Source: Gemmatimonadetes bacterium T265
Lineage (GTDB): Bacteria; Gemmatimonadota; Gemmatimonadetes; Gemmatimonadales; Gemmatimonadaceae
Length of the DNA stretch: 64,000 nt
Assembly (NCBI GenBank): GCA_019973575.1
Contig: BPUI01000001.1
Coordinates: 1,748,342-1,812,341, forward strand
Reading direction: 5' to 3'
In this document: positions 1-64,000 of the stretch, one piece after another
Position numbering within the stretch: position 1 is the stretch's first letter
Layout of the letters: every line of letters starts with the position of its first letter
Translations under genes and position numbers: made by a program
The notes under the pieces: model-generated
Database searches by the model: none
What the model was told of the DNA's origin: nothing
Seen by the model: the letters and a program-made list of their open reading frames with translations, nothing else

Positions 1-900
1 AAGCGCGTGGCCGCCGTCGCCCAGGCGACGCCCGTGTCGACGAGCTTGCGCTTCGCCTCGATCTCTGCGGGGCGCGCGCACACGTGCGCGCTCGACGTGG
101 GCGGGAGCGCGTACTGCTGGGGCGAGGACTTCGCCGGCCAGCTCGGCGACGAGCGCCGGCTGGCGAGCACGACGCCGATCCCGGTCGGGGGCGGGCACAC
201 GTTCACGCAGATCACCGCGGGCCTCAATCACACGTGCGCGCTCGACGCCGCCGGGCGCGCGTACTGCTGGGGCGCGGGCCGCTCGGGGCAGCTCGGCCAG
301 AACACGCGCGCGTTGGCGGACACGCCCGTCGTCGTGACCGGCGGGCTCACGTTCGTCCGGCTGAGCGCGGGCGGCATCTCGCCGCAGGACCTCGCGCCGG
401 CCGTCGGCGACACGACGCGGGGCGCGACGTACGCGCCCGACCTGTTCGGCACGGACCCGGGCCCCGCCGACACGCTCAACGCCGTCACCTGCGGCGTCAC
501 GACGTCGCACGACGCCTACTGCTGGGGCGCGGGCGTGCGCGGCCAGCTCGGCAACGGGTCGAACACGTCGAGCCTCGTCCCGGTGCTCGTCGCGGGCGGC
601 GGCGGCTACACCGACGTCAGCGTCGGCGGGTCGCACGTCTGCGCGCTGCGCAACGGGGAGGCGGTGTGCTGGGGCGCGTACGACCTCGGGCTGCAGCCGA
701 GCGTCGGGATCGGCAACGCCCCGTTCCGGGTGATGCCGGGGACCACGTTCGCGACGATTTCGAGCGGGCGGCGCCACGCGTGCGCGACGACGCCTAACGG
801 CGACGGTTACTGCTGGGGCTCCAACGTCTTCGGCCCGTTCGGCGACGGGCTGCAGGCGCTGATCCGCCGGGCGCCGGCGCGCGTGCTCACGCCGCCGTGA
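1..900 (+). CDS. RCC1-repeat (beta-propeller) protein, 5' end outside window
   Basis: The reading frame is open from the first base of the window, so the true start probably lies upstream; the first in-window start codon is a GTG at 7. About six RCC1-type blades are visible, each with the pattern SAGxxHTCAL followed about 10 residues later by YCWG and GQLG (for example near residues 20-45, 66-95, 160-180, 205-225 and 250-275 counted from the GTG). One blade carries an insertion of roughly 30 residues after LSAGG. RCC1 propellers are known as protein-interaction or exchange-factor folds; bacterial versions are often secreted or surface proteins of unknown function. The TGA stop overlaps the GTG of the next gene by 4 bases, suggesting translational coupling. 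The fold is a confident call; the function is unknown. Confidence 0.85.
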   Translation, partial: KRVAAVAQATPVSTSLRFASISAGRAHTCALDVGGSAYCWGEDFAGQLGDERRLASTTPIPVGGGHTFTQITAGLNHTCALDAAGRAYCWGAGRSGQLGQNTRALADTPVVVTGGLTFVRLSAGGISPQDLAPAVGDTTRGATYAPDLFGTDPGPADTLNAVTCGVTTSHDAYCWGAGVRGQLGNGSNTSSLVPVLVAGGGGYTDVSVGGSHVCALRNGEAVCWGAYDLGLQPSVGIGNAPFRVMPGTTFATISSGRRHACATTPNGDGYCWGSNVFGPFGDGLQALIRRAPARVLTPP

Positions 901-1313
901 CCGCGGGCCCGGCCCGGCGCGCGGTCCCGCGGCGCGCCGCCGCGCCGCGCGCCACACCCGGGGCGTGGTCGTGGGCGGTCGCGGGGCTGTGGCTCGCCGC
1001 GCAGCTCGTGTTCCCCGCGGTCCAGCTGTCGCACCGCCCCGCCCGGTTCGGCTGGCACATGTACGCCGACCTCCGCGAGTTCCCCGTGCTCGTCGGCGTC
1101 GTCGCGCCGCGGGGCGACGCGTCCGCCGCGGGCCGCCGCGACACGATCGACGTCGCCGCGTTCCTCGCCTTCCAGCGCGGCGACGTCGGCCCCGACTTCG
1201 TCCGGCGCCTCGTCGCGCACGTCTGCGCGCGGCGCCCGCAGTACGCGGCCGTCGAGGAGCGCGACGCCGCCCACGCGCACGGGCCGCCGGTCCGCGTCAC
1301 GCCGTGCCGCTGA
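897..1313 (+). CDS. Small membrane-anchored protein, partner of the downstream HTTM-like protein
   Basis: This 138-residue protein starts at a GTG that overlaps the RCC1 stop (GTGA). A basic N-terminus is followed by one predicted membrane segment at about residues 25-45 (WAVAGLWLAAQLVFPAVQL) and then FGWHMYADL. That arrangement resembles the part of vitamin-K-dependent gamma-carboxylase-like proteins that follows the HTTM domain. The remaining 80 residues carry no motif I recognise. Its end overlaps the start of the HTTM-like gene by 10 bases, so the two are very likely co-translated and may act as one split protein. Possession of a partner role is inference from adjacency; a catalytic role cannot be claimed. 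Confidence 0.65.
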   Translation: MTAGPARRAVPRRAAAPRATPGAWSWAVAGLWLAAQLVFPAVQLSHRPARFGWHMYADLREFPVLVGVVAPRGDASAAGRRDTIDVAAFLAFQRGDVGPDFVRRLVAHVCARRPQYAAVEERDAAHAHGPPVRVTPCR

Positions 1314-2125
1314 CCCTCGCCGGCCTGCGGGCGGTCGTGGACCGCCCGCCCGGCGCGTGGGTGCCGCAGGTCGCCACGGCGCGCGCGCTCGCCGGCGTCG
1401 CGTCGCTCTGCATGGCCGTCGCCGAAGTGCGGCCGCTTCGACGGCTCGGCCTGCCGGACGTGCTGCGGCTTCCCTACGCGCTGCCGGACTTCGCGGTCAC
1501 CCCGGGCGTCGCCGCCACCGCCCTCGGCGTGTGGGTCGCCTGCGGCGTGTGCTTCGCCCTCGGCTGGCACGCGCGCGCGGCGGGCGTGGGGCTCGCGCTG
1601 GTGATGAGCGGCGTCCTGCTCCTCGACGAGCAGACGTACAGCAACCACCTGTACCTCGCGGTGCTCGTCGTCGTGCTGCTCGTCTGGGCCGACGCGACGG
1701 CGCGCCGGAACCCGGCGGTGCCCGTGCTGCTGCTCCGCACGCAGGTGTCGCTCGTCTACGGCTGGACGGCCGTCGCGAAGCTGAACGCGACGTTCCTGAG
1801 CGGGGCCGCCGTCTTCGCCGCGCTCCCGTGGGCGGTGCGGACGCCGCTGCTCGCGCGCGGGCTGGCCGCGCCCGTGGCGATGCTGCTCGCGGTGACGACG
1901 GTCGTGCTCGAGCTCTGGATCGCGGTGTCGCTGTGGCGGCCGGGCGCGCGGCGGGACGCGTGCGTGGCGGGGGTCGCGCTGCACGCGGGGATGGTCGCGC
2001 TGCTCGCGGTCGGGGGGCGCGTGGCGCTCACCGGCTTCGCGCTGCTGATGTTCGCCGGCTACGTCGTCTTCTTCGACGAGGTCCCCGCCGTCCGCGGGCG
2101 GGTCGGCGCGCCGGGCCGCGCCTAA
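1304..2125 (+). CDS. HTTM-domain-like integral membrane protein
   Basis: This is a 273-residue protein. The GTG at 1304, inside the end of the previous gene, is chosen because the coding pattern begins there; the open frame extends further upstream but reads as a shadow. Several hydrophobic helices are visible, with polar motifs between them typical of HTTM proteins: LPYALPDF near residue 45, EQTYSNHLYL near 105 and WTAVAKLNATFLSG near 150. The HTTM domain was defined from vitamin-K gamma-carboxylases, but most bacterial members have no known reaction. The stop is a TAA within a GCCTAACG octamer. It converges on the neighbouring leftward gene with a 4-base tail-to-tail overlap, leaving no room for an intergenic terminator. 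Confidence 0.75.
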   Translation: MPLTLAGLRAVVDRPPGAWVPQVATARALAGVASLCMAVAEVRPLRRLGLPDVLRLPYALPDFAVTPGVAATALGVWVACGVCFALGWHARAAGVGLALVMSGVLLLDEQTYSNHLYLAVLVVVLLVWADATARRNPAVPVLLLRTQVSLVYGWTAVAKLNATFLSGAAVFAALPWAVRTPLLARGLAAPVAMLLAVTTVVLELWIAVSLWRPGARRDACVAGVALHAGMVALLAVGGRVALTGFALLMFAGYVVFFDEVPAVRGRVGAPGRA

Positions 2126-4446
2126 CGGTCGGGGCCGCCGCCGTCCCGCGGCCGGCGCGCGCCGCGGAACACCGCGAGCACGTTGGCGAAGTCGTCGCGC
2201 CACGCGACCGGGGCGGCCCGCAGCGCCGCCCACCCCGGCCGCGAGGCGAGCGTGCCCTCGTCGCCGGGCTGGCGCGCGATGGCGATCCACCGCGCCTCCT
2301 GCACCCACCCGCGCTGCGCCGCCGCGTCCGGGGTCGACGTCCGCGTCAGCGCCGTCCACCCCAGCGCGTCGGCCGCCCCGGCGACCACGCGGTCGAGCGC
2401 GAGGTACTTGTTGCTGACGTGCACGGCGAGCACGCCGCCGGGCGCGAGCACGCGGGCGTACTGTCGGAACGCCTCGGTCGTGAGCAGGTGCGTGGGCACC
2501 GCGTCCGAGGTGAACGCGTCGAGCAGCAGCAGGTCGAACGTCCCCGGCGCGACGCGCGACAGCGCGACCCGCGCGTCGCCGAGCACGACCGCGGCGTGTG
2601 GGGTGCAGCGCTGGAGGTACGAGAACGCGCCGCTCCCGCGCGCGATCTGGACGATGAGCGGGTCGATCTCGAAGAACGTCCACCGCGACCCCGGGCGCGC
2701 GTAGCACGCGAGCGACCCGGTCCCGAGCCCGACGACGCCGACGCGGCCGCCCGTGACGCGCGGCGGGAGCGCGGCAAAGAGGTCGCCGACCGCGCCGGAG
2801 CGCGCGTAGTACGTGAGCGGCTCGCGCGCGCGGGCGGGCGCGACGTTCTGGGCGCCGTGCACCGTGGTCCCGTGCACGAGCAGCTGGAAGGTCGCGTCCG
2901 CCGTCGCGACGCGGCGGACTTCGTAGGCGCCGTAGAAGCTGCGCGCCCGGAGCTCCACGCCGTCGACGCCCGCGTGGGCGAGGGCGAAGCCGAGCGCGAC
3001 CGCGCCGGCGCCGAGCGCGAAGCGGCGCGGCCGCTCGCCGAGGGCGAGGAGGCCGAGCGCGGCGACGCTCACCAGCAGGAAGGCGCCGAGCCGGAGGCCG
3101 ATCGCGGGGTGTGCGAGGACGCTCCGGCCCGCGACCCAGGCGACGAGCCCGAGGCCCGCGGCGACGCCCGAATCCTGCCCCCACGACGTGAGGCGACCCG
3201 CCGCGGGGAGCGTCGCGCGCGCGAGGCCCAACCCCGCGACCATCGCCAGCGGGTACTCGTACACGCCGGCAAAGACGGCCGGGGCGACGAGCGCGTTGAC
3301 GACGCCGCCGAGCACACCGCCGGCCGACATCCACACGTAGTACGCCGTCAGCGCCCCCACCTCCGGCCGGTCCGCGGCCAGCCGCACGTGGCAGACGAGC
3401 GCGGTCACGAAGAAGGCGAGCAGGTGCCAGACGAGTGCGGGGAGGATGGGCACCTGGAGCGCGAGCGCCGAAACGAACAGGAGCGGCACGACGAGCAGGG
3501 TCTGCAGGCGGGCGGCGGCCTGCGTGCTCGCGCGGCCGGGTCGCGCGAACGCCCAGATGAAGGTGACGAGGTAGAGGGCGAGCGGCACGACCCAGAGCAG
3601 CGGGACGGGCGCGACGTCGGTGCTCAGGTGCGTCGTGACGCCGAGGAGGAGACTCGACGGGACGGCCGAGAGCGCGAGCCACCGGCCGCGGCGACGCCAG
3701 GTGATCGCGGGCGCGTCGGCCGCCGCCGGCCGGCCCGCGGCGCCGCGCGCGGTCCACACGACGGCCGCGCAGCACGCGAGCCCAACTCCGAGCGCGAGGT
3801 ACGCGACGGACCACGCGCGCGACTGGGCGTGCACCGCGATGCGCGGCTCCACGAGCGTCGGGTACGCGAGGAGCGCGAGGAGGCTCCCCGCGTTGCTCGC
3901 GGCGTAGAGGAAGTACGGGTCGTGGCGCGCGGGGTGGTCGGTCGCGGCGAACCACCGCTGGAGCAGCGGGGCGCCGGCCGAGAGGCAGAAGAACGGCGCG
4001 CCGAGCGAGACCGTGAGCAGGCCGAGGAGCCAGAGGACCGGCGTGCCCGCGGCGGGGGGCGACCAGCCGCGCGCGAGCGCGACCGGGAGTGCCGCGCACG
4101 ACGCCGCGACGAGCGCGAGGTGGAGCGCGCCGTGGCGGCGGGGGCCGAGCCAGCGGGCGCCGAGGTGGGCGTAGGCGTAGCCCGCGAGGAGGACGCCCTG
4201 GTAGAACAGCATGCAGGTCGTCCAGACCGCGGACGAGCCGCCGAGCACCGGCAGGACGAGCTTGCTGAACAGCGGCTCGACGAGGAAGAGCAGCGCCGCG
4301 TTCGCGAACGTCGCGGCGACGAACACGCACAGCACGGCGCGTGTGGCCGCGTGCGCCGTCGCCGGGTGTGCGGTCGCCGCGGGCGCCGTGACGACGCCCA
4401 CGGCGGCCCGTGCCACGGCGGGCGGTGCCACCGCGGGCGTCGTCAC
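2122..4446 (-). CDS. Multi-spanning membrane protein fused to a spermidine-synthase-like domain
   Basis: This 774-residue protein has an N-terminal half (about residues 25-470) of many hydrophobic helices, beginning AVLCVFVAATFANAALLFLV. The C-terminal third is a class I methyltransferase fold of the spermidine synthase type: VGVVGLGTGSLACYARPG (cofactor loop), FFEIDPLIVQIA, LGDARVAL and DLLLLDAFTSDAVP. It matches the fused MFS/spermidine-synthase proteins common in bacteria, most of which have not been shown to make polyamines. The GTG start overlaps the kinase-like gene's TGA (GTGA), making this the last gene of the Tad pilus operon. No polyamine-pathway gene lies nearby, so the substrate is unknown; a role at the membrane linked to the pilus is inference from operon position. 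Confidence 0.8.
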   Translation of the reverse strand: MTTPAVAPPAVARAAVGVVTAPAATAHPATAHAATRAVLCVFVAATFANAALLFLVEPLFSKLVLPVLGGSSAVWTTCMLFYQGVLLAGYAYAHLGARWLGPRRHGALHLALVAASCAALPVALARGWSPPAAGTPVLWLLGLLTVSLGAPFFCLSAGAPLLQRWFAATDHPARHDPYFLYAASNAGSLLALLAYPTLVEPRIAVHAQSRAWSVAYLALGVGLACCAAVVWTARGAAGRPAAADAPAITWRRRGRWLALSAVPSSLLLGVTTHLSTDVAPVPLLWVVPLALYLVTFIWAFARPGRASTQAAARLQTLLVVPLLFVSALALQVPILPALVWHLLAFFVTALVCHVRLAADRPEVGALTAYYVWMSAGGVLGGVVNALVAPAVFAGVYEYPLAMVAGLGLARATLPAAGRLTSWGQDSGVAAGLGLVAWVAGRSVLAHPAIGLRLGAFLLVSVAALGLLALGERPRRFALGAGAVALGFALAHAGVDGVELRARSFYGAYEVRRVATADATFQLLVHGTTVHGAQNVAPARAREPLTYYARSGAVGDLFAALPPRVTGGRVGVVGLGTGSLACYARPGSRWTFFEIDPLIVQIARGSGAFSYLQRCTPHAAVVLGDARVALSRVAPGTFDLLLLDAFTSDAVPTHLLTTEAFRQYARVLAPGGVLAVHVSNKYLALDRVVAGAADALGWTALTRTSTPDAAAQRGWVQEARWIAIARQPGDEGTLASRPGWAALRAAPVAWRDDFANVLAVFRGARRPRDGGGPDR

Positions 4447-5795
4447 GGCTCGCGCCAGAAGGCGACCGCGGTGGTGTCGCCGGCCTTCGTGTGGACGGTG
4501 AGCCGGGCCGGCCGGTAGTGCATCCCCGGCCCGCGCACCTCGACGCGGTGCGCGCCCGGGGTGGTAGCGACGACGGCGGGCGCCGCGCCCCAGCTCCGGC
4601 CGTCGACGACGACGAGCGGCGCCCCTTCGGTCGCGCTGACGCTGAGGAAGCCGGACGCCGGCCGCGCCCGCCGCGCCGGCACGCCGGCCGGGTGGGCGAC
4701 CGCCGGATGGGCGACGGCCGGCGCGCGCGCGGGTGCGGCAGCCGCGCGTGTCGTGGCCGGCGCGCCGGCCGCGGGTCTCGCGACGATCGGCGCCGGGGCG
4801 GGGCGCACGAGGACCACCGCCGCCGCGCCGAGCGCGGCGACGACCGCGCCGCCGGCGCCGACGTACGGCAGCGGGGCGGCGAGCCGCGACCGGCCGCGCG
4901 CGGGGCGGCCCGCGCCGGCGCCTAACGCGTCGACGAACGCGGCGACGGTCGGGAAGCGGTTGACCGGGCTGGCGGCGAGCGCCGTCCGGAGCGCGGCGTT
5001 GACGCCCAGGCCGACGCCCGGGCGCACCGGCGTGAACACGGAGACCTCGATCGGCGCGACGGTGGCGACCCCTTCGACGTCGGGCGCGCGGTGCGGGGCG
5101 CCGCTGAGGAGTTCGTAGGCGACGACGGCGAGCGCGTACTGGTCGCTCGCGGGCTCGGCGGGGTGACCGCGCCACTGCTCCGGCGCGGTGTAGGCGCGGA
5201 GGAACGCGCGGCCGCGCGCGGCGGGGAGGAGGGCGGCGACGCCGGCGACGCCGAAGTCGGTGAGGCGCGCGCGCCCGTCGGCGTCGGCGAAGATGTTGGT
5301 CGGCGCGACGCCGCCGTGCGCGAGGCCGCGGGCGTGCGCGTGCGCGAGCACCGCGGCGACGTCGCGGAGTAGCGCGACGACCGCGTCGAACGGGAGGGGG
5401 TCGGGGGCGGCGAGCACGTCGGCGAGGCTGCCGCCCTCGATGTAGGGCGTGGCGACGAGCACGGCGTCGCCGGCGCCCGGCTCGACCGCGAGCGGGGCGA
5501 CGATCCCGGGGTGGTCGGCGGCAACGGCGGCGGTCTGGAGGCGACGGACGGCCGCGAGCACGAGACCGGCGTCACCCGCGGGGGCGTCGATCACGCGGAG
5601 CGCGACGTCGCGCTCCGCGGTGAGATCGGTCGCGTGCCACGTGTCGCCGACGGTGCCCGCGCCCGCGTACGCGCGCACGGCGTAGCGCGCGCCCGCGGCG
5701 GCCGCGGCGCGGACGGGATCGGTCCGTGCCGCGGCCTGGCCGGCACCCGCCGACAGCCGCCCGGCGGGAGACCCGTTGCGCTGACGTCGCCGCAC
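4443..5795 (-). CDS. Degenerate Ser/Thr protein kinase (probable pseudokinase) with membrane segment and PEGA-like tail
   Basis: This 450-residue protein is preceded by an 11-base gap from tadG; GTG 5795 is the first start after that gene's stop. A glycine-rich loop (GAGTVGDTWHA) is present, and DFG (LTDFGVAG) and APE (YTAPEQW) are intact. The beta-3 lysine position, however, reads VALRVI (Arg), and the catalytic loop reads HGGVAPTNIF instead of HRDLKPxNI, so both the VAIK lysine and the HRD aspartate are missing. After the kinase fold come a hydrophobic segment (about residues 290-315), an Ala/Pro-rich linker and a C-terminal domain of PEGA type (GFLSVSATEGAPLVVVDG...GAHRVEVRGPG). Expected behaviour is ligand binding or scaffolding rather than phosphotransfer; this is inference. 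It sits between tadG and the spermidine-synthase-like gene, so it may sense or regulate the pilus. Confidence 0.8.
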   Translation of the reverse strand: MRRRQRNGSPAGRLSAGAGQAAARTDPVRAAAAAGARYAVRAYAGAGTVGDTWHATDLTAERDVALRVIDAPAGDAGLVLAAVRRLQTAAVAADHPGIVAPLAVEPGAGDAVLVATPYIEGGSLADVLAAPDPLPFDAVVALLRDVAAVLAHAHARGLAHGGVAPTNIFADADGRARLTDFGVAGVAALLPAARGRAFLRAYTAPEQWRGHPAEPASDQYALAVVAYELLSGAPHRAPDVEGVATVAPIEVSVFTPVRPGVGLGVNAALRTALAASPVNRFPTVAAFVDALGAGAGRPARGRSRLAAPLPYVGAGGAVVAALGAAAVVLVRPAPAPIVARPAAGAPATTRAAAAPARAPAVAHPAVAHPAGVPARRARPASGFLSVSATEGAPLVVVDGRSWGAAPAVVATTPGAHRVEVRGPGMHYRPARLTVHTKAGDTTAVAFWREP

Positions 5796-5806
5796 GTGGC
5801 CGGCGA

Positions 5807-6955
5807 CTACTGGACCATCCCCCCCTTCATGATCGGCCCGACGCCGGGCGAGAACGACCCGTTCCCGGTCGCCCGCAGGGCGGTGAGGTACCCGACCACT
5901 TCGCCGCCGTTCGTGAGGCCGGTCAGGTAGAACTCGCCGAGGTACCGGACCTGGACGGCCGACTTCCCGCTTTTCTGAGCAGCCTGACCATAAATGGGCA
6001 CGGTGATCAGGAGTGGCGGGCTGCAGGTGTCCTTCCCTCCGCACAGCGCGTCGACGCCTTGCTTCGTGGGGCCGGTCATGTTCCCGGGGTCGGTCTGGAG
6101 CCAGTCGCCGATTTTCACGGCCACCGAATCGTCGCACGCAGCCGCAATTGCTTGCTTGTACGCGCTCCCGCTCGACGACTGCGGTCCCGGCGAGTACAGG
6201 TTGCCGCTCACGTCCATGAGCGGCGGGAAGTCCACCGCGTAGTAGTTGCCGGCGACGACCGTCCCGCCGACTGTTCCCGGAGCCCCGTTCGGGAGGGTTT
6301 TGAACTGGATGAGTGTCTGGTTGTTCACCAACGACGTGACGTCGGCCGCCGTGAGCGAGGTCGTGTCCGACGGATTCTGCCCGAGCGTCGCCTTGATGTT
6401 GGAGTACGGCACCGCCCACGGCTTGAGGCACGACTGGGACGTGACCGCGCCGAGCGCCGCGATCGTGCTATCGCGGAGCGCGAAGGCCGACTTCCCGAAC
6501 ACGCGCGCGAATAAAGTCGCCGTACTGTACCAGGCCTTGACCTTGATGGCATTCACGCCCGCGTCGGAGAACTTCGTCGGCGTGGTGTCGGTCGTCCGGG
6601 ACGTGAAGTTCCACTTCACCGGCTTCACGAGGACGCTGTCGGCGTTCCGGTTGACAAGCGCGACTCGCTCCACATAGTTGAGCCCTGCGTACGCCCTGGC
6701 CGCGTTCGGGACGGCGGTGTCGAGCGCGGCGCCGGTCGCGTGGATCATGCTCACCGCGCCCGCCATCGCCGCCGCGTCGGCCACGGTCTTGAGCCGCGTG
6801 CGCGCCGCGTACGCCTTCGCGAAGTCGATCCCGACTGCCGCGAAGCCGAGCAGCATCATGAGCGAGACCGCCACGAGCACCAGCGTCGCCCCGCGGCGGT
6901 CGCGCGCGAGGTGGTCCCTTCGGCTGCTCCGCGAAGACGGCGCGGCACGTTGCAT
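5807..6955 (-). CDS. tadG: TadG-like pilus assembly protein
   Basis: This 382-residue protein starts at the ATG at 6955. After a short charged N-terminus (RRDHLARDRRGA) there is a single membrane helix, TLVLVAVSLMMLLGFAAVGIDFAK, followed by AARTRLKTVADAAAMAGA. This is the Tad/TadG N-terminal domain, in which a pseudopilin-like helix anchors a large extracytoplasmic region. The remaining about 300 residues are predicted periplasmic, with little recognisable domain structure beyond low-complexity Thr/Ser stretches. TadG-like proteins are needed for assembly of Flp pili, probably as minor pseudopilin-like components. Base composition here (5.8-6.9 kb) is visibly lower in G+C than neighbouring genes, as is common for secreted Tad components. 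Confidence 0.85.
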   Translation of the reverse strand: MQRAAPSSRSSRRDHLARDRRGATLVLVAVSLMMLLGFAAVGIDFAKAYAARTRLKTVADAAAMAGAVSMIHATGAALDTAVPNAARAYAGLNYVERVALVNRNADSVLVKPVKWNFTSRTTDTTPTKFSDAGVNAIKVKAWYSTATLFARVFGKSAFALRDSTIAALGAVTSQSCLKPWAVPYSNIKATLGQNPSDTTSLTAADVTSLVNNQTLIQFKTLPNGAPGTVGGTVVAGNYYAVDFPPLMDVSGNLYSPGPQSSSGSAYKQAIAAACDDSVAVKIGDWLQTDPGNMTGPTKQGVDALCGGKDTCSPPLLITVPIYGQAAQKSGKSAVQVRYLGEFYLTGLTNGGEVVGYLTALRATGNGSFSPGVGPIMKGGMVQ

Positions 6956-6981
6956 GGGTCGCTCTCGGACGGGGTAGGGGG

Positions 6982-7887
6982 TCAGTGCGTGTTCTCGAAC
7001 AGGTCGCCCATCTTCAGGATCGCGGGCCCCAGCAGCACCACGAAGATGACCGGGAAGATGAACAGCGCGAGCGGGATCATCATCTTCAGCGGCGACGTGG
7101 CGGCCTTCTTCTCCGCGGCCTGCTTGCGCCGGCGCCGCAGCCCCTCGGCGTAGACGCGCAGCACCGTCGCGATCGACGTGCCCCACTTCTCGCTCTGGAT
7201 CATGTTGGCCACGAGCGCGCGCAGCTCCTGCACGCCGGTGCGCTGGTACATGCCGTGGAGCGCCTGCTCGCGGGCCACGCCCGCGTTCACGCGCCGCGTG
7301 ACCTGCAGCAGCTCGGCCGAGAGCTCGGGGTGCACGGTCGCCAGCTCGCGCGCGACGCGCATCATCGCCGCGTCGAGGCTCACGCCGGCCTCGACGCACA
7401 CCACCAGCAGGTCGAGGCAGTCGGGGAGCTGCCGCTGCAGCCGCTCCTGGCGCCCGCGGGCGAGGTTCTGCACCACCGCCGCCGGGCCGAGCAGCCCCGC
7501 CACCGCGGCGCACGCCACGAGCGCGACGTAGTAGAGCCGGTTGTCCCGCGGCGCGAGCACGAGCGCGAGCAGCGGCGGGATGGTCACCGCCGCCACGCGC
7601 GCCGCGGTGTAGACGAGCGGCGCCGACGCCCCGTCGAAGCCCGCGTGCACCAGCGTCTGCGTGATCGCGCCGCGGGCGGCCCAGCGCGTGGGCAGCCGGC
7701 GGGCGAGCTGCCGCGTCAGCCGCTCGGCGACGCCCGCGCGCGGCGCCTGGAGCACGAGCGCGTTCGCCCCGAAGCCGCCCGCGCGGGCGAGCACCGTGCG
7801 GCGCTGGCGCTCGGCGAGCAGCGCGTAGGCGGCGGCGCCCGCCGCCGCGGCCAGCAGGCCGACGAACGCGACCAACGTCAGCATCAT
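6982..7887 (-). CDS. tadC: Tad secretion inner-membrane platform protein TadC
   Basis: This 301-residue protein has an N-terminal membrane helix (LVAFVGLLAAAAGAAAYALLA), a central pair of helices and a T2SS-F domain from about residue 160: LPDCLDLLVVCVEAGVSLDAAMMRVARELATVHPELSAELL. It ends with membrane segment PLALFIFPVIFVVLLGPAILK. T2SSF proteins form the inner-membrane platform that couples the CpaF motor to pilus extrusion. It lies directly downstream of tadB and upstream of tadG, the conserved Tad order. Length is typical for the family. The assignment to TadC rather than TadB rests on the domain pattern and gene order. Confidence 0.92.
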   Translation of the reverse strand: MMLTLVAFVGLLAAAAGAAAYALLAERQRRTVLARAGGFGANALVLQAPRAGVAERLTRQLARRLPTRWAARGAITQTLVHAGFDGASAPLVYTAARVAAVTIPPLLALVLAPRDNRLYYVALVACAAVAGLLGPAAVVQNLARGRQERLQRQLPDCLDLLVVCVEAGVSLDAAMMRVARELATVHPELSAELLQVTRRVNAGVAREQALHGMYQRTGVQELRALVANMIQSEKWGTSIATVLRVYAEGLRRRRKQAAEKKAATSPLKMMIPLALFIFPVIFVVLLGPAILKMGDLFENTH

Positions 7888-7906
7888 GTCTTGCGTCCCC
7901 CGGCCG

Positions 7907-8910
7907 TCAGAAGGTGATCTTGCCCATGCGCTGCAGCACCACGAACCCCACGGCGAGCGACACCACCGAGTACGCCAGGAGGAGCCGCCCGGTCGGCGTC
8001 TCGTAGAGCGGCGCGACGTAGTCCCGGTTCACGACGTTGAGCACGCCGAAGAGCACGATCGGGATGAGCGTGAGCACCACCGCCGACATCTTCGGCTCCG
8101 CCGTGAGCACGTCGATCTGCCCGCGCAGCGCGGCCCGCTCGCGCATCAGGACCGCGAGGTTGGTCATGATCTCGGCCATGTTGCCGCCCGACTCGCGCTG
8201 GATGAGGAGCGCGATGACGAACATCCGCACGTCGAGCGTCGCGTTGCGCTCCTGCATGTTGGTGAGCGCCGTCCGCACGTCGATGCCGAGGCGCTGCTCG
8301 TCGTAGAAGCGCATGAACTCGGGGCCGAGCGGCTCGCCCATCTCGTCGCCGATGAAGCGCATCGCCGCCTGCAGCGAGTAGCCCCCGCGCATCGCGTTGA
8401 CGAGCATGTCGACGGCCTCGGGGAGCTGGGCCTCGAACTGCCGCGCGCGCTTCCCCTGGCGCTGCTTGAGGACGGCGAGCGGGACCAGCGCCCCGGCGGC
8501 GGCGAGGGCCGCGCCCGCGGCCGGGCCGACGAGGCGGGTGCCGACGAAGGCGGCGACGACCGCGCCGAGGGCCGTCGCGAGCACGAACGTGCCGACGGTC
8601 ATCGTCGACCCCGCGCGGTCGAGCTGCGCCTGCAGCGCGGCGGTCGGGCCCTTGCCTTCGAGCAGCCGGTTGAAGAACGCGACGGCGCTCGCGCTCCGCT
8701 TGCCGCGGATGATCTGGTCGGGGAGGGCGACGACCGCCGGCGCGAGGCCGCCGAGCAGGCGTTGGCGGACGAGGGCCTCGTCCGAGAGCCGGCGGCGGTT
8801 GACGAACGCGTACGCGCCGACGACGAGCAGCAGTGACGCGCAGAACACGGCCGCGAGCACCACGAGCTGCACGGCGGCGTCGAGCAGGTCCTGCAGGGTC
8901 CCGTACATGA

Positions 8911-8914
<4 letters not shown>
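7907..8914 (-). CDS. tadB: Tad secretion inner-membrane platform protein TadB
   Basis: This 335-residue protein has two N-terminal hydrophobic stretches (about residues 13-35 and 100-135) and a T2SS-F domain with [41 protein letters not shown]. Further conserved text is [22 protein letters not shown], followed by two C-terminal helices. With TadC it forms the inner-membrane base of the Flp pilus machine. The ATG overlaps the CpaF stop by 4 bases (ATGA), so the motor and platform are translationally coupled. The length matches other TadB proteins. Confidence 0.93.
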
Positions 8915-10325
<1,411 letters not shown>

Positions 10326-10326
<1 letters not shown>

Positions 10327-11537
10327 TAGCGTTTCCCGATGCTGAAGATGCGGCCGAGCCGGGAGGTGTTCCCGTGCCCGTTGTGCTTGCCGTTGCCGTT
10401 GCGCGCGCCGTCCGCGGCCCCGCCCGCGCCGAGTTGCGCGGCGAGCGCGCCGTAGGCGCGCGCCAGCTCCGTGCTGGCGGCGTGCACCACCGCCGGCACG
10501 CCGCGCGTGAGCGCCTCGGACGACGTGTGGTAATCGTTAGGCAGGCTCGCCGACGCCGGGCGCCGGAGCACCGTCGCGGCGTCGCCCAGGGTGACCATGC
10601 CGCCCGACTGGTGGCGGTTGACCACGACGACGATCTTCTCGTCGGCGTAGCCGAGGCGCTGGAAGAGCCCGAGCGTGCGCTTCGCGCTGTGCAGGGCGGC
10701 CACGTCGAGCTGCGTGACGAGCAGCACCCGGTCCGCCGCGTCGAGCGCGGCGAGCGTGCGGTCGCTCATGTGGTGCTCGCAGTCGAGCACCGTGTACGGA
10801 AAGACGCCGCGGAGCTGCTCGACCAGCCGCGCCGTCGCCGCGGCGCCGAGCCCGTCGGCGACCTCCTCGTCCTCCGCGGCGGGCAGCACCCAGACCCCCT
10901 CCGTGCACGGCGTCATGAGCGACTGCAGCAGCTCCGCGTCCAGCTGGTCGATCTTCTTGAGCAGGTCGCCCACGTCGTAGTGCGGGCGCAGGTTGAGCGC
11001 GACGCGCAGGTCGCCGCCGGCCACGAGCTCGGCGAGGCCGACGCGCCCGCCGCGCTGCGCGGCGGCGAGCGTGAAGGCGAGGTTCGCGGCCACGCTCGAC
11101 GTGCCGAGGCCGCCCTTGCCGCTGAACACCGCGAACAGCACGCCCGTGTGCTTGTCCGTGTGCAGGCGCCGCACGATGCGCTCGACCGCGCCCGCGAAGT
11201 CCGTCGGCTCGGGCGGGTAGACGAGGAACTCCTGCACGCCGAAGCGCATGCCGCGCACGATCAGCTCGGAGTCGGCGTGCGGGGCGGTGCCGATCGCCGC
11301 CGCGCCGGGGTAGCGGCGGAGCTCGCGCTCGAGCGCCGCCAACTCGGCGGCGTCGAGGTTCTGGAGCGGCACCACGACGAGGTCGTACCGCTCGCCGCGC
11401 AGCAGCGCGGTGGCCTCGGCCACGCTGAGCGGCGACGCCGCCGGGCCGAAGCCGAAGCGGGCGAGGACGCCGTTGGCGACGTCCTGGGGGCCGGCCGCGC
11501 CCCCCACGATGATGGCCTTGCGCTGCTGTGCTGCCAT
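10326..11537 (-). CDS. cpaE: Pilus assembly ATPase/localisation protein CpaE (TadZ)
   Basis: This 403-residue protein has an N-terminal receiver-like region (about residues 5-130; no obvious phospho-acceptor cluster, as usual for TadZ). A MinD/ParA-type ATPase domain follows, with deviant Walker [18 protein letters not shown] near residue 140, [31 protein letters not shown] as switch/Walker B region, and [12 protein letters not shown]. CpaE/TadZ proteins position the pilus apparatus at the pole. The C-terminus is Gly/Asn-rich and unconserved. An octamer GCCTAACG lies inside the gene at 10535-10542, encoding Pro-Asn. Confidence 0.92.
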
Positions 11538-11547
11538 GGACGGGTGC

Positions 11548-12756
11548 TCAGTGCGGCAGCCGCGGCGACATGGCGTCGCGCGCGGGGAGGGCGGTGTCGG
11601 GCTTGATGCGGAGCGTGTTGCCGGGCTGCGTGCCGGGCGTCGGGCGCTCCGGGTCGAGGATCACGGGCGTCACCACGACGAGCAGTTCGGTCTCGTTGCG
11701 CTGCCACTGCGTGCTGCTGAAGAGCGCGCCGAGGATGGGGATGTCGGACAGGTACGGCAGGCCGGTGCGCACCCTCTGCCGCGAGTCGTTCATGAGCCCC
11801 GAGATGATCAGGCTCTGCGCGCTGTGCACGTCGACCGTGCTCGCGACGCGGCGCGTGGTGAACGCGGGGATCCGGAAGCCCTGCAGCGTGATCGCGTTGC
11901 CGTAGTCGAGGGCCGAGACCTCGGGCGCGACGCGCAGCTTGATGAGGCTGTCGTTCAGCACCTCGCCGTTGAAGGTGAGGCGCACGCCGAACTCCTTGAA
12001 CACGATCGTCACGGCCGAACTGCCGTTGGTCGTCGCCGCGCCGCCCTGCACGATCGGGATCGGGATCTCGCCGCCGGCGAGGAAGCTGGCGTCCTCGCGG
12101 TTGGCCGCGAGGATGGTCGGCTCGGCGAGGATGCGCGCGGTGCCGCGCTGCTGCTCCGCCTGGATGAGCGCGAGCAGGTTGCGCGACCCGAAGGTCGTCA
12201 GCACGGTGGCGAAGCGTACGTCGGTGCCGAGGTTGATGCTCCCCTGCGGCGTGCCCGTCGCGCCGCCCGTCGTCGGGGTGAACGGGGCGTCGGAGTTGAA
12301 CGTCCCCGTGCCCGCGCGCGTGCTCCCGCCCGGGTCGCGGTACAGGCCGCTCACGCCGAAGTTGGCGAGGAAGTCGCGGCGCACCTCCGCGAAGCGGACG
12401 GCGAGCGCGATCTGCCGCCGCTCGGTGCCCGAGCGCACGGTCACGCGGTAGTGGCGCCGCGGGAGGTTGGGGCCGAGCACGATGACATCGGTCTCGCCGG
12501 GGGCCTTGCCGTTGACGACGACGTCGCGCTCGCCGACCACGACGACGTCGGCCACGTCCGGGTTCGCCACGGTGACGCGCGCGATCGCGCTCGGCGTCGT
12601 GATCGGGTACGAGCGGCCGGAGACGAGGTCCATGTGCGTCACCACGGGCTCCTGCATCTGGGCGACGGCCGGGCGTGCGCCGGGGCCCGCGGCGAGGGCG
12701 GCGAGCGAGGTGAGGATGGCCGCGACGACGGCGCAACGGGGGAACGGCTTGCGCAC
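11548..12756 (-). CDS. cpaC: Tad outer-membrane secretin CpaC (RcpA)
   Basis: This 402-residue secretin forms the outer-membrane pore for the Flp pilus. From the GTG at 12756 the protein begins with a normal signal peptide (RKPFPRCAVVAAILTSLAALAAG, cleavage near PAVAQ). An alternative GTG at 12828 overlaps the cpaB stop but would add 24 low-complexity residues before it. The 12756 start also has a GGAG Shine-Dalgarno-like sequence about 10 bases upstream, which decided the choice. An N-terminal pilus-domain (ITTPSAIARVTVANPDVADVVVV) is followed by the secretin core with LIQAEQQRGTARILAEPTIL and LLVVVTPVILDP. The family length is typical. Confidence 0.93.
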   Translation of the reverse strand: MRKPFPRCAVVAAILTSLAALAAGPGARPAVAQMQEPVVTHMDLVSGRSYPITTPSAIARVTVANPDVADVVVVGERDVVVNGKAPGETDVIVLGPNLPRRHYRVTVRSGTERRQIALAVRFAEVRRDFLANFGVSGLYRDPGGSTRAGTGTFNSDAPFTPTTGGATGTPQGSINLGTDVRFATVLTTFGSRNLLALIQAEQQRGTARILAEPTILAANREDASFLAGGEIPIPIVQGGAATTNGSSAVTIVFKEFGVRLTFNGEVLNDSLIKLRVAPEVSALDYGNAITLQGFRIPAFTTRRVASTVDVHSAQSLIISGLMNDSRQRVRTGLPYLSDIPILGALFSSTQWQRNETELLVVVTPVILDPERPTPGTQPGNTLRIKPDTALPARDAMSPRLPH

Positions 12757-12824
12757 GGCGGGCGGCTCCAGACTGGGGGACGACGAAGGGACGGGGGCGT
12801 GCGGTGGGCGGGGCGGGGCGGGGC

Positions 12825-13763
12825 TCACGGGCGCTGCCGGGCGTCCGTCGTCTCGAGGTGCTCGAACCGCTGGGCCGTCACCTTGTCGCCGCGGTAGACC
12901 TCGACGGTGAGGGAGTCCGCGCGGCGCGGGGCGGGCGCCGCGGCGGGGGCCGGCGCGGGCGCGGCGGCGGGGCGCGGGGCGCGGACGGCGGCGCGGCGCG
13001 GCGCGGGCGTTAGGCGCACGGCCGTCGCGGGCCGGTGCGCCTCGCCGGCCTCGAGCTGGTTCAGCACGTCGGCGTAGGTCGCGCCGCGCGTCTTGACGGA
13101 ATCGGGGTCGCCGTAGCCCCGCAGCACGAGCTGGATGGAGCCCTGGTTGGTCGCCACCGCGAGGCGCTCGGTCTCCTCGGGGGTGACCTCGAGGGTGGCG
13201 ACGGTGGCGTTGATCGGCTTGCCGTCCGCGCCGCGCTCGACCTGCGTGCCGACCGAGAGCACGCGCATGTTGCTCATGAAGAGCTTGGCGCGCTGGTTGT
13301 TCTGGTTAACCTCGTCCTTGAGGGTGACGAGGACGTCGACGCGGCTGTTGGGCTGGATGAGCCCCGCGATGCCGGTGACGTCGTTGATCTTGACGGCCAT
13401 CGCGCGCTTGCCGGGCGTGATCTTGACCTCGATGCCCGGGCCGGTGCCGGCGGGGGCGAGGCGGCCGGGAACGACGGGCTCGCCCTGGAAGACCGGGATG
13501 CGGGCGACGCGGCCGACGACGGAGTCGGCGACGGCGAAGGCGCCGGCGGGGACGGTCGTGAGGGGCCACTGGACGACGCTCACGTCGAGGCGGTCGAGGC
13601 GCACGCCCTCGCCGACGTCGCGCGCCGCGATGACCACGGGGGCGGTCGGCACGTGGTTGCTCGCGCGGACCTGCTCGAGGACGTGGTGCACGCCGTACGT
13701 CGCGCCGACGGCGACGACGATCGCGGAGGCGAGGACGACCTGGTAGCGCTGGTGCTCTGCCAT
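12825..13763 (-). CDS. cpaB: Pilus assembly protein CpaB (RcpC), SAF domain
   Basis: This 312-residue protein has an N-terminal anchor (YQVVLASAIVVAVGATYGVHHVL) followed by a SAF domain, VVIAARDVGEGVRLDRLDVSVVQWP. Next come a RcpC-like beta domain with KRAMAVKINDVTGIAGLIQPNSRVDVLVTL and VATLEVTPEETERLAVATNQGSIQLVLRG. The last 60 residues are Ala/Pro/Arg-rich. CpaB is a periplasmic/outer-membrane accessory that stabilises the CpaC secretin. An octamer at 13008-13015 forces a rare CTA leucine codon. The 79-base gap to the upstream tadE-like gene is the longest within the operon core. Confidence 0.9.
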   Translation of the reverse strand: MAEHQRYQVVLASAIVVAVGATYGVHHVLEQVRASNHVPTAPVVIAARDVGEGVRLDRLDVSVVQWPLTTVPAGAFAVADSVVGRVARIPVFQGEPVVPGRLAPAGTGPGIEVKITPGKRAMAVKINDVTGIAGLIQPNSRVDVLVTLKDEVNQNNQRAKLFMSNMRVLSVGTQVERGADGKPINATVATLEVTPEETERLAVATNQGSIQLVLRGYGDPDSVKTRGATYADVLNQLEAGEAHRPATAVRLTPAPRRAAVRAPRPAAAPAPAPAAAPAPRRADSLTVEVYRGDKVTAQRFEHLETTDARQRP

Positions 13764-13842
13764 CGACTGCTCGGTGAAGCGGAGGGAACGGCGGGACGTG
13801 CGGGGGACGTACGGAGGCGTCGGACTCAGGAATTAGGCACTT

Positions 13843-14316
13843 TTAGGACCCATCCGGCGCGCCCTCGAAGCGCGAGCCGGCGGACTTGGCGAACGTCAGC
13901 GCGCGGAGCCCCCACGCGGGGAGCGGGATCAGCGGCTGGAACTGATATCCCGAGATCGTGACCTTCACGTCCGTCACGTCGGTGGTTGCGTCGTTACCTG
14001 CGGCGTTGACGCAACGCATGTTGAGCGTGTACTGCGGTGTGACGTTGCTGAAATCGCGCACCCACGCGCTCACGCTGTCCCGAACCGTCGCGGAGCTCGC
14101 GCACGGGTTCGGGGAGGGCTGGACGGCGGCGAGGCGGGCGGCGCGGCGCGCTGCGTCCTGCATGTTGTTGTACACGAAGAGCGCTCGGCCGAAGTCGACG
14201 ATGCCGAACATGAACACGAGCAGCACCGGCGCGACGACCGCGAACTCGACCATCGACGCGGCGTGCTCCTCGCGGGCGAACGCGTGCACTCGGCCCTCGC
14301 GTCGCATCGTCACCAT
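13843..14316 (-). CDS. tadE: TadE-like minor pseudopilin 2
   Basis: This 157-residue protein has a charged leader (REGRVHAFAREEHA) followed by ASMVEFAVVAPVLLVFMFGIVDFGRALFVYNNMQDAARRAARLAA. The conserved MVEF and the FGIxDFGR helix end define TadE-like pseudopilins. These are processed by the operon's prepilin peptidase and needed for pilus assembly. The ATG at 14316 overlaps the upstream tadE-like stop; GTG 14313 and ATG 14307 are nearby alternatives. It is a divergent copy of the preceding gene, so the two probably arose by duplication. Confidence 0.88.
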   Translation of the reverse strand: MVTMRREGRVHAFAREEHAASMVEFAVVAPVLLVFMFGIVDFGRALFVYNNMQDAARRAARLAAVQPSPNPCASSATVRDSVSAWVRDFSNVTPQYTLNMRCVNAAGNDATTDVTDVKVTISGYQFQPLIPLPAWGLRALTFAKSAGSRFEGAPDGS

Positions 14317-14735
14317 TCGCGGCGGAAGGTGGCGCTGGCACCGATCGTCATCGTCTGCGGGGCTACGATCGGCAGCCACGGGCTGAACTTGTACCCCGTA
14401 ATCGTGACGACCACCTTACTGCTGGTCACCGTGTCCGAGATCTGCGCCCCTGCCGCCGCGGGCTGTTGCGAGGCGGGGAGGGCACCGAGGTACTGCGGAA
14501 CGATGGTGTTCTGGATGTGGGTCTTGATGCTCGCGATGTCGGGCGAGCTGAGCGCCGCGCCGTAGCGCGCGCCGTCGTGCGCGATGCTGTTGAGGGCGCT
14601 GTAGATGTAGTACGCGCGCCCGAAGTCGATGATGCCGAAGGCGAGCGCGAACAGAAACGGGGCGACCATGGCGAACTCCACCATCGCCGCCCCGCGGTCG
14701 TCGCGGAGCAGGGGAATGCGGCGCAATCGTGTCAT
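14310..14735 (-). CDS. tadE: TadE-like minor pseudopilin 1
   Basis: This 141-residue protein begins MTRLRRIPLLRDDRGAAMVEFAMVAPFLFALAFGIIDFGRAYYIYSALNSIAHDGARYGA. This is the TadE pseudopilin pattern of a short basic leader, a Gly-Ala processing region, MVEF and a hydrophobic helix ending in DFGR. The remaining about 80 residues should be periplasmic. It lies between the prepilin peptidase gene and the second tadE-like gene. Its stop overlaps the start of that gene, so the two products may form a pair, as TadE and TadF do. Which one corresponds to TadE and which to TadF I cannot say. Confidence 0.9.
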   Translation of the reverse strand: MTRLRRIPLLRDDRGAAMVEFAMVAPFLFALAFGIIDFGRAYYIYSALNSIAHDGARYGAALSSPDIASIKTHIQNTIVPQYLGALPASQQPAAAGAQISDTVTSSKVVVTITGYKFSPWLPIVAPQTMTIGASATFRREW

Positions 14736-14781
14736 GCGAATTCCACCCGAGGGGCGAGGACCCCCGGGCCGTTGCGAGGTG

Positions 14782-15324
14782 CTAGAAGATGAGGTGCGGG
14801 AACCACGCGGCGGCTGCGAGGCCGAGCGCCATCGCGACGCCGTAGGGCAGCTTCCGGGCGCGCTCCGGGGCGGGCGCGGGGAGGCGGACGCCGGGGTGCG
14901 CGGCCTGCAGCGCGGCGTGCGCGGCCGCGCGGCGCACGCCGCCGTAGGCCGCGAGCCACGCGAGCGCGAGCACGCCGCCGGCGAGGGCGGCGACGAGCGC
15001 CGCGCGCAGGGCGAGGCCCGCGCCCAGCCACGCCGACGCAGCGGCGAAGAACTTCACGTCGCCGGCGCCGAGCATGCGGAGCGCGTAGAACGGGACCCAG
15101 AGCACGAACCCGACCGTTAGGCCGGCCGCCGCCGCGGCGGCGCCGGGGAGGACCGACGCCGCGGCCACGGCGTACGCGAGGCCCGACGCGGCGGTCGCCG
15201 CGACGAGCCAGTTCGGGATCCGCCGGGTGCGGACGTCCCACGCGCAGGCGGCCAGCAGGAGCAGGCCGAAGACCGCACCGGCCGCGGGCCCGAACGCGGG
15301 CCCGGCGAAGACGCTCCGCCCCAT
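14782..15324 (-). CDS. cpaA: Prepilin peptidase CpaA/TadV
   Basis: This 180-residue polytopic protein is an aspartic prepilin peptidase of the minimal type lacking the N-terminal methylase domain. The two catalytic aspartates are visible in AWDVRTRRIPNW (about residue 30) and in the GxGD motif MLGAGDVKFFAA (about residue 90). Several hydrophobic helices surround them. It cleaves the leader of Flp pilin and TadE-like pseudopilins at the inner membrane. The stop is 6 bases from the flp start region's 3' end, so the pilin and its peptidase are tightly linked. Confidence 0.92.
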   Translation of the reverse strand: MGRSVFAGPAFGPAAGAVFGLLLLAACAWDVRTRRIPNWLVAATAASGLAYAVAAASVLPGAAAAAAGLTVGFVLWVPFYALRMLGAGDVKFFAAASAWLGAGLALRAALVAALAGGVLALAWLAAYGGVRRAAAHAALQAAHPGVRLPAPAPERARKLPYGVAMALGLAAAAWFPHLIF

Positions 15325-15330
15325 CGGCGG

Positions 15331-15504
15331 CTAGTTCAGGGCGGTGCTGGTGTTGCCGAACGACGTGTTCGACTTGGTGCCGATGAGCGTGACCGCGCCG
15401 ATGCAGACCACGGCGATGAGCGCGAGCATGAGGCCGTACTCGACCATCGTGGCGCCTTCCTCATCGCGGGCGAACGAGCGGACGGCGGCGGCGAGCTGGG
15501 ACAT
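15331..15504 (-). CDS. flp: Flp-family major pilin (57 aa)
   Basis: This short gene was read directly from the sequence. The ATG at 15504 begins MSQLAAAVRSFARDEEGAT, followed by MVEYGLMLALIAVVCIGAV and TLIGTKSNTSFGNTSTALN, ending in TAG at 15331. The leader with acidic residues before Gly-Ala, the following MVEYGL and the single hydrophobic helix are diagnostic of Flp/Fap pilins, which are 50-70 residues long. Cleavage is expected after the glycine in EEG. It is the first gene of the leftward Tad operon and encodes the main pilus subunit. The long leader upstream suggests regulated, high-level expression. Confidence 0.93.
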   Translation of the reverse strand: MSQLAAAVRSFARDEEGATMVEYGLMLALIAVVCIGAVTLIGTKSNTSFGNTSTALN

Positions 15505-15639
15505 GGCGGTTTCTCCGAGAGCAGGTAGGGCGTTGGGTGCGGTCCGGGCGCACGGGCGCGCCGTCCGCGGTGGGGAGACGCGCGGCGGACGCCGCGCGGG
15601 GTCGGCGCGCCGCCGGGGAGGGGCGACGCGCCAAGGGGA

Positions 15640-15660
15640 ATAGTCGCAATACGCGACTAT
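15640..15660. promoter_or_regulatory. Inverted repeat upstream of flp, possible operator
   Basis: ATAGTCGC (15640-15647) and GCGACTAT (15653-15660) form a perfect 8-bp inverted repeat around a 5-base AATAC spacer. It is AT-richer than its surroundings and sits about 140 bases upstream of the flp start, between the proposed promoter and the gene. The size fits a dimeric regulator site or a leader hairpin; which one cannot be told from sequence. Confidence 0.4.
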
Positions 15661-15847
15661 CTAGAACGAGCCGCACGCGCGCGAGGCGCGCGTCGCGGGG
15701 ACGCGGCGTGCCGGACTGCGGACGGGGTAACACGGCGCCCGCGACGAGGGTCGGCGGCCGCGCCGTGCGACGGGCGGGAGGTGCGACGGGAGGGAAGGTA
15801 CGGGAGCGCGGGCGGCCGATGCGCGGGCCGCCCGGCCCCGACGTGCT

Positions 15848-15876
15848 ACCATACGAAACATTCATGAATCGCGCAA
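15848..15876 (-). promoter_or_regulatory. Candidate sigma-70-type promoter for the Tad operon
   Basis: On the minus strand, TTGCGC (complement of 15871-15876) and TATGGT (complement of 15848-15853) are separated by 17 bases, with 4 of 6 matches to each consensus hexamer. They fall within the AT-rich island upstream of flp. Use of this promoter would give a 5' leader of about 340 bases. The match is modest and other promoters in the island are possible. Confidence 0.3.
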
Positions 15877-16152
15877 GAGCGCCCGAGTGTAAATATTCTC
15901 GTTGCGCCTCTATGCAGCGGTTTCGCTACGCCCGCGGCGCGAATCCCCCTACACTGCTGCGCGGGAACGTCCGCAGTCTGGCGCAAACATGATGCGGCGG
16001 ACGAGGCGCGGCCGTTGACCCGCCGCCCGCCCCCGCCCCGGCGAACGCCCGCGGCCAGCGCGCCAGTCGGCGCGGGGATCCGGCACGTCGGCGCCGTGAC
16101 CGCGCCGGACGAACCGGTCGCCCGGGCAGGTCCCTTGCTGAACGCGGCCCGC

Positions 16153-17298
16153 ATGCAGCGTCCCAAAGTGCTCGCCCTCGTCCTCGCCGGCGGCGCGGGC
16201 TCACGCCTCGGCCCGCTCACCGCGCGCCGCGCGAAGCCCGCACTCCCCTTCGCCGGCGTCTACCGGCTCGTCGACTTCGCGCTCACCAACTGCGTCCACA
16301 GCGGGCTCGGCGACGTGTGGGTCGTGGAGCAGTACCAGCCGCACGCGATCAACGACCACCTGCTGAACGGGCGCCCGTGGGACCTGGACCGCAACGTCGG
16401 CGGCCTGCGCATTCTGCCGCCGTTCACGGGCGCGCGAGGCGAGGGGTTCGCCGCGGGGAACGCCGACGTGCTCTGGCGCTCGCGCGACCTGCTCCGGGAG
16501 TTCGCGCCCGACCAGCTCGTCGTGATGAGCGCGGACCACGTGGAGCGCGTCGACTTGCGCGAGGTGCTCGACGCGCACCGCGACGCGTCGGCGCGCGTCA
16601 CGCTCGTGACGACCGAGGTCGCCGCCGAGGACGCGCACCGCTTCGGGATCGTCGCCGTGGACGGGGGCGGGCGCGTGACCGCGTTCGACTCGAAGCCCGA
16701 GCGCCCGCGCGGGACGACCGCGGCGACGGAGGTGTTCGTCTACGACGCGCCGCACCTGCTCGCGACGCTCGACCGGCTACACGCCGACGTCGTGCGCGAC
16801 GCGGGCGGGGACGACGCCGCGCACCTCGGCGACTTCGGCGACCACCTGCTGCCGGCGCTCGTCGCGGAGGGCGGGGCGCGGGCGTTCCCGCACGCGGGCT
16901 ACTGGCGCGACGTGGGGACCGTGGAGAGCTACTGGCGGGGCCACATGGATCTGTTAGGCGAGCGGCCGGCGCTCGTGCTCGACGACCCCGCGTGGCCGGT
17001 GCGCACGGCGGCGGCGGCGCGGATGCCGGCGCGCGTGGCGCGCACGGCCGCGGTGGACGACGCGCTCCTCTCGCCGGGCGCGGCGGTCGCCGGGCGGGTC
17101 GAGCGGTCGGTGCTGGGCCCCGGGGTCGTCGTCGAGGCGGGGGCCGAAGTGCGGGAGAGCGTGCTGCTCGACGGCGCGGTGGTGCGGCGGGGGGCGCGGG
17201 TGACGCGGGCCGTGGTCGACCTGGGGGCGGTCGTGGCGGCGGGCGCGGTGGTCGGACGCGGCAGCGGAGAGCCGGCGGTCGTCGGCGCGGGCGAGTAG
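16153..17298 (+). CDS. glgC: Glucose-1-phosphate adenylyltransferase-like nucleotidyltransferase
   Basis: This 381-residue protein starts at the ATG 16153; the frame is open further upstream but without coding character. The nucleotidyltransferase signature LALVLAGGAGSRLGPLTARRAKPALPFAG is followed by YRLVDFALTNCVHSGL. Further GlgC text is NGRPWDLDRNVGGLRILPPF, FAAGNADVLWRSRDLL, VMSADHVERVD and HAGYWRDVGTVESYW. The C-terminus is a left-handed beta-helix region with hexapeptide-like repeats. GlgC makes ADP-glucose from ATP and glucose-1-phosphate for glycogen or trehalose synthesis. No glgA or glgB lies nearby, so the exact nucleotide-sugar product is not proven. It may instead supply the glycan cluster downstream. 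Confidence 0.85.
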   Translation: MQRPKVLALVLAGGAGSRLGPLTARRAKPALPFAGVYRLVDFALTNCVHSGLGDVWVVEQYQPHAINDHLLNGRPWDLDRNVGGLRILPPFTGARGEGFAAGNADVLWRSRDLLREFAPDQLVVMSADHVERVDLREVLDAHRDASARVTLVTTEVAAEDAHRFGIVAVDGGGRVTAFDSKPERPRGTTAATEVFVYDAPHLLATLDRLHADVVRDAGGDDAAHLGDFGDHLLPALVAEGGARAFPHAGYWRDVGTVESYWRGHMDLLGERPALVLDDPAWPVRTAAAARMPARVARTAAVDDALLSPGAAVAGRVERSVLGPGVVVEAGAEVRESVLLDGAVVRRGARVTRAVVDLGAVVAAGAVVGRGSGEPAVVGAGE

Positions 17299-17624
17299 CT
17301 CGGCGCCCGCGGTCGACCGCAGCGGCGCTGCTACGTCGTCGAACACGCGCGGTACGGATTGGGGCGTCGTTGCTGCGGCAGCATGCACGAAGTGGAATGA
17401 CGCAGCGGCACTATTGCGAGAATGACGAACCGGTAACAAATATGACTCGGTGACGGCGCGGCAGATCCACGTCTTGTGCGGCCCCGCCCCCCTTCCCCCT
17501 CCGCCGATGCCGCGACTCGTCCGCCCCGTGTCCCGCGCCGCGGCGCGTTGGGCGGCGCGTACCGCCGGGGTGCAGGGGGGCATGAAGACCCCGGCTGATT
17601 GGTCGTCCGATATGATTCCGGCGC
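17299..17624. other. Intergenic region upstream of glycan cluster
   Basis: A 12-bp palindrome GCGGTCGACCGC at 17309-17320 lies just after the glgC stop and may act in termination, although no T-run follows. An AT-richer stretch at about 17390-17455 is the likely promoter area of the glycan cluster; I could not pick a convincing -35/-10 pair. No gene is seen. Confidence 0.5.
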
Positions 17625-18914
17625 GTGAGTGACGACCCGGCAGCCGTGCGCGCGGCGACGCCCCAGGTGTTCGTCGCGACCCTGCTCCGCCCGGCCGGCG
17701 GGACGGGCATCCAGACCCACTGCCGGCTCCTGTTGCGCGAGGCGCGCGCCCTCGGCGTCCCGGCGCAGCTGGTCACCCCGTTCGACCTGAGCCCACTCGT
17801 CTTCGTCCCCACGTTCGGGTTCGGGCGCGTGCTCAAGCTCGTGCGTCCCGCGTGGTGGGCGTGGTGGTACCGGCGCGGGCACTTCGCGCTGCTGCGCCGT
17901 CGGCTGACCGCCTGCCTGCCGCGGGAAACGCGGACCGTGGTGTACGCGCAGGACCCGCTGAGCGCGCGGGCGGCGCTCGACCTCCGGCGCGCGGGGTGGG
18001 ACGTCCGCGTGGTGCTCGTCATTCATTACAACCGATCGCAGGCGGACGAGTGGGTGGCCGGGGGATTCATCCGGCGCGGCGGGCGCCTGTATCGTGAGAT
18101 CGTCCGACTGGAGCGTGAAGTGCTGCCCGCCGTCGACCACCTCATCGTTCCGTCCGACTTCATGGGGCACGAAGTGCTGGCCCGCGTTCCCAGCGTGGCC
18201 GGCGTGCCGACGACCCGCGTCCCGAACGGGGCCGGCGACCCCACCGCGGGGCTGACGCGGGTCGACCGGAACGCCGCGGCGGCTGCACCAGGGCCACCCG
18301 CGGGTGATCTGCTGTCGATCGGTGCGCTCGAGCCGCGCAAGAACCACGCGTTCCTGCTCCGCGTGCTCGCGGCGTGTCACCGGGCGGGCCACCCGTACCG
18401 CCTCGCGATCGCCGGCGAGGGCCCACTCCGCGGCGATCTCGAAGCCCTCGCCGCGCGCCTCGGCCTCACGCGGCACGTCACCCTGCTCGGGAACGTGCCC
18501 GACGCGGCCCGGCTGCTGCCGCGGTACCGCGCGTACGTGCACGGCGCGACCCTCGAGAACCTGCCCATCGCGTTCCTCGAGGCGCTCGCGGCGGGGCGGC
18601 CGCTGTTCGCCGCGGCGGTCGGCGGCATCCCCGAAGTGTTCACCGACGGCGTCGAGGGACGCCACTGGAAGTTGACCGATCCGCGCGGCGCCGCCGAGAT
18701 GTTGAGCGCCGTCCTCGAGAGCCCGACCGTCTACGCGGCGTACGCGCGCGCCGCGCGCGCGCGCTACGAGGCGTACTTCACGCCCGCGCACGTGGTGCCG
18801 CCGTTGCTCGGCGCGGTGCTCGGGATCGAGACGCAGAACCGTTACGCGTGGCCGGTCGCCCACGCGTCCGAGCCGCTCCCGCCGGGGGCGGCGCCCGCCG
18901 CCGTGCTCGCGTGA
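17625..18914 (+). CDS. Glycosyltransferase family 4 (GT-B fold)
   Basis: This 429-residue protein starts at a GTG. The N-terminal Rossmann half includes LLRPAGGTGIQTHCRLLLREAR, and the C-terminal GT4 half has LLSIGALEPRKNHAFLLRVLAACHRAG, LAIAGEGPL, VTLLGNVPDAARLLPRYRAYVHGA and an E-x7-E region in ENLPIAFLEALAAGRPLFAAAVGGIPEVF. Such enzymes transfer a sugar from a nucleotide-sugar to a growing lipid-linked glycan at the cytoplasmic membrane face. It is the first gene of the exporter cluster and overlaps the permease gene by 4 bases. The sugar specificity cannot be read from sequence. Confidence 0.9.
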   Translation: MSDDPAAVRAATPQVFVATLLRPAGGTGIQTHCRLLLREARALGVPAQLVTPFDLSPLVFVPTFGFGRVLKLVRPAWWAWWYRRGHFALLRRRLTACLPRETRTVVYAQDPLSARAALDLRRAGWDVRVVLVIHYNRSQADEWVAGGFIRRGGRLYREIVRLEREVLPAVDHLIVPSDFMGHEVLARVPSVAGVPTTRVPNGAGDPTAGLTRVDRNAAAAAPGPPAGDLLSIGALEPRKNHAFLLRVLAACHRAGHPYRLAIAGEGPLRGDLEALAARLGLTRHVTLLGNVPDAARLLPRYRAYVHGATLENLPIAFLEALAAGRPLFAAAVGGIPEVFTDGVEGRHWKLTDPRGAAEMLSAVLESPTVYAAYARAARARYEAYFTPAHVVPPLLGAVLGIETQNRYAWPVAHASEPLPPGAAPAAVLA

Positions 18915-19825
18915 GCGCCAGCGCGGGCGCCCTCCCGATCGGGCCGCCGGGCGCCGAACGCGCGCGCGCCGAGCCGGCGCCCGGCGCCGCGGCGCCGGCG
19001 GACCGCGCCGAGTACCTGATCGCGCCGCCGCCGCGCTGGCCGCGCCCGCGCCTCGCCGAGCTGTGGACGGCGCGCGACCTCCTGCGCTTCCTCGTCTGGC
19101 GCGACGTGAAGGTGCGTTACGCGCAGACGGCGCTCGGCGCCGGGTGGGCCGTGCTGCAGCCGGTGATGGCGATGGTGGTCTTCACGGTCATCTTCGGGCG
19201 GTTCGCGCGCGTGCCGTCGGACGGCGCGCCGTACGCCGCGTTCTCGCTCGCCGCGCTCGTGCCGTGGACGTTCTTCGCGTCCGCGCTGACGGGCGCGAGC
19301 AACAGCCTCGTGCTGCACACGCACCTGCTGACGAAGATCTACCTCCCGCGCCTCACGATCCCGGTCTCCCCGGTGCTCGCGGCCCTCATCGACTTCGGGG
19401 TGGCGTTCGTGGTGCTGCTCCTCTTGCTCGCCGGCTACCGCATCGCGCCCTCGCCGTGGACGGTCGTGATGCTGCCGGTGCTGCTCCTCCTCGTCGCGAC
19501 GACCGCCGCCGGCGTCGGGAGCTGGCTGGCCGCGCTGCACGTGCAGTACCGCGACGTGCGGCACCTCGCGCCGTTCCTGCTGCAGGTCTGGATGTACGCC
19601 TCGCCGGTGGTGTACCCGACGACGATCGTGCCGCGGCGCTACCGCCTGCTGTACGCGCTGAACCCGATGGCGGGCGTCATCGACACGTTCCGGGCGCTGC
19701 TGCTCGGCACGGGGCCGGTCCCGTGGACGGAGCTGCTCGTCGGGGGCGCGTCGGGCGCCGTGATGCTCGCGGGCGGGGTGCTGTACTTCCGCCACGTCGA
19801 GCGCGTCTTCGCCGACGTGGCCTAA
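18911..19825 (+). CDS. ABC-2 type polysaccharide exporter permease (Wzm-like)
   Basis: This 304-residue protein is read from a GTG overlapping the previous stop. After an Ala/Pro-rich N-terminal 50 residues comes LLRFLVWRDVKVRYAQTALGAGWAVLQPVMAMVVFTVIFGRF, the typical start of O-antigen/teichoic-acid ABC-2 permeases. Six hydrophobic segments are visible, with SPVVYPTTIVPRRYRLLYALNPMAGVIDTFR near the end. It forms the membrane channel that flips completed polysaccharide across the inner membrane with the ATPase encoded next. The stop codon is TAA inside a GCCTAACG octamer. Confidence 0.92.
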   Translation: MSASAGALPIGPPGAERARAEPAPGAAAPADRAEYLIAPPPRWPRPRLAELWTARDLLRFLVWRDVKVRYAQTALGAGWAVLQPVMAMVVFTVIFGRFARVPSDGAPYAAFSLAALVPWTFFASALTGASNSLVLHTHLLTKIYLPRLTIPVSPVLAALIDFGVAFVVLLLLLAGYRIAPSPWTVVMLPVLLLLVATTAAGVGSWLAALHVQYRDVRHLAPFLLQVWMYASPVVYPTTIVPRRYRLLYALNPMAGVIDTFRALLLGTGPVPWTELLVGGASGAVMLAGGVLYFRHVERVFADVA

Positions 19826-19837
19826 CGGGCGGCCGTC

Positions 19838-21142
19838 GTGTCCCGCGCGATCGAGGCCGTCGGCCTCGGCAAGCAGTACCGCATCGGCGCCGCCCGTCCG
19901 GGGCGCCACGGCACGCTGCGCGAGTCGCTCGCGCGCGGGGCGGCGCGGGTCGTGCGCGCGGTGGGAACGCGCGCCGGCCGGCCCCGCCCCTTCATCTGGG
20001 CGCTGCACGACGTCTCCTTCTCGGTGCACGACGGCGAGGTGCTCGGGCTCGTCGGCCGCAACGGGGCGGGGAAGAGCACGCTGCTCAAGATCCTCTCGCG
20101 CATCACGCCGCCGACCGCCGGCTACGCGCGCGTGCGCGGGCGCGTGGGGTCGCTGCTCGAGGTGGGGACCGGCTTCCACCCGGAGCTCAGCGGGCGCGAC
20201 AACGTATTCCTCAACGGCGTCATCCTCGGGATGGAGCGCGAGTACATCCGCGCGCGGTTCGACGAGATCGTGGAGTTCGCCGGCGTCGGCGGCCTGATCG
20301 ACACGCCGGTCAAGCGCTATTCGAGCGGGATGTACCTGCGACTCGCGTTCGCGGTCGCGGCGCACCTCGAACCCGACATCCTCATCGTCGACGAGGTGCT
20401 CGCCGTCGGGGACGCCGAATTCCAGAAGAAGTGCCTCGGCAAGATGGACGACGTCGCCAAGGGCGGGCGGACCGTGCTGTTCGTGAGTCACAACCTCGAC
20501 GCGATCCAGCAGCTCTGTCCGCGCACGGTGCTGCTCGACGGGGGCACGGTCGTTGGCGACGGCCGGACCGCCGACATGCTCCACCGCTACCTGTCGACGG
20601 TGCACGACACGCACGCCCCGGAGCGGTGGATCGCCCTCGACGGGGCGGCCCGGCAGGGCACGGGCGGCGTGCGCATCCGCGCCGTCCGCTACTCGAGCGG
20701 GGCGTCCGCGGTCGCGAGCCAGCCTTACCCGAACGGGCCGCTCGAGTTCTCCCTCGCGCTCGACTCCGACGTGGCGCGCCACGTCGGCAGCATCGTGGCG
20801 CTCATCTCGACGACGACCGGGACGCCGCTCGTCGCGGCCGACTCGGCCGCGGCGGCGTCGACGGTCTGGCTGCGCGAGGGGCGCACGTACGTCGACCTGC
20901 GCCTCGGGGCGCTGCACCTGACGCCGGGGCGGTACCGGGTGACGCTCGCCGTCGGCGACGCCCTGAGCGCGCGCTCCGCGGCGCTCGCCTTCGACCACGT
21001 CGAAGAGGCGATCGAGATCGAGGTGGCCCCGCCGCCGTTCGACGGCGGCAGGATCGGGCGCAGCGGCCTCGTGACGTGCGAGGTCGCCGTGTCGGACGCG
21101 TCGCGCCGGTACGCCGAGGCCGGCGGCGGCGCGCCCGCGTGA
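19838..21142 (+). CDS. Polysaccharide ABC exporter ATPase with C-terminal substrate domain (Wzt-like)
   Basis: This 434-residue protein has Walker A GLVGRNGAGKSTLLKIL near residue 70, signature motif VKRYSSGMYLRLAFAVA, Walker B EPDILIVDEVLAVGDAEFQKKC and the switch histidine in VLFVSHNLDAI. The nucleotide-binding domain is followed by about 170 residues of beta-rich sequence (FSLALDSDVARHVGSIVALIS...YVDLRLGALHLTPGRYRVTLAVGDAL). This matches the Wzt C-terminal carbohydrate-binding domain, which in family members recognises the modified end of the O-polysaccharide. Its presence implies export of a finished, end-capped chain. It pairs with the permease just upstream. Confidence 0.93.
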   Translation: MSRAIEAVGLGKQYRIGAARPGRHGTLRESLARGAARVVRAVGTRAGRPRPFIWALHDVSFSVHDGEVLGLVGRNGAGKSTLLKILSRITPPTAGYARVRGRVGSLLEVGTGFHPELSGRDNVFLNGVILGMEREYIRARFDEIVEFAGVGGLIDTPVKRYSSGMYLRLAFAVAAHLEPDILIVDEVLAVGDAEFQKKCLGKMDDVAKGGRTVLFVSHNLDAIQQLCPRTVLLDGGTVVGDGRTADMLHRYLSTVHDTHAPERWIALDGAARQGTGGVRIRAVRYSSGASAVASQPYPNGPLEFSLALDSDVARHVGSIVALISTTTGTPLVAADSAAAASTVWLREGRTYVDLRLGALHLTPGRYRVTLAVGDALSARSAALAFDHVEEAIEIEVAPPPFDGGRIGRSGLVTCEVAVSDASRRYAEAGGGAPA

Positions 21143-21158
21143 GGCCGGGAGGGACCGC

Positions 21159-21920
21159 GTGACGGCGCCGGTGCCGATCCTGATGTACCACGAGGTCTCG
21201 CCGACGCCGCGGCCGACCTTCCGGAAGTACGTGGTCTCGCGCCGCGCGTTCGCGCGGCAGATGTCCTGGCTCCGCGCCGCGGGCTACACGCCGGTCACGC
21301 TGGACGCGCTCCTCGCGGCGCGCACGGGCGGGGCGCGCCCGGGCGCGCCGCCGCTGCCCGGGCGGCCGGTCGTGATCACCTTCGACGACGGGTTCCACGA
21401 CTGCATGCAGTACGCGGCGGAGGTGCTGGAGCGCCACGCGTTTCCGGCGACGTTCTTCCTCGTCGCGGGCCTGGTCGGCGGGACGAGCCGCTGGCTCGTC
21501 CCCGAGCGCGGCCTCGAGCTCCGCATGGGCGACTGGGCGCGCGCCCGTGAACTCCTCGCGGCCGGCTTCGACTGCGGGTCGCACAGCCTCACGCACCCTC
21601 GGCTCGCGGCCCTCGGCGCCGACGCCTGCCGGCGCGAGCTGGCGGAGTCGCGCCGCGTTCTCGAGGACGGGCTCGGCCGTGAGGTCCGCCACCTCGCGTA
21701 TCCCTACGGCTCGTACGACGCGCGCGTGCGCGACACCGCGGCGGAGGTGGGCTACCGCACCGCGTGCACGGTCGAGCCGGGGCCCTCGACGGCGGACGAC
21801 GACCTCCTCGCGCTCCGGCGCGTGCCCGTGAACGGCGCCGAGTCGCTGCTCGCCTTCATCTGGCGCCTGCGGCCCGGCCGGGGGCGGGGGGCCGGCGGGA
21901 CCCCGTCGCGTGTCGCCTAA
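21159..21920 (+). CDS. Polysaccharide deacetylase family protein (NodB-like)
   Basis: This 253-residue protein starts at GTG 21159. NodB-fold motifs are VPILMYHEVSP at the N-terminus, VVITFDDGFHDCMQYAAEVL (motif 1, TFDDG), ATFFLVAG, CGSHSLTHPRLAAL (H-x3-H metal-binding motif 2) and LAYPYGSYDARVRDTAAEVGYRTACTVEPG. These enzymes remove N-acetyl groups from sugars in surface polysaccharides; there is no signal peptide, suggesting action on cytoplasmic or membrane-linked substrate. It lies between the exporter and the fusion glycosyltransferase, and its TAA stop is within an octamer. The next gene starts 11 bases before its end. Confidence 0.9.
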   Translation: MTAPVPILMYHEVSPTPRPTFRKYVVSRRAFARQMSWLRAAGYTPVTLDALLAARTGGARPGAPPLPGRPVVITFDDGFHDCMQYAAEVLERHAFPATFFLVAGLVGGTSRWLVPERGLELRMGDWARARELLAAGFDCGSHSLTHPRLAALGADACRRELAESRRVLEDGLGREVRHLAYPYGSYDARVRDTAAEVGYRTACTVEPGPSTADDDLLALRRVPVNGAESLLAFIWRLRPGRGRGAGGTPSRVA

Positions 21921-24480
21921 CGTGTCCGGCGCGGCGGTGCCCGACGTCAGCCTCGTCGTCCCCACGTACGAGCGGCGGGCCTCCGTGGAGCGGCTGCTCG
22001 ACGCGCTGACGCGCCAGACGCTGCCGCCGCACCGCTTCGAGGTCATCGTCGTCGCCGACGGGTCGTCGGACGGCACGGCGGCGATGGTGGCGGCGAGGCG
22101 GACGCCGTTCGCGCTGACCGGACGGTGGCAGCCGAACGCCGGGCGCGCGGCGGCGTGCAACGCGGGGATCGCCCGCGCGCGGGGCGAGGTCGTCGTCCTG
22201 CTGGACGACGACATGGAACCCACCCCCGGCCTGCTCGCGGCGCACGCGGCGGCGCACCCGCCGGCGAGCCGGCGCGCCGTGGTCGGCGCGGCGCCGGTGG
22301 TGGTCGAGCCCGACTCGCCCGCGGTCGTGCGGTACGTCGGGCGCAAGTTCAACCGGCACCTCGAGGTGCTCGCCACGCCGGGGCGCCCGTTCGGGCTGCG
22401 CGACTTCTACAGCGGGAACTTCTCGATCCGGCGGGCGGTGCTCGACGAGGTCGGCGCGTTCGACGAGCGGTTCCGGATCTACGGGAACGAGGACGTGGAA
22501 CTCGGCTGGCGGCTGCGGCGCGCGGGGGTCGCGCTCGTCTTCGACGCCGCGGCCGCCGCGCGGCAGTACTACACGAAGGACTTCGGCGCGCTCATGCGCG
22601 ACAACCTCGCCAAGGGGCGCACGGCCGTCCTGCTGACGACGCGGCACCCCGACGCGCTCGGCGAATCCAAGCTCGGCGACGCCGGACGCGGGTCGCGGTC
22701 GCGGCGGCTCGTGCTGGGCGGGTTGCTGGCGGCCGGGCGGGCGTGGCCCGCGACGACGCGCGTCGTCTCCGCCGCGGTCCCCGCGTTAGGCCGGGCCGTG
22801 CCGCCGGCGGTCGACCGGCTGTACGCGCTCGCGGCCGACTACCACTTCTGGACCGGCGCACGCGCGGCGCGGGCGGAAGCGGGGCGGCCGGAGGCCGGCG
22901 GCCGCGGGGCCGAGGGCGCGCGCGAGCTGGAGCACAACGCCCGGCTGCGGCGTGCGGACTGGCGCTTCCTGCTCGACGACCCGGCGCCCGCGACGATCGT
23001 CTGCTTCGGCGGGGGGCGACTGCGCGAGGCGGCGTCCGTGCTGTCGCCCCGCGTGGCGGCGCCCGACGCCGCGCCGGCGGAGCGCTACGATCTCGCCGTC
23101 GCCGCGGACGCCGGCGCGGCGACGCTGCGGGCCGCGTTCGCGCGACTCCGCCCCGGGGGGACGTGCTACGTCGAGTGCCGCGGGCTATCGGCGCGCCCCG
23201 GGGTGGTCCGGCGGCGCCTGCTCGCCGCGGGGTTCGCCGACGTGCGGCGCTACTCGGCGTGGCCCTCGGTCCGCCACGCCCTTGTCTGGCTGCCGCTCGA
23301 CGCGCCCGAGGTCGTGTCGGCGTACCTCGACCGGGACGGGCGCGTGCCGCACGGACTGCTGCGCCGGCTGGTGCGCCGCGGCCGGCGGCGCCTCGTGCGC
23401 TGGCGCGGCGCACTCGGGGTGACGGGGCACCTCGGCGCGATCGCGACGAAAGCCCCCGCAGGGCCGGCGACCGGATTTCTCCCGCGGCTGCGCGACGGTC
23501 GGCCGGACGGCGCCGGGCCGCCCGCGTCGTCGCGCGCCGCGTACGTGATGTTGACGGGCGGGGAGCGCAGCATCAGCAAGGTCGTGATCCTCGCCTACGC
23601 CCGCGCGGACCGCGAGCCCGGGGCCGTGGTGAAGATCGCGCGGGTGCCCGAGGCGGCGCGCGGGCTCGAGGCCGAGGCGCGGACGCTCGACGTCGTGCAC
23701 GCGCTGCGGCCGCGCGCGCCGGCCGGGGCGCCGCGGGTGCTCTTCCGCTGGCGCTCGGGCGGGATGCTCGCCGTCGGCGAGTCGGCGCAGTCGGGCGTGC
23801 CGATCACGGGGACGCTCGCCCGGGCCCGCTACGAGGAGATCGCGCGCGGGGCCACCACCTGGCTCGCGGAGCTCGCCCGCGCCTCGTGCGCGCCCGCGCC
23901 GGACTGGGCGGACGTCAGTGGCGGACTGCTGCGCGAGTTCGTGACCTCGCACGGCGCGGCGCTCGACGCCGCGTTGCCGGACGCGATCGTGCGGCGCCTC
24001 GCGCCCAACGTCGCGCTCCCCGGGGCGCTCGAACACCGGGACTTCTCGCCGTGGAACGTGTTCCTCGACGACCCGCTCACGGTGCTCGACTGGGAGTCGG
24101 CCGTGCGACACGGCCTTCCCGCCCTGGACCTGGTTTACTTCCTCACGTACCTCGCGTTCTACCGCGACCGCGTGCTGGGCTCGCGGTTGCGGCGCGCGGA
24201 CGTGCGCGCGCACCGGGCGTCGTACCGCGCGGCGTGGGATCCCGCGGCGCCGAGTGGGCGCGTGAATGATGCCTGCCTGCGCGATTACGCGCGCGCCGTC
24301 GGCTTCGACCCCGGCGCGCTTCCCGCGCTGCGGCTGCTGACGTGGCTCGTCCACGCCCGGTCGGAGTACGCCCACGCCGTGGCCGACGCCGGCGGCCCGC
24401 CGTCTCCGGAGACGCTCCGGCGCGGGCTCTTCGTCAACCTCGTCGGGGAGGAGCTGCTGCGTGGCGACCCCGCGTCCTGA
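21910..24480 (+). CDS. Three-part fusion: GT2 glycosyltransferase, methyltransferase-like middle, APH-type phosphotransferase
   Basis: This protein has 856 residues. Residues 1-300 are a GT2 domain: VSLVVPTYERRASVERLLDAL, VVADGSSDGT, VVVLLDDDMEP and FYSGNFSIRR...NEDVELGWRLRRAG. Residues about 330-520 contain DWRFLLDDPAPATIVCFGGGRLREAA and FARLRPGGTCYVECRG, resembling a SAM-methyltransferase fold with a weak cofactor motif. Residues about 550-856 form an APH/choline-kinase-like domain with intact catalytic loop LEHRDFSPWNVF and metal-binding DWES. The product could therefore add a sugar and a phosphate to the same glycan; that coupling is inference. The GTG at 21910 overlaps the deacetylase gene; GTG 21922 is an alternative. 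No frame break separates the domains. Confidence 0.85.
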   Translation: MSPNVSGAAVPDVSLVVPTYERRASVERLLDALTRQTLPPHRFEVIVVADGSSDGTAAMVAARRTPFALTGRWQPNAGRAAACNAGIARARGEVVVLLDDDMEPTPGLLAAHAAAHPPASRRAVVGAAPVVVEPDSPAVVRYVGRKFNRHLEVLATPGRPFGLRDFYSGNFSIRRAVLDEVGAFDERFRIYGNEDVELGWRLRRAGVALVFDAAAAARQYYTKDFGALMRDNLAKGRTAVLLTTRHPDALGESKLGDAGRGSRSRRLVLGGLLAAGRAWPATTRVVSAAVPALGRAVPPAVDRLYALAADYHFWTGARAARAEAGRPEAGGRGAEGARELEHNARLRRADWRFLLDDPAPATIVCFGGGRLREAASVLSPRVAAPDAAPAERYDLAVAADAGAATLRAAFARLRPGGTCYVECRGLSARPGVVRRRLLAAGFADVRRYSAWPSVRHALVWLPLDAPEVVSAYLDRDGRVPHGLLRRLVRRGRRRLVRWRGALGVTGHLGAIATKAPAGPATGFLPRLRDGRPDGAGPPASSRAAYVMLTGGERSISKVVILAYARADREPGAVVKIARVPEAARGLEAEARTLDVVHALRPRAPAGAPRVLFRWRSGGMLAVGESAQSGVPITGTLARARYEEIARGATTWLAELARASCAPAPDWADVSGGLLREFVTSHGAALDAALPDAIVRRLAPNVALPGALEHRDFSPWNVFLDDPLTVLDWESAVRHGLPALDLVYFLTYLAFYRDRVLGSRLRRADVRAHRASYRAAWDPAAPSGRVNDACLRDYARAVGFDPGALPALRLLTWLVHARSEYAHAVADAGGPPSPETLRRGLFVNLVGEELLRGDPAS

Positions 24481-24521
24481 GGCGCGCGTGAGCCGGCGCG
24501 CGTGAGCGGGCGCGCGTGAGC
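24481..24521 (+). repeat. Three tandem copies of a 14-bp unit at a gene junction
   Basis: The 13-mer GGCGCGCGTGAGC recurs at 24481-24493, 24495-24507 and 24509-24521, a 14-base period. Each copy carries a GTG; only the third (24516) is in frame with the downstream methyltransferase. It looks like recent slippage duplication in the gap between two genes. Confidence 0.8.
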
Positions 24522-25250
24522 GGTGGCCTCCTCGGGTTCCTGCGCGGGCGGGTGCCGCCCGCGGCGCGCGTCGCGGTGCGCCAGCGCCTCCATCGCCTCC
24601 GCCGGCCGGCGTGGCTCGGCACGCTGCGGCGCACGGCCCCGCTCAGCGACCACTGGGGGCGCGAGCGGGGCACGCCCGTGGACCGCTACTACATCGAGCG
24701 GTTCCTCGACGCCCACCGCGCCGACGTCCGCGGGCACGCGCTCGAAGTGATGAACCGCGCGTACCTCGACCGGTTCGGCGCCGCCCTGACCCACGTCGAC
24801 GTGCTCGACGTCGACGCCGCGAACCCGCTTGCCACGCTCGTCGCGGACCTCGAAGCCCCGGGCTCGCTGCCGGCGGGCCGCTTCGATTGCATCGTGCTCA
24901 CCCAGACGCTGCAGTTCGTCTTCGACCTGCCGACCGCGATCGAGCAGCTGCACCGCGCGCTGCGTCCCGGCGGCGTGCTGCTGGTCACCGTGCCGTCGGT
25001 CACGCGCGTCGACCGCAACCTGGGCGACCGCGAGTTCTGGCGCTTCACCGTGCCGTCGTGCCGCCGGTTGTTCGGCGAGCGGTTCGGCGCGTCGGCGGTC
25101 GAGGTGCGCGCCGACGGCAACGTGCTCGCCGCGATCGCCTTCCTCGCCGGGATGGCGCGCGAGGAGCTGTCGGCGCGCGATCTCGCGGCGCGCGACGAGC
25201 GGTATCCCGTGATCGTGACCGTGCGCGCGGTGAAGGCGCCGTGCGGCTGA
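24516..25250 (+). CDS. Class I SAM-dependent methyltransferase
   Basis: This 244-residue protein starts at the GTG in the third tandem repeat. The N-terminus is basic and contains RAPLSDHWGRERGTPVDRYYIERFLDAHR, a pattern seen in methyltransferases of sugar or lipid-linked glycan clusters. The fold is recognisable from GHALEVMNRAYLDRFG, VDVLDVDAANPLATLVADL, FDCIVLTQTLQFVFDLPTAIEQL and ALRPGGVLLVTVPSV; the usual glycine-rich GxGxG loop is replaced by ALEVMNR. It probably caps or decorates the exported polysaccharide, which would fit the Wzt C-terminal domain upstream; this is inference. It is followed by a 12-bp tandem duplication. Confidence 0.82.
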   Translation: MSGGLLGFLRGRVPPAARVAVRQRLHRLRRPAWLGTLRRTAPLSDHWGRERGTPVDRYYIERFLDAHRADVRGHALEVMNRAYLDRFGAALTHVDVLDVDAANPLATLVADLEAPGSLPAGRFDCIVLTQTLQFVFDLPTAIEQLHRALRPGGVLLVTVPSVTRVDRNLGDREFWRFTVPSCRRLFGERFGASAVEVRADGNVLAAIAFLAGMAREELSARDLAARDERYPVIVTVRAVKAPCG

Positions 25251-25276
25251 CGCCTGCGCTGACGCCTGCGCTGACG
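25247..25276 (+). repeat. 12-bp tandem duplication after the methyltransferase
   Basis: CTGACGCCTGCG occurs at 25247-25258 and 25259-25270, followed by half a copy. The first copy includes the TGA stop of the methyltransferase. It probably arose by slippage and has no other visible function. Confidence 0.75.
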
Positions 25277-25297
25277 TCCGCCGCGCGTCGCCCCGGG

Positions 25298-26215
25298 TCA
25301 GGCCGCCGGCGTTCCGGCCGGCCGCGTGCGGAGCAGGGCCAGCAGGCGCCGGGCGGCGCGCGAGGCGCGCGCCCGCACCGGCGAGCGGTACGGCTGCAAC
25401 TCCTCGCGGAGGGCGCGCCACACTGCCCGGTCTGTAACGCCCTGCGCGGTGAGATACCGCTCCGCCCACTCGAGAAACATGCGGCGGGCCGCGACCCACT
25501 CGCCCGTGCGCTTGGCGACCGAGTAGCACGACGCGGCGTGCCGCCGGTACTGGTCCCACCGGCCGTCGCCGACGTACACGGGTGCGGCGAGGAACAGCTT
25601 GAGGTGCCAGACCTGGTCCTCGTACATCCCGGTAAAGGCGTCCTCGAAGCCGCCCGCCTGCTCGATCATGGAGCGCCGCACGAGGGTGCTGCTCATGCTG
25701 GGGGCGCTCACCCGGCGCTGGAGCATCGCCGGCACGAGCTGACCGGCCGGGTAGATACGGCCCGCGGCGACGCCGAGTGCCGGCACCACGTCGCGCGCGA
25801 CATCCTCGGGCTGCCCCGTCCAGCTGTACCACTCCAGCGTCGACCCGTACACCGTGCCCGCGTCCGGCCGCGCCTCGAGCAGGACGACCTGGTCCCGGAG
25901 CTTGTCCGGATGGTACACGTCGTCGGCGTCCAGAAACGCCACGTACGCCCCGTCGGCCTGCCGGAGCCCCGCGTTGCGCGACGCGCTGACGCCGCGGTTG
26001 GCGTGGCCGGGATGCTCGACGTAGCGGATGCGATCGGGATCGCGTCGCGCGTACTCGCGGGCGAGCGTCGTGCTCCCGTCGGCCGACCCGTCGTCCACCG
26101 TATAGAGCACCCAGTGCGGGTAGCTCTGGGCGCGCACGCTCTCGATCGCCTCGGCCATGAAGCGCTCGGCGTTGAAGAACGGCATCACGATCGAGACGCG
26201 CGGGCCGCGGGACAT
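25298..26215 (-). CDS. Glycosyltransferase family 2 (GT-A fold)
   Basis: This 305-residue protein starts at ATG 26215. It shows the GT2 nucleotide-binding text RVSIVMPFFNAERFMAEAIESVRAQSYPHWVLYTVDDGSADGS, the DxD motif in AYVAFLDADDVYHPDKL, and acceptor-region text FEDAFTGMYEDQVWHLKLFLAAPVYV. The C-terminal 60 residues are basic and amphipathic, typical of membrane-associated GT2 enzymes. It faces the methyltransferase gene convergently and is followed leftward by nothing else in its direction, so it is expressed separately from the rightward genes. The acceptor sugar is unknown. Confidence 0.9.
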   Translation of the reverse strand: MSRGPRVSIVMPFFNAERFMAEAIESVRAQSYPHWVLYTVDDGSADGSTTLAREYARRDPDRIRYVEHPGHANRGVSASRNAGLRQADGAYVAFLDADDVYHPDKLRDQVVLLEARPDAGTVYGSTLEWYSWTGQPEDVARDVVPALGVAAGRIYPAGQLVPAMLQRRVSAPSMSSTLVRRSMIEQAGGFEDAFTGMYEDQVWHLKLFLAAPVYVGDGRWDQYRRHAASCYSVAKRTGEWVAARRMFLEWAERYLTAQGVTDRAVWRALREELQPYRSPVRARASRAARRLLALLRTRPAGTPAA

Positions 26216-26293
26216 GGGGGCGGGGGCGGGGCGATGGCGGCCCGCGACGGGGCCGGGCGTGCGTGGCGGGGGCGGTGCGAAGATGCCGCGCCG

Positions 26294-27427
26294 TCAGCCC
26301 GCGCGCGACCGCCGGGCGTCGAGGATCGCGTCGTAGACGGCTTCGGTCTGCGCCGTCATCGTCGCGACACTGAACTCGCGGTGCACGCGGGCGTGGCCGG
26401 CGGCCGCCAGGCGCCGGGCGAGCGCCGGATCGCCGAGCAGCCGCCGGATGGCCGCGGCGAGCGCTTCGGGGTCGCGGGGGGGGACGAGCAGCCCGGTCTC
26501 GCCGTCGACGACCGCCTCGTCGGTGCCGCCGATGCGCGTCGCGATCACCGGCGTGCGCGCCGCCATGGCCTCGAGCACCGACAGCGGCAATCCCTCGAAG
26601 AGCGACGGCAGGACGAACAGGTCCGAGGCGGCCAGCAGCGCGGGCACGTCGTCGCGCGCGCCGAGGAAGCGGACGCGGTCGGCGATGCCGAGCGTGCGGG
26701 CGCGGGTCTGGAGCACGTCGCGCAGCGGGCCGTCCCCGGCGAGGACGAACGTCGCGTCCGGGACGCGGGTGGCCGCGTCGAGCAGCACGTCGAGGCCCTT
26801 CTGCTCGTGCAGCCGGGCCGGCGTGAGGACCAGCGGACGTCCGCCGCCGTCGAGCGCGGCGCGCAACCCGGGCGGGGCCGGCCGGTCGAAGCCCTCGAGC
26901 GGGACCGCGTTGCGCACGACGGCGATCTTCGCGCGCGGAAAGCCGAAGTTCGACGCCAGCCCGCGCGCGACCTCGTCCGAGACGGCGATGTAGCGGTCGA
27001 CGCCGGTCGAGATCAGCCGCTGGAACTGGATGCCGCGCCACCGCCGGATCTGCACGTACAGTTGCTCCGTCGCGACCACGGCCGGCGTCCGGGCGAGGGC
27101 CGCCGCGATCAGTCCGAACTTGCAGCTGAGCGGCCAGTTGAGGTGCGCGTGGAAGACGGCGGGGCGTTCGGCGCGGAGCGCGCGGGCAAACTGCGCCGTT
27201 CGCGGCAGCGTGCGGCGCCCCCGCATGCGCGGGAGTGCCCGCGTCGCGACGCCGAGTTGGCGTGCGCCCGCGAGCAGCGGGGCGAGGCTCGGCTCGGGGT
27301 GGTGGAAGAGGACGGGCCGCCAGCGTCGGCGGTCGAGCGCGCCGAGGAGGATCAGGAGCGCCTTCTCCGCGCCGCCGAAGGCCTCGCCGTCGAGGTAGTA
27401 CACAACAGTCTGGATCATCGCGCCCAC
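26294..27427 (-). CDS. Glycosyltransferase family 4
   Basis: This 377-residue protein is given a GTG start at 27427 because AAGGA lies 9 bases upstream; ATG 27418 has no comparable ribosome-binding site. Text typical of GT4 includes GEAFGGAEKALLILLGAL, KIAVVRNAVPLEGFDRP, LVLTPARLHEQKGLDVLLDAA, TFVLAGDGPL and DLFVLPSLFEGLPLSVLEAMAARTPVIATRIGGTDEAV (E-x7-E). It transfers a sugar from a nucleotide donor during surface-glycan synthesis. It is divergently arranged with the next gene across about 50 bases. Confidence 0.9.
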   Translation of the reverse strand: MGAMIQTVVYYLDGEAFGGAEKALLILLGALDRRRWRPVLFHHPEPSLAPLLAGARQLGVATRALPRMRGRRTLPRTAQFARALRAERPAVFHAHLNWPLSCKFGLIAAALARTPAVVATEQLYVQIRRWRGIQFQRLISTGVDRYIAVSDEVARGLASNFGFPRAKIAVVRNAVPLEGFDRPAPPGLRAALDGGGRPLVLTPARLHEQKGLDVLLDAATRVPDATFVLAGDGPLRDVLQTRARTLGIADRVRFLGARDDVPALLAASDLFVLPSLFEGLPLSVLEAMAARTPVIATRIGGTDEAVVDGETGLLVPPRDPEALAAAIRRLLGDPALARRLAAAGHARVHREFSVATMTAQTEAVYDAILDARRSRAG

Positions 27428-27479
27428 CGGTTGGCATCCTTCGGCCGCGCGTAACGCCGCCGTCCTCCTCTTCGAGCCC

Positions 27480-28670
27480 GTGCGCGTCGTCTACTATACG
27501 TTCCCACACCTGCTCGAGCCCGCGCTGCTCTTCGCGCGCGCGATGGGACGGCTGGCGGAGTTCCACCTCGTGCTCGAACTGGCGCCCGGCGCGTGGAGCG
27601 CGGTGCTCCCCGACGGCGCCGCACCGGCCGACGCCGCGCGCGGCGTCGTCCCGGCCGACGCGGTGCTCGGCCCGGGCGTCCCGGCGGGCGTGGCCGCGTG
27701 CTGGCGCGACCTCGCAAGCTTCCACGTGGTCCGCTACGCGAACCGCCGCACGTACCACCCGGCGACGCTGCCGGTGAGTCGTCGGGCGCTCCGCTTCCTG
27801 AAGGCGTTGCGGCCGGACGTGCTGCACTTCGACGACGTCTCGCCGCGCCTCGCGCTCGACGTGCCGGAGCGCCCGCGGATCGACCTGCTCAACGTGCACG
27901 ACCCGGAGGTGCACCGGGGCGAGGAGGACTGGCGGCGCGACCTCGCGCGCGCGCTAACGTTCCCGACGGTCGGCCGGTTCGTGCTGCACAACCGCGTGCA
28001 GGTCGCGGGCTTCCGCGCGCGGTACCGCGTGCGCCCCGAGCGGGTGGCCGTGAGCCGCCTGGGCGTGTACACGCTCTTCCGCGAGTGGGCCGACGGCCCG
28101 GCGGCGCGCGGCCGGCGCACAGTGCTGTTCTTCGGGCGCCTGTCGGAGTACAAGGGCCTCGACCTGCTCTACCGCGCGATGCCGCTCGTGGCCGAGTCGG
28201 TCCCGGGGGTGCAGTTCGTGGTCGCGGGGCGGCCGGCGTTCGGCTACCGGCCGCCCCTCCCGCCGGCGCTGCCTAACGGCGGGACAGTCGGGCTCGTCGA
28301 GCGGCACGTGCCGAACGCCGAGCTGGCGGCGCTCGTGCGCGCCGCCGCGGTGGTCGTCTGCCCGTACGTCGGCGCGACGCAGAGCGGGGTCGTGCTCACC
28401 GCGTACGCGTTCGGCACGCCGGTCGTCGCCACGCGCGTCGGGGGGCTGCCCGAGTACGTGCGCGACGGCGAGACGGGCCTCGTGGTGCCGCCGGACGACC
28501 CGCCGGCGCTCGCCGACGCGCTCGCACGGGTGCTGCGCGACGAGACGCTGCGGCGCGAGTTGCGGCTGGGGGTCGAGCGGGCGGCGGCCGGCGAGCTGTC
28601 GTGGGGCGTCCGCGCGCGCGACGTGCTCGCGCTCTACGAGGGCGCGCGACGGCTGCGGCGGCGACGGTGA
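27480..28670 (+). CDS. Glycosyltransferase family 4
   Basis: This 396-residue protein starts at GTG 27480. GT-B features are RVVYYTFPHLLEPALLFARAM at the N-terminus, FHVVRYANRRTYHP, RTVLFFGRLSEYKGLDLLYRAMPLV, VQFVVAGRP, TVGLVERHVPNAELAALVRAAAVVVCPY and the donor-binding region TQSGVVLTAYAFGTPVVATRVGGLPEYV. The canonical E-x7-E motif has Gln at its first glutamate position (TQSGVVLTAY), which occurs in some GT4 subfamilies. It ends the glycan cluster. Confidence 0.88.
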   Translation: MRVVYYTFPHLLEPALLFARAMGRLAEFHLVLELAPGAWSAVLPDGAAPADAARGVVPADAVLGPGVPAGVAACWRDLASFHVVRYANRRTYHPATLPVSRRALRFLKALRPDVLHFDDVSPRLALDVPERPRIDLLNVHDPEVHRGEEDWRRDLARALTFPTVGRFVLHNRVQVAGFRARYRVRPERVAVSRLGVYTLFREWADGPAARGRRTVLFFGRLSEYKGLDLLYRAMPLVAESVPGVQFVVAGRPAFGYRPPLPPALPNGGTVGLVERHVPNAELAALVRAAAVVVCPYVGATQSGVVLTAYAFGTPVVATRVGGLPEYVRDGETGLVVPPDDPPALADALARVLRDETLRRELRLGVERAAAGELSWGVRARDVLALYEGARRLRRRR

Positions 28671-28713
28671 ACCGCGGTGGCGGGCGACGGGTCCGGAGCC
28701 CCGCCGCGCCCGC

Positions 28714-29253
28714 TCACCACCCCATCCGCCGCCGCAGCCCCGCCACGTGGGCGGTGTGGTGCGCCCCGTGCCACGCGTAGATCGCCACCGCCGTCCGGAG
28801 CGGCACCTCGCCCAGCTCCGGGTGCCGGTAGGCCCGCGCGAAGTCGTCCGGGCCTAACGACCGCAGTACCGCGTCCCAGCGCAGGTGCAGCGCGTCGAGC
28901 AGCGCGAGCGACGGCCCGACCGGCAGCCGCGCGTCGGGGAGCTCCGCCCACCGCGCCTCGTCGTACGGCGCGATGAGCGGCGCGTCCTCGGTGAGCGCCT
29001 TCTTGACGCGCACGTACGCGTTCATGTGGGAGTCGGCCACGTGGTGCACCACCTGGCGCACCGTCCAGCCGCCGTCGCGGTACGGCGTGTCGAGCTGCGC
29101 GTCGCCCAGCCCGTCGACGGCGGCGCGCAGCGCGGCGGGCGTCGCGGCGATCCGGTCGACGAGCGCGTGGATCGCCGCGAGGGGCGTGTCGGGCGGGAGC
29201 GGCGCCCACGTGCCGGTGGGGTAGCGGAGCGGGTCGAGGGCGGGAGCGGTCAT
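28714..29253 (-). CDS. DinB/YfiT-type metal-dependent protein, bacillithiol-transferase-like
   Basis: This 179-residue protein starts at ATG 29253. It follows the YfiT pattern closely: RYPTGTWAPL, LDTPYRDGGWTVRQVVHHVADSHMNAYVRVKKALTEDAPLIAPYDE, HPELGEVPLRTAVAIYAWHGAHHTAHVAGL. The metal site is expected from His in HHVADSH and in WHGAHHTAH. Family members are DinB-fold thiol S-transferases (BstA) that conjugate bacillithiol to electrophiles. Whether this organism makes bacillithiol cannot be judged from the window, so the thiol cofactor is not assigned. Confidence 0.85.
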   Translation of the reverse strand: MTAPALDPLRYPTGTWAPLPPDTPLAAIHALVDRIAATPAALRAAVDGLGDAQLDTPYRDGGWTVRQVVHHVADSHMNAYVRVKKALTEDAPLIAPYDEARWAELPDARLPVGPSLALLDALHLRWDAVLRSLGPDDFARAYRHPELGEVPLRTAVAIYAWHGAHHTAHVAGLRRRMGW

Positions 29254-29412
29254 GGGCGCAAGGGCGGAGGGGTTCGGCCGGCGGCGCCCGAAGTGTACCG
29301 GGGCGCCCAAGCGACGCGTACGAACCCGGCGCCCTTCTTGCGCCCGCGCCCCGCGATCCCCTATCCCCGCCCGGCGACGGGCAGACCCGACTCGGCAGCG
29401 GAGGCGCGCCTC

Positions 29413-29667
29413 ATGGCCCGATGCGAAGTGTGCGGCAACGACTACTACCTCGCCTTCGAAGTCGTTACCGCGGGCAACCGGCACGTGTTCGACAGCTTCG
29501 AGTGCGCCATCCACAAGCTCGCGCCCGTCTGCGCCCACTGCGGCGTGAAGGTGATCGGGCACGGCGTCGACGCGAACCAGGACTTCTACTGCTCGGCGTC
29601 CTGCGCCCGCGCGGCCGGCGCCCGCGACGCCACCGACCACGCGGCGAGCTCGCCGATCGGGCGCTGA
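29413..29667 (+). CDS. Small Cys-rich zinc-binding protein (84 aa)
   Basis: The ATG at 29413 gives an 84-residue protein with C4-x2-C7, C31-x2-H34, C40-x2-C43 and C60-x3-C64, that is eight potential zinc ligands forming two treble-clef/ribbon-like knuckles. Text such as MARCEVCGNDYYLAF, FDSFECAIHKLAPVCAHCG and VIGHGV recurs in uncharacterised small proteins of Actinobacteria and others, sometimes labelled metallothionein-like. The function is unknown; metal binding is strongly implied by the ligand pattern. The stop overlaps the proposed CTG start of mug. Confidence 0.75.
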   Translation: MARCEVCGNDYYLAFEVVTAGNRHVFDSFECAIHKLAPVCAHCGVKVIGHGVDANQDFYCSASCARAAGARDATDHAASSPIGR

Positions 29668-30242
29668 GCACCTCGCCTCGGCCGAGCCGCGCCGCGCTGG
29701 TCGCGGCGGGCCAGGCGGACGTGCGCGTGCGGGACGTGATCGCGCCCGGACTCCGCGTACTCTTTTGCGGCATCAACCCGGGGCTCTACACGGCCTACAC
29801 CGGGCACCACTTCGCGCGCCCGGGCAACCGGTTCTGGCCCGCGCTCCACCGCGCCGGCTTCACCGAGCGCCAGCTCGACCCGAGCGAGGAGCGCACGCTG
29901 CTCGACCGCGGGTACGGGATCACCAACGTCGTGCCGCGCGTGACCGCCACGGCCGCGGAGCTCGCGCCCGAGGAGTACGTCGCGGGCGGGCACGCGCTGC
30001 GGGCCAAGGTGGCCGAGTACGCGCCGCGGGTGCTCGCGGTGCTCGGCGTCGGCGCGTACCGCACGGCGTTCGACCGGCCGAAGGCCACACTCGGTCCGCA
30101 GCCCGAGACGTTGGGCGCCACGCGGGTCTGGGTGCTCCCCAACCCGAGCGGGCTCAACGCCCACTACCAACTCGACGCGCTCGCGACGCTGTTCCGCGAG
30201 GTGCGGCTCGCGGCCGGCGCCGGCTCGGCGGACGCGCTCTGA
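29664..30242 (+). CDS. mug: G/U mismatch-specific uracil-DNA glycosylase Mug
   Basis: This protein has 192 residues if it starts at CTG 29664, which overlaps the preceding TGA (CTGA). The first in-frame GTG is at 29721, but it would discard residues SRAALVAAGQ that align with the usual family N-terminus before RDVIAPGLRVLFCGINPG. Catalytic motif GINPG (Asn in place of Asp, as in Mug) and NPSGLNAHY (motif B) are intact, along with TGHHFARPGNRFWPALH. Mug removes uracil and ethenocytosine mispaired with guanine and initiates base-excision repair. The enzyme call is firm; the start is uncertain. Confidence 0.88.
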   Translation: MSTSPRPSRAALVAAGQADVRVRDVIAPGLRVLFCGINPGLYTAYTGHHFARPGNRFWPALHRAGFTERQLDPSEERTLLDRGYGITNVVPRVTATAAELAPEEYVAGGHALRAKVAEYAPRVLAVLGVGAYRTAFDRPKATLGPQPETLGATRVWVLPNPSGLNAHYQLDALATLFREVRLAAGAGSADAL

Positions 30243-30280
30243 CCGCCGCGGCTTCTGTCGCGGCGGCCATCGCTGGGCGC

Positions 30281-30751
30281 TTACTGGTCGTCGACCGTCG
30301 GAGGCGCGATGAGCGCCTGGGCGAGGCCGTCGAGCATGGCCGCGTGGGCGGCCAGGTACGTCCCGAGGCGGACGCGGGCGGGGTGCGGCATGCGGCGCGT
30401 GCCGAGTCGGTAGGCCTCGAGCGTGGCCCGCGGCATCCCGATGTCGGCGGCGATGCGCTTCACGGTGAGGCAGGTGCGGTCGAGCGCTTCGCGGGCCGGA
30501 TCGCTGGGACGCGCCGGAGCCGGCGTGGGCGCACCCGACACCTGTTCGTCCGCGTCCTCCCCGCAGGACGGGGCCTCGTTGGCGAGCGCGGCCGCCGTCG
30601 TGAGCGAGTAGTCGCGGACCATCCGCCCGTGATCGAGGCGGATGTCGCTCAGGCGCCGAGCCAGGCGGTCGTGGCTCGCGGGATCCAGCGCTTCCAACCG
30701 GCGGGCGGTGTCGTGCTCCATGGCGAGAGACGCGGTGGAGTAGAAAGACAT
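30281..30751 (-). CDS. Hypothetical protein with C-terminal helix-turn-helix-like region
   Basis: This 156-residue protein starts at ATG 30751. The first half is mostly helical and charged (MEHDTARRLEALDPASHDRLARRLSDI). After a Pro/Ala linker, residues about 100-150 (CLTVKRIAADIGMPRATLEAYRLGTRRMPHPARVRLGTYLAAHA) look like a helix-turn-helix with a second stabilising helix. A DNA-binding regulator is possible. It stands alone between mug and an intergenic region, transcribed opposite to both neighbours. I do not recognise a family. Confidence 0.6.
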   Translation of the reverse strand: MSFYSTASLAMEHDTARRLEALDPASHDRLARRLSDIRLDHGRMVRDYSLTTAAALANEAPSCGEDADEQVSGAPTPAPARPSDPAREALDRTCLTVKRIAADIGMPRATLEAYRLGTRRMPHPARVRLGTYLAAHAAMLDGLAQALIAPPTVDDQ

Positions 30752-31077
30752 CGTGCGACTCAGTTGTCGGGGTGGGGCGCGGCGAGTCCGACGGTGGCCG
30801 GGACCGCGTGAGGTGGGGCGGCGCGGTCCAAAGCAGTCCGCGGGCCGTCCCGCAGCGCCCTGCCGCCGTTCGCCGCGGCGTCCGCCAACCCGTTCCATGA
30901 CAAGAGTTTAACGCGCCTGCATGGCGGTCCGACCGGCGTCAGGTATTTGCAAGAGTGTCCTTCAGGGTGGACGGGTGACACCTGCTGCCGCGTCAGCCCC
31001 GAGCGTGTGGAAGCGCCATGCTCGATGTTCCGCGGTCGGCAGACGCGGTGTGCACGGGGCGTGCGCTTTGGTGGGCC
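30752..31077. other. Divergent intergenic region
   Basis: This gap lies between two divergent genes. An AT-richer stretch at 30895-30965 (with GAGTTTAACGCG and GTATTTGCAAGAG) is the probable promoter area for one or both. The oxidoreductase frame extends upstream to an ATG at 31018, but that part lacks family similarity. No other feature is seen. Confidence 0.45.
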
Positions 31078-32163
31078 ATGACGAACGTCTCTCCTTCAGC
31101 ACCCGGGCTGTTCACGCCCTTTCGTCAGCGCGGCCTCACGCTGCGGAACCGCATCGTCGTGAGCCCGATGTGCCAGTACTCCAGCACCGACGGCCTCGTC
31201 ACCGACTGGCACTTCGTCCACCTCGGCAGCCGCGCGGTGGGCGGGGCGGGGCTGGTAATGCTCGAGTCGACGGCGGTTACCGCCGACGGGCGGATTTCGC
31301 CGCGCGATCTCGGGATCTGGGACGACCGGCACGTCGACGGGCTTGCCCGCTGCGTGCGCTTCATGACCGACCAGGGCGCGGCCGCGGGCGTTCAGCTCGG
31401 GCACGCGGGGCGCAAGGCGAGCACGTCGCCGCCATGGGAGGGAGGGCGCCCGGTCCCACCAGAGGACGGAGGGTGGCGCCCGGTAGCGCCGAGCGCGGTA
31501 CCGTACCGCGAGGGGGAGCCGGTCCCGCACGCGCTGGGCGTCGAGGAGGTGCGCGAAGTCATCGACGCGTTTGCCGCGGCGGCGCGGCGCGCGCGCGCGG
31601 CGGGGTTCCAGATGATCGAGCTCCACGCGGCGCACGGGTACCTCCTCCACCAGTTCCTCTCGCCGCTCACCAACCGGCGGACGGACGAGTACGGCGGCAG
31701 CTTTGACAACCGGGTGCGGCTGACGCTCGAGGTGGTCGACGCCGTCCGGAAGGGGTGGCCCGACGAGTGTCCGCTCTGGATCCGGCTGTCGGCGACCGAC
31801 TGGGCAGACGGCGGATGGGACGCGGAGCAGACAGTCGAACTGGCACGGCGGCTCGCGGGGCGAGGGGTGGACCTCGTGGACTGTTCGTCGGGCGGCTTGG
31901 TGCCGGGCGCGAAGATTCCGGTCGGGCCGGGCTACCAGGTGGGCTTCGCGGAGCGGGTGCGACAGGAGGGGGGAATCGCGACGGGGGCGGTGGGACTGAT
32001 CACGACGCCGGCGCAGGCGGACGGGATCGTGCGGGAGGGGAAGGCGGAGGTGGTGCTGCTGGCGCGGCAGTTGTTGCGCGAGCCGTACTGGCCGTTGCGG
32101 GCGGGGAAGGCGTTGGGGGTCGAGGTGAAATGGCCGGTACAGTATGAACGGGCGGCGGATTGA
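31078..32163 (+). CDS. NADH:flavin oxidoreductase, Old Yellow Enzyme family (YqjM-like)
   Basis: This 361-residue protein starts at ATG 31078, where similarity begins (APGLFTPFRQRGLTLRNRIVVSPMCQYSS). SPMCQYS places it in the YqjM-type class, whose Cys and Tyr contact the flavin and substrate. HAAHGYLLHQFLSPLTNRRTDEYGG contains the substrate-binding His-x2-His pair, and GVQLGHAGRK and PVGPGYQVGFA are also family text. It is an FMN-dependent ene-reductase that reduces activated C=C bonds with NAD(P)H, usually in detoxification. The physiological substrate is unknown. A large inverted repeat follows it. Confidence 0.92.
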   Translation: MTNVSPSAPGLFTPFRQRGLTLRNRIVVSPMCQYSSTDGLVTDWHFVHLGSRAVGGAGLVMLESTAVTADGRISPRDLGIWDDRHVDGLARCVRFMTDQGAAAGVQLGHAGRKASTSPPWEGGRPVPPEDGGWRPVAPSAVPYREGEPVPHALGVEEVREVIDAFAAAARRARAAGFQMIELHAAHGYLLHQFLSPLTNRRTDEYGGSFDNRVRLTLEVVDAVRKGWPDECPLWIRLSATDWADGGWDAEQTVELARRLAGRGVDLVDCSSGGLVPGAKIPVGPGYQVGFAERVRQEGGIATGAVGLITTPAQADGIVREGKAEVVLLARQLLREPYWPLRAGKALGVEVKWPVQYERAAD

Positions 32164-32175
32164 CACGGGGGCGTC

Positions 32176-32515
32176 GCGGGGCGTTCGGGGCGGGTGGAGC
32201 GACGCGTGGGGGCGTGGGTGGGCGGGCGCGCCAGATGAGCGCTTGCGGGGAGGTCGTTGGGGCGGTTCCGAACACAGCGGGGCAGATCACCCGGGCGGAG
32301 CCACGGGACGGGTACCGCGGCTGACTGTACGACAGGATCAGGGCCGGTCCCATGCCGTGCCCGCCCGGCCGCCGCTGCCGCCCCGCGTCATGGGCGCCGT
32401 GGGTGTCGCCCCGCTCTTCCTGCCCCGCCCCAACGACCTGCCCGCGTGCGCCCACCTGGCGCGCCCGCCCACCCACGCCCTCCCCGTCGCTCTACCCGCC
32501 CCGAACGACCCGCCG
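32176..32515. repeat. Large imperfect inverted repeat, arms about 105 bp
   Basis: The left arm (about 32176-32283) and right arm (about 32408-32515) are reverse complements over roughly 105 bases. They are near 89% identical in the outer 90 bases and weaker further in. The best-conserved core is GCGTGGGTGGGCGGGCGCGCCA (22 bases: 32212-32233 left, reverse complement 32458-32479 right). Another shared block is AGGTCGTTGGGGCGG (32251-32265 left, 32425-32439 right). The loop of about 124 bases holds no open gene. It fills the whole gap between two rightward genes. It could be a MITE-like element, a large transcribed hairpin, or a decayed mobile element; no target duplication was identified. Confidence 0.8.
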
Positions 32516-32552
32516 CGTAAGACCATCCGACGACCGCCATAACTTCTCGACC

Positions 32553-33557
32553 ATGTCGTCCGCCCCCCTTCCGCGGGTCGTCGTCACCCGTCGCCTGCCC
32601 TCCGGCGTCGAGTCCGCGCTCGCCGCACGCTACTCGTGCACGTTCAACCCGTCCGACCTCCCCCTCGCCGGCCCCGCCCTCGCCACTTCCCTCGCCACCG
32701 CCGACGCCCTCGTCCCGGTGGTGGGCGACCGCCTCGACCGTCTCGTCTGGCACACCGCGCGCGACATCACCGGCGGCGCTCCGCTCCCCTGCCGCGTCGT
32801 CGCCAACGTCGGCGTCGGCGTGGACCACATCGACCTCGACGCGGCGCGCGTGGCGGGAGTGCCGGTGACGAACACGCCCGACGTGCTCACGGAGGACACC
32901 GCCGACCTCGCGCTCGCCCTCCTGCTCATGGCGGCGCGCCGGCTCGGCGAGGGGGAGCGCCTCGTGCGCGCCGGGCGGTGGGCGGGGCTCGCGCCGACCG
33001 GGTTCCTCGGCGCCTCGCCCGCGGGGAAAACGTTAGGCATCGTCGGCTACGGGCGCATCGGACGGGCGCTCGCGCGCAAGGCGCACCACGCGCTCGGCGT
33101 GCGCGTGCGCTACCACACGCGCACGCCCCCCGCGCCCGCCGTCGCGGCGGCCGAGCCGTGGGCGACGCCCGCCGAGTCGCTCGAGGCGCTGCTCGCGGAG
33201 TCGGACGTCGTCTCGCTGCACTGCCCGGCGACGCCGGACACCTACCACCTGATCGACGCCGCGGCGCTCGCGCGCATGCGGCCGGGGGCGGTGCTCGTGA
33301 ACACCGCGCGCGGGTCGGTCGTCGACGCGGCCGCGCTCGCGGTCGCGCTCCGCGACGGCCCGCTCGGCGCGGCGGGGCTCGACGTCTACGAGGACGAGCC
33401 CAACGTCCCCGGCGAGCTGCTTGCGCGCGAGAACGTCGTGCTGTTGCCGCACCTGGGGAGCGCGACGGTCGAGACGCGCACGGCGATGGGGATGCGCGCG
33501 CTCGCCAACCTCGACGCGGTGTTCGCGGGCGAGCCGCCGCCCGACCGGGTGGCGTGA
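32553..33557 (+). CDS. D-2-hydroxyacid dehydrogenase (glyoxylate/hydroxypyruvate reductase-like)
   Basis: This 334-residue protein starts at ATG 32553. The Rossmann motif is GKTLGIVGYGRIGRALARKA (GxGxxG). The substrate-side text VVANVGVGVDHIDLDAARVAGVPVTNTPDVLTEDTADLALALLL, the catalytic Arg region VLVNTARGSVVDAAAL, a Glu in DVYEDEPNV and the His in LLPHLGSATVETR are all present. These are the Arg-Glu-His triad of the family. It reduces glyoxylate or hydroxypyruvate (or a related 2-ketoacid) with NAD(P)H in the cytoplasm. The exact substrate is not settled by sequence. An octamer at 33031-33038 encodes Leu(TTA)-Gly within the nucleotide-binding domain. Confidence 0.92.
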   Translation: MSSAPLPRVVVTRRLPSGVESALAARYSCTFNPSDLPLAGPALATSLATADALVPVVGDRLDRLVWHTARDITGGAPLPCRVVANVGVGVDHIDLDAARVAGVPVTNTPDVLTEDTADLALALLLMAARRLGEGERLVRAGRWAGLAPTGFLGASPAGKTLGIVGYGRIGRALARKAHHALGVRVRYHTRTPPAPAVAAAEPWATPAESLEALLAESDVVSLHCPATPDTYHLIDAAALARMRPGAVLVNTARGSVVDAAALAVALRDGPLGAAGLDVYEDEPNVPGELLARENVVLLPHLGSATVETRTAMGMRALANLDAVFAGEPPPDRVA

Positions 33558-33637
33558 GAGGTGCAACCGAGCCGGAGGTCGTTGCCCGCCAGTCGCGCCG
33601 TCTGATCTCCCTCCTTCTCTTCCCCCAGGAAGGCATC

Positions 33638-34291
33638 ATGCGCATGCTCCCCCGCCGTTCCGTACCCCGCGGCGCCGTGGCCGCTAGCGTCGCGCTCGTT
33701 GCGGGCGCCGTGCTCGTCGCCGCCGCGCGCCCTGCGCCGGGCGCGGTGCGCACCCCCGTCGCACAGCCCGACAGCACCCGCCCACGCGTGTCGGCCACGA
33801 ACGACTCGGTCGCGGGCGCGTACCTCACCGTGGTCGGCGGCTGCAACGACTGTCACACGGCCAACTGGGACCAGACGATGGGCAAGACGCCCGAGGCCGA
33901 CCGGCTGGCGGGGAGTAACGTCGGCTACCGCGGCCCGTGGGGGACGACCTACGCCGCCAACCTGCGCCTCGTCGCGAGCCGGGCGTCCGAGGACCGCTGG
34001 GTGGAGATCCTCACGACCGCCGACGGCGGGCACGGCAAGCCGCCGATGCCGTGGCAGAACACCGCCCAGACGAGCGACGCCGACCTGCGGGCGATTTACC
34101 GCTATCTCAAGGCGCTCGGTCCGACGGGCGAGCGCACGCCGCGCGCGGTGCCGCCGGGGCAGGAGCCGACGACGGCGTACATCTCGATGGTGCCGCAGGG
34201 CGGGCGCGCGGGTGGCGCGTCGAGCTCCCCCGCGTCGGGGCGGGCCGCGCCCAAGACGCCGAGCGCGGGGCGGGGGAGCGGGAAGCCGTAG
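33638..34291 (+). CDS. Secreted single-haem cytochrome c
   Basis: This 217-residue protein starts at ATG 33638 with an AGGAAGG ribosome-binding site 4-10 bases upstream. A signal peptide (RRSVPRGAVAASVALVAGAVLVAAARPAPG) is followed by one haem-binding CxxCH (GGCNDCHTANW, about residue 70). The expected downstream text is present: PWGTTYAANLRLV, GHGKPPMPWQNTAQ (candidate distal Met) and DLRAIYRYLKALGPTG. The C-terminal 35 residues are Ser/Pro/Gly-rich. It is a periplasmic electron carrier; its redox partner is not apparent from the neighbours. Confidence 0.9.
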   Translation: MRMLPRRSVPRGAVAASVALVAGAVLVAAARPAPGAVRTPVAQPDSTRPRVSATNDSVAGAYLTVVGGCNDCHTANWDQTMGKTPEADRLAGSNVGYRGPWGTTYAANLRLVASRASEDRWVEILTTADGGHGKPPMPWQNTAQTSDADLRAIYRYLKALGPTGERTPRAVPPGQEPTTAYISMVPQGGRAGGASSSPASGRAAPKTPSAGRGSGKP

Positions 34292-34324
34292 CGCCGCGCG
34301 ACGCCGGAGAACGGAGCCGATCTC

Positions 34325-36559
<2,235 letters not shown>

Positions 36560-36592
36560 GACCGTTCGCGGTCGCGGCCCCACCGCCGCCCC

Positions 36593-37837
36593 TTAGTGGT
36601 ACAACCGATACGGCTCCGCCTCCCGCCCGAACCGCCCCGCCTCTTCCGCGTACCGCGCCAGCAGCGCGGCGACCTGCTCGTCCCCGCCCTCCACCGCCTG
36701 CCGCATCCGGTCGCTCCCCGCGAGCCGGTCTGCGGGCGCCGTCCGCCAGGCGAACTCCCGCGGGTGCGCCGCGTAGATCGTGCGCAGCATCCAGAGCCCG
36801 ACCGCGTCAGGGCGCACGCGGTCGCGGTCGGTGACGACGACGCGGAGCATGGGGAGGGTCTGGCCGCCGAACTTCTCCGTGCCCGCGGCGACCGCGCGCG
36901 CGACGGCCTCGAAGCGGACGCCGCCTAACGCCGAGTCGCGCGCGGCGCGGGCGTTGAGCGCGGCCGCGAGCGCCGGCGCGTCGGCGAGCCACGGGGCGCC
37001 GACGAGGGTAAAGGGCGCGTCGGTGCCGCGCCCCTCGCTCACGTTCGTCCCCTCGAAGAGGACCGTGCCCGTGTAGAGCAGCTCCGCGTCGGCGTCGCGC
37101 AGGTTGGGCGAGGGGTTGAGGCGCGGGAGGCGGGTGTCGGCGTACCACGCGCAGCGCCGGTAGCCGCGCATCGGGACGACCGTGAGGTGCGAGACGTGGA
37201 CTCGGCCCGTGCCCGTGAGATAGCGGAGCAGCTCGCCCGGCGTGAGGCCGTAGCGCATCGCGACCGGGTACTGCCCGACGAAGCTCGCGAAGCGCGGGTC
37301 GAGCACGCCGCCCTCGACGCGGTCCGCGCGCACCGGGTCGGGGCGGTCGAGGACGACGAAGGGAACGCCCGCCGAGTCGGCCGCGGCGGCGGCGAGCGCC
37401 ATCGTCCAGACGTACGTGTAGACGCGCGCGCCGACGTCCTGGATGTCGTAGACGAGCACGTCGACGTCGCGGAGCATCTCGCGCGTCGGGGCGCGCGTGG
37501 CGCCGTAGAGCGAGTAGACCGGGACGCCGGTGGCCGAATCGACCGAGGAGGCGACGTGCGCGCCAGCGGCCGCGGTGCCGCGGATGCCGTGCTCGGGGCC
37601 GAAGAGGGCCGTGAGGCGCACGCCCGGCGCGCGGGCGAGCAGGTCGGCGGTGCTCGTTCCCACGCGGTCGCGGCCGGTGGGGTTGGTGATCAGCCCGACG
37701 CGCCGCCCGCGCACGAGGTGGAGCGAGTCGCGGAGCAGGACTTCGACGCCGGGAACGACCCCAGCCGGGACGACCCCGGCCGTGGCGACGGCCGGGGTGT
37801 CGGCGACGACGGCGGCCGGTGGGGGGGTGTCCTGCAT
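36593..37837 (-). CDS. namZ: NamZ-family exo-beta-N-acetylmuramidase (DUF1343)
   Basis: This protein has 414 residues from ATG 37837; an upstream ATG at 37876 would run into the divergent rpiB gene. Family text includes GRRVGLITNPTGRDRVGTSTADLLARAPGVRLTALFGPEHGIRG, VPVYSLYG, LRDVDVLVYDIQDVGARVYTYVWTMALA, LDRPDPV and SPNLRDADAELLYTGTVLFEGTNVSEGRGTDAPFTLVGAPW. NamZ removes terminal MurNAc from peptidoglycan fragments during cell-wall recycling. Members usually carry signal peptides; none is visible here, the start being Pro/Ala/Val-rich. Either the protein is cytoplasmic or the start is wrong. Confidence 0.88.
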   Translation of the reverse strand: MQDTPPPAAVVADTPAVATAGVVPAGVVPGVEVLLRDSLHLVRGRRVGLITNPTGRDRVGTSTADLLARAPGVRLTALFGPEHGIRGTAAAGAHVASSVDSATGVPVYSLYGATRAPTREMLRDVDVLVYDIQDVGARVYTYVWTMALAAAAADSAGVPFVVLDRPDPVRADRVEGGVLDPRFASFVGQYPVAMRYGLTPGELLRYLTGTGRVHVSHLTVVPMRGYRRCAWYADTRLPRLNPSPNLRDADAELLYTGTVLFEGTNVSEGRGTDAPFTLVGAPWLADAPALAAALNARAARDSALGGVRFEAVARAVAAGTEKFGGQTLPMLRVVVTDRDRVRPDAVGLWMLRTIYAAHPREFAWRTAPADRLAGSDRMRQAVEGGDEQVAALLARYAEEAGRFGREAEPYRLYH

Positions 37838-37862
37838 GCGGCGCAAGGTACATCGTTCCCGC

Positions 37863-38297
37863 ATGCGCATCGTCATCGCTTCGGACCACGCGGGCTTCCG
37901 CTACAAGTCGCTCATCATCCCGATGCTCCGCGGGTGGGGGCACGACGTCACCGACTATGGCACCGACTCGGAGGAGCCGGTCGACTACCCGCTCTTCATC
38001 CGCCCCGCCGCCGAGGCGGTCGCGCGCGGCGAGTTCGAGCGCGGCGTCGTGCTCGGCGGGTCGGGGAACGGCGAGGCGATCGTCGCCAACCGCGTGCCCG
38101 GGGTGCGCTGCGCGCTCTGCTGGAACGTGGACGCGGCGCGCTACGGGCGGCAGCACAACGACGCGAACGTGCTCTCGTTAGGCGAGCGCCTGGTCGCCGA
38201 GGCGGACCTCGAGGCGATCGTACGCACGTGGGCCGAGACGCCGTTCGAGGGCGGGCGGCACCAGCGGCGGATCGACGAGATCGACGCGCCGCGCTGA
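37863..38297 (+). CDS. rpiB: Ribose-5-phosphate isomerase B-type sugar isomerase
   Basis: This 144-residue protein starts at ATG 37863. It opens with MRIVIASDHAGFRYKSLIIP (RpiB/LacAB signature) and has GVVLGGSGNGEAIVANRVPGVRCALCWN and ARYGRQHNDANVLSLGERLV. In the E. coli type the active-site loop contains a catalytic cysteine; here that loop reads GGSGNGEA, as in the mycobacterial type where a glutamate serves as the base. The enzyme should interconvert ribose-5-phosphate and ribulose-5-phosphate. Loss of the Cys is therefore a subtype feature and not a defect. An octamer lies at 38176-38183. Confidence 0.92.
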   Translation: MRIVIASDHAGFRYKSLIIPMLRGWGHDVTDYGTDSEEPVDYPLFIRPAAEAVARGEFERGVVLGGSGNGEAIVANRVPGVRCALCWNVDAARYGRQHNDANVLSLGERLVAEADLEAIVRTWAETPFEGGRHQRRIDEIDAPR

Positions 38298-38324
38298 GCC
38301 CCGCCGACCGCACGGGCGCCGGCC

Positions 38325-38981
38325 GTGGCGGCCGAACCGCCGTCGCTCGACGGCACCACGACGACGACGCGCCTCGAGGCGTTCAGCGACGGCGTGTTCG
38401 CGATCGCGATCACGCTCCTCGTGCTCGAGATCAAGGTGCCGCCCGTGGGCGAGGGCGGGGCGGCGGGGCTCGGCGGCGCGCTGCTCGCGCGCTGGCCGTC
38501 GTACGTGGCCTACGTCGTCAGCTTCCTCACGATCGGCGTGATCTGGGCCAACCACCACGCGGTCATGGACCACGTGCGGCGCGCCGACCGCGGCCTGCTC
38601 ATGGTGACGGTGTTCTTTCTCATGGCCGTCTCGCTCCTCCCGTTCCCGACGGCCGTCCTCGCCGAACACCTCGCGGGCGCGCCGGGCCGCGACCGGACGG
38701 TGGCGACGCTGGTCTTCGGCGGGGCGTACGTGTGGATGGCGGTCGCGTTCAACCTGCTCTGGGGCTACATCCGCCGCTCGGGGCTGCTGCACGACCCCGC
38801 GCACCCCGGCGTGCAGACCATCTCGTCGAGCTTCCGCTACGGTCCGTACACGTACCTCGCCGCCACCTTGCTCGCCCTGCTGAGCGTGCCGGCGAGCGTC
38901 GCGGTGCTCGCCTTCCTCGCCGTGTACTGGGCGTTCCCGCAGTCGTCGGGGACGGCGCGGGCGCCCGGGGGACGGTCGTGA
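38325..38981 (+). CDS. TMEM175-family potassium channel
   Basis: This 218-residue protein starts at GTG 38325. The family signature is in helix 1, RLEAFSDGVFAIAITLLVLEI (R-x3-FSD). Five further hydrophobic segments follow: LARWPSYVAYVVSFLTIGVIW, GLLMVTVFFLMAVSLLPFPTAVL, VATLVFGGAYVWMAVAFNLLW, YTYLAATLLALLSVPASVA and VLAFLAVYWAFP. Bacterial TMEM175 proteins assemble as tetramers to form potassium leak channels with an isoleucine/leucine constriction in helix 1. Nothing in the neighbourhood indicates regulation. Confidence 0.88.
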   Translation: MAAEPPSLDGTTTTTRLEAFSDGVFAIAITLLVLEIKVPPVGEGGAAGLGGALLARWPSYVAYVVSFLTIGVIWANHHAVMDHVRRADRGLLMVTVFFLMAVSLLPFPTAVLAEHLAGAPGRDRTVATLVFGGAYVWMAVAFNLLWGYIRRSGLLHDPAHPGVQTISSSFRYGPYTYLAATLLALLSVPASVAVLAFLAVYWAFPQSSGTARAPGGRS

Positions 38982-39043
38982 AGGCCGGGCGGCCGCGGCG
39001 GGGGTTCGGCGACGACTCGATCACACCTGCCTAACGGGATCCC

Positions 39044-40273
39044 ATGACGACTCACGCGTTCCCGGCGGCGGCCGCCGTCGCGCTCCTCGCCGTCGCGGCC
39101 TGCGGACTCGCGGCCTGCGGGCGCACGAACGCCCCGCTCATCGGCCCGCCCGTGGGCGGCGAGCCGTTCGACCGCTCCCTCCTCGCCGGCGGCCCCGACC
39201 CGTGGCGCACGCTGCCGCGCCCGTTCTGGACCGCGCAGCCCGCGCCCGACGCGGGCGGCGCGTCGCTGCGTGGGGTGCGCGCGGTGAGCGCGCAGGTCGC
39301 GTGGGCGAGCGGCAGCGGGGGCACGGTCCTTCGCACCACCGACGGCGGGACGACGTGGCGTCGGCGCCTTGTGCCCGGGGCCGACGCGCTCGACTTCCGC
39401 TCGGTGTGGGCGTTCGACTCGCTCACCGCGATCGTCGCGAGCGCGGGCGACGGGGCGGCGGGGCAGGCGCGCCTGTACCGGACGGCCGACGGTGGGCGGA
39501 GTTGGACGCTCGTGCGGCAGGACACGGCCCGCGGGGTGTTCTACGACGCGGTCGCGTTCTGGGACCGGCAGTACGGCCTGGTGCTGAGCGACCCCGTGGG
39601 CGAGGGCGCGGCGCGTCACTTCTTCGTCCTCGCGACGAGCGACGGCGGCGCGACGTGGCGCCCGACGCCGGCCGAGGGGATGCCGACCGCGCTCCCGGAC
39701 GAGGGGGCGTTCGCGGCGGGGAACGCGGCGCTCGCAGTCGGCGCCGACACGCGTGCGTGGTTCGCGACCGGCGGGCCGAACGGCGCGCGCGTGTTCACGA
39801 CGACGACGGGCGGGGCGCGCTGGGACGCGGTGGCCGCGCCCGTCACGCCGCGGGGGACGAGCGCGGGGCTGTTCGCCGTCGCGGGCGCACCCGGCGGGGG
39901 CGGGACCACGGTGACCGCGAACCTCCGCGAGCGCACCCTGCGCGCGCTGCCGACGCCCGCGCTCGCGGTGGGCGGTGACTACCGGCAGGCGCGGACCGGC
40001 ACGGGGCAGATCGTGCGCACCGACGACGGCAACCGGTGGGAGCGCACGGACCTCGGCGGGACGGCGCCCGGGTACTGGTCGGGGCTGGCCTACGTGCCGG
40101 GGCTCGAGCGCACGGCGGTCGCGGTCGGCGGCGCGGGCGCGGCCGTCACGCGCGACGACGGGCGGACGTGGACACCGGTCGACAGCACGGAGTGGAACGC
40201 GGTCAGCTTCGCCGGGGCGTCGGCGGGGTGGGCGGTGGGTCCGCGGGGGCGGATCGCACGGGTCGCGCGGTAG
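39044..40273 (+). CDS. YCF48/BNR-type beta-propeller lipoprotein
   Basis: This 409-residue protein starts at ATG 39044. The N-terminus AVALLAVAACGLAACGRTN is a probable lipoprotein signal with lipobox LAAC. Repeated WxxGxGGTVLRTTDGGTTW, LYRTADGGRSWTLV, FVLATSDGGATWRP and RDDGRTWTPVDSTEWNAVSF blocks are BNR/YCF48 repeats, predicting a six- or seven-bladed propeller outside the cytoplasm. Ycf48 itself assists photosystem II assembly, but most bacterial members have no known role. No photosynthesis gene is in the window, so that function should not be transferred. The 3' end overlaps the convergent next gene by 71 bases. Confidence 0.82.
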   Translation: MTTHAFPAAAAVALLAVAACGLAACGRTNAPLIGPPVGGEPFDRSLLAGGPDPWRTLPRPFWTAQPAPDAGGASLRGVRAVSAQVAWASGSGGTVLRTTDGGTTWRRRLVPGADALDFRSVWAFDSLTAIVASAGDGAAGQARLYRTADGGRSWTLVRQDTARGVFYDAVAFWDRQYGLVLSDPVGEGAARHFFVLATSDGGATWRPTPAEGMPTALPDEGAFAAGNAALAVGADTRAWFATGGPNGARVFTTTTGGARWDAVAAPVTPRGTSAGLFAVAGAPGGGGTTVTANLRERTLRALPTPALAVGGDYRQARTGTGQIVRTDDGNRWERTDLGGTAPGYWSGLAYVPGLERTAVAVGGAGAAVTRDDGRTWTPVDSTEWNAVSFAGASAGWAVGPRGRIARVAR

Positions 40274-40658
40274 CGCGGCCGTCCGGTCCCACGACCGCCC
40301 GTTCGACGACCGCGGCAACTCCCACCCCGAGCGCGTAGGCCAACAGGTCGCGCGGGTCGAAGTCGGAGCCGAGCACCAGATGGCCGAGCGTCGTCGCGCG
40401 CGCGGCGTCGATCCCGGGTGCGTGATAGCACTGGCTGAACTCCACCCCAAACGCGACCGCGAGCGCGGCCCCTGCCCGGTGTGACGTCGACGCGCGCGGC
40501 CACCCCACGCCGATCCACCAGAACACCATCGCCGCCCAGAGCGCGTCGCCCGAGACGTCGCGCGCCGCCGGCGGCAACGGGATGCCGCCGCGGTGCACCG
40601 CGAGTCCGAGCGCGATGGTCGCGAGCGCCCCGGCCGCGTACCCGAGCCGCCGCGTCAC
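40203..40658 (-). CDS. DUF2809-type small membrane protein
   Basis: This 151-residue protein is read from GTG 40658; the frame is open upstream but without coding character. Family-like text is GLAVHRGGIPLPPAARDVSGDALWAAMVFWWIGV, AVAFGVEFSQCYHAPGIDAARATTLGHLVLGSDFDPRDLLAYALGVGVAA. It predicts three to four membrane helices. The function is unknown. The last 25 residues are Pro/Arg-rich and lie inside the 3' end of the YCF48 gene, so the overlap may reflect loss of an earlier stop codon. Confidence 0.7.
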   Translation of the reverse strand: MTRRLGYAAGALATIALGLAVHRGGIPLPPAARDVSGDALWAAMVFWWIGVGWPRASTSHRAGAALAVAFGVEFSQCYHAPGIDAARATTLGHLVLGSDFDPRDLLAYALGVGVAAVVERAVVGPDGRATARPVRSAPADPPPTPPTPRRS

Positions 40659-40715
40659 GGGCCGGTGGGGGCGGCCCGCTCGCGCGCCGCCCCGTCGTGG
40701 TGCACGTTTCCGGTC

Positions 40716-41039
40716 ATGCCCTACGATAGCGGCCTCGTCGAGCGCGTCGCCGACGCCCTCGCCCCCCTCGGCGTGCGCGGCGCCCGCCAGCGCAGCATGT
40801 TCGGCGGCCGCGGCTTCATGCTCGGCAAGCAGACGTTCGTGATCGTCTGGGGGGAAGGAATCATCGTCAAGGTGCCTCGCGGCGAGTACGAAGTCGCGCT
40901 CGCCGAGCCCGGGGCGACCCCGTTCACCCCCGGCGGCGGCCGGCCGATGAGCACGTGGGTCGTCGTCACGGCGGAGGCGGTCGCCGACGACCCCGAGCTG
41001 CAGGCGTGGGTCGCGCGCGGGATCCGCGCGGTGGCCTGA
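40716..41039 (+). CDS. TfoX N-terminal-domain protein
   Basis: This 107-residue protein starts at ATG 40716. It matches the TfoX N-terminal domain: LVERVADALAPLGVRGARQRSMFGGRGFMLGKQTFVIVWGEGIIVKVP, then WVVVTAEAVADDPELQAWVARGI. In gamma-proteobacteria TfoX/Sxy regulates competence, but stand-alone N-domain proteins are widespread and uncharacterised. Given the abundant octamer in this window, a link with DNA uptake is an obvious question but is pure speculation. It is divergent from the DUF2809 gene. Confidence 0.78.
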   Translation: MPYDSGLVERVADALAPLGVRGARQRSMFGGRGFMLGKQTFVIVWGEGIIVKVPRGEYEVALAEPGATPFTPGGGRPMSTWVVVTAEAVADDPELQAWVARGIRAVA

Positions 41040-41223
41040 TCGCGCGACCGCGCGGGACTTCGTACCCGCGATTGCGGGGGGCCGGTGATTGCGGGCGGCG
41101 GGCGTCGCGCGTCCGTCACCGTGGGCGGTCGCAATCGACCGCTTCCGGGCCTGGACCGCTGTCCGGGAGCGCGGGGGCACACCGGCCCGCACGTCGCGCC
41201 GCCCACCCCTGCCGTACCCTGCC

Positions 41224-41880
41224 GTGCCGTTTCCCACCCCCGCGTACCCGTTCGACCCGGCCCTCATCGAGGCGGGGCTGCACGACGCGCCCCGCCGGAC
41301 GCCGCACGTCCCCTTTCCGGCCGTGGACGGCACTCCGCTCGTGCTCGGCGGCGTGCTGCGCAGCGACTCGCCGTTTCTCGACGCGACGCCGCTCGAGGCG
41401 CTACCGCCGGTCGACGGGATCCTCATCGTCCCGCTCACCCCGATCGTTTCCGAGCCGCTCGACGCGGCGGAGCTCGAGCCTCCCGCCCCCTTTGACCGCG
41501 CGGCCGTCGAGCGCGCCCGCGCGCGGGCGGCGCGCCCGGTCGAGCGCGTGGAAGCGACCGTGTGGAGCGACGACGGGGTGGCCGAACACGTCTGCGACGT
41601 GACGGCGTGGCTCGCCGGCGCGACCGCGCGGGAACTGGCCGCCCTCGTACGGGCCGCGTGGACGGGCGACGAAGCCGAGGAGGTCGCCGCGGCGCTCTCG
41701 GACGACGACCCCGAGGTGGCCGACGTGCTGCGCCACGCCCGGCGCACCGACGCCGGCGTGGTGGTGGAGATCGACGGCACGGCGGCGGTGGCGTGGCTCG
41801 CGCGGCACCGGCCCGCGGTCGCGGACGCGCTCGACGACGCGGCGGACCACCCAACGGACGACGCGGCGGACGAGGACTGA
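41224..41880 (+). CDS. Hypothetical acidic protein (218 aa)
   Basis: This gene is taken from GTG 41224, where the composition becomes coding-like (VPFPTPAYPFDPALIEAGLHDAP). The first 80 residues are Pro-rich, with VDGTPLVLGGVLRSDSPFLDATPLEALPPVDGILIVPLTPIV. The second half is helical and acidic (CDVTAWLAGATARELAALVRAAWTGDEAEEVAAALSDDDPEVADVLRHARR), ending in an Asp-rich tail. I do not recognise a family. It lies 35 bases ahead of the radical SAM gene and may share its transcript. Confidence 0.5.
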   Translation: MPFPTPAYPFDPALIEAGLHDAPRRTPHVPFPAVDGTPLVLGGVLRSDSPFLDATPLEALPPVDGILIVPLTPIVSEPLDAAELEPPAPFDRAAVERARARAARPVERVEATVWSDDGVAEHVCDVTAWLAGATARELAALVRAAWTGDEAEEVAAALSDDDPEVADVLRHARRTDAGVVVEIDGTAAVAWLARHRPAVADALDDAADHPTDDAADED

Positions 41881-41915
41881 CGGGACATCCGGGTGGGCGG
41901 CCGGGTACAACACCC

Positions 41916-43136
41916 GTGCCCACCGCCGCCCTTCCGTCGCGTTCGCTCCCGCTCTTCGACCCCGCCCCGGCGCCCGCGCCTAACGCCGCGGCGCCCGACG
42001 CCCCGGCGCCCGACGCGGGCGCCCGCGTCCGCCACCGCTGGATGCCGGAGCGCGTCCTGTTCACCAGGGACGCGCTCGCCGAGCGGTGGGGGCGGCAGAT
42101 CTTCGGGCGGGTGACCGCGTTAGGCCTGCCGGCAGAGGCGCTCCGCGGCAACCGGCTGCCGAGCGTCGCGGGCGACGACCCGCGGGCGACGTACCGGGCC
42201 GCCAAGCGCACGCTCGCCGTCGTGAACGCGCCCGCCGGCCAGCTGAAGCTCGCGCCCATCCCGCCCTCGGCCGACTGGCAGTTCCACCTCGCGCAGGGGT
42301 GCCCGGCGCACTGCCACTACTGCTACCTCGCGGGCTCGCTCGCCGGCCCGCCGCTCGTGCGCGCGTACGGCAACCTCGACGCGATCCTCGGCAACCTCGC
42401 CGGCTACGTCGGGCGGCCGACGGGCGCGCGCGCGGCGGCCGAGTGGGGCGGCGACGGCGCGGGGCTCGACGGCGGGGCGCTGACTACGTTCGAGGCGAGC
42501 TGCTACACGGACCCGCTCGCCCTCGAGCACCTCACGGGCTCGTTAGGCGAAGCCGTCGTGCGCTTCGGCACCGACCCCGCGCTCGAGCGCGCGCGGCTCC
42601 GCTGGACGACGAAGTTCTCGTCGCCGGCGCTCGTCGCGCCGCTGCTGGGGCTGCCGCACGCGGGGCGCACGCGCTGCCGCGTCAGCCTCAACGCCGACCC
42701 GGTCGCGCGCCGCTTCGAGGGCGGGACGGCGCCGGTCGCCGAACGCCTCGCGGGGGCGGCGCAACTCGCCGCGGCGGGGTACCCGGTCGGGCTCGTGCTC
42801 GCGCCGATCATGCCGGTCGAGGGGTGGGAGGCGGAGTACGGCGCCCTGCTCGACGCCGCGCGCGCGGCGCTCCCGCCCGAGGCGCTCGCCCCCCGGACCC
42901 GCCTCACGGTCGAGTGCATCACGCACCGCTACACCGAGGGCTCGCGCGGGGTGCTCCGCGGGTGGTACCCGAACACCGCGCTCGAGATGGACGACGCGAA
43001 GCGCACGGCGAAGCGGACGAAGTTCGGGAACGCGAAGTACGTGTACCCCCGCGACGTGATGGCCGAGTTGAAGGGATGGTTCGCGGCGGCGGTGCGGGAG
43101 CGGTGGCCGGAGGCGGGGTGGTTGTACTGGACGTGA
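41916..43136 (+). CDS. Spore photoproduct lyase-like radical SAM enzyme (copy 1)
   Basis: This 406-residue protein starts at GTG 41916. The radical SAM cluster motif is CPAHCHYCYL (C-x3-C-x2-C). It follows the SPL pattern: MPERVLFTRDALAERWGRQIFGRV, ADWQFHLAQGCPAHC, TTFEASCYTDPLALEHLTGSLGEAVVRFG, LRWTTKFSSPALVAPLL, RCRVSLNADPVARRFEGGTAPVAERL and LTVECITHRYTEGSR. The Cys in EASCYTDP corresponds in position to the hydrogen-donor cysteine of Bacillus SPL. SPL reverses the thymine spore photoproduct using SAM and a 4Fe-4S cluster. The organism is not expected to sporulate, so the true substrate may be another photodamage lesion. Three octamers occur in the gene. Confidence 0.85.
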   Translation: MPTAALPSRSLPLFDPAPAPAPNAAAPDAPAPDAGARVRHRWMPERVLFTRDALAERWGRQIFGRVTALGLPAEALRGNRLPSVAGDDPRATYRAAKRTLAVVNAPAGQLKLAPIPPSADWQFHLAQGCPAHCHYCYLAGSLAGPPLVRAYGNLDAILGNLAGYVGRPTGARAAAEWGGDGAGLDGGALTTFEASCYTDPLALEHLTGSLGEAVVRFGTDPALERARLRWTTKFSSPALVAPLLGLPHAGRTRCRVSLNADPVARRFEGGTAPVAERLAGAAQLAAAGYPVGLVLAPIMPVEGWEAEYGALLDAARAALPPEALAPRTRLTVECITHRYTEGSRGVLRGWYPNTALEMDDAKRTAKRTKFGNAKYVYPRDVMAELKGWFAAAVRERWPEAGWLYWT

Positions 43137-43168
43137 CCTCGTCACCGCCCGCGCCGGGGCGGCGACGC

Positions 43169-44443
43169 TCAGGCTTCGGCGTCGCGCGCGAGGATCGTCG
43201 CGACGGTCATGTCGCCGGTCACGTTGACTAACGTGTTGAACACGTCCGGAATCGCGTCCGCCGCGATCAGCAGCCCGATCCCGTCTAACGGCAGCCCCAC
43301 CGCGAGCAGCACCGGCGCGGTCACGACGAAGAGGCCGCCGCTCGGGATCCCCGGGTTGCTGAAGCTCATCGCCACCGTGACGAGCGTCATCGTCGCGATC
43401 TGGGCGGGGCCGAGCGGGACGCCGTAGAGGTGGGCGAGGAAGAGCGGCCCGGCGAGGTCGGCCACCGGCGTGTCGAGCTTGAACGTCGAGACGGCGAGGG
43501 GGAGCACGAAGCCGGTCACCGCGGGGCGCTCGCCTAACGTCGCGCGGAAGCCGGCGATGAGCGCGGGGAGCGAGGCGAGCGACGAACGCGAGCTGACCGC
43601 GACGGCCTGGGCCGGGAGTACCGCGCGCGCGAAGGTCCGCATCGAGACGCGCCCGAACGCGGCGGCGACGGGGTAGCAGAGCAGCGTTACGACCGTGACG
43701 AGCCCGCAGAGGATCAGCACGTAGCCCCCGACCGCGCCGATCGCCCCGGCGCCGAGGTCGCGGCCTAACCCGGCGGCGAGGGCGAGCACGCCGATTGGGG
43801 TGAGCGCGAGCACCCAGCCGACGACGACGAGCATCGCCTCGCTCACCGCACGGAAGAACCCCGTGACGAGCGCGCGCGGCTCGGGCGCGAGTCGCGTCAC
43901 CGCGGCCGCGAAGAGCAGGGTGAAGACGATGAGCGGGAGCATCGCGCCGTCGACCGCGGCCTTGAGCGGGTTGGCGGGGACGAGGCCGGTGAGGAAGCCG
44001 CCGAGCGTGGGCACCTCGGCCGGCGTGCCGGCGGCGGCGGTCGCGTGTGCGCGGAGTGCGGCGGCCGCGCTCGCGTCCACGGGCACGTAGCGGAAGAGCG
44101 TGGGCGCGGCGAGCGCGGCGATCAGCGCGCAGCCGGCGAGCAGGACGACGAACCAGACGAGCGCGCGGACCCCGAGCCGCCCCACCGCGCCGACGTCGGC
44201 CACGCCCGCGACGCTCGTGACGAGCATCGAAACGACGAGGGGAACGAGGGTCATCCGGATCGCGTTGACCCAGAGCGCGCCGAGTGGCGCGAGCGCGTCG
44301 ACCACGCCGGCGAGCGCGCCGTTGTGGGTGCTCGTCGCGACCGCGCCGAGTGCGGTGCCGGCGGCAAGCGCGAGGAGGGCGAGGACGGTCGCGCTCGGCA
44401 GACGGCGGGCGCGGGCGACGGGCTGGTCGGTCGAATCTGGCAC
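43169..44443 (-). CDS. Dicarboxylate/amino-acid:cation symporter (DAACS family)
   Basis: This 424-residue protein has about eight membrane segments and family text: [50 protein letters not shown], the serine-rich loop [15 protein letters not shown], and [54 protein letters not shown]. It should import acidic amino acids or C4-dicarboxylates with sodium or protons. In GltPh-like transporters the substrate site has NMDGT and a conserved Asp/Arg pair; here [12 protein letters not shown] and [11 protein letters not shown] occupy those places. GTG 44443 is chosen because ATGs at 44497 and 44500 would nearly abut the divergent queD start. Confidence 0.85.
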
Positions 44444-44502
44444 GGCGGTGCGCAGGGCAGGTTGGGGACCGTTGTACGGCGCGGACGGCCGGTCCATCAT
44501 CC

Positions 44503-44547
44503 CCGGATGACCGATTTCCGGATGACGGATTCGCCGATGACCGACGC
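44503..44547 (+). repeat. Three 15-bp tandem copies at the queD start
   Basis: Three imperfect 15-base units (44503-44517, 44518-44532, 44533-44547), each built around CCGGATGACCGATT, give three in-frame ATGs at 44507, 44522 and 44537. They encode a repeated MTD-x-x peptide at the queD N-terminus before family similarity begins. Confidence 0.75.
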
Positions 44548-44938
44548 CCACGCCGACACGCCCGCAGAAACGTGGGAGATCTGGAAGGAGTTCACGTTCG
44601 AGGCGGCGCACCGGCTGCCGCACGTGCCCGAGGGGCACAAGTGCCGGCGGCTGCACGGCCACTCCTTCCGGGTCGAGGTGCACGTGCGTGGGCCGCTCGC
44701 CGGGCCGGCCGGGTGGGTGATGGACTTCGGCGACCTCAAGGCCGCGTGGGCGCCTGTCCACGCGGAGCTCGACCACTACTACCTCAACGACGTGCCCGGA
44801 CTGGAGAACCCGACGAGCGAGGTGCTCGCGCGCTGGCTGTGGCGGCGGCTCCGGCCGGCGCTGCCGGGGCTCGCGCGCGTCGTCGTGCGCGAGACGTGTA
44901 CGTCGGGGTGCTCCTACGCCGGGGCGCCGCCGCCGTGA
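44507..44938 (+). CDS. queD: 6-carboxy-5,6,7,8-tetrahydropterin synthase QueD
   Basis: This protein has 143 residues from ATG 44507; ATGs at 44522 and 44537 are equally possible because the first 15 residues are a tandem repeat outside the conserved domain. Zinc ligands are His in EAAHRLPHV and the two in [10 protein letters not shown]. The catalytic Cys is in [11 protein letters not shown], and the conserved Glu in [11 protein letters not shown]. QueD converts dihydroneopterin triphosphate to carboxytetrahydropterin in queuosine synthesis; the motif SGCSY is the QueD rather than PTPS form. No queC or queE is adjacent. The stop overlaps the next gene (GTGA). Confidence 0.93.
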
Positions 44939-46134
44939 GCGACGTCGCCACGGGCGCGCTCGCCGCCGCGCAGGCGACCGTGCTCGTGCGCGTGCTCTGG
45001 CGCCTGCTCCCCGGCCTCGCGCGCACGCCGGCGGTGGCTCCGCTCGTCGACCCCGCGGACGCGCGGTGGGCACACGTCGCCGCGGCGGGCCACGCGCCCG
45101 CGCGCGTGACGGTGCTCGTCGCGACGCTCAACGAGGCCGCCCGGCTCGGCCCCTGCCTCGACGGCCTCGCGCGGCAGGGCGCGCCGCTCGCCGAAGTGCT
45201 CGTCGTCGACTCGCGTTCGACCGACGGGACTCGCGAGATCGTCGCGGCGGCGGCCGCGCACGACCCGCGCGTGCGGCTGCTCACCGACCCGGCGCTCCCG
45301 CCGGGGTGGGTGGGCAAGGTGTGGGCGCTCGAACACGGCCTCCGGCACGCGACGGGCGACTGGGTGCTCGGCGTCGACGCCGACACCGCGCCCGCGCCGG
45401 GGATGGTCGCCGCGGTCGTCGCGGCCGCGGCGGCGTACGAACTCGACGTCGTGAGCTTCGCGCCGCGCTTCGCCGGGCAGTCGGCCGCGGAGCGCCTGCT
45501 GCAGCCGGCGATGCTCGCCACGCTCGTCTACCGGCTGGGCGCGCCGACGCCGCGCCCGCGCACGCCGGGCGACGTGCTCGCCAACGGCCAGTGCTTCCTC
45601 GCGCGGCGCGCGCTGCTCGTGCGCTACGGCGGCTACGCGCCGGCGCGCGCGAGCTGGGCCGACGACGTCGCGCTCGCCCGCCACCTCATGCGCCGCGGCG
45701 CGCGCGTCGGCTTCCTCGACGGCGCGCGGCTCTACGACGTACGCGCCTACGCCTCGGTCGGCGAGGCGTGGCAGGAGTGGGGGCGGAGCTTCGACCTCGC
45801 CGACGCGAGCGCGCCGGCGCGCCAGGCGCTCGACCTCGCGGTCGTCACGCTCGCGATGGGGGCGCCGCCGCTCGCCGCGGCCGGCGCGCTCGCCGCGGCC
45901 GCCGCGGGGTGGCGGCCGGGCGCGTTCGGCACGGCGCTCGTCGTCGTCAACCTCGCGCTGCTCGCCGTGCGGCTCGGCGTGCTCGCCGCGACGCGCGGGT
46001 CGTACGCGCGGCGCGGGGCGGCGTACTGGTGCAGCCCGCTCGCCGATCCCGCGGCGACGGCGCGGCTGTGGCTCAGCACGCTCCGGCGGCCGCGGGCGTG
46101 GCGGGGGAGGGCGTTCGCGCTGGGGGCGCGGTAG
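44935..46134 (+). CDS. Membrane-bound GT2 glycosyltransferase (HpnB/CrtQ-like)
   Basis: This 399-residue protein is read from the GTG overlapping queD. The GT2 core is [70 protein letters not shown] (DxD) and [35 protein letters not shown]. WVGKxWA is characteristic of hopanoid-associated HpnB and carotenoid CrtQ-type transferases. Four hydrophobic segments follow residue 290, placing it in the membrane. A terpenoid glycosylation role is suggested by the motif only; no hopanoid or carotenoid gene is nearby. It ends at a palindromic repeat array. Confidence 0.87.
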
Positions 46135-46145
46135 GGGGGAACTGC

Positions 46146-46326
46146 GTGTGGTGGGGCGGGGGAACGGCGCGGTTGATCGGGCGCGGTTGATGAGGCGCTG
46201 TTGATCGGGCGCTGTTGGACTGGCGCTGTTGATGAAGCGCCGGGCTCCGACCGGCCGGGTCGCCGCACCAACAGCGCCTCACCAACAGCGCCTCGTCAAC
46301 CGCGCCGTTCCCCCGCCCCACCACAC
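46146..46326. repeat. Palindromic pair of 14-bp repeat arrays between convergent genes
   Basis: A 31-bp perfect inverted repeat (46146-46176 versus 46296-46326, containing GTGTGGTGGGGCGGGGGAAC) encloses arrays of a 14-bp unit, consensus GGCGCTGTTGATGA. In the left array five direct copies run 46166-46235. In the right array three copies occur in opposite orientation (about 46268-46309). The intervening loop of about 30 bases is CG-rich. It fills the whole gap between two convergent genes, so it would form a very long hairpin in either transcript. It may act as a bidirectional terminator or be a repetitive element of the BIME/REP type; it does not resemble CRISPR since there are no spacers. 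Confidence 0.85.
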
Positions 46327-46335
46327 ACCGCCCTC

Positions 46336-49300
46336 TTACTGCCGTCCCTCGCGCCGCCCCCACGTCGGCGGCGGCGGCTCGCTCGTCCGGCGGTCGACCG
46401 GGTGTTCGGCCAGCAGCCGCAGCGCCTCCTGCACCGCCCGCTCGAGCTGCGGGTCGTGCCCGGCCGCGACGTCCCGCGGCCAGTTCTCGACCGCGATGTC
46501 CGGCGCGACCCCCTCGTTCTCCACCGCCCAATGCCCGTCGCGCGTGAAGAAGCCGCCGCGCGGCGCGATCATCGACCCGCCGTCGACGAAGAGCGGCGTG
46601 TCGGCCGTGTGTACGAGCCCGCCCCACGTGCGCTCGCCGACGAGGGGGCCGAGGCGGCGACGCTTGAACATGTACGGCATGAGGTCGCCGCCCGAGCCGG
46701 CCATCTCGTTGATGATCATCACCTTCGGCCCCCAGATGCCCGCCTCGGGGCTCGTGAACGGGACGCGCTGGTTGATGGCCGAGTTGAAGTAGCCGTCGAA
46801 GTCGCGCTGGAGGAGGTCGATGATGTAGTCGGCCGCGGAGCCGCCGCCGTTGTAGCGCTCGTCGATCACCGCCCCCCGGCGGTCTTGTTGGGCGAAATAG
46901 TAGCGGTTGAAGCTCTGGTAGCCCGGCTGCGCCGTGTTGGGCAGGTACACGTAGGCGAGCCGGCCGCCGGAGAGCGAGTCGACCGTGCGGCGGTTGCGCT
47001 CCACCCACGCGCGCGTGCGCAGCCCCGCCTCGCTCGCCACGGGGAGCACGGTGACGCGGCGCGCGCCCTCGAGCGTGGGGCGCGCGTTGACGAGCAGCAC
47101 CGTCTGCCGGTTGGCGGTGCCGTCGAGGAGGCGGTAGACGTTGTCCGTGCCCGCGAGCTCGGTGCCGTTGACGGCGAGGAGGTAGTCGCCCGGCCGGACG
47201 TCGATCCCTGGGCCGGCGAGGGGCGCGCGCAGCTCCGGGTTCCAGCTCTCCGCGTCGTAGATCCGGGTGACGCGGTAGCGCCCGTTCTCGACCGCGAGGT
47301 CGGCGCCTAACAGGCCGACGCCCGGCGCGCCGTTGCCCGTCTCGGGCAGGTCGCCGCCGCGCACGAACGAGTGCCCGATGGCGAGCTCCGACCCCATCCA
47401 GTCGAGCAGGTAGTTGAGGTCCGCCCGGTGCATCACCGAGGGGAGCAGCGCGCCGTACATGCGCCCCACGGCGGGCCAGTCCGCGCCGTGCATGTTCTTC
47501 ACGTACAGGTAGTCGCGCTGGTTGCGCCACCCCTCGTGGAAGATCTGCGCGAACTCGGCCTTCGGGTCCACCCACATGCGCAGCGAGACGGCCAGACGCC
47601 CCTTCGCCGCGTCCGACCCCGTGGTCGCGGGCGGCGCGCCCGTGGCGTCGACGACGAAGAGCGTGGGGGCGGCGCCCGGGGCCCCCGGCGCGCCGGCGGC
47701 GGCCGGCGTGCGGTAGAGTACCTTCTGCCCGTTGGCGCTGACGACGAACTGCGCGACGTTGGGCGCGAACGCCACCGCGCGCCGGTCGCGGAGCGTGTAG
47801 CGGTGGAGCGTGCCCCCCGGCGCCGGCGCGTCCGCGGTGCCGGTCGGGGTGACCGTCTCGAGAAAGAACACCGCGCCCGGCGCGCCGCTCCGGAGCCCCT
47901 CGTAGTCGCGCGCCGCCACGCCCGGCACGGGCAGGATGCGCTGGCGCAGGCCGTCGACGTCGATGCGGACGGCGCGGCTTCCGTTAGGCGCCGGCGTGCG
48001 CGCGCTGTCGCGCCCGCGGGTGGTGTCGGCGCGCATGCTGTCCACGCGCGCGCGCACCGCGGCCCGGCGCGCCGTCTCCTCCTCGCGCGGCGGCTCGCCC
48101 GGGCGCTGCGGCGCGGGCGGCGCGCCCGCGAGGCTCGCCTCCTCGTCGCTCTCCGGCAGGAGCGGCGAGGGCTCGCCCTTCTGCAGCACGGCCATGTAGA
48201 GCGCGCGTGTCACCGGCCGCTCGTAGCTCGACATGTCGAGCCACTGCGAGGCGAGCGCGTAGTTGGTCGACGCCAGGAACCACAGGTACTTGCCCGACGC
48301 GTCCCACGCCGGCGCGACGGCGTCGGCGAGGCCGTCCGTGAGCTGGTGCTTCTCCCCCGTCTCGACGTTCGCGACGACGACCGCGCGGTAGAGCGACGGC
48401 AGCCGCTTGGCGTAGGCGAGCCAGCGCCCGTCGGGGCTCCACACCGGCTCGAGCTCGCGCCGCGGCACGAGGTACGTGTCCTGGTCGACGACGGTCGCCT
48501 TCCCCGTGGCGACGTCGAGCGACCAGATGCGGAAGTCGGTGTCGGTGTAGGCGATGCGGCGCCCGTCGGGGCTCCACGCCGGCGCGTAGTAGTGCGTCGG
48601 GTTGGGGAGCGCGATCTCGCGCGCGGGGGTGACGCCGTCCTGCGGCGCGATGTACAGCCGGTACTCCCCCGACCGGTCCCCGAAGTACGCGACGAACCGG
48701 CCGTCGGGCGACCACACCGGGTCACGCTCGGCCGACCCGCTCGCGTGGGTGAGGTTCCGCGCGTCGCCCTTTTCGGCCGGGATGGTGAAGATCTCGCCGC
48801 GCGCCTCGACCGCCACCCGCCGCCCCGTGGGGGAGATGGCGAGCGCGGTCACGCGGCCGCTCACGTCCTTCCACTGCGGCATCATCCACGGGAAGTCGCC
48901 CGCGGCGGTGATCGGCACGACGTGCTCGCGCCCGCTCGCCGGGTCCAGCTCGTGGACCACGCCGGCCTGCTCGAACACGACCGCGTTAGGCGTGGCGTCG
49001 AGCGACTTGACGTCGAAGTCGCGGTAGTGGGTGACCTCGCGGAGCTGCTTGGTGCCGGTGGCGTAGGCCCACACGTTCTGCACGCCGTCGCGGTCGGAGA
49101 GGAAGTAGACCGCGTCGTTGCCGACCCAGACGGGGTCGAGCTCTTTGGAGTCGGTCCACGGCACGGTCTCGACGGCCATCGTCTGGAGGTCGAGGATCCA
49201 CACCGGGCGGTTCTGTCCGCCGCGGTAGTTGCGCCGCTCCTCGTCCCAACTGTTGGGCATGCGGTAGGCGAGCCGGCGTCCGTCGGGGGACAGCTTCCCC

Positions 49301-49842
49301 TGGTACGCGCGCGGCATCGGCATCGGCACCTCGGGCCCGCCGTCGAGCGCGACGGTCCAGAAGCGCGGCACGGGCGTCGGCGCGTCGGTCGCGCGCCCGG
49401 ACGCGAAGACGACGCGCCGCCCGTCGGGCGTCCACCCCTGGACGAGGTCGGCGCTGGGGTGCCAGGTGAGGCGGCGGGGCTCGCCGCCGAGTGCGGGGAC
49501 GACGTAGACGTCGGTGTTGCCGCCGACGTCGGCGCTGTAGGCGACCCAGCGGCCGTCGGGAGAGAGCTTGGGGTTGGAGGCCTCGCCGGGTGTGCTCGTG
49601 AGGCGGCGCGCGGCGCCGCCGGCGCGGTCGACGATCCAGACGTTGCCGCCGTAGGCGAAGGCGATGTGCTGCGCGCTGACGCTGGGGGTGCGGAGGAGGC
49701 GCGTCCCGGCGGCCGGCGCGGGCGGCGTCGCAACGGCGGACTGGGCGCGCGCGCGCGGGCCGGGGGGCGTGAGCGCGGCGAGGGTGGTCGCGAGGGCGGC
49801 GGCGACGCGGATCGCCGGGGGCGCGGACGGGCGGCTGGGCAT
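46336..49842 (-). CDS. Tricorn-like protease (S41 peptidase with WD40-like and PDZ domains)
   Basis: This 1168-residue protein starts at ATG 49842 and carries a signal peptide (IRVAAALATTLAALTPPGPRARAQ). Residues about 45-530 are two PD40-type propellers with repeated LSPDGRWVAYSAD, WTPDGRRVVFASG and WSPDGRWLAYAKR blocks. After a Pro/Ala-rich linker (about 560-620) comes the tricorn core (DFDGYFNSAINQRV and others), a PDZ domain (about 850-930: RPGDYLLAVNGTELAGTDNVYRLL) and the S41 catalytic region with nucleophile Ser in INEMAGSGGDLMPYMF. It should degrade peptides in the periplasm. It is monocistronic and convergent with the HpnB-like gene. Confidence 0.92.
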   Translation of the reverse strand: MPSRPSAPPAIRVAAALATTLAALTPPGPRARAQSAVATPPAPAAGTRLLRTPSVSAQHIAFAYGGNVWIVDRAGGAARRLTSTPGEASNPKLSPDGRWVAYSADVGGNTDVYVVPALGGEPRRLTWHPSADLVQGWTPDGRRVVFASGRATDAPTPVPRFWTVALDGGPEVPMPMPRAYQGKLSPDGRRLAYRMPNSWDEERRNYRGGQNRPVWILDLQTMAVETVPWTDSKELDPVWVGNDAVYFLSDRDGVQNVWAYATGTKQLREVTHYRDFDVKSLDATPNAVVFEQAGVVHELDPASGREHVVPITAAGDFPWMMPQWKDVSGRVTALAISPTGRRVAVEARGEIFTIPAEKGDARNLTHASGSAERDPVWSPDGRFVAYFGDRSGEYRLYIAPQDGVTPAREIALPNPTHYYAPAWSPDGRRIAYTDTDFRIWSLDVATGKATVVDQDTYLVPRRELEPVWSPDGRWLAYAKRLPSLYRAVVVANVETGEKHQLTDGLADAVAPAWDASGKYLWFLASTNYALASQWLDMSSYERPVTRALYMAVLQKGEPSPLLPESDEEASLAGAPPAPQRPGEPPREEETARRAAVRARVDSMRADTTRGRDSARTPAPNGSRAVRIDVDGLRQRILPVPGVAARDYEGLRSGAPGAVFFLETVTPTGTADAPAPGGTLHRYTLRDRRAVAFAPNVAQFVVSANGQKVLYRTPAAAGAPGAPGAAPTLFVVDATGAPPATTGSDAAKGRLAVSLRMWVDPKAEFAQIFHEGWRNQRDYLYVKNMHGADWPAVGRMYGALLPSVMHRADLNYLLDWMGSELAIGHSFVRGGDLPETGNGAPGVGLLGADLAVENGRYRVTRIYDAESWNPELRAPLAGPGIDVRPGDYLLAVNGTELAGTDNVYRLLDGTANRQTVLLVNARPTLEGARRVTVLPVASEAGLRTRAWVERNRRTVDSLSGGRLAYVYLPNTAQPGYQSFNRYYFAQQDRRGAVIDERYNGGGSAADYIIDLLQRDFDGYFNSAINQRVPFTSPEAGIWGPKVMIINEMAGSGGDLMPYMFKRRRLGPLVGERTWGGLVHTADTPLFVDGGSMIAPRGGFFTRDGHWAVENEGVAPDIAVENWPRDVAAGHDPQLERAVQEALRLLAEHPVDRRTSEPPPPTWGRREGRQ

Positions 49843-50109
49843 GGGTGCGGACGCGGGGGTGAGGGCCGTTGCGTCTACGGGGCGGGGGGCGGGGGCGCTG
49901 AGGCCGACGGGCGGGAAGCACGCGCGGGAAAGGTTGGCGATGTTGTCGGGCCGCGCCGCGTGTGGTGGCCGCGGCGCTCGGTAGCTGCGGGACGGCCGCA
50001 GCTGAATAGGCGTTGGGCGTCAACAGAGGTCCGGTGCCGGGCCGGGCTCGTCGCCGGGGCGCCGGCCGCCGGGTTGCCGGCCCTGCCGCTCGGCCCACAC
50101 ATTCCGGCT

Positions 50110-50346
50110 ATGGCCACTTCTGTCCTCGACTTCAGCCACCTCACGCCCGACGAGCGCCTTCAGCTCGTCGAGGACCTCTGGGACAGCCTCGCCCTCGGGT
50201 CGCCCGAGGCGGTGCCCGTCGCCGAGTGGCACGTGCGCGAGGTCGAGCGGAGGCTAGCGGCGTACCGCCGCGACGGCGACCGCGGGCGCCCCTGGCAGGA
50301 GGTCCTCGACGAGATCGACGCCGGACTCGGGCGGCAGCCCGGCTAA
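50110..50346 (+). CDS. Antitoxin-like addiction-module protein
   Basis: This 78-residue protein starts at ATG 50110. It contains LDFSHLTPDERLQLVEDLWDSLALGSPEAVPVAEWHVREVERRLAAYRRDG and RPWQEVLDEIDAGL. This is the addiction-module component pattern (LxPxERLxLxExLWDSL followed by WxEVxxxI) of antitoxins paired with RelE/ParE toxins. The downstream toxin gene starts at the stop codon (TAATG), as expected for coupled expression. It should bind and neutralise that toxin and repress the pair. Confidence 0.88.
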   Translation: MATSVLDFSHLTPDERLQLVEDLWDSLALGSPEAVPVAEWHVREVERRLAAYRRDGDRGRPWQEVLDEIDAGLGRQPG

Positions 50347-50651
50347 TGGCCGCGCTGACGCTCCGGGCCGAAGCCGGGGCGGACATCCGAGAGGCGGCGG
50401 ACTGGTACGAGGGGGAGCGGCCCGGGCTCGGGCGGGCGTTTACGCGGGCCGTGCGGGCGCTCTTGGCGACCGTGGCCCGGTCGCCCGAGCGGTTCCCGCG
50501 CGCCTACGGGGGCGCGCACGAGGACGTCCGGCGGGCGCTGCTGCGGCGGTTCCCGTCCGCGGTGTACTTCCTGGTCGAGCCGGACGGGGTTGTCGTGCTC
50601 GCCTGCGGGCATTTCCGCCGCGACCCGCAGGTCTGGCAGTCGCGCCGCTGA
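50346..50651 (+). CDS. RelE/ParE-family toxin
   Basis: This 101-residue protein starts at ATG 50346, sharing one base with the antitoxin stop. Text typical of ParE/RelE plasmid-stabilisation toxins is LTLRAEAGADIREAADWYEGERPGLGRAFTRAVRALLATVARSPERFPRAY, then VRRALLRRFPSAVYFLVEPDGVVVLACGHFRRDP. The terminal His-x-Arg-Arg-Asp-Pro element is common to the family. Target (gyrase or ribosome) cannot be assigned. The pair lies directly beside two dead transposase genes. Confidence 0.88.
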   Translation: MAALTLRAEAGADIREAADWYEGERPGLGRAFTRAVRALLATVARSPERFPRAYGGAHEDVRRALLRRFPSAVYFLVEPDGVVVLACGHFRRDPQVWQSRR

Positions 50652-51595
50652 CGCCTAACGCCATCAAGGAGTTAGGACGCAAGGGGGCGCGTGCGAGCTC
50701 GGCGCGGGGGGCCGCGCCTACGCGGGTCGTGCGGTCCTGCGGCGTGCGGTGGTACGACAGCGGCAGCCGGTCAGCATCTCGGCGGCGGACGTAGACAGCG
50801 GCGTCCCTACACCATTACGGGCTCTCCCGGCGGAGTCCCAGAGGTGGCCGACGGCGTGACGGATCCCGTCCCAATCAAAGGCGACGGCGGTCGCGCCGCC
50901 CGCGAGCGAGTCGCGAGGGCGCGCCGAGTCCAGTTCGGCGGTGGGGCTCGGGGTCCGGGGTGGCCCGTCCACGGGCCACTGCGCTTTCTTCGTGCGACTG
51001 AGCGTCGCACCCTTGAACGTGCCGTTGAAGGACTGCGGCTTCGCGAGCACGTGGTAGACGATGCGGGCGAGTTCCTTGGCGACCAGCGCGCGGGCGATCA
51101 TGGCGCCCTTGGTCCGCCGGCGCGGCCGGTACCACGCCTGGATCTCCGGGTAGTACTGGATCGCGCGCACGGCCGCGTGACTGAAGGCGAGCTTCAGGTA
51201 CCGATTGCCGTCCTTCGTGCGCGCGCGCACGCGCTCCGTGCCGGTTCTTCCCGCCGGAGTTCTTCGCGCCCGGTACGAGGCGGCAGTACGAGAAGAAGGC
51301 ACGGACGTCGGCGAAGCGCCGGACGCCGTCGATCTCGAGGTGGGGCGTGAACGCGGCGACCTTGCCGATGCCCGGGATCCAGCGGAGGCGTTGGACGTCC
51401 GCGTCGGGGACGAGCGTCGGCCGGAGTTCGCGCTCGAGTCGCTTGATCTGTGCCGTCAGCCGCGCGCGCTGCTCGGCGTGCAGGTCGCACTGGAAGCGCG
51501 GGAGCGCCGGGAGCTCGGCCGGCGTCGCGACGTTGTGCTGGGCGAGCAGGCCCGTCACGGCGTTCTTGCAGCGCGTGCGCTTGGCGACGAGGACG

Positions 51596-51621
51596 AGGCG
51601 CTGACGCAAGGCGCTGGCGCA
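51596..51621 (-). repeat. 13-bp tandem duplication causing a frameshift in the IS110 gene
   Basis: AGGCGCTGACGCA (51596-51608) and AGGCGCTGGCGCA (51609-51621) are adjacent copies with one mismatch. Thirteen bases shift the reading frame by one, and the protein text LLRQRL is indeed read twice, once in each frame. Confidence 0.8.
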
Positions 51622-51655
51622 GCAGGTCGCGGGGCTCGCGCAGGTCGGGACTGAT

Positions 51656-51672
51656 CATGAGCTACGCTCATG
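51656..51672. repeat. 17-bp palindrome carrying two stop codons inside the IS110 gene
   Basis: CATGAGC-TAC-GCTCATG is a 7-bp inverted repeat with a 3-base loop. On the coding strand it supplies TGA and TAG in frame. Deleting 15 bases would restore an uninterrupted His-Ala-Ile-Ser-Pro reading, so it looks like an insertion. Confidence 0.6.
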
Positions 51673-52195
51673 CGTGCGCCTCGGGGATCAGGTCCGATCG
51701 GAGCAGCTGCGCCAGCGTCGCCGCACCGACGGCGTCGGTCTTCACCTTGGCGTCGCTGATCGCCTTGATGTACTTGCTATGCCCAAGCGTGAGGTCGATC
51801 TGCTGCTCGCGCACGAGGTCCGCGAGCCAGTACCAGGTCGCGGTCGACTCGACCACGGCGCGCTGCTCAGAGGCGTCCGCCCCGGGCCCGGCGAAGTACT
51901 GCGTCACCGCGGCGCGCGTCGTCCGCAGGCGGGCGGTCTTGACCGGCTGTCCCGCCGCGTCGACCGTGGGCACGGTCAGATCGCGCTTGTGCAGGTCGAT
52001 CCCAGAGTGCAGCATGAACTCTCCTCGGAACGGGGATGCCGAACGATGCGGCGCCCTGGGCGCCTTGGAAATATCAAGGCGTTGCAGCGGCCCGGGTCCG
52101 CCGGGACGCCCCGCGACGCCCCTCGGCATCCGCCCGCCTCGGCGCCCGCGCACCCGCACCACCCGGCGGCAGCTTAATCCTACAGTTGCACGCCG

Positions 52196-53514
52196 TCAGT
52201 TAGGCGCTCTGCGGCGGTCGTGCGCGACTTGCGCGCGCCACTGGTGGCGCCGGCGCCAGCGCGACCACCGGAAGATCTCCAGCGGCGGGACGACCCGGGT
52301 GAGCGCGAGTCGGGCGAGCAGGTGGCGCACCGCGGGGACGGTCAGCGGGAGGAGCGCGTTGGCGTGCGCGGGCCGTGCCGGGTCCCCTGTTTTCGCGGCG
52401 CCGCGCGGGCGCGGGCGACGGCGAGGAAGGCGTGCGCGAACAGCGCGAGCGTCACGGAGCGAGACCAGCCGTCGGATTTGCGGACCTCGTCCTCGTCGAG
52501 CCCGACCTCCTGCTTCGCCGCCTCGAACGCCGGCGCGATGCGCCACCGCGCCCCGGCGACCCGCACGACCTCGGCAAGCGTCGCGGCCGCCGGCGCGAAC
52601 ACCACGTAGTACGCGCGCTGTACGCGCGCTCGCGCGCGCCCGCGGCGGCGGGCGCCAACGACTCGCGCGCCAGCAGGGCGTGGCGCCACGCGCGGGACGC
52701 CGCATCCTCGTCCGGACGGCGTACTTCCGCCCACGCCCAGCGAAACGCGCGCGGGCCCTTCGTGCCGGCGCCGGCGCTGAGCACCCGCCACGCGCGCCGC
52801 GGGAGCGCGTCGGCCCGTGCCGCGGCCCGCGGCGTCCCGCGCACGCCCAGGTGGACCAGCGCCTCGGTGCGACGCACGGCGAGCACGTAGGGCTGGTCAC
52901 GGGCTTCGAGCAGGACGCGCAGCCGGTGGTCGCTCCCGTACACCTCGTCGGCGGTCACCCACGCCGGGCGCACGCCGGCGTCGAGCGCGCGCTCGAGCAT
53001 CCCGCGCGCGAGCACCGGCTTGGTCCGGAACGGCACGGCGTCGGGGACGCCCACCGCGCGGCACCGCGCGCGGTCGTCGCCCCACTCGCGCGGGCGATAG
53101 AGCGCGCGGTCGACGAAGGCGTGCCCCTTCCGGCTCGCGTCGGCGAGGAACACGCCGACCTGACAGTTCTCGATGCGCCCGGCCGTGCCCGAGTACTGGC
53201 GCTGCACGCCGGCCGACCGGTCCCCCTTCTTCAGGAACCCGGTCGCGTCGACGATCCGCACCCCGCCCGGCGCGCCCAGGTGCTCCAGCACGTAGGCCCG
53301 CAGGTCGTCGCGGACCGCGTCGGCGTCCCACGTCGCGCTGGCGATCAGGCGCTGCATGCCGTACGGCGTGGCCTCGCCCGCGGCCGCGGCGAGCTGCCAC
53401 CCGTTGCGCCGCGCCGCGCCGGCGAGCAGTGTCTGGAGGTACGCGCGCGCCCGGGCCGCCGTCGGCCCCCGTCGTACCGCGACCTCGCCACGCCGCGAGG
53501 GCCCGGCGGCTCAA
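52196..53514 (-). pseudogene. IS701-family (DDE) transposase, frame-broken
   Basis: The best-preserved part (52640-53440) reads NGWQLAAAAGEATPYGMQRL, IVDATGFLKKGDRSAGVQRQYSGTAGRIENCQVGVFLADASRKG and AWVTADEVYGSDHRLRVLLEA, which is IS701-type transposase text. The segment before it is in another frame. After ARERAY the frame changes at an 11-bp tandem duplication (GTACGCGCGCT at 52609-52619 and 52620-52630) and similarity continues as [24 protein letters not shown] and [22 protein letters not shown] further shift near 52400 precedes [19 protein letters not shown] and WSRWRRRHQWRAQVAH. At least three breaks make it non-functional. I could not define terminal repeats with confidence. Confidence 0.87.
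52609..52630 (-). repeat. 11-bp tandem duplication causing a frameshift in the IS701 gene
   Basis: GTACGCGCGCT is present twice in a row with no mismatch. The extra 11 bases move the frame by two; the peptide Arg-Ala-Tyr is read once in each frame across the junction. Confidence 0.8.
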
Positions 53515-53550
53515 CTTTGGTGTCAGGCGCTACCAGCATTCGAGGACGTG

Positions 53551-54298
53551 ATGGCCCGCCCAGCTTCCCTCCCGTTCCTGCGTGCGCGGTCTGCCGCCGC
53601 TCCGGCGGCGTGCGCGCTGGCGTTCGCCCGCTGCGGGCTCGTCGACCCCGTGCCCCCCGGCGCCGAGCGCTTCGCGCCGCCGCCCGTCTACGCCCGGTGG
53701 TGGGCCATGGTCGAGGCGTGCAGCGGCGTCACGCGCCCGCTCGGCGCCGTGCAGTTCTACCGCGTGCCGCACGCCGCGATCGTGCCCGTCCGCGCCGGCG
53801 ACGTGAACGCGGCCGCCTACTACTCGTCGGCGAGTGACCGGATCGTGGTCGCGGACGTTTGGGCCCAGGAGGGCAGCACCGTGCGCCACGAGATGCTGCA
53901 CGCCCTGCTCCGCGTCCCCGGCCACCCGCGCGCTGCGTTCCTCGGCCGGTGCGGCGGCGTGGTCGCCTGCCCCGGGGCGTGCCTCACCGACGCGGGCCCC
54001 GCTCCCGATGTCGGACGTGCGGTACCAGCTCCGGATCGTCGGCCCGCCCGGCACCCGGATCACGGCCGTCGAGTCGCGCGCGGACGACCCGACCGGGTAC
54101 GCGTACGCGCCGGGGGAGACGCGGCAGCGCGTGTACGACGTCCTACTCGACGCTGGCGCGACCGGGTGGGACACCCGGGTCCCGGGGCGGGCGTACGGCC
54201 TGGTGCTCGGGCCTGGGCGGTGCGCGCTCACCGGCGGGTACGGCAACTTCTACGGCGAGCGCTGGTCCGATTCGGCCGTGGTCACGTTCCGCCCGTGA
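53551..54298 (+). pseudogene. Putative secreted zinc metalloprotease-like protein with apparent frameshift
   Basis: ATG 53551 opens a frame with a signal-like N-terminus (LPFLRARSAAAPAACALAFARCGLVDP) and a zinc-binding HExxH in STVRHEMLHALLRVPGHP (about residue 130). Coding character in this frame fades after ACLTDAGPAP (about 54000), and resumes in the next frame from about 54005 as SDVRYQLRIVGPPGTRITAVES through YGNFYGERWSDSAVVTFRP, ending in TGA at 54298. The simplest reading is one gene with a frameshift near 54000; two separate genes are possible. Neither half matches a family I can name. A sequencing error is not excluded. Confidence 0.55.
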
Positions 54299-54384
54299 GC
54301 GGCCCTCGGCGCGGTCTCGCCTCGGCGCCGTCCCCCCCCGCCGCCCCCGGCTTCTCGTCGACGTTAGGCGTCACCCATCGTCGC

Positions 54385-54883
54385 GTGCGATCCGTCCTGC
54401 TCGCCACGGCCGGCGTCCTGGGCGGCGCCGCGCCGCGCGCAGACTCCGTCGGACACCGCCCCGGCCCGCGCCGTCGTCACGCCCCGGGTGCGCGCGCTCG
54501 CGGGGTGTTACCGGCTCACCGTCGGCTCGTGGCAGCGTGCGCCCGCTGGTGGCCCGACGATGACCAGCCAGCAGCCGCCCGCGCGCTTCCGCCTCGATAC
54601 CGTCGTACTTCCGCCGCCGTTCGACCACCGGTTTGCCGTGCAGCCTGCCAAGGTCGCCGGGGGGAACTGGCCGGCGGGGCGGTCGGTCGCGGGCGACTCG
54701 GTGGACCTGTGGTGGTCGACGGGCTTCACGGGCGTGCGCCTGCGGCTGGCCGCGCGCGGCGACACGCTCGTGGGCCGGGCCGAGACGCACCACGACTCGC
54801 ACGTCGTCGGCGAGCCGCCCGACCCGGAGGCCCCGGTCCGCGCCGTCCGCACCCGCTGCGCCGGCGGGCGGCCCCGCGCCTAA
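54385..54883 (+). pseudogene. Small secreted protein gene, signal peptide and mature part in different frames
   Basis: GTG 54385 begins a signal-peptide-like sequence (VRSVLLATAGVLGGAAPRA), but the mature-looking part is one frame over: TPSDTAPARAVVTPRVRALAGCYRLTVGSWQ...DLWWSTGFTGVRLRLAARGDTLVGRAETHHD, ending in TAA at 54883 within GCCTAAC. The switch would lie in the GC-repeat at about 54425-54440. If instead the gene starts at GTG 54488 it would have 131 residues and no signal peptide. CYRL...W and the alternating beta pattern are lipocalin-like at most. The function is unknown. Confidence 0.5.
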
Positions 54884-54884
54884 C

Positions 54885-54920
54885 ACTAAAAGACGAGGCC
54901 CCCGGCCGGCGGGCGTCGAG
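54885..54920 (-). terminator. Possible intrinsic terminator for the PEP-CTERM gene
   Basis: On the minus strand, downstream of the PEP-CTERM gene, a GC-rich self-complementary stretch (GCCCGCCGGCCGGGGGC) is followed by CTCGTCTTTTAG. The stem is imperfect and the T-run is short, so this is a weak call. Confidence 0.3.
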
Positions 54921-54938
54921 CGGCCGACGCCTAACGTG

Positions 54939-55772
54939 TCACGCCCGCCGGCGCCGCCGCGCGACCGCGGCGACCCCGACGAGCCCGGCCGCGGACAGTG
55001 CCAGGGCGCCCGGCTCCGGCACTGCCTGCAGACTCGCCGTGAACGTCGGCCCGCTGGCCGTGGCGTCCTCGTCGTAGTTGCCGAGGAGGAGCGAGAAGGA
55101 CTGGCCCGCCCACGTCATCGGGATCGGGGTCATCGCGTACTGCTGGCAGTCCGCGCCGCCGCCGGCGACGCAGGCACCGCCCTGCACGCCGACGCCGAAG
55201 TACCCGGTGAACGTCGCGGGCACGACGCCGCCCGACCCGAGCGAGAACGCGGGCGTCGCGCCCGTGTAGTCCGGGACGATGCCGGCGCCGTCGGCGAGCG
55301 GGTCCTGGATCAGGCCGACCGCGTAGTGGCCGGGCGGTCCGAACGGCGTCGTGCCGTCGAAGATCGCGACCGAGACGCCCGTCGGGCCGAGCGCGTCGAA
55401 CGGCTCCATGCTGTAGGTCCGGCCGCCGAGGGTCAGCTGCACCAGGCTCGGCGTGTACGCGACGAAGCCGGGGACTCCGACCGGGGCCGCCAGATTCGGA
55501 CTCCTCGGGTCGAAGAACGCCTGGATCGTGAACGCGGACCCGTCGGCGAGCGGCGTCGTCGTGCTGCCGCTGATGAGCGAGGAGCGCCCGTCCAGCACGC
55601 CCTGCATCACGAGCTCGAACGACTGGGCGCGGGCCGGTGCCGTCGCGCCCGCGAGCAGGAGCGCGACGCCCGCCGCCGCGGTCATCCCCGCGCGCGTGAT
55701 CACGCGCCGCCGCGGGCGCAGGTCGAACGCGCGTCCGCCGCCGGAGCGGCTGGTTCCCGAGAGATCTGCCAT
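54939..55772 (-). CDS. PEP-CTERM sorted secreted protein
   Basis: This 277-residue protein is given ATG 55772, with GAGGA 7 bases upstream; ATG 55790 is an alternative. A twin-basic signal peptide (RRRVITRAGMTAAAGVALLLAGATAPARAQ) is followed by a beta-rich mature region (FELVMQGVLDGRSS, FTIQAFFDPRSP, GVSVAIFDGTTPFG). The C-terminus is VPEPGALALSAAGLVGVAAVARRRRRA: Pro-Glu-Pro, a hydrophobic helix and an Arg cluster, the PEP-CTERM sorting signal recognised by exosortase. Such proteins are usually surface or matrix components exported with exopolysaccharide. No exosortase is in the window. Confidence 0.9.
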   Translation of the reverse strand: MADLSGTSRSGGGRAFDLRPRRRVITRAGMTAAAGVALLLAGATAPARAQSFELVMQGVLDGRSSLISGSTTTPLADGSAFTIQAFFDPRSPNLAAPVGVPGFVAYTPSLVQLTLGGRTYSMEPFDALGPTGVSVAIFDGTTPFGPPGHYAVGLIQDPLADGAGIVPDYTGATPAFSLGSGGVVPATFTGYFGVGVQGGACVAGGGADCQQYAMTPIPMTWAGQSFSLLLGNYDEDATASGPTFTASLQAVPEPGALALSAAGLVGVAAVARRRRRA

Positions 55773-56074
55773 TATGGTGTCCTCGTCCATCGTGGAAGGT
55801 GGCCGCCGAGGGCGGCCGGGCGGGGCGTCGCGAAACGCCGTGCCGCGGCGCGTACGGCGACGGGCCCAACGTGTGCTGCGGATGAGACCGGCGCCAGAGG
55901 CGTTCGCCACGTGGGCGGCGTTTGGCGCGCCGGCGGCCGGCGACGGCGCGCAACTGCGGAAGTGACAGTGCACCAGCGGGAGGCTCGACGCGCGCCGCCC
56001 CGTCGCGGACCCCCGTCGCGCGCCCGACGGGTCCCCGGCCTGACCCGGCACGCCGCCTGCCCAGACGACCGCGC
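55773..56074. other. Divergent intergenic region
   Basis: This 302-base gap holds the PEP-CTERM gene ribosome-binding site and, presumably, promoters in both directions. I saw no clear -35/-10 pair, repeat or small gene. Confidence 0.4.
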
Positions 56075-57280
56075 ATGGCGCGCCTCCCCGTGCTCGACGC
56101 CGACCACGACACGCTCGACCTGTTCGACCCGCCGCCGGCCGCGCCGCTCCCGGCCGCGGCCGACGCGCCCGAGAGCGCGGCCGACGCACTCGCGGCCGAC
56201 GCGCTCGCCGCGCCCGCGGCGGCCGGCCGCCTGCTCCGCGTCGGCCGCATCTACGTCGAGCCGGGCGTGACGGGCTACGCCCGCGGCCGCGAGATCCTCG
56301 TGCGCTTCCCCGACGCCGAGCGCGTCGAGGTCGCGTCGCACTGGAACATCCCGGGGCTGCACGGCAACGCGGGGCTCGTGAAGGACTGGACGCGCGTCAA
56401 GCGCGACACGCTCGTGTTAGGCGTCCGCAAGTCGCTCGCCTGCCGACCCAACGGGCGCAGCGCGGACTACATCGCCCCGGGGCTCTCCAACGGCTGCGCG
56501 ATGGCCTGCGCCTACTGCTACGTCCCGCGCCGCAAGGGCTACGCGAACCCGATCACCACGTTCGTCAACAGCGACGAGGTGCTCGGCTACCTCGAGCGCC
56601 ACGCGCGCCGGCTCGGCCCCAAGCGCGAGCCCAACCAAGTCGACCCCGCCGCGTGGGTCTACGACGTCGGGGAGAACGGCGACTGCGCGGTCGACGCGCT
56701 CGTGAGCGACAACGTGCGCGACACGGTCGCCCGCTTCCGCGCGCTGCCCAACGCGAAGGCGAGCTTCGCGACGAAGTACGTCAACCCCGCGCTGCTCGCC
56801 TACGAGCCGGCCGGGCGCACGCGCGTCCGCTTCTCGCTCATGCCACCCCGGGTCGCGCGCGTGCTCGACGTGCGCACGTCGCCCGTGCGCCGGCGGATCG
56901 CCGCGGTCAGCGACTTCGTCGCTGCTGGCTACGAGGTACACGTCAACTTCTCCCCCGTCGTGGTCTACGACGGCTGGCTCGACGACTGGCGCGCGCTCTT
57001 CCGCGACCTCGACGACGCGCTCTCGCCGGCGGCCCGGGCGCAGCTCGCCTGCGAGGTCATCTTCCTCACCCACAACGAGGCCCTCCACCTCGTCAACCTC
57101 GGCTGGCACCCGGCCGCGGAGGCGCTGCTCTGGACGCCCGAGAACCAGGAGGCGAAGGAGAGCGAGCAGGGGCAGCGCAACGTGCGCTACCGCGCCGGCA
57201 CCAAGGGGCGCTACGTGCGCGCGCTGACGGAGCTGTTAGGCGCGGAGCTGCCCTACTGCCGCGTGCGCTACGCGTTCTGA
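56075..57280 (+). CDS. Spore photoproduct lyase family radical SAM enzyme (copy 2)
   Basis: This 401-residue protein starts at ATG 56075. An Ala/Asp-rich N-terminus precedes VGRIYVEPGVTGYARGREILVRFPDAERVEVASHWNIPGL. The cluster motif is GCAMACAYCYVPRRKGYANP (C-x3-C-x2-C). WVYDVGENGDCAVDALVSDNVRD carries a Cys at the position of the SPL hydrogen donor, and KASFATKYVNPALLAY, RVRFSLMPPRVARVLDVRTSPVRRRI and EVIFLTHNEALHLVNLGWHP are family text. It belongs to the SPL family form seen in non-sporulating bacteria and is only distantly similar to copy 1. The stop overlaps a proposed CTG start of the next gene. Confidence 0.85.
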   Translation: MARLPVLDADHDTLDLFDPPPAAPLPAAADAPESAADALAADALAAPAAAGRLLRVGRIYVEPGVTGYARGREILVRFPDAERVEVASHWNIPGLHGNAGLVKDWTRVKRDTLVLGVRKSLACRPNGRSADYIAPGLSNGCAMACAYCYVPRRKGYANPITTFVNSDEVLGYLERHARRLGPKREPNQVDPAAWVYDVGENGDCAVDALVSDNVRDTVARFRALPNAKASFATKYVNPALLAYEPAGRTRVRFSLMPPRVARVLDVRTSPVRRRIAAVSDFVAAGYEVHVNFSPVVVYDGWLDDWRALFRDLDDALSPAARAQLACEVIFLTHNEALHLVNLGWHPAAEALLWTPENQEAKESEQGQRNVRYRAGTKGRYVRALTELLGAELPYCRVRYAF

Positions 57281-58758
57281 CCGGCGCGCGCGCGCCGGGC
57301 TGGCTCGGGGCGCGCTGGCTCTTCCTGCGCGCGCTCGGGCTCGTCTTCGCGTCGGCGTTCTACGCGCTCGCCTTCCAGGTCCGCGGCCTCGTCGGCGCGC
57401 GCGGCATCCTCCCCGCCGCGCCCTACCTGGCGGAAGTCGCCCGCGCGCTGCCCGGGCCCGCGCGGTTCTGGTTCGCGCCGACGCTGTTCTGGGCCGGCGC
57501 TGGCGACGGCGCGCTCGCCGCGGTCGTCGCCGCGGGGCTCGCGTGCTCGCTCCTGCTTGCTCTGAACGTGTGGCCGCGGGCCGCGGTGGCGGGGTGCACG
57601 CTCGCGTTCCTCTCCTGCGTCGGCGTGCTGCAGGACTTCTCCGCCTACCAGAGCGACGGCATGCTGCTCGAGGCGGGGTTCCTCTCTTGCTTCGTCGCCC
57701 CGCGCGGCCTCCGCCCCGGGCTCGGCGCCGCCGACCCGCCGCCGCGCTTCGGCCTGTTCCTGCTACAGTGGGAGTGGTTCCGGATCTACTTCGAGAGCGG
57801 CGTCGTGAAGCTCGCGAGCGGCGACGTGCGCTGGCGCGACCTGACGGCGATGGACCGCTACTACGAGACCGGCCCGATGCCCGCGTGGCCGGGGTGGTAC
57901 GTGCAGCACCTGCCGCACTGGTACCACGCGGGCACGGTCCTCGTCACGTTAGGCTTCGAGCTGGTGCTCGTCTGGGCACTGTTCCTCGGGCGGCGGGCGC
58001 GCGCGGCCTGCTTCCTCGCGGTGACCGCGCTCCAGGTCGGGATCATCGCGACGGCGAACTACGCCTTCCTCAACTACCTCGTGCTCGCCCTCGGCGTGCT
58101 CCTCCTCGACGACCGCACGCTCGCGCGTGTCGTGCGGGGGCCGGACGTCACGCCCCCGGACGTCCCGCCGACGTGGCGCGACCGGGCGCGGGCGGGCGTG
58201 CTCGCGTGGGCGTTCGTCGCGACGCTCGAGCCCGTGCTGCCGGCCGCGCTCCGGCTGCCGGCGCGCACGCTCGCCCCCTTCCGCGTGGCCAACACCTACG
58301 GGCTGTTCGCGGTGATGACCGACGCGGAGTACGAGATCGAGTTCCAGGGCACGCGCGACGGGCGGACGTGGACCGCGTACCCGTTCCGCTACAAGCCGCA
58401 GGACCCGCGCGAGGCGCCCGGGATCTACGCGCCCTACCAGCCGCGGTTCGACTGGAACCTCTGGTTCGCCTCGCTCGGGCCCTGGCAGGACGCGCCGTGG
58501 GTGCTGCTCGCGCAGGCGCGGTTGCTCGAAGGGAGCCCGGACGTGCTCGCCCTCTTCCGCGGCAACCCGTTCCCGGGCGCGCCGCCGACCGCCGTGCGCA
58601 CGGTGCGCTGGCGCTACTGGTTCACCGACGCGGCGACGCGGCGCGCGACCGGGCGGTGGTGGGACCGCGAGCTGCTCGGCCCGTACGCGGGCACGCTCGC
58701 GCGCGCGGCGGACGGGCGCATCGTGCGGCTCGACGCGCCGCAGGCCCGCTTCGAGTAG
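57277..58758 (+). CDS. Lipase maturation factor-like membrane protein
   Basis: This protein has 493 residues if read from CTG 57277, which overlaps the radical SAM stop (CTGA). No ATG, GTG or TTG occurs in frame before the first membrane helix, so CTG is the best available start. Family text: LGLVFASAFYALAFQVRGLVG, FQSxD-like AYQSDGMLLEAGFLSCFVAP, LLQWEWFRIYFESGVVKLASGDVRWRDLTAMDRYYETGPMP, LPHWYHAG, FRVANTYGLFAVMTDAEYEIEFQGTRDGRTWTAYPFRYKPQDP and QPRFDWNLWFASLG. In vertebrates LMF1 helps fold lipases in the ER; bacterial homologues have no established function. About eight membrane segments are visible, with a soluble C-terminal domain. Confidence 0.87.
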   Translation: MTGARAPGWLGARWLFLRALGLVFASAFYALAFQVRGLVGARGILPAAPYLAEVARALPGPARFWFAPTLFWAGAGDGALAAVVAAGLACSLLLALNVWPRAAVAGCTLAFLSCVGVLQDFSAYQSDGMLLEAGFLSCFVAPRGLRPGLGAADPPPRFGLFLLQWEWFRIYFESGVVKLASGDVRWRDLTAMDRYYETGPMPAWPGWYVQHLPHWYHAGTVLVTLGFELVLVWALFLGRRARAACFLAVTALQVGIIATANYAFLNYLVLALGVLLLDDRTLARVVRGPDVTPPDVPPTWRDRARAGVLAWAFVATLEPVLPAALRLPARTLAPFRVANTYGLFAVMTDAEYEIEFQGTRDGRTWTAYPFRYKPQDPREAPGIYAPYQPRFDWNLWFASLGPWQDAPWVLLAQARLLEGSPDVLALFRGNPFPGAPPTAVRTVRWRYWFTDAATRRATGRWWDRELLGPYAGTLARAADGRIVRLDAPQARFE

Positions 58759-58791
58759 GCCCGTGCCCGGCGACCGCGTAAGTTCGCCGCC

Positions 58792-60114
58792 GTGGACAAC
58801 GTCACGCACACGCTCGCCGGGTTCGTGCTCGCCGAGGCGGCCTGGCAGGCGCGGCTCGCCGGCACGCCGGCCGCGGAGGTACCCGCCGCGGGCGACCGGA
58901 CCGGCGCCGCGCCGAGCGCTCTAGCGCCGACGGCTGCCTGGCGCCCCGTGGCCGCGGTCGCGGCGGTCGTCGCGGCCAACCTGCCCGACGTCGACGTGCC
59001 GTACGCGGTCCTCGCCCGCCTCGACCCGCTCGCCTCACTCCTCCAGCACCGCGGCTACACGCACACGCTGCTCGCGGCGGCCGTTGGCGCCGTGGTGACG
59101 TGGGCCGCGGCGCTCGGCGTCTGGCGCCGGCGGGCGCGGCACGCCGGCGGCCCCGGCGCGGCCCCCGACACCGCGGCCGACCGCGGCTGGCTCTTCGGCC
59201 TCGTCGCCGTCGCGGTGCTGAGCCACCTCGCGCTCGACTGGACCAACGACTACGGCGTGCACCCGTTCTCCCCCTCGGACAACGCGTGGCACTACGGCGA
59301 CGCGGTGTTCATCGTCGAGCCGTGGCTCTGGGCCGCCGCCGTGCCGGCGCTCCTCCTCGCGGCGCGGCGGCCGGCCGCGCGCGTCGCGTTAGGCCTGGTG
59401 CTCGCGGCGGGGCTCGCGCTCGCGTGGGGGCTCCCGCTCGTCCCGCGCGCGGCCGCGCTGGCGCTGACGGCGGGCGCCGCCGCGTCCCTCGCGCTCGCCG
59501 CCCGGCTCCGCCCCGCGGCGCGGGCCGCGGCCGGCGTCGGCGGCTGGCTCGCCGTCGAGCTGGTGTTCTTCCTCGGCGCCCGCGCCGCGCGGGCGCACGT
59601 CGTCACGGCCGCCGCGACCGACCTGCACGCGCGGCTCGTCGACGTCGTCATCACCCCGACGCCCGCGGACCCGCTCTGCGCGCGCGCGATCGCGGTCGAG
59701 ACGGTCGGCGCCCGGTACCGCGTCACGACGGCGTGGGTCGCGGCGCTCCCCGGCGTCGTGCCCGCGGCCCGCTGCGCCCTCCCCGCGGCCGCCGTCGGCG
59801 CGCCGAGCCTGCCGATGCGCGACGCCGCCCGCCCGCCGACCGCGGCCGTCCGGTGGGGAAAGACGTGGGACGCGCCGCTCGCCGAGCTCGTCGCGCTCGG
59901 CCGCGGCAACTGCGTCGCGGCGGCCGTGCTGCGCTTCGCGCGCGTGCCCGCGTGGACGGCGGCCGGCGCGGACACGGTCGTGCTGGAGGACCTGCGCTAC
60001 GACCGCGGCGGCGGGGCGGGGTTCGCGGGCTTCCGCGTGCCGCTCCGCCCGGCCGCCTGCCCCCGCGGCGTCCCGCCCTGGCGCCCGCCCCGCGCCGACC
60101 TGATCGGCGCCTAA
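58792..60114 (+). CDS. Membrane-bound metal-dependent hydrolase, YdjM/DUF457 family
   Basis: This 440-residue protein starts at GTG 58792. The conserved metal-binding start is MDNVTHTLAGFVLAEA, followed by VAANLPDVDVPYAVLARLDPLASLLQHRGYTHTLLAAA and LSHLALDWTNDYGVHPFSPSDNAWHYGDAVFIVEPWLW, with Asp and His in the expected places. Multiple membrane helices lie in between. The C-terminal 140 residues are extracytoplasmic and unconserved. YdjM-like proteins are poorly characterised; in E. coli ydjM is LexA-regulated. No LexA box could be identified here. The TAA stop is within GCCTAAC. Confidence 0.87.
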   Translation: MDNVTHTLAGFVLAEAAWQARLAGTPAAEVPAAGDRTGAAPSALAPTAAWRPVAAVAAVVAANLPDVDVPYAVLARLDPLASLLQHRGYTHTLLAAAVGAVVTWAAALGVWRRRARHAGGPGAAPDTAADRGWLFGLVAVAVLSHLALDWTNDYGVHPFSPSDNAWHYGDAVFIVEPWLWAAAVPALLLAARRPAARVALGLVLAAGLALAWGLPLVPRAAALALTAGAAASLALAARLRPAARAAAGVGGWLAVELVFFLGARAARAHVVTAAATDLHARLVDVVITPTPADPLCARAIAVETVGARYRVTTAWVAALPGVVPAARCALPAAAVGAPSLPMRDAARPPTAAVRWGKTWDAPLAELVALGRGNCVAAAVLRFARVPAWTAAGADTVVLEDLRYDRGGGAGFAGFRVPLRPAACPRGVPPWRPPRADLIGA

Positions 60115-60125
60115 CAGAACGACGC

Positions 60126-60761
60126 CTAACGATCCGGGCGCTTCCGCACGACCCACGTCGTCATCGCGCGGCGGCCGTGCACGACCGTCGTCCTGAGCGG
60201 GTCCAGCAGGGCGCCGCCCAACGCCTCCGTCGCCGCGCGCAGCCGCGCCTCGTCGACGAGGTAGCGCTCGGTGCCGTCGGGGAGCGCGTAGCGGCCGCCG
60301 CCGCGCGGGTGCGCGAGCCCTTCGAGCCCGGTGCGCCCCGCGAGGCGGCAGAAGAAGAGGCCGCCCGGGCGCAGCACGCGCCACGTGCCGCGCAGCATCG
60401 CGTCGAAGTGCGCGTGGTCGCGGGCGAAGTGGAGCACCGCGCTGCTGACGACGACGTCGGCGGCCGCGTCGGGGAACGTCATCGCCTCGACCGGCTCGAC
60501 GCGGAACGCGTCGGCCGGGGTGCCGGGCGCGAGTTCGGCCGCGAGCCGGCGGACCGCCGCGACCGCCTCGGGGTCCACGTCCGCGCCCAACACGCGGTAG
60601 CCCGCGCGCAGCAGGTAGACGAGGTTGCGCCCCGCGCCGCACCCCGCGTCGAGGACCGTGCTCCCCGGCGGGACGCGCCCGCGGAGCAACTGGTCGAAGA
60701 GGTAGACGTCGATGTCGCCGAAGGCCGCCCGCGGGTCGGGCGCCGGGGGGCCCGCGGTCAG
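60126..60761 (-). CDS. Class I SAM-dependent methyltransferase
   Basis: This protein has 211 residues if read from CTG 60761, which overlaps the upstream esterase stop (CTGA); TTG 60689 would lose DPRAAFGDIDVYLFDQLLRGR, which reads like a genuine N-terminus. The SAM-binding loop is VLDAGCGAGRNLVYLL, followed by VLGADVDPEAVAAVRRLA, DVVVSSAVLHFARDHAHFDAML and WRVLRPGGLFFCRLAG. The substrate is unknown; small-molecule methyltransferases with this layout often act in detoxification. It is the last gene of a leftward run with the esterase and GH97 gene. Confidence 0.83.
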   Translation of the reverse strand: MTAGPPAPDPRAAFGDIDVYLFDQLLRGRVPPGSTVLDAGCGAGRNLVYLLRAGYRVLGADVDPEAVAAVRRLAAELAPGTPADAFRVEPVEAMTFPDAAADVVVSSAVLHFARDHAHFDAMLRGTWRVLRPGGLFFCRLAGRTGLEGLAHPRGGGRYALPDGTERYLVDEARLRAATEALGGALLDPLRTTVVHGRRAMTTWVVRKRPDR

Positions 60762-62224
60762 GGCCGCACCTCCCCCCGCGCCCGCCCGGCCGCGTCCAGC
60801 GCGTCGTACTCCGCCCGCCGCACGCGCTCGCGCGGCGCGACCTCGGGGCCGAGCTCGAGCGAGGCGTCGGTCGCCGCGTCGTAGCGCGGCCAGCGCGGGC
60901 GCGCCGCGCGAGCGCCGGTCGACGCGTTAGGCAGCGCCCCGTTCGGGTCCCCCGTCGCCGCGAACGCGACCCAGTAGTCGCTCATCGTCTCGGCCAGCGT
61001 CGAGTCGTACGCCGCCCGCCCCGCGGCGGCGAGGATCGGCCGCGGGCGCCCGAAGACGAAGGTGATCTCGGCGCTGTGGTACGCGCCGCGCGCGCGGGCG
61101 GCCGAGTCCTCGCCGGCGCGGGTGAACTGGTAGACGTAGGCCGGCACGCCGCGCGCCGTCAGCAGCCGGGCGAACGAGCGGGCCGGCGCGCCGAAGATCG
61201 TCGGCGGCTCGTCGCGGTTGCTCCCCACGATCGACGGGACGAGGTTGGCGCGCCCGGCGGCGAGCGCCGAGTCGACGGGGAGCGGCAGCACGCGGCCGTC
61301 GACGTCGGGCCAGAAGGTGGGGCTGCCCTCGCCGCCGTGCGCGCGCGAGTCGGCGCGCCCCGCGGCGAGCAGCGACTCGACGGGGAGGGCGCGCAGCCGG
61401 GCCGCGGCGCCGTCGCCCGTGATGCCTAACGCGGCCGCGACGCGCGCGCCGTGCGCGAGCGCCGAGTCGCGGCGCGCGAAGACGCCGCCGATGCCGCTGC
61501 CGCTCTCGAGGATCGCGCGCTCGAACAGCCCCTTCGCCAGCGCCGACGCGACGAGCGCGCCGACGCTCATGCCGCCCGCGCTCTCGCCGAAGATCGTCAC
61601 GCGCGCCGGGTCGCCGCCGAAGCGCGCGACGTTGCGCCGCACCCACTGCAGCGCGGCGATCTGGTCGAGCAGGCCGTAGTTCCCCGCGAACCCGCCCGGC
61701 TCCCCGGCGAGCGCGGGGTGGGCGAGGAAGCCGAACACGCCGAGGCGGTAGTTGAGCGTGACCACGACGGCGCCCTTCTGCGCGAGGCGCGTCGGGTTGT
61801 GGCGCTCCTCCCCGCCGAAGCCCGCGAAGAAGCCGCCGCCGTGGATCCAGACCATCACCGGGCGCGCGGGGCCGGCGGTGCCCGCGGTCGCGACGTTGAG
61901 GTAGAGGCAGTCCTCCGAGACGCCCGCGGCGTACGGGTCGATGTCGTCGTAGGGGTGCGGCTGCAGGCAGTTGTGGCCTAACGTCGTGGCCGGGCGCACG
62001 CCCGTCCAGCGCGCGGCCGGCGCGGGGGGGCGGAAGCGGAGCGGGCCGACCGGCGGGGCGGCGTAGGGCACGCCCCGGAAGAGCAGGACGCCGGTGGCCG
62101 AGTCGCGCGTGCCGCCGACGGCGCCGTCGGCGGTCGTGACGCGGGGGGCGGGCTGGGCGGCGAGGGGCGCGGCCGCCGCCGCGCAGGCGAGGAGCGCCGC
62201 GCAGGCGCGTGTGCGGTTCGACAT
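60758..62224 (-). CDS. Secreted type-B carboxylesterase
   Basis: This 488-residue protein starts at ATG 62224 with a signal peptide (RTRACAALLACAAAAAPLAA). Family text: GVLLFRGVPYAAPPVGPLRFRPP, SEDCLYLNVATAG, PVMVWIHGGGFFAGFGG (oxyanion hole), VVVTLNYRLGVFGFL, GNYGLLDQIAALQWVRRNVARFGGDPARVTIFGESAGGMSVGALV with nucleophile Ser in GESAGG, VGSNRDEPP (Glu region) and GAYHSAEITFVFG (His). It is a serine hydrolase of short-chain esters in the periplasm or medium. At 488 residues it is somewhat short for the family. It lies 14 bases after the GH97 gene, suggesting joint use of esterified carbohydrates. Confidence 0.92.
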   Translation of the reverse strand: MSNRTRACAALLACAAAAAPLAAQPAPRVTTADGAVGGTRDSATGVLLFRGVPYAAPPVGPLRFRPPAPAARWTGVRPATTLGHNCLQPHPYDDIDPYAAGVSEDCLYLNVATAGTAGPARPVMVWIHGGGFFAGFGGEERHNPTRLAQKGAVVVTLNYRLGVFGFLAHPALAGEPGGFAGNYGLLDQIAALQWVRRNVARFGGDPARVTIFGESAGGMSVGALVASALAKGLFERAILESGSGIGGVFARRDSALAHGARVAAALGITGDGAAARLRALPVESLLAAGRADSRAHGGEGSPTFWPDVDGRVLPLPVDSALAAGRANLVPSIVGSNRDEPPTIFGAPARSFARLLTARGVPAYVYQFTRAGEDSAARARGAYHSAEITFVFGRPRPILAAAGRAAYDSTLAETMSDYWVAFAATGDPNGALPNASTGARAARPRWPRYDAATDASLELGPEVAPRERVRRAEYDALDAAGRARGEVRP

Positions 62225-62238
62225 GAGATGACTCCAGA

Positions 62239-64000
62239 TCACTCCGCGGGCCGGATGCGCACCGCCTGGCCGCCGCCGGGCGCGAGCGCCACGTGCAGCC
62301 GCGTCGTGGCGTCGACCCGCCGCGACGAGATCGCGACCGGCAGCGGGTTGGTGAGCCAGTGGGCGCCCGGGCCGTCCGCATAGACCTCCGCGACGTAGCG
62401 GCGCCCGGGCGTGAGGAAGTCGAGCGGCACGTCGAACGTCCGCGCCTCCTCGTCGGTGATCGCGCCGAGGAACCACTCGTCGCGCCCGCGCGCCTTGCGC
62501 GCCACGACCACGTAGTCGCCGATGCGGCCGTCGACCACGCGCGTCGTGTCCCAGTCGACCGCGACGTCGCGGATGAACTGGAACTCGCGGTGACCCGCGT
62601 AGTTCTCCGGCAGGTCGGCCGCCATCTGGACGGGCGAATAGAGCACGACGTAGAGCGCGAGCTGCTTGGCGACCGTGGTGCGCACGCGCGGCTGGTCGGG
62701 GCGCCGCGCGCCGCCGACGGCCTTCGTCTCCAGGACGTCGAAGATCCCGGGCGTGAAGTCCATCGGCCCCGAGAGCATCCGCGTGAAGAAGAGGATCGTC
62801 TCGTGCTCGGGGGGGTTGCCGCCGTCGAGGGACCAGGCGTTGTACTCCTGCCCCCGCGCGCCCTCGCGGCTCATCATGTTGGGCCAGGTGCGCCGCTCGC
62901 CGGTGTCGTGGATGGGCTCGTGCATGTCGACGGCGATGCCGTACCGGGCCGCGGTCTCGATCACGCGGCGGTGGTGCCGCACCATCGCCTGCCCCTGGTG
63001 CGAGTCGCCGGCCTGCGTCGTGTCGCCGACGTAGCCGGTCTTGAGCGCGGTGATGCCTAACCGGTGGTAGAGGGCGAAGGCGCTGTCGAGCTGCCGGTCG
63101 TAGTTGGCGATGTTGGTCGCCGTCTCGTTGTGCGCGATGAGGGCGACGCCCTTGGAGCGGGCATACCGCGCCAGCCCCGGCAGGTCGTAGTCGGGGTACG
63201 CGCGCGTGAACGAGAACACCGCGCCGTTCTTCGGCCAGTCGCCGTCCCAGCCCACGTTCCACCCCTCGACGAGCGTGCCGCCCAGGCCGTTGGCGGCGGC
63301 GAAGTCGATGTAGGCGCGCGTGTTGGCGGTGGTCGCGCCGTGCTTCGGCCCCGACGCCCAGGTCATCAGGCCGAGGTGCATCCCCCACCAGATGCCGTCG
63401 TACTTCATCGGCCGCGCGAACGACGGGTCCGCGATCCGGCTCGGCGGGTTGAGCTTGAGGCCCAGCACGGAGGGCACGAGGTCCGCGGGCCGGTCGGCGA
63501 GCTGGATCGTCCGCCACGGCGACGCAAAGGGCGTGCGCCCCTTCACGGCGGTGCCGTCCTTCCAGCGGAAGAGCGCGGCGCGGAGCGTGCGGTCGGGCGG
63601 CCCGCCGGTGCGCGCGAGCGCGAGCGCGGCGTAGTCCTCGAGGTCCGCCTCGTGGAGCACCAGCTGCGTGCCCCGTGTGGTCTGGATCGTGATCGGCGTC
63701 TGCACCGTGTCGAGCCGCGTCACGGGGCCGGACGTGTAGAGCATCTCCTGCCGGTCGGCCCACGGCACGTTGGCCGGGATCGACCACGCCGTCGCGTTCT
63801 CCGCGAACGCGAACTCGGTGAGCTCGTCGGTGATCTCGAAGGCGCCGAGCCCGGGCTGGGCGGGGACTTCGTAGCGGAACGCGACCCCGTCGTCGAAGGC
63901 GCGGAAGGCCACGGCGAAGCGGCGGTCGGGCGCCGCGGCCTCGGCTACCGTCACGCGGAGCTCGCGGTGGTGGTCGCGCACGCGGGCCACCTCGCCCCAG
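62239..64000 (-). CDS. Glycoside hydrolase family 97 protein, 5' end outside window
   Basis: The frame is open to the window edge, so the N-terminus is missing. GH97 text: VAFRYEVPAQ, FAENATAWSIPAN, MKYDGIWWGMHLGLMTWASGPKHGATTANTRAYIDFAAANGLGGTLVEGWNVGWDGDWP in the TIM barrel. ITALKTGYVGDT, YGIAVDMHEPIHDTGERRTWPNMMSREGARGQEYNAW holds the candidate catalytic acid residues, and a C-terminal beta domain follows. GH97 enzymes are calcium-dependent retaining or inverting alpha-glycosidases (glucosidase or galactosidase). Which of the two this is cannot be decided from motifs I can place safely. It heads a leftward unit with an esterase and a methyltransferase. Confidence 0.92.
   Translation of the reverse strand, partial: WGEVARVRDHHRELRVTVAEAAAPDRRFAVAFRAFDDGVAFRYEVPAQPGLGAFEITDELTEFAFAENATAWSIPANVPWADRQEMLYTSGPVTRLDTVQTPITIQTTRGTQLVLHEADLEDYAALALARTGGPPDRTLRAALFRWKDGTAVKGRTPFASPWRTIQLADRPADLVPSVLGLKLNPPSRIADPSFARPMKYDGIWWGMHLGLMTWASGPKHGATTANTRAYIDFAAANGLGGTLVEGWNVGWDGDWPKNGAVFSFTRAYPDYDLPGLARYARSKGVALIAHNETATNIANYDRQLDSAFALYHRLGITALKTGYVGDTTQAGDSHQGQAMVRHHRRVIETAARYGIAVDMHEPIHDTGERRTWPNMMSREGARGQEYNAWSLDGGNPPEHETILFFTRMLSGPMDFTPGIFDVLETKAVGGARRPDQPRVRTTVAKQLALYVVLYSPVQMAADLPENYAGHREFQFIRDVAVDWDTTRVVDGRIGDYVVVARKARGRDEWFLGAITDEEARTFDVPLDFLTPGRRYVAEVYADGPGAHWLTNPLPVAISSRRVDATTRLHVALAPGGGQAVRIRPAE

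What the first reader, a model, noticed from the sequence alone, without database searches (positions are those of the whole stretch)
46146..46326. Palindromic pair of 14-bp repeat arrays in a convergent gap
A 31-bp perfect inverted repeat encloses five direct copies of a 14-mer (GGCGCTGTTGATGA consensus) on the left and three in opposite orientation on the right. The structure exactly fills the space between two convergent genes. It would form a stem of up to about 70 bp in either transcript. It is neither a CRISPR (no spacers) nor an ordinary terminator (no T-run). It may be a bidirectional transcription block, a nuclease or gyrase target like BIMEs, or a mobile hairpin.
Basis: seen in the sequence. 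Interest (0 to 1): 0.7.

Follow-up and report, generated by a model that had tools for sequence, protein, structure and literature searches.

The report
Dispersed palindromes kin to ribosomal insertions
The 180-bp palindrome between two genes is one of about 29 scattered copies of a bacterial hairpin element; two copies carry, between the same repeat arms, a small gene known from DNA insertions in ribosomal RNA, which suggests that the palindrome is a gene-less form of an undescribed, probably mobile, element found in several phyla.

Summary
In detail: 46146-46326 is a strong quasi-palindrome (31-bp perfect ends, five 14-mers left, three inverted right, 11 and 9 bp from two convergent stop codons). 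It is not unique. The genome holds about 29 loci of the same family (22 two-armed), nearly all intergenic and mostly just behind a stop codon. The family was found in no relative.

The main result is what lies between the arms in other copies. At two loci the 14-mer arms enclose (one degenerate) a gene for the 23S-rRNA intervening-sequence protein (IVP/S23, PF05635). A third IVP gene of this genome has ~165-bp near-perfect inverted arms of another palindrome family that also has a gene-less copy. In relatives 21/30 IVP genes have inverted arms, mostly of short tandem repeats (often 7, 14 or 15 nt), against 2/267 genes of similar size; in cyanobacterial and Azospirillum plasmids 13/16 against 1/1176 random segments.

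Best reading: a gene-less member of a class of palindromic elements related to ribosomal intervening sequences, sitting at gene 3' ends. Arms covary within a copy without G-U preference, pointing to DNA-level homogenisation. REP/RAYT, CRISPR and ordinary terminator are not met. Mobility and termination are inferred, not shown.

The parts
46146..46165 (.). left outer stem GTGTGGTGGGGCGGGGGAAC, base of the palindrome
   Evidence: part of the 31-bp perfect inverted repeat
46166..46235 (+). left arm: five 14-bp units, consensus GGCGCKGTTGRTNN
46236..46264 (.). loop; this is where two other loci of the family carry an IVP/S23 gene and a third locus a Mutator-family IS
46265..46306 (-). right arm: three 14-bp units in inverted orientation
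46307..46326 (.). right outer stem, perfect partner of 46146-46165
44896..46134 (+). flanking gene: glycosyltransferase family 2, stop codon 11 bp before the element
46336..49842 (-). flanking gene: tricorn-like S41 peptidase, 1168 aa, stop codon 9 bp after the element
   Evidence: orthologues in relatives have no such element behind them

Best explanation
The palindrome is a gene-less copy of a dispersed palindromic element related to the intervening sequences (IVS) of bacterial 23S rRNA. The full form is: tandem short-repeat arm, small IVP/S23 four-helix-bundle gene, the same arm inverted. Most copies lack the gene and are bare hairpins. They sit in the short gaps behind stop codons, often between convergent genes, where a long hairpin does least harm and may act as a two-way transcript barrier or RNase III site. 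Shown: the family and its copy number; the 3'-end position; the IVP gene between arms of this family at two loci and of a second family at a third; the same arrangement in relatives, cyanobacteria and one alphaproteobacterium; within-copy covariation of the arms without G-U preference. Inferred: that the elements move, that gene-less copies derive from gene-bearing ones (rather than the reverse), that they entered hairpins already present at gene ends as IVS entered rRNA helices, that template switching homogenises the arms, and any effect on transcription.
For: About 29 loci in the genome, no family member found in 147 other genomes of the family by pattern or in 16 relatives by BLAST beyond weak short matches. 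Arms enclose an intact PF05635 gene at C2:437661-437966 (63.5 bits) and a degenerate one with an in-frame stop at C1:852873-853175; the two share leader and gene sequence. A third IVP gene, C1:2787685-2787984, lies between ~165-bp near-perfect inverted arms that are 84% identical over 227 bp to the arm of a gene-less palindrome at C1:964500-964950. Relatives: 21 of 30 IVP genes have inverted flanks scoring 45 or more, against 2/267 genes of similar size and 5/1377 random segments. In G015 an IVP gene and gene-less hairpins share the same 15-mer units. Plasmids: 13/16 IVP genes against 1/1176 random segments at score 38 or more, arms mostly of 7- or 14-nt period. Own arms match better than arms of other copies (z 6.0), and so do flanks out to about 45 bp (z 3.6). 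Sense G.U 114 against A.C 112 in three sets.
Against: Only 2 of about 29 loci carry the gene, so the IVP gene could be a passenger that enters hairpins. No target-site duplication was seen and no catalytic mobility protein was identified; IVP has no known enzymatic motif. No congeneric genome is held, so gain or loss of this family could not be watched directly. One of four IVP genes in the genome and nine of 30 in relatives lack clear arms. The second abundant palindrome family of the window (B) has no gene-bearing copy found.
Confidence: 0.68

Rival explanations
1. The hairpins are ordinary REP/BIME-like or terminator-like repeats with an RNA or supercoiling role, and IVP genes are passengers that insert into hairpin loops, as IVS do in rRNA helices.
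For: Position behind stop codons and between convergent genes, which REPs also show (PMC3733652); a Mutator-family IS also sits in the loop of one copy, so loops do receive insertions; only 2 of about 29 loci have the IVP gene.
Against: No Y1/RAYT transposase in the genome; 180-350 bp instead of 20-40 bp; IVP association is far above chance and recurs with different arm sequences in several phyla.
Confidence: 0.2
2. The palindromes are bidirectional transcription terminators or 3' mRNA protectors that arose in place and are kept by selection on the RNA hairpin.
For: Very stable fold on both strands; 14 of 16 tandem-gene copies lie nearer the stop codon than the next start.
Against: No U-tract (2 of 27 sense flanks have 5 T in 8); no excess of G-U over A-C among sense-strand mismatches (114 to 112); a shared family sequence at about 29 loci needs copying, not origin in place.
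Confidence: 0.08
3. Neutral palindromes that grow and stay perfect by replication template switching, without mobility or function.
For: Long perfect runs in some copies (31, 36, 40 bp) beyond random placement of mismatches; flanking sequence outside the array also pairs with itself; precedent PMC8794818.
Against: Does not explain one sequence family at about 29 loci, nor the IVP gene between the arms.
Confidence: 0.04

Closest known systems
23S rRNA intervening sequences (IVS) with S23/IVP ORF (Leptospira, Coxiella; PMC4990558)
   Same: Inverted-repeat stem, S23/IVP gene in the loop, gene often degenerate, very stable fold, sporadic distribution, sits in hairpin contexts.
   Different: Here outside rRNA, at gene 3' ends, in about 29 copies, arms are arrays of short tandem repeats, and most copies have no gene. 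The Coxiella stem is 28 bp; here 60 to 165 bp.
REP/BIME/REPIN elements with RAYT (PMC3733652, PMC3116915)
   Same: Dispersed intergenic palindromes enriched at 3' ends and in convergent gaps, possibly non-autonomous mobile.
   Different: Ten times longer, arms are tandem arrays, no Y1/RAYT transposase in the genome.
Cyanobacterial STRR heptamer repeats (own knowledge)
   Same: Short tandem repeats with 7-nt unit; inverted arrays of this kind flank IVP genes on cyanobacterial plasmids.
   Different: STRRs are described as plain tandem repeats; the inverted arrangement around IVP genes was found here. No paper linking them was found in the three searches run.
Short repeats of Gemmatimonadota chromosomes, 90 and 150 bp in Gemmatirosa (PMC11237797)
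   Same: Same family of bacteria, many dispersed short repeats.
   Different: That paper counts them; in the passages read, no palindromic structure, 3'-end position or IVP link is described.
MITEs
   Same: Short gene-less inverted-repeat elements with rarer gene-bearing relatives.
   Different: No transposase and no target-site duplication found.

Membership tests
23S rRNA IVS | inverted-repeat stem enclosing an S23/IVP ORF | tested here: met
   Met by two loci of the family (one degenerate) and one copy of a second family; not by the window copy itself, which has no ORF in the loop.
23S rRNA IVS | located inside a 23S rRNA helix | tested here: not met
   Copies lie between protein genes; no Rfam match in the window. 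So it is not filed as an rRNA IVS.
23S rRNA IVS | excised from the transcript by RNase III | not testable with these tools
   needs RNA
REP/BIME/REPIN | associated RAYT (Y1_Tnp) transposase | tested here: not met
   PF01797: no match in the genome, 97.6% complete. CGTC-type REPs also lack a transposase (PMC3733652).
REP/BIME/REPIN | 20-40 bp palindrome | tested here: not met
   180 bp here, 140-300 bp in other copies
REP/BIME/REPIN | GTAG or CGTC terminal tag | not tested
   element ends are ambiguous because pairing runs into the flanks
MITE | terminal inverted repeats | tested here: met
MITE | target-site duplication | tested here: inconclusive
   ends cannot be fixed; flanks are inverted rather than directly repeated
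MITE | related element encoding a transposase | tested here: inconclusive
   gene-bearing relatives exist but encode IVP, not a known transposase
CRISPR array | repeats separated by unique spacers of similar length | tested here: not met
   14-bp units are contiguous
intrinsic terminator | GC-rich hairpin followed by U-tract | tested here: not met
   hairpin yes; T-run in 2 of 27 sense flanks

The most novel reading that the evidence does not exclude
A widespread, undescribed class of mobile palindromic elements in at least three phyla, in which the S23/IVP four-helix-bundle protein recognises tandem short-repeat arrays and copies or moves hairpins between hairpin loops (rRNA helices, hairpins at gene ends); gene-less copies are its non-autonomous progeny, and cyanobacterial heptamer repeats are arms of the same class.
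Probability: 0.4. Interest if true: 0.92.

Novelty: new variant of a known kind. Interest (0 to 1): 0.76.

Why it matters
The S23/IVP protein is common in environmental bacteria, has solved structures and no known function. Finding it between tandem-repeat palindromes, with gene-less copies in the same genome, gives it a candidate substrate (its arms) and a candidate role (spreading or keeping the element). It would also link three puzzles usually treated apart: insertions in 23S rRNA, heptamer repeats of cyanobacteria, and long hairpins at gene ends in Gemmatimonadota. Each link can be tested on public genomes.

Tried and rejected
RAYT/Y1 transposase: absent. Integron attC: GTTAGGC/GCCTAAC near the elements looked like attC cores but is a genome-wide over-represented 7-mer, not tied to family A. 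Rfam: nothing at gathering thresholds. Genome-wide collection scan with the unit pattern: nine single hits in unrelated genomes, read as chance; viral contigs none. RNA-level selection: no G-U preference. Intrinsic terminator with T-run: not met. Chi-like role of GCTGTTGG: rare outside the elements (19 in 400 kb), no support. Loop orientation along the chromosome: 12 plus to 3 minus among the 15 scorable copies, too few and the calls partly weak. Cross-species empty site: no congener of this genome is held; in G015 against G042 (same genus, 86% DNA identity) a hairpin of another family present upstream of the tricorn gene in one is absent in the other, which shows turnover of the wider class only. 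One search failed on the server and was replaced by a smaller one.

Full report
OBSERVATION. The structure at 46146-46326 is as described: a perfect 31-bp inverted repeat at the ends, five direct 14-mers on the left and three inverted on the right, in a 201-bp gap between a glycosyltransferase gene ending at 46134 and a tricorn-like protease gene ending (- strand) at 46336. It folds far better than shuffles on both strands and is the strongest hairpin of the window.

A FAMILY IN THIS GENOME. BLAST and pattern searches of the window's own genome (5.63 Mb, 6 contigs) gave about 29 loci: 22 with two arms, one split by an insertion sequence, one split by a gene, and five with one recognisable arm (my count from the listed places). 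Copies have two to nine 14-mers per arm, most often five. Loops vary in length and sequence; many share GGCGGCCCGAGCCGGCCGGGGGCAGCGCCG. By a simple codon-usage gene caller written for this purpose, nine loci are convergent, sixteen lie between genes of the same direction, three between divergent genes and one overlaps a called gene; in 14 of the 16 tandem cases the element lies closer to the upstream stop codon than to the next start (my count).

NOT IN RELATIVES BY SEQUENCE. The unit pattern was absent from 146 of 147 other genomes of the family; the exception (G136) has a different 14-mer array. A BLAST of 16 relatives gave only short weak matches, and a scan of 84,980 species genomes gave nine isolated chance-like hits. 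The held genus contains only this genome.

ANALOGOUS PALINDROMES. Scanning sampled DNA showed that relatives have long palindromes of other sequence: G015 has 37 of score 20 or more in 280 kb, several with 15-, 10- or 7-nt periodic arms, again mostly convergent or behind stop codons. In the window's own genome a second family, B (window 32170-32520, about 340 bp), has more than 20 further copies; 13 of the 19 examined are convergent, against 54 of 319 gene pairs in unselected DNA (p about 1e-6). For the family of this finding convergence is only mildly enriched (9 of 28, p 0.04).

HOW THE ARMS EVOLVE. Within a copy the two arms match each other better than arms of other copies (permutation z 6.0; family B arms z 3.8). 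Flanking sequence out to about 45 bp also pairs with itself (z 3.6), not beyond. Several copies have perfect runs of 28-40 bp, more than random placement of mismatches gives. If selection acted on the RNA hairpin, G-U pairs on the sense strand should exceed A-C mismatches; the counts are 53:49 in this family, 31:25 in B and 30:38 in G015. This favours a DNA-level process. Template switching during replication is known to create and repair hairpin stems (PMC8794818); that it acts here is inference.

THE GENE BETWEEN THE ARMS. The copy on contig 2 that seemed split by 450 bp proved to carry an ORF. A search for PF05635 (23S rRNA intervening-sequence protein, a four-helix bundle) gave four genes in the genome. 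One is this ORF, between two arms of the family. A second, with an in-frame stop, lies just before a one-armed copy and has one 14-mer on its other side; the two share leader and coding sequence. A third lies between about 165-bp near-perfect inverted arms whose sequence is 84% identical over 227 bp to the arm of a gene-less palindrome elsewhere in the genome. The fourth has no arms.

GENERALITY. In ten relatives PF05635 matched 42 places; of 30 fetched, 21 have inverted flanks of score 45 or more, against 2 of 267 genes of similar size and 5 of 1377 random segments. The arms are mostly short tandem arrays with periods of 7, 8, 14 or 15 nt. In G015 the IVP gene at C1:132992 is flanked by the 15-mer units that also form gene-less hairpins in that genome. 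In plasmids, 16 IVP genes from cyanobacteria and Azospirillum all have inverted flanks above 29 (control 14 of 1176) and 13 above 38 (control 1 of 1176), mostly heptamer arrays. The thresholds were chosen after seeing the scores, the loci are best matches rather than a random sample, and some plasmid copies are close relatives of one another, so the p-values overstate the evidence; the size of the difference does not depend on the exact threshold.

MECHANISM. I take the finding as a gene-less copy of an IVS-like palindromic element. IVS of 23S rRNA are described as selfish elements with the S23 gene in a stem-loop, inserted at a few rRNA helices and cut out by RNase III (PMC4990558). By analogy the present elements would enter hairpins at gene ends; the self-pairing flanks agree with that but are also expected from template switching. 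How they move is unknown: the genome has no Y1 transposase and IVP has no known catalytic motif. The closest solved relatives of the contig-2 IVP have five chains per entry (2gsc, 2rld), which fits a pentamer, and five 14-mers per arm is the commonest number here; I note the coincidence without weight.

WHAT REMAINS OPEN. Whether gene-less copies derive from gene-bearing ones or the gene is a passenger; whether the elements move; and whether they end transcripts. None was tested directly. The literature searches run here (full-text open-access only) showed no description of this arrangement, which is weak evidence for novelty.

Noticed in passing
whole genome; window has 20 on + and 21 on -: GTTAGGC is the most over-represented 7-mer of the genome: 518 in 803 kb, about 20 times expectation, while one-base neighbours CTTAGGC, GTTAGCC and GTTAGGG occur 2 to 6 times; many occurrences are in coding sequence. 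Enriched also in sampled relatives G016, G020, G021, G053, G011 but absent from G015 and G022 samples. Looks like a DNA-uptake-type or HIP1-type signature.
   Followed up: partly
window 32170-32520: Second palindrome family B, about 340 bp, more than 20 further copies at 75-87% identity, 13 of 19 examined in convergent gaps within a few tens of bp of both stop codons; no gene-bearing copy found.
   Followed up: partly
L065, C1:964500-964950 and L257, C1:2787685: Third palindrome family C: a gene-less copy with a stem of about 120 paired bases and an IVP-bearing copy with arms of about 165 bp.
   Followed up: partly
L075, C1:1684540-1686120: A Mutator-family (PF00872) insertion sequence sits in the loop of one copy of the finding's family, with a likely short target duplication CTCCCGGCCGG.
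   Followed up: partly
L150, L154-L156, L160, L162 and others: Another abundant palindrome of the genome, TGTCATCCTGAGCGCAGCGAAGGATC with its inverse about 110 bp away, present also as TCCCGAGCGCAGCGAGGGA in G015.
   Followed up: no
L292, L295, L297: On cyanobacterial plasmids IVP genes with repeat arms sit within CRISPR-Cas gene clusters (beside cas6 and cas4, or cas10 and cmr3).
   Followed up: no
L143:2656-2959 (C1:2002656): A palindrome with arms of about 118 bp in a convergent gap, sequence unlike families A and B.
   Followed up: no
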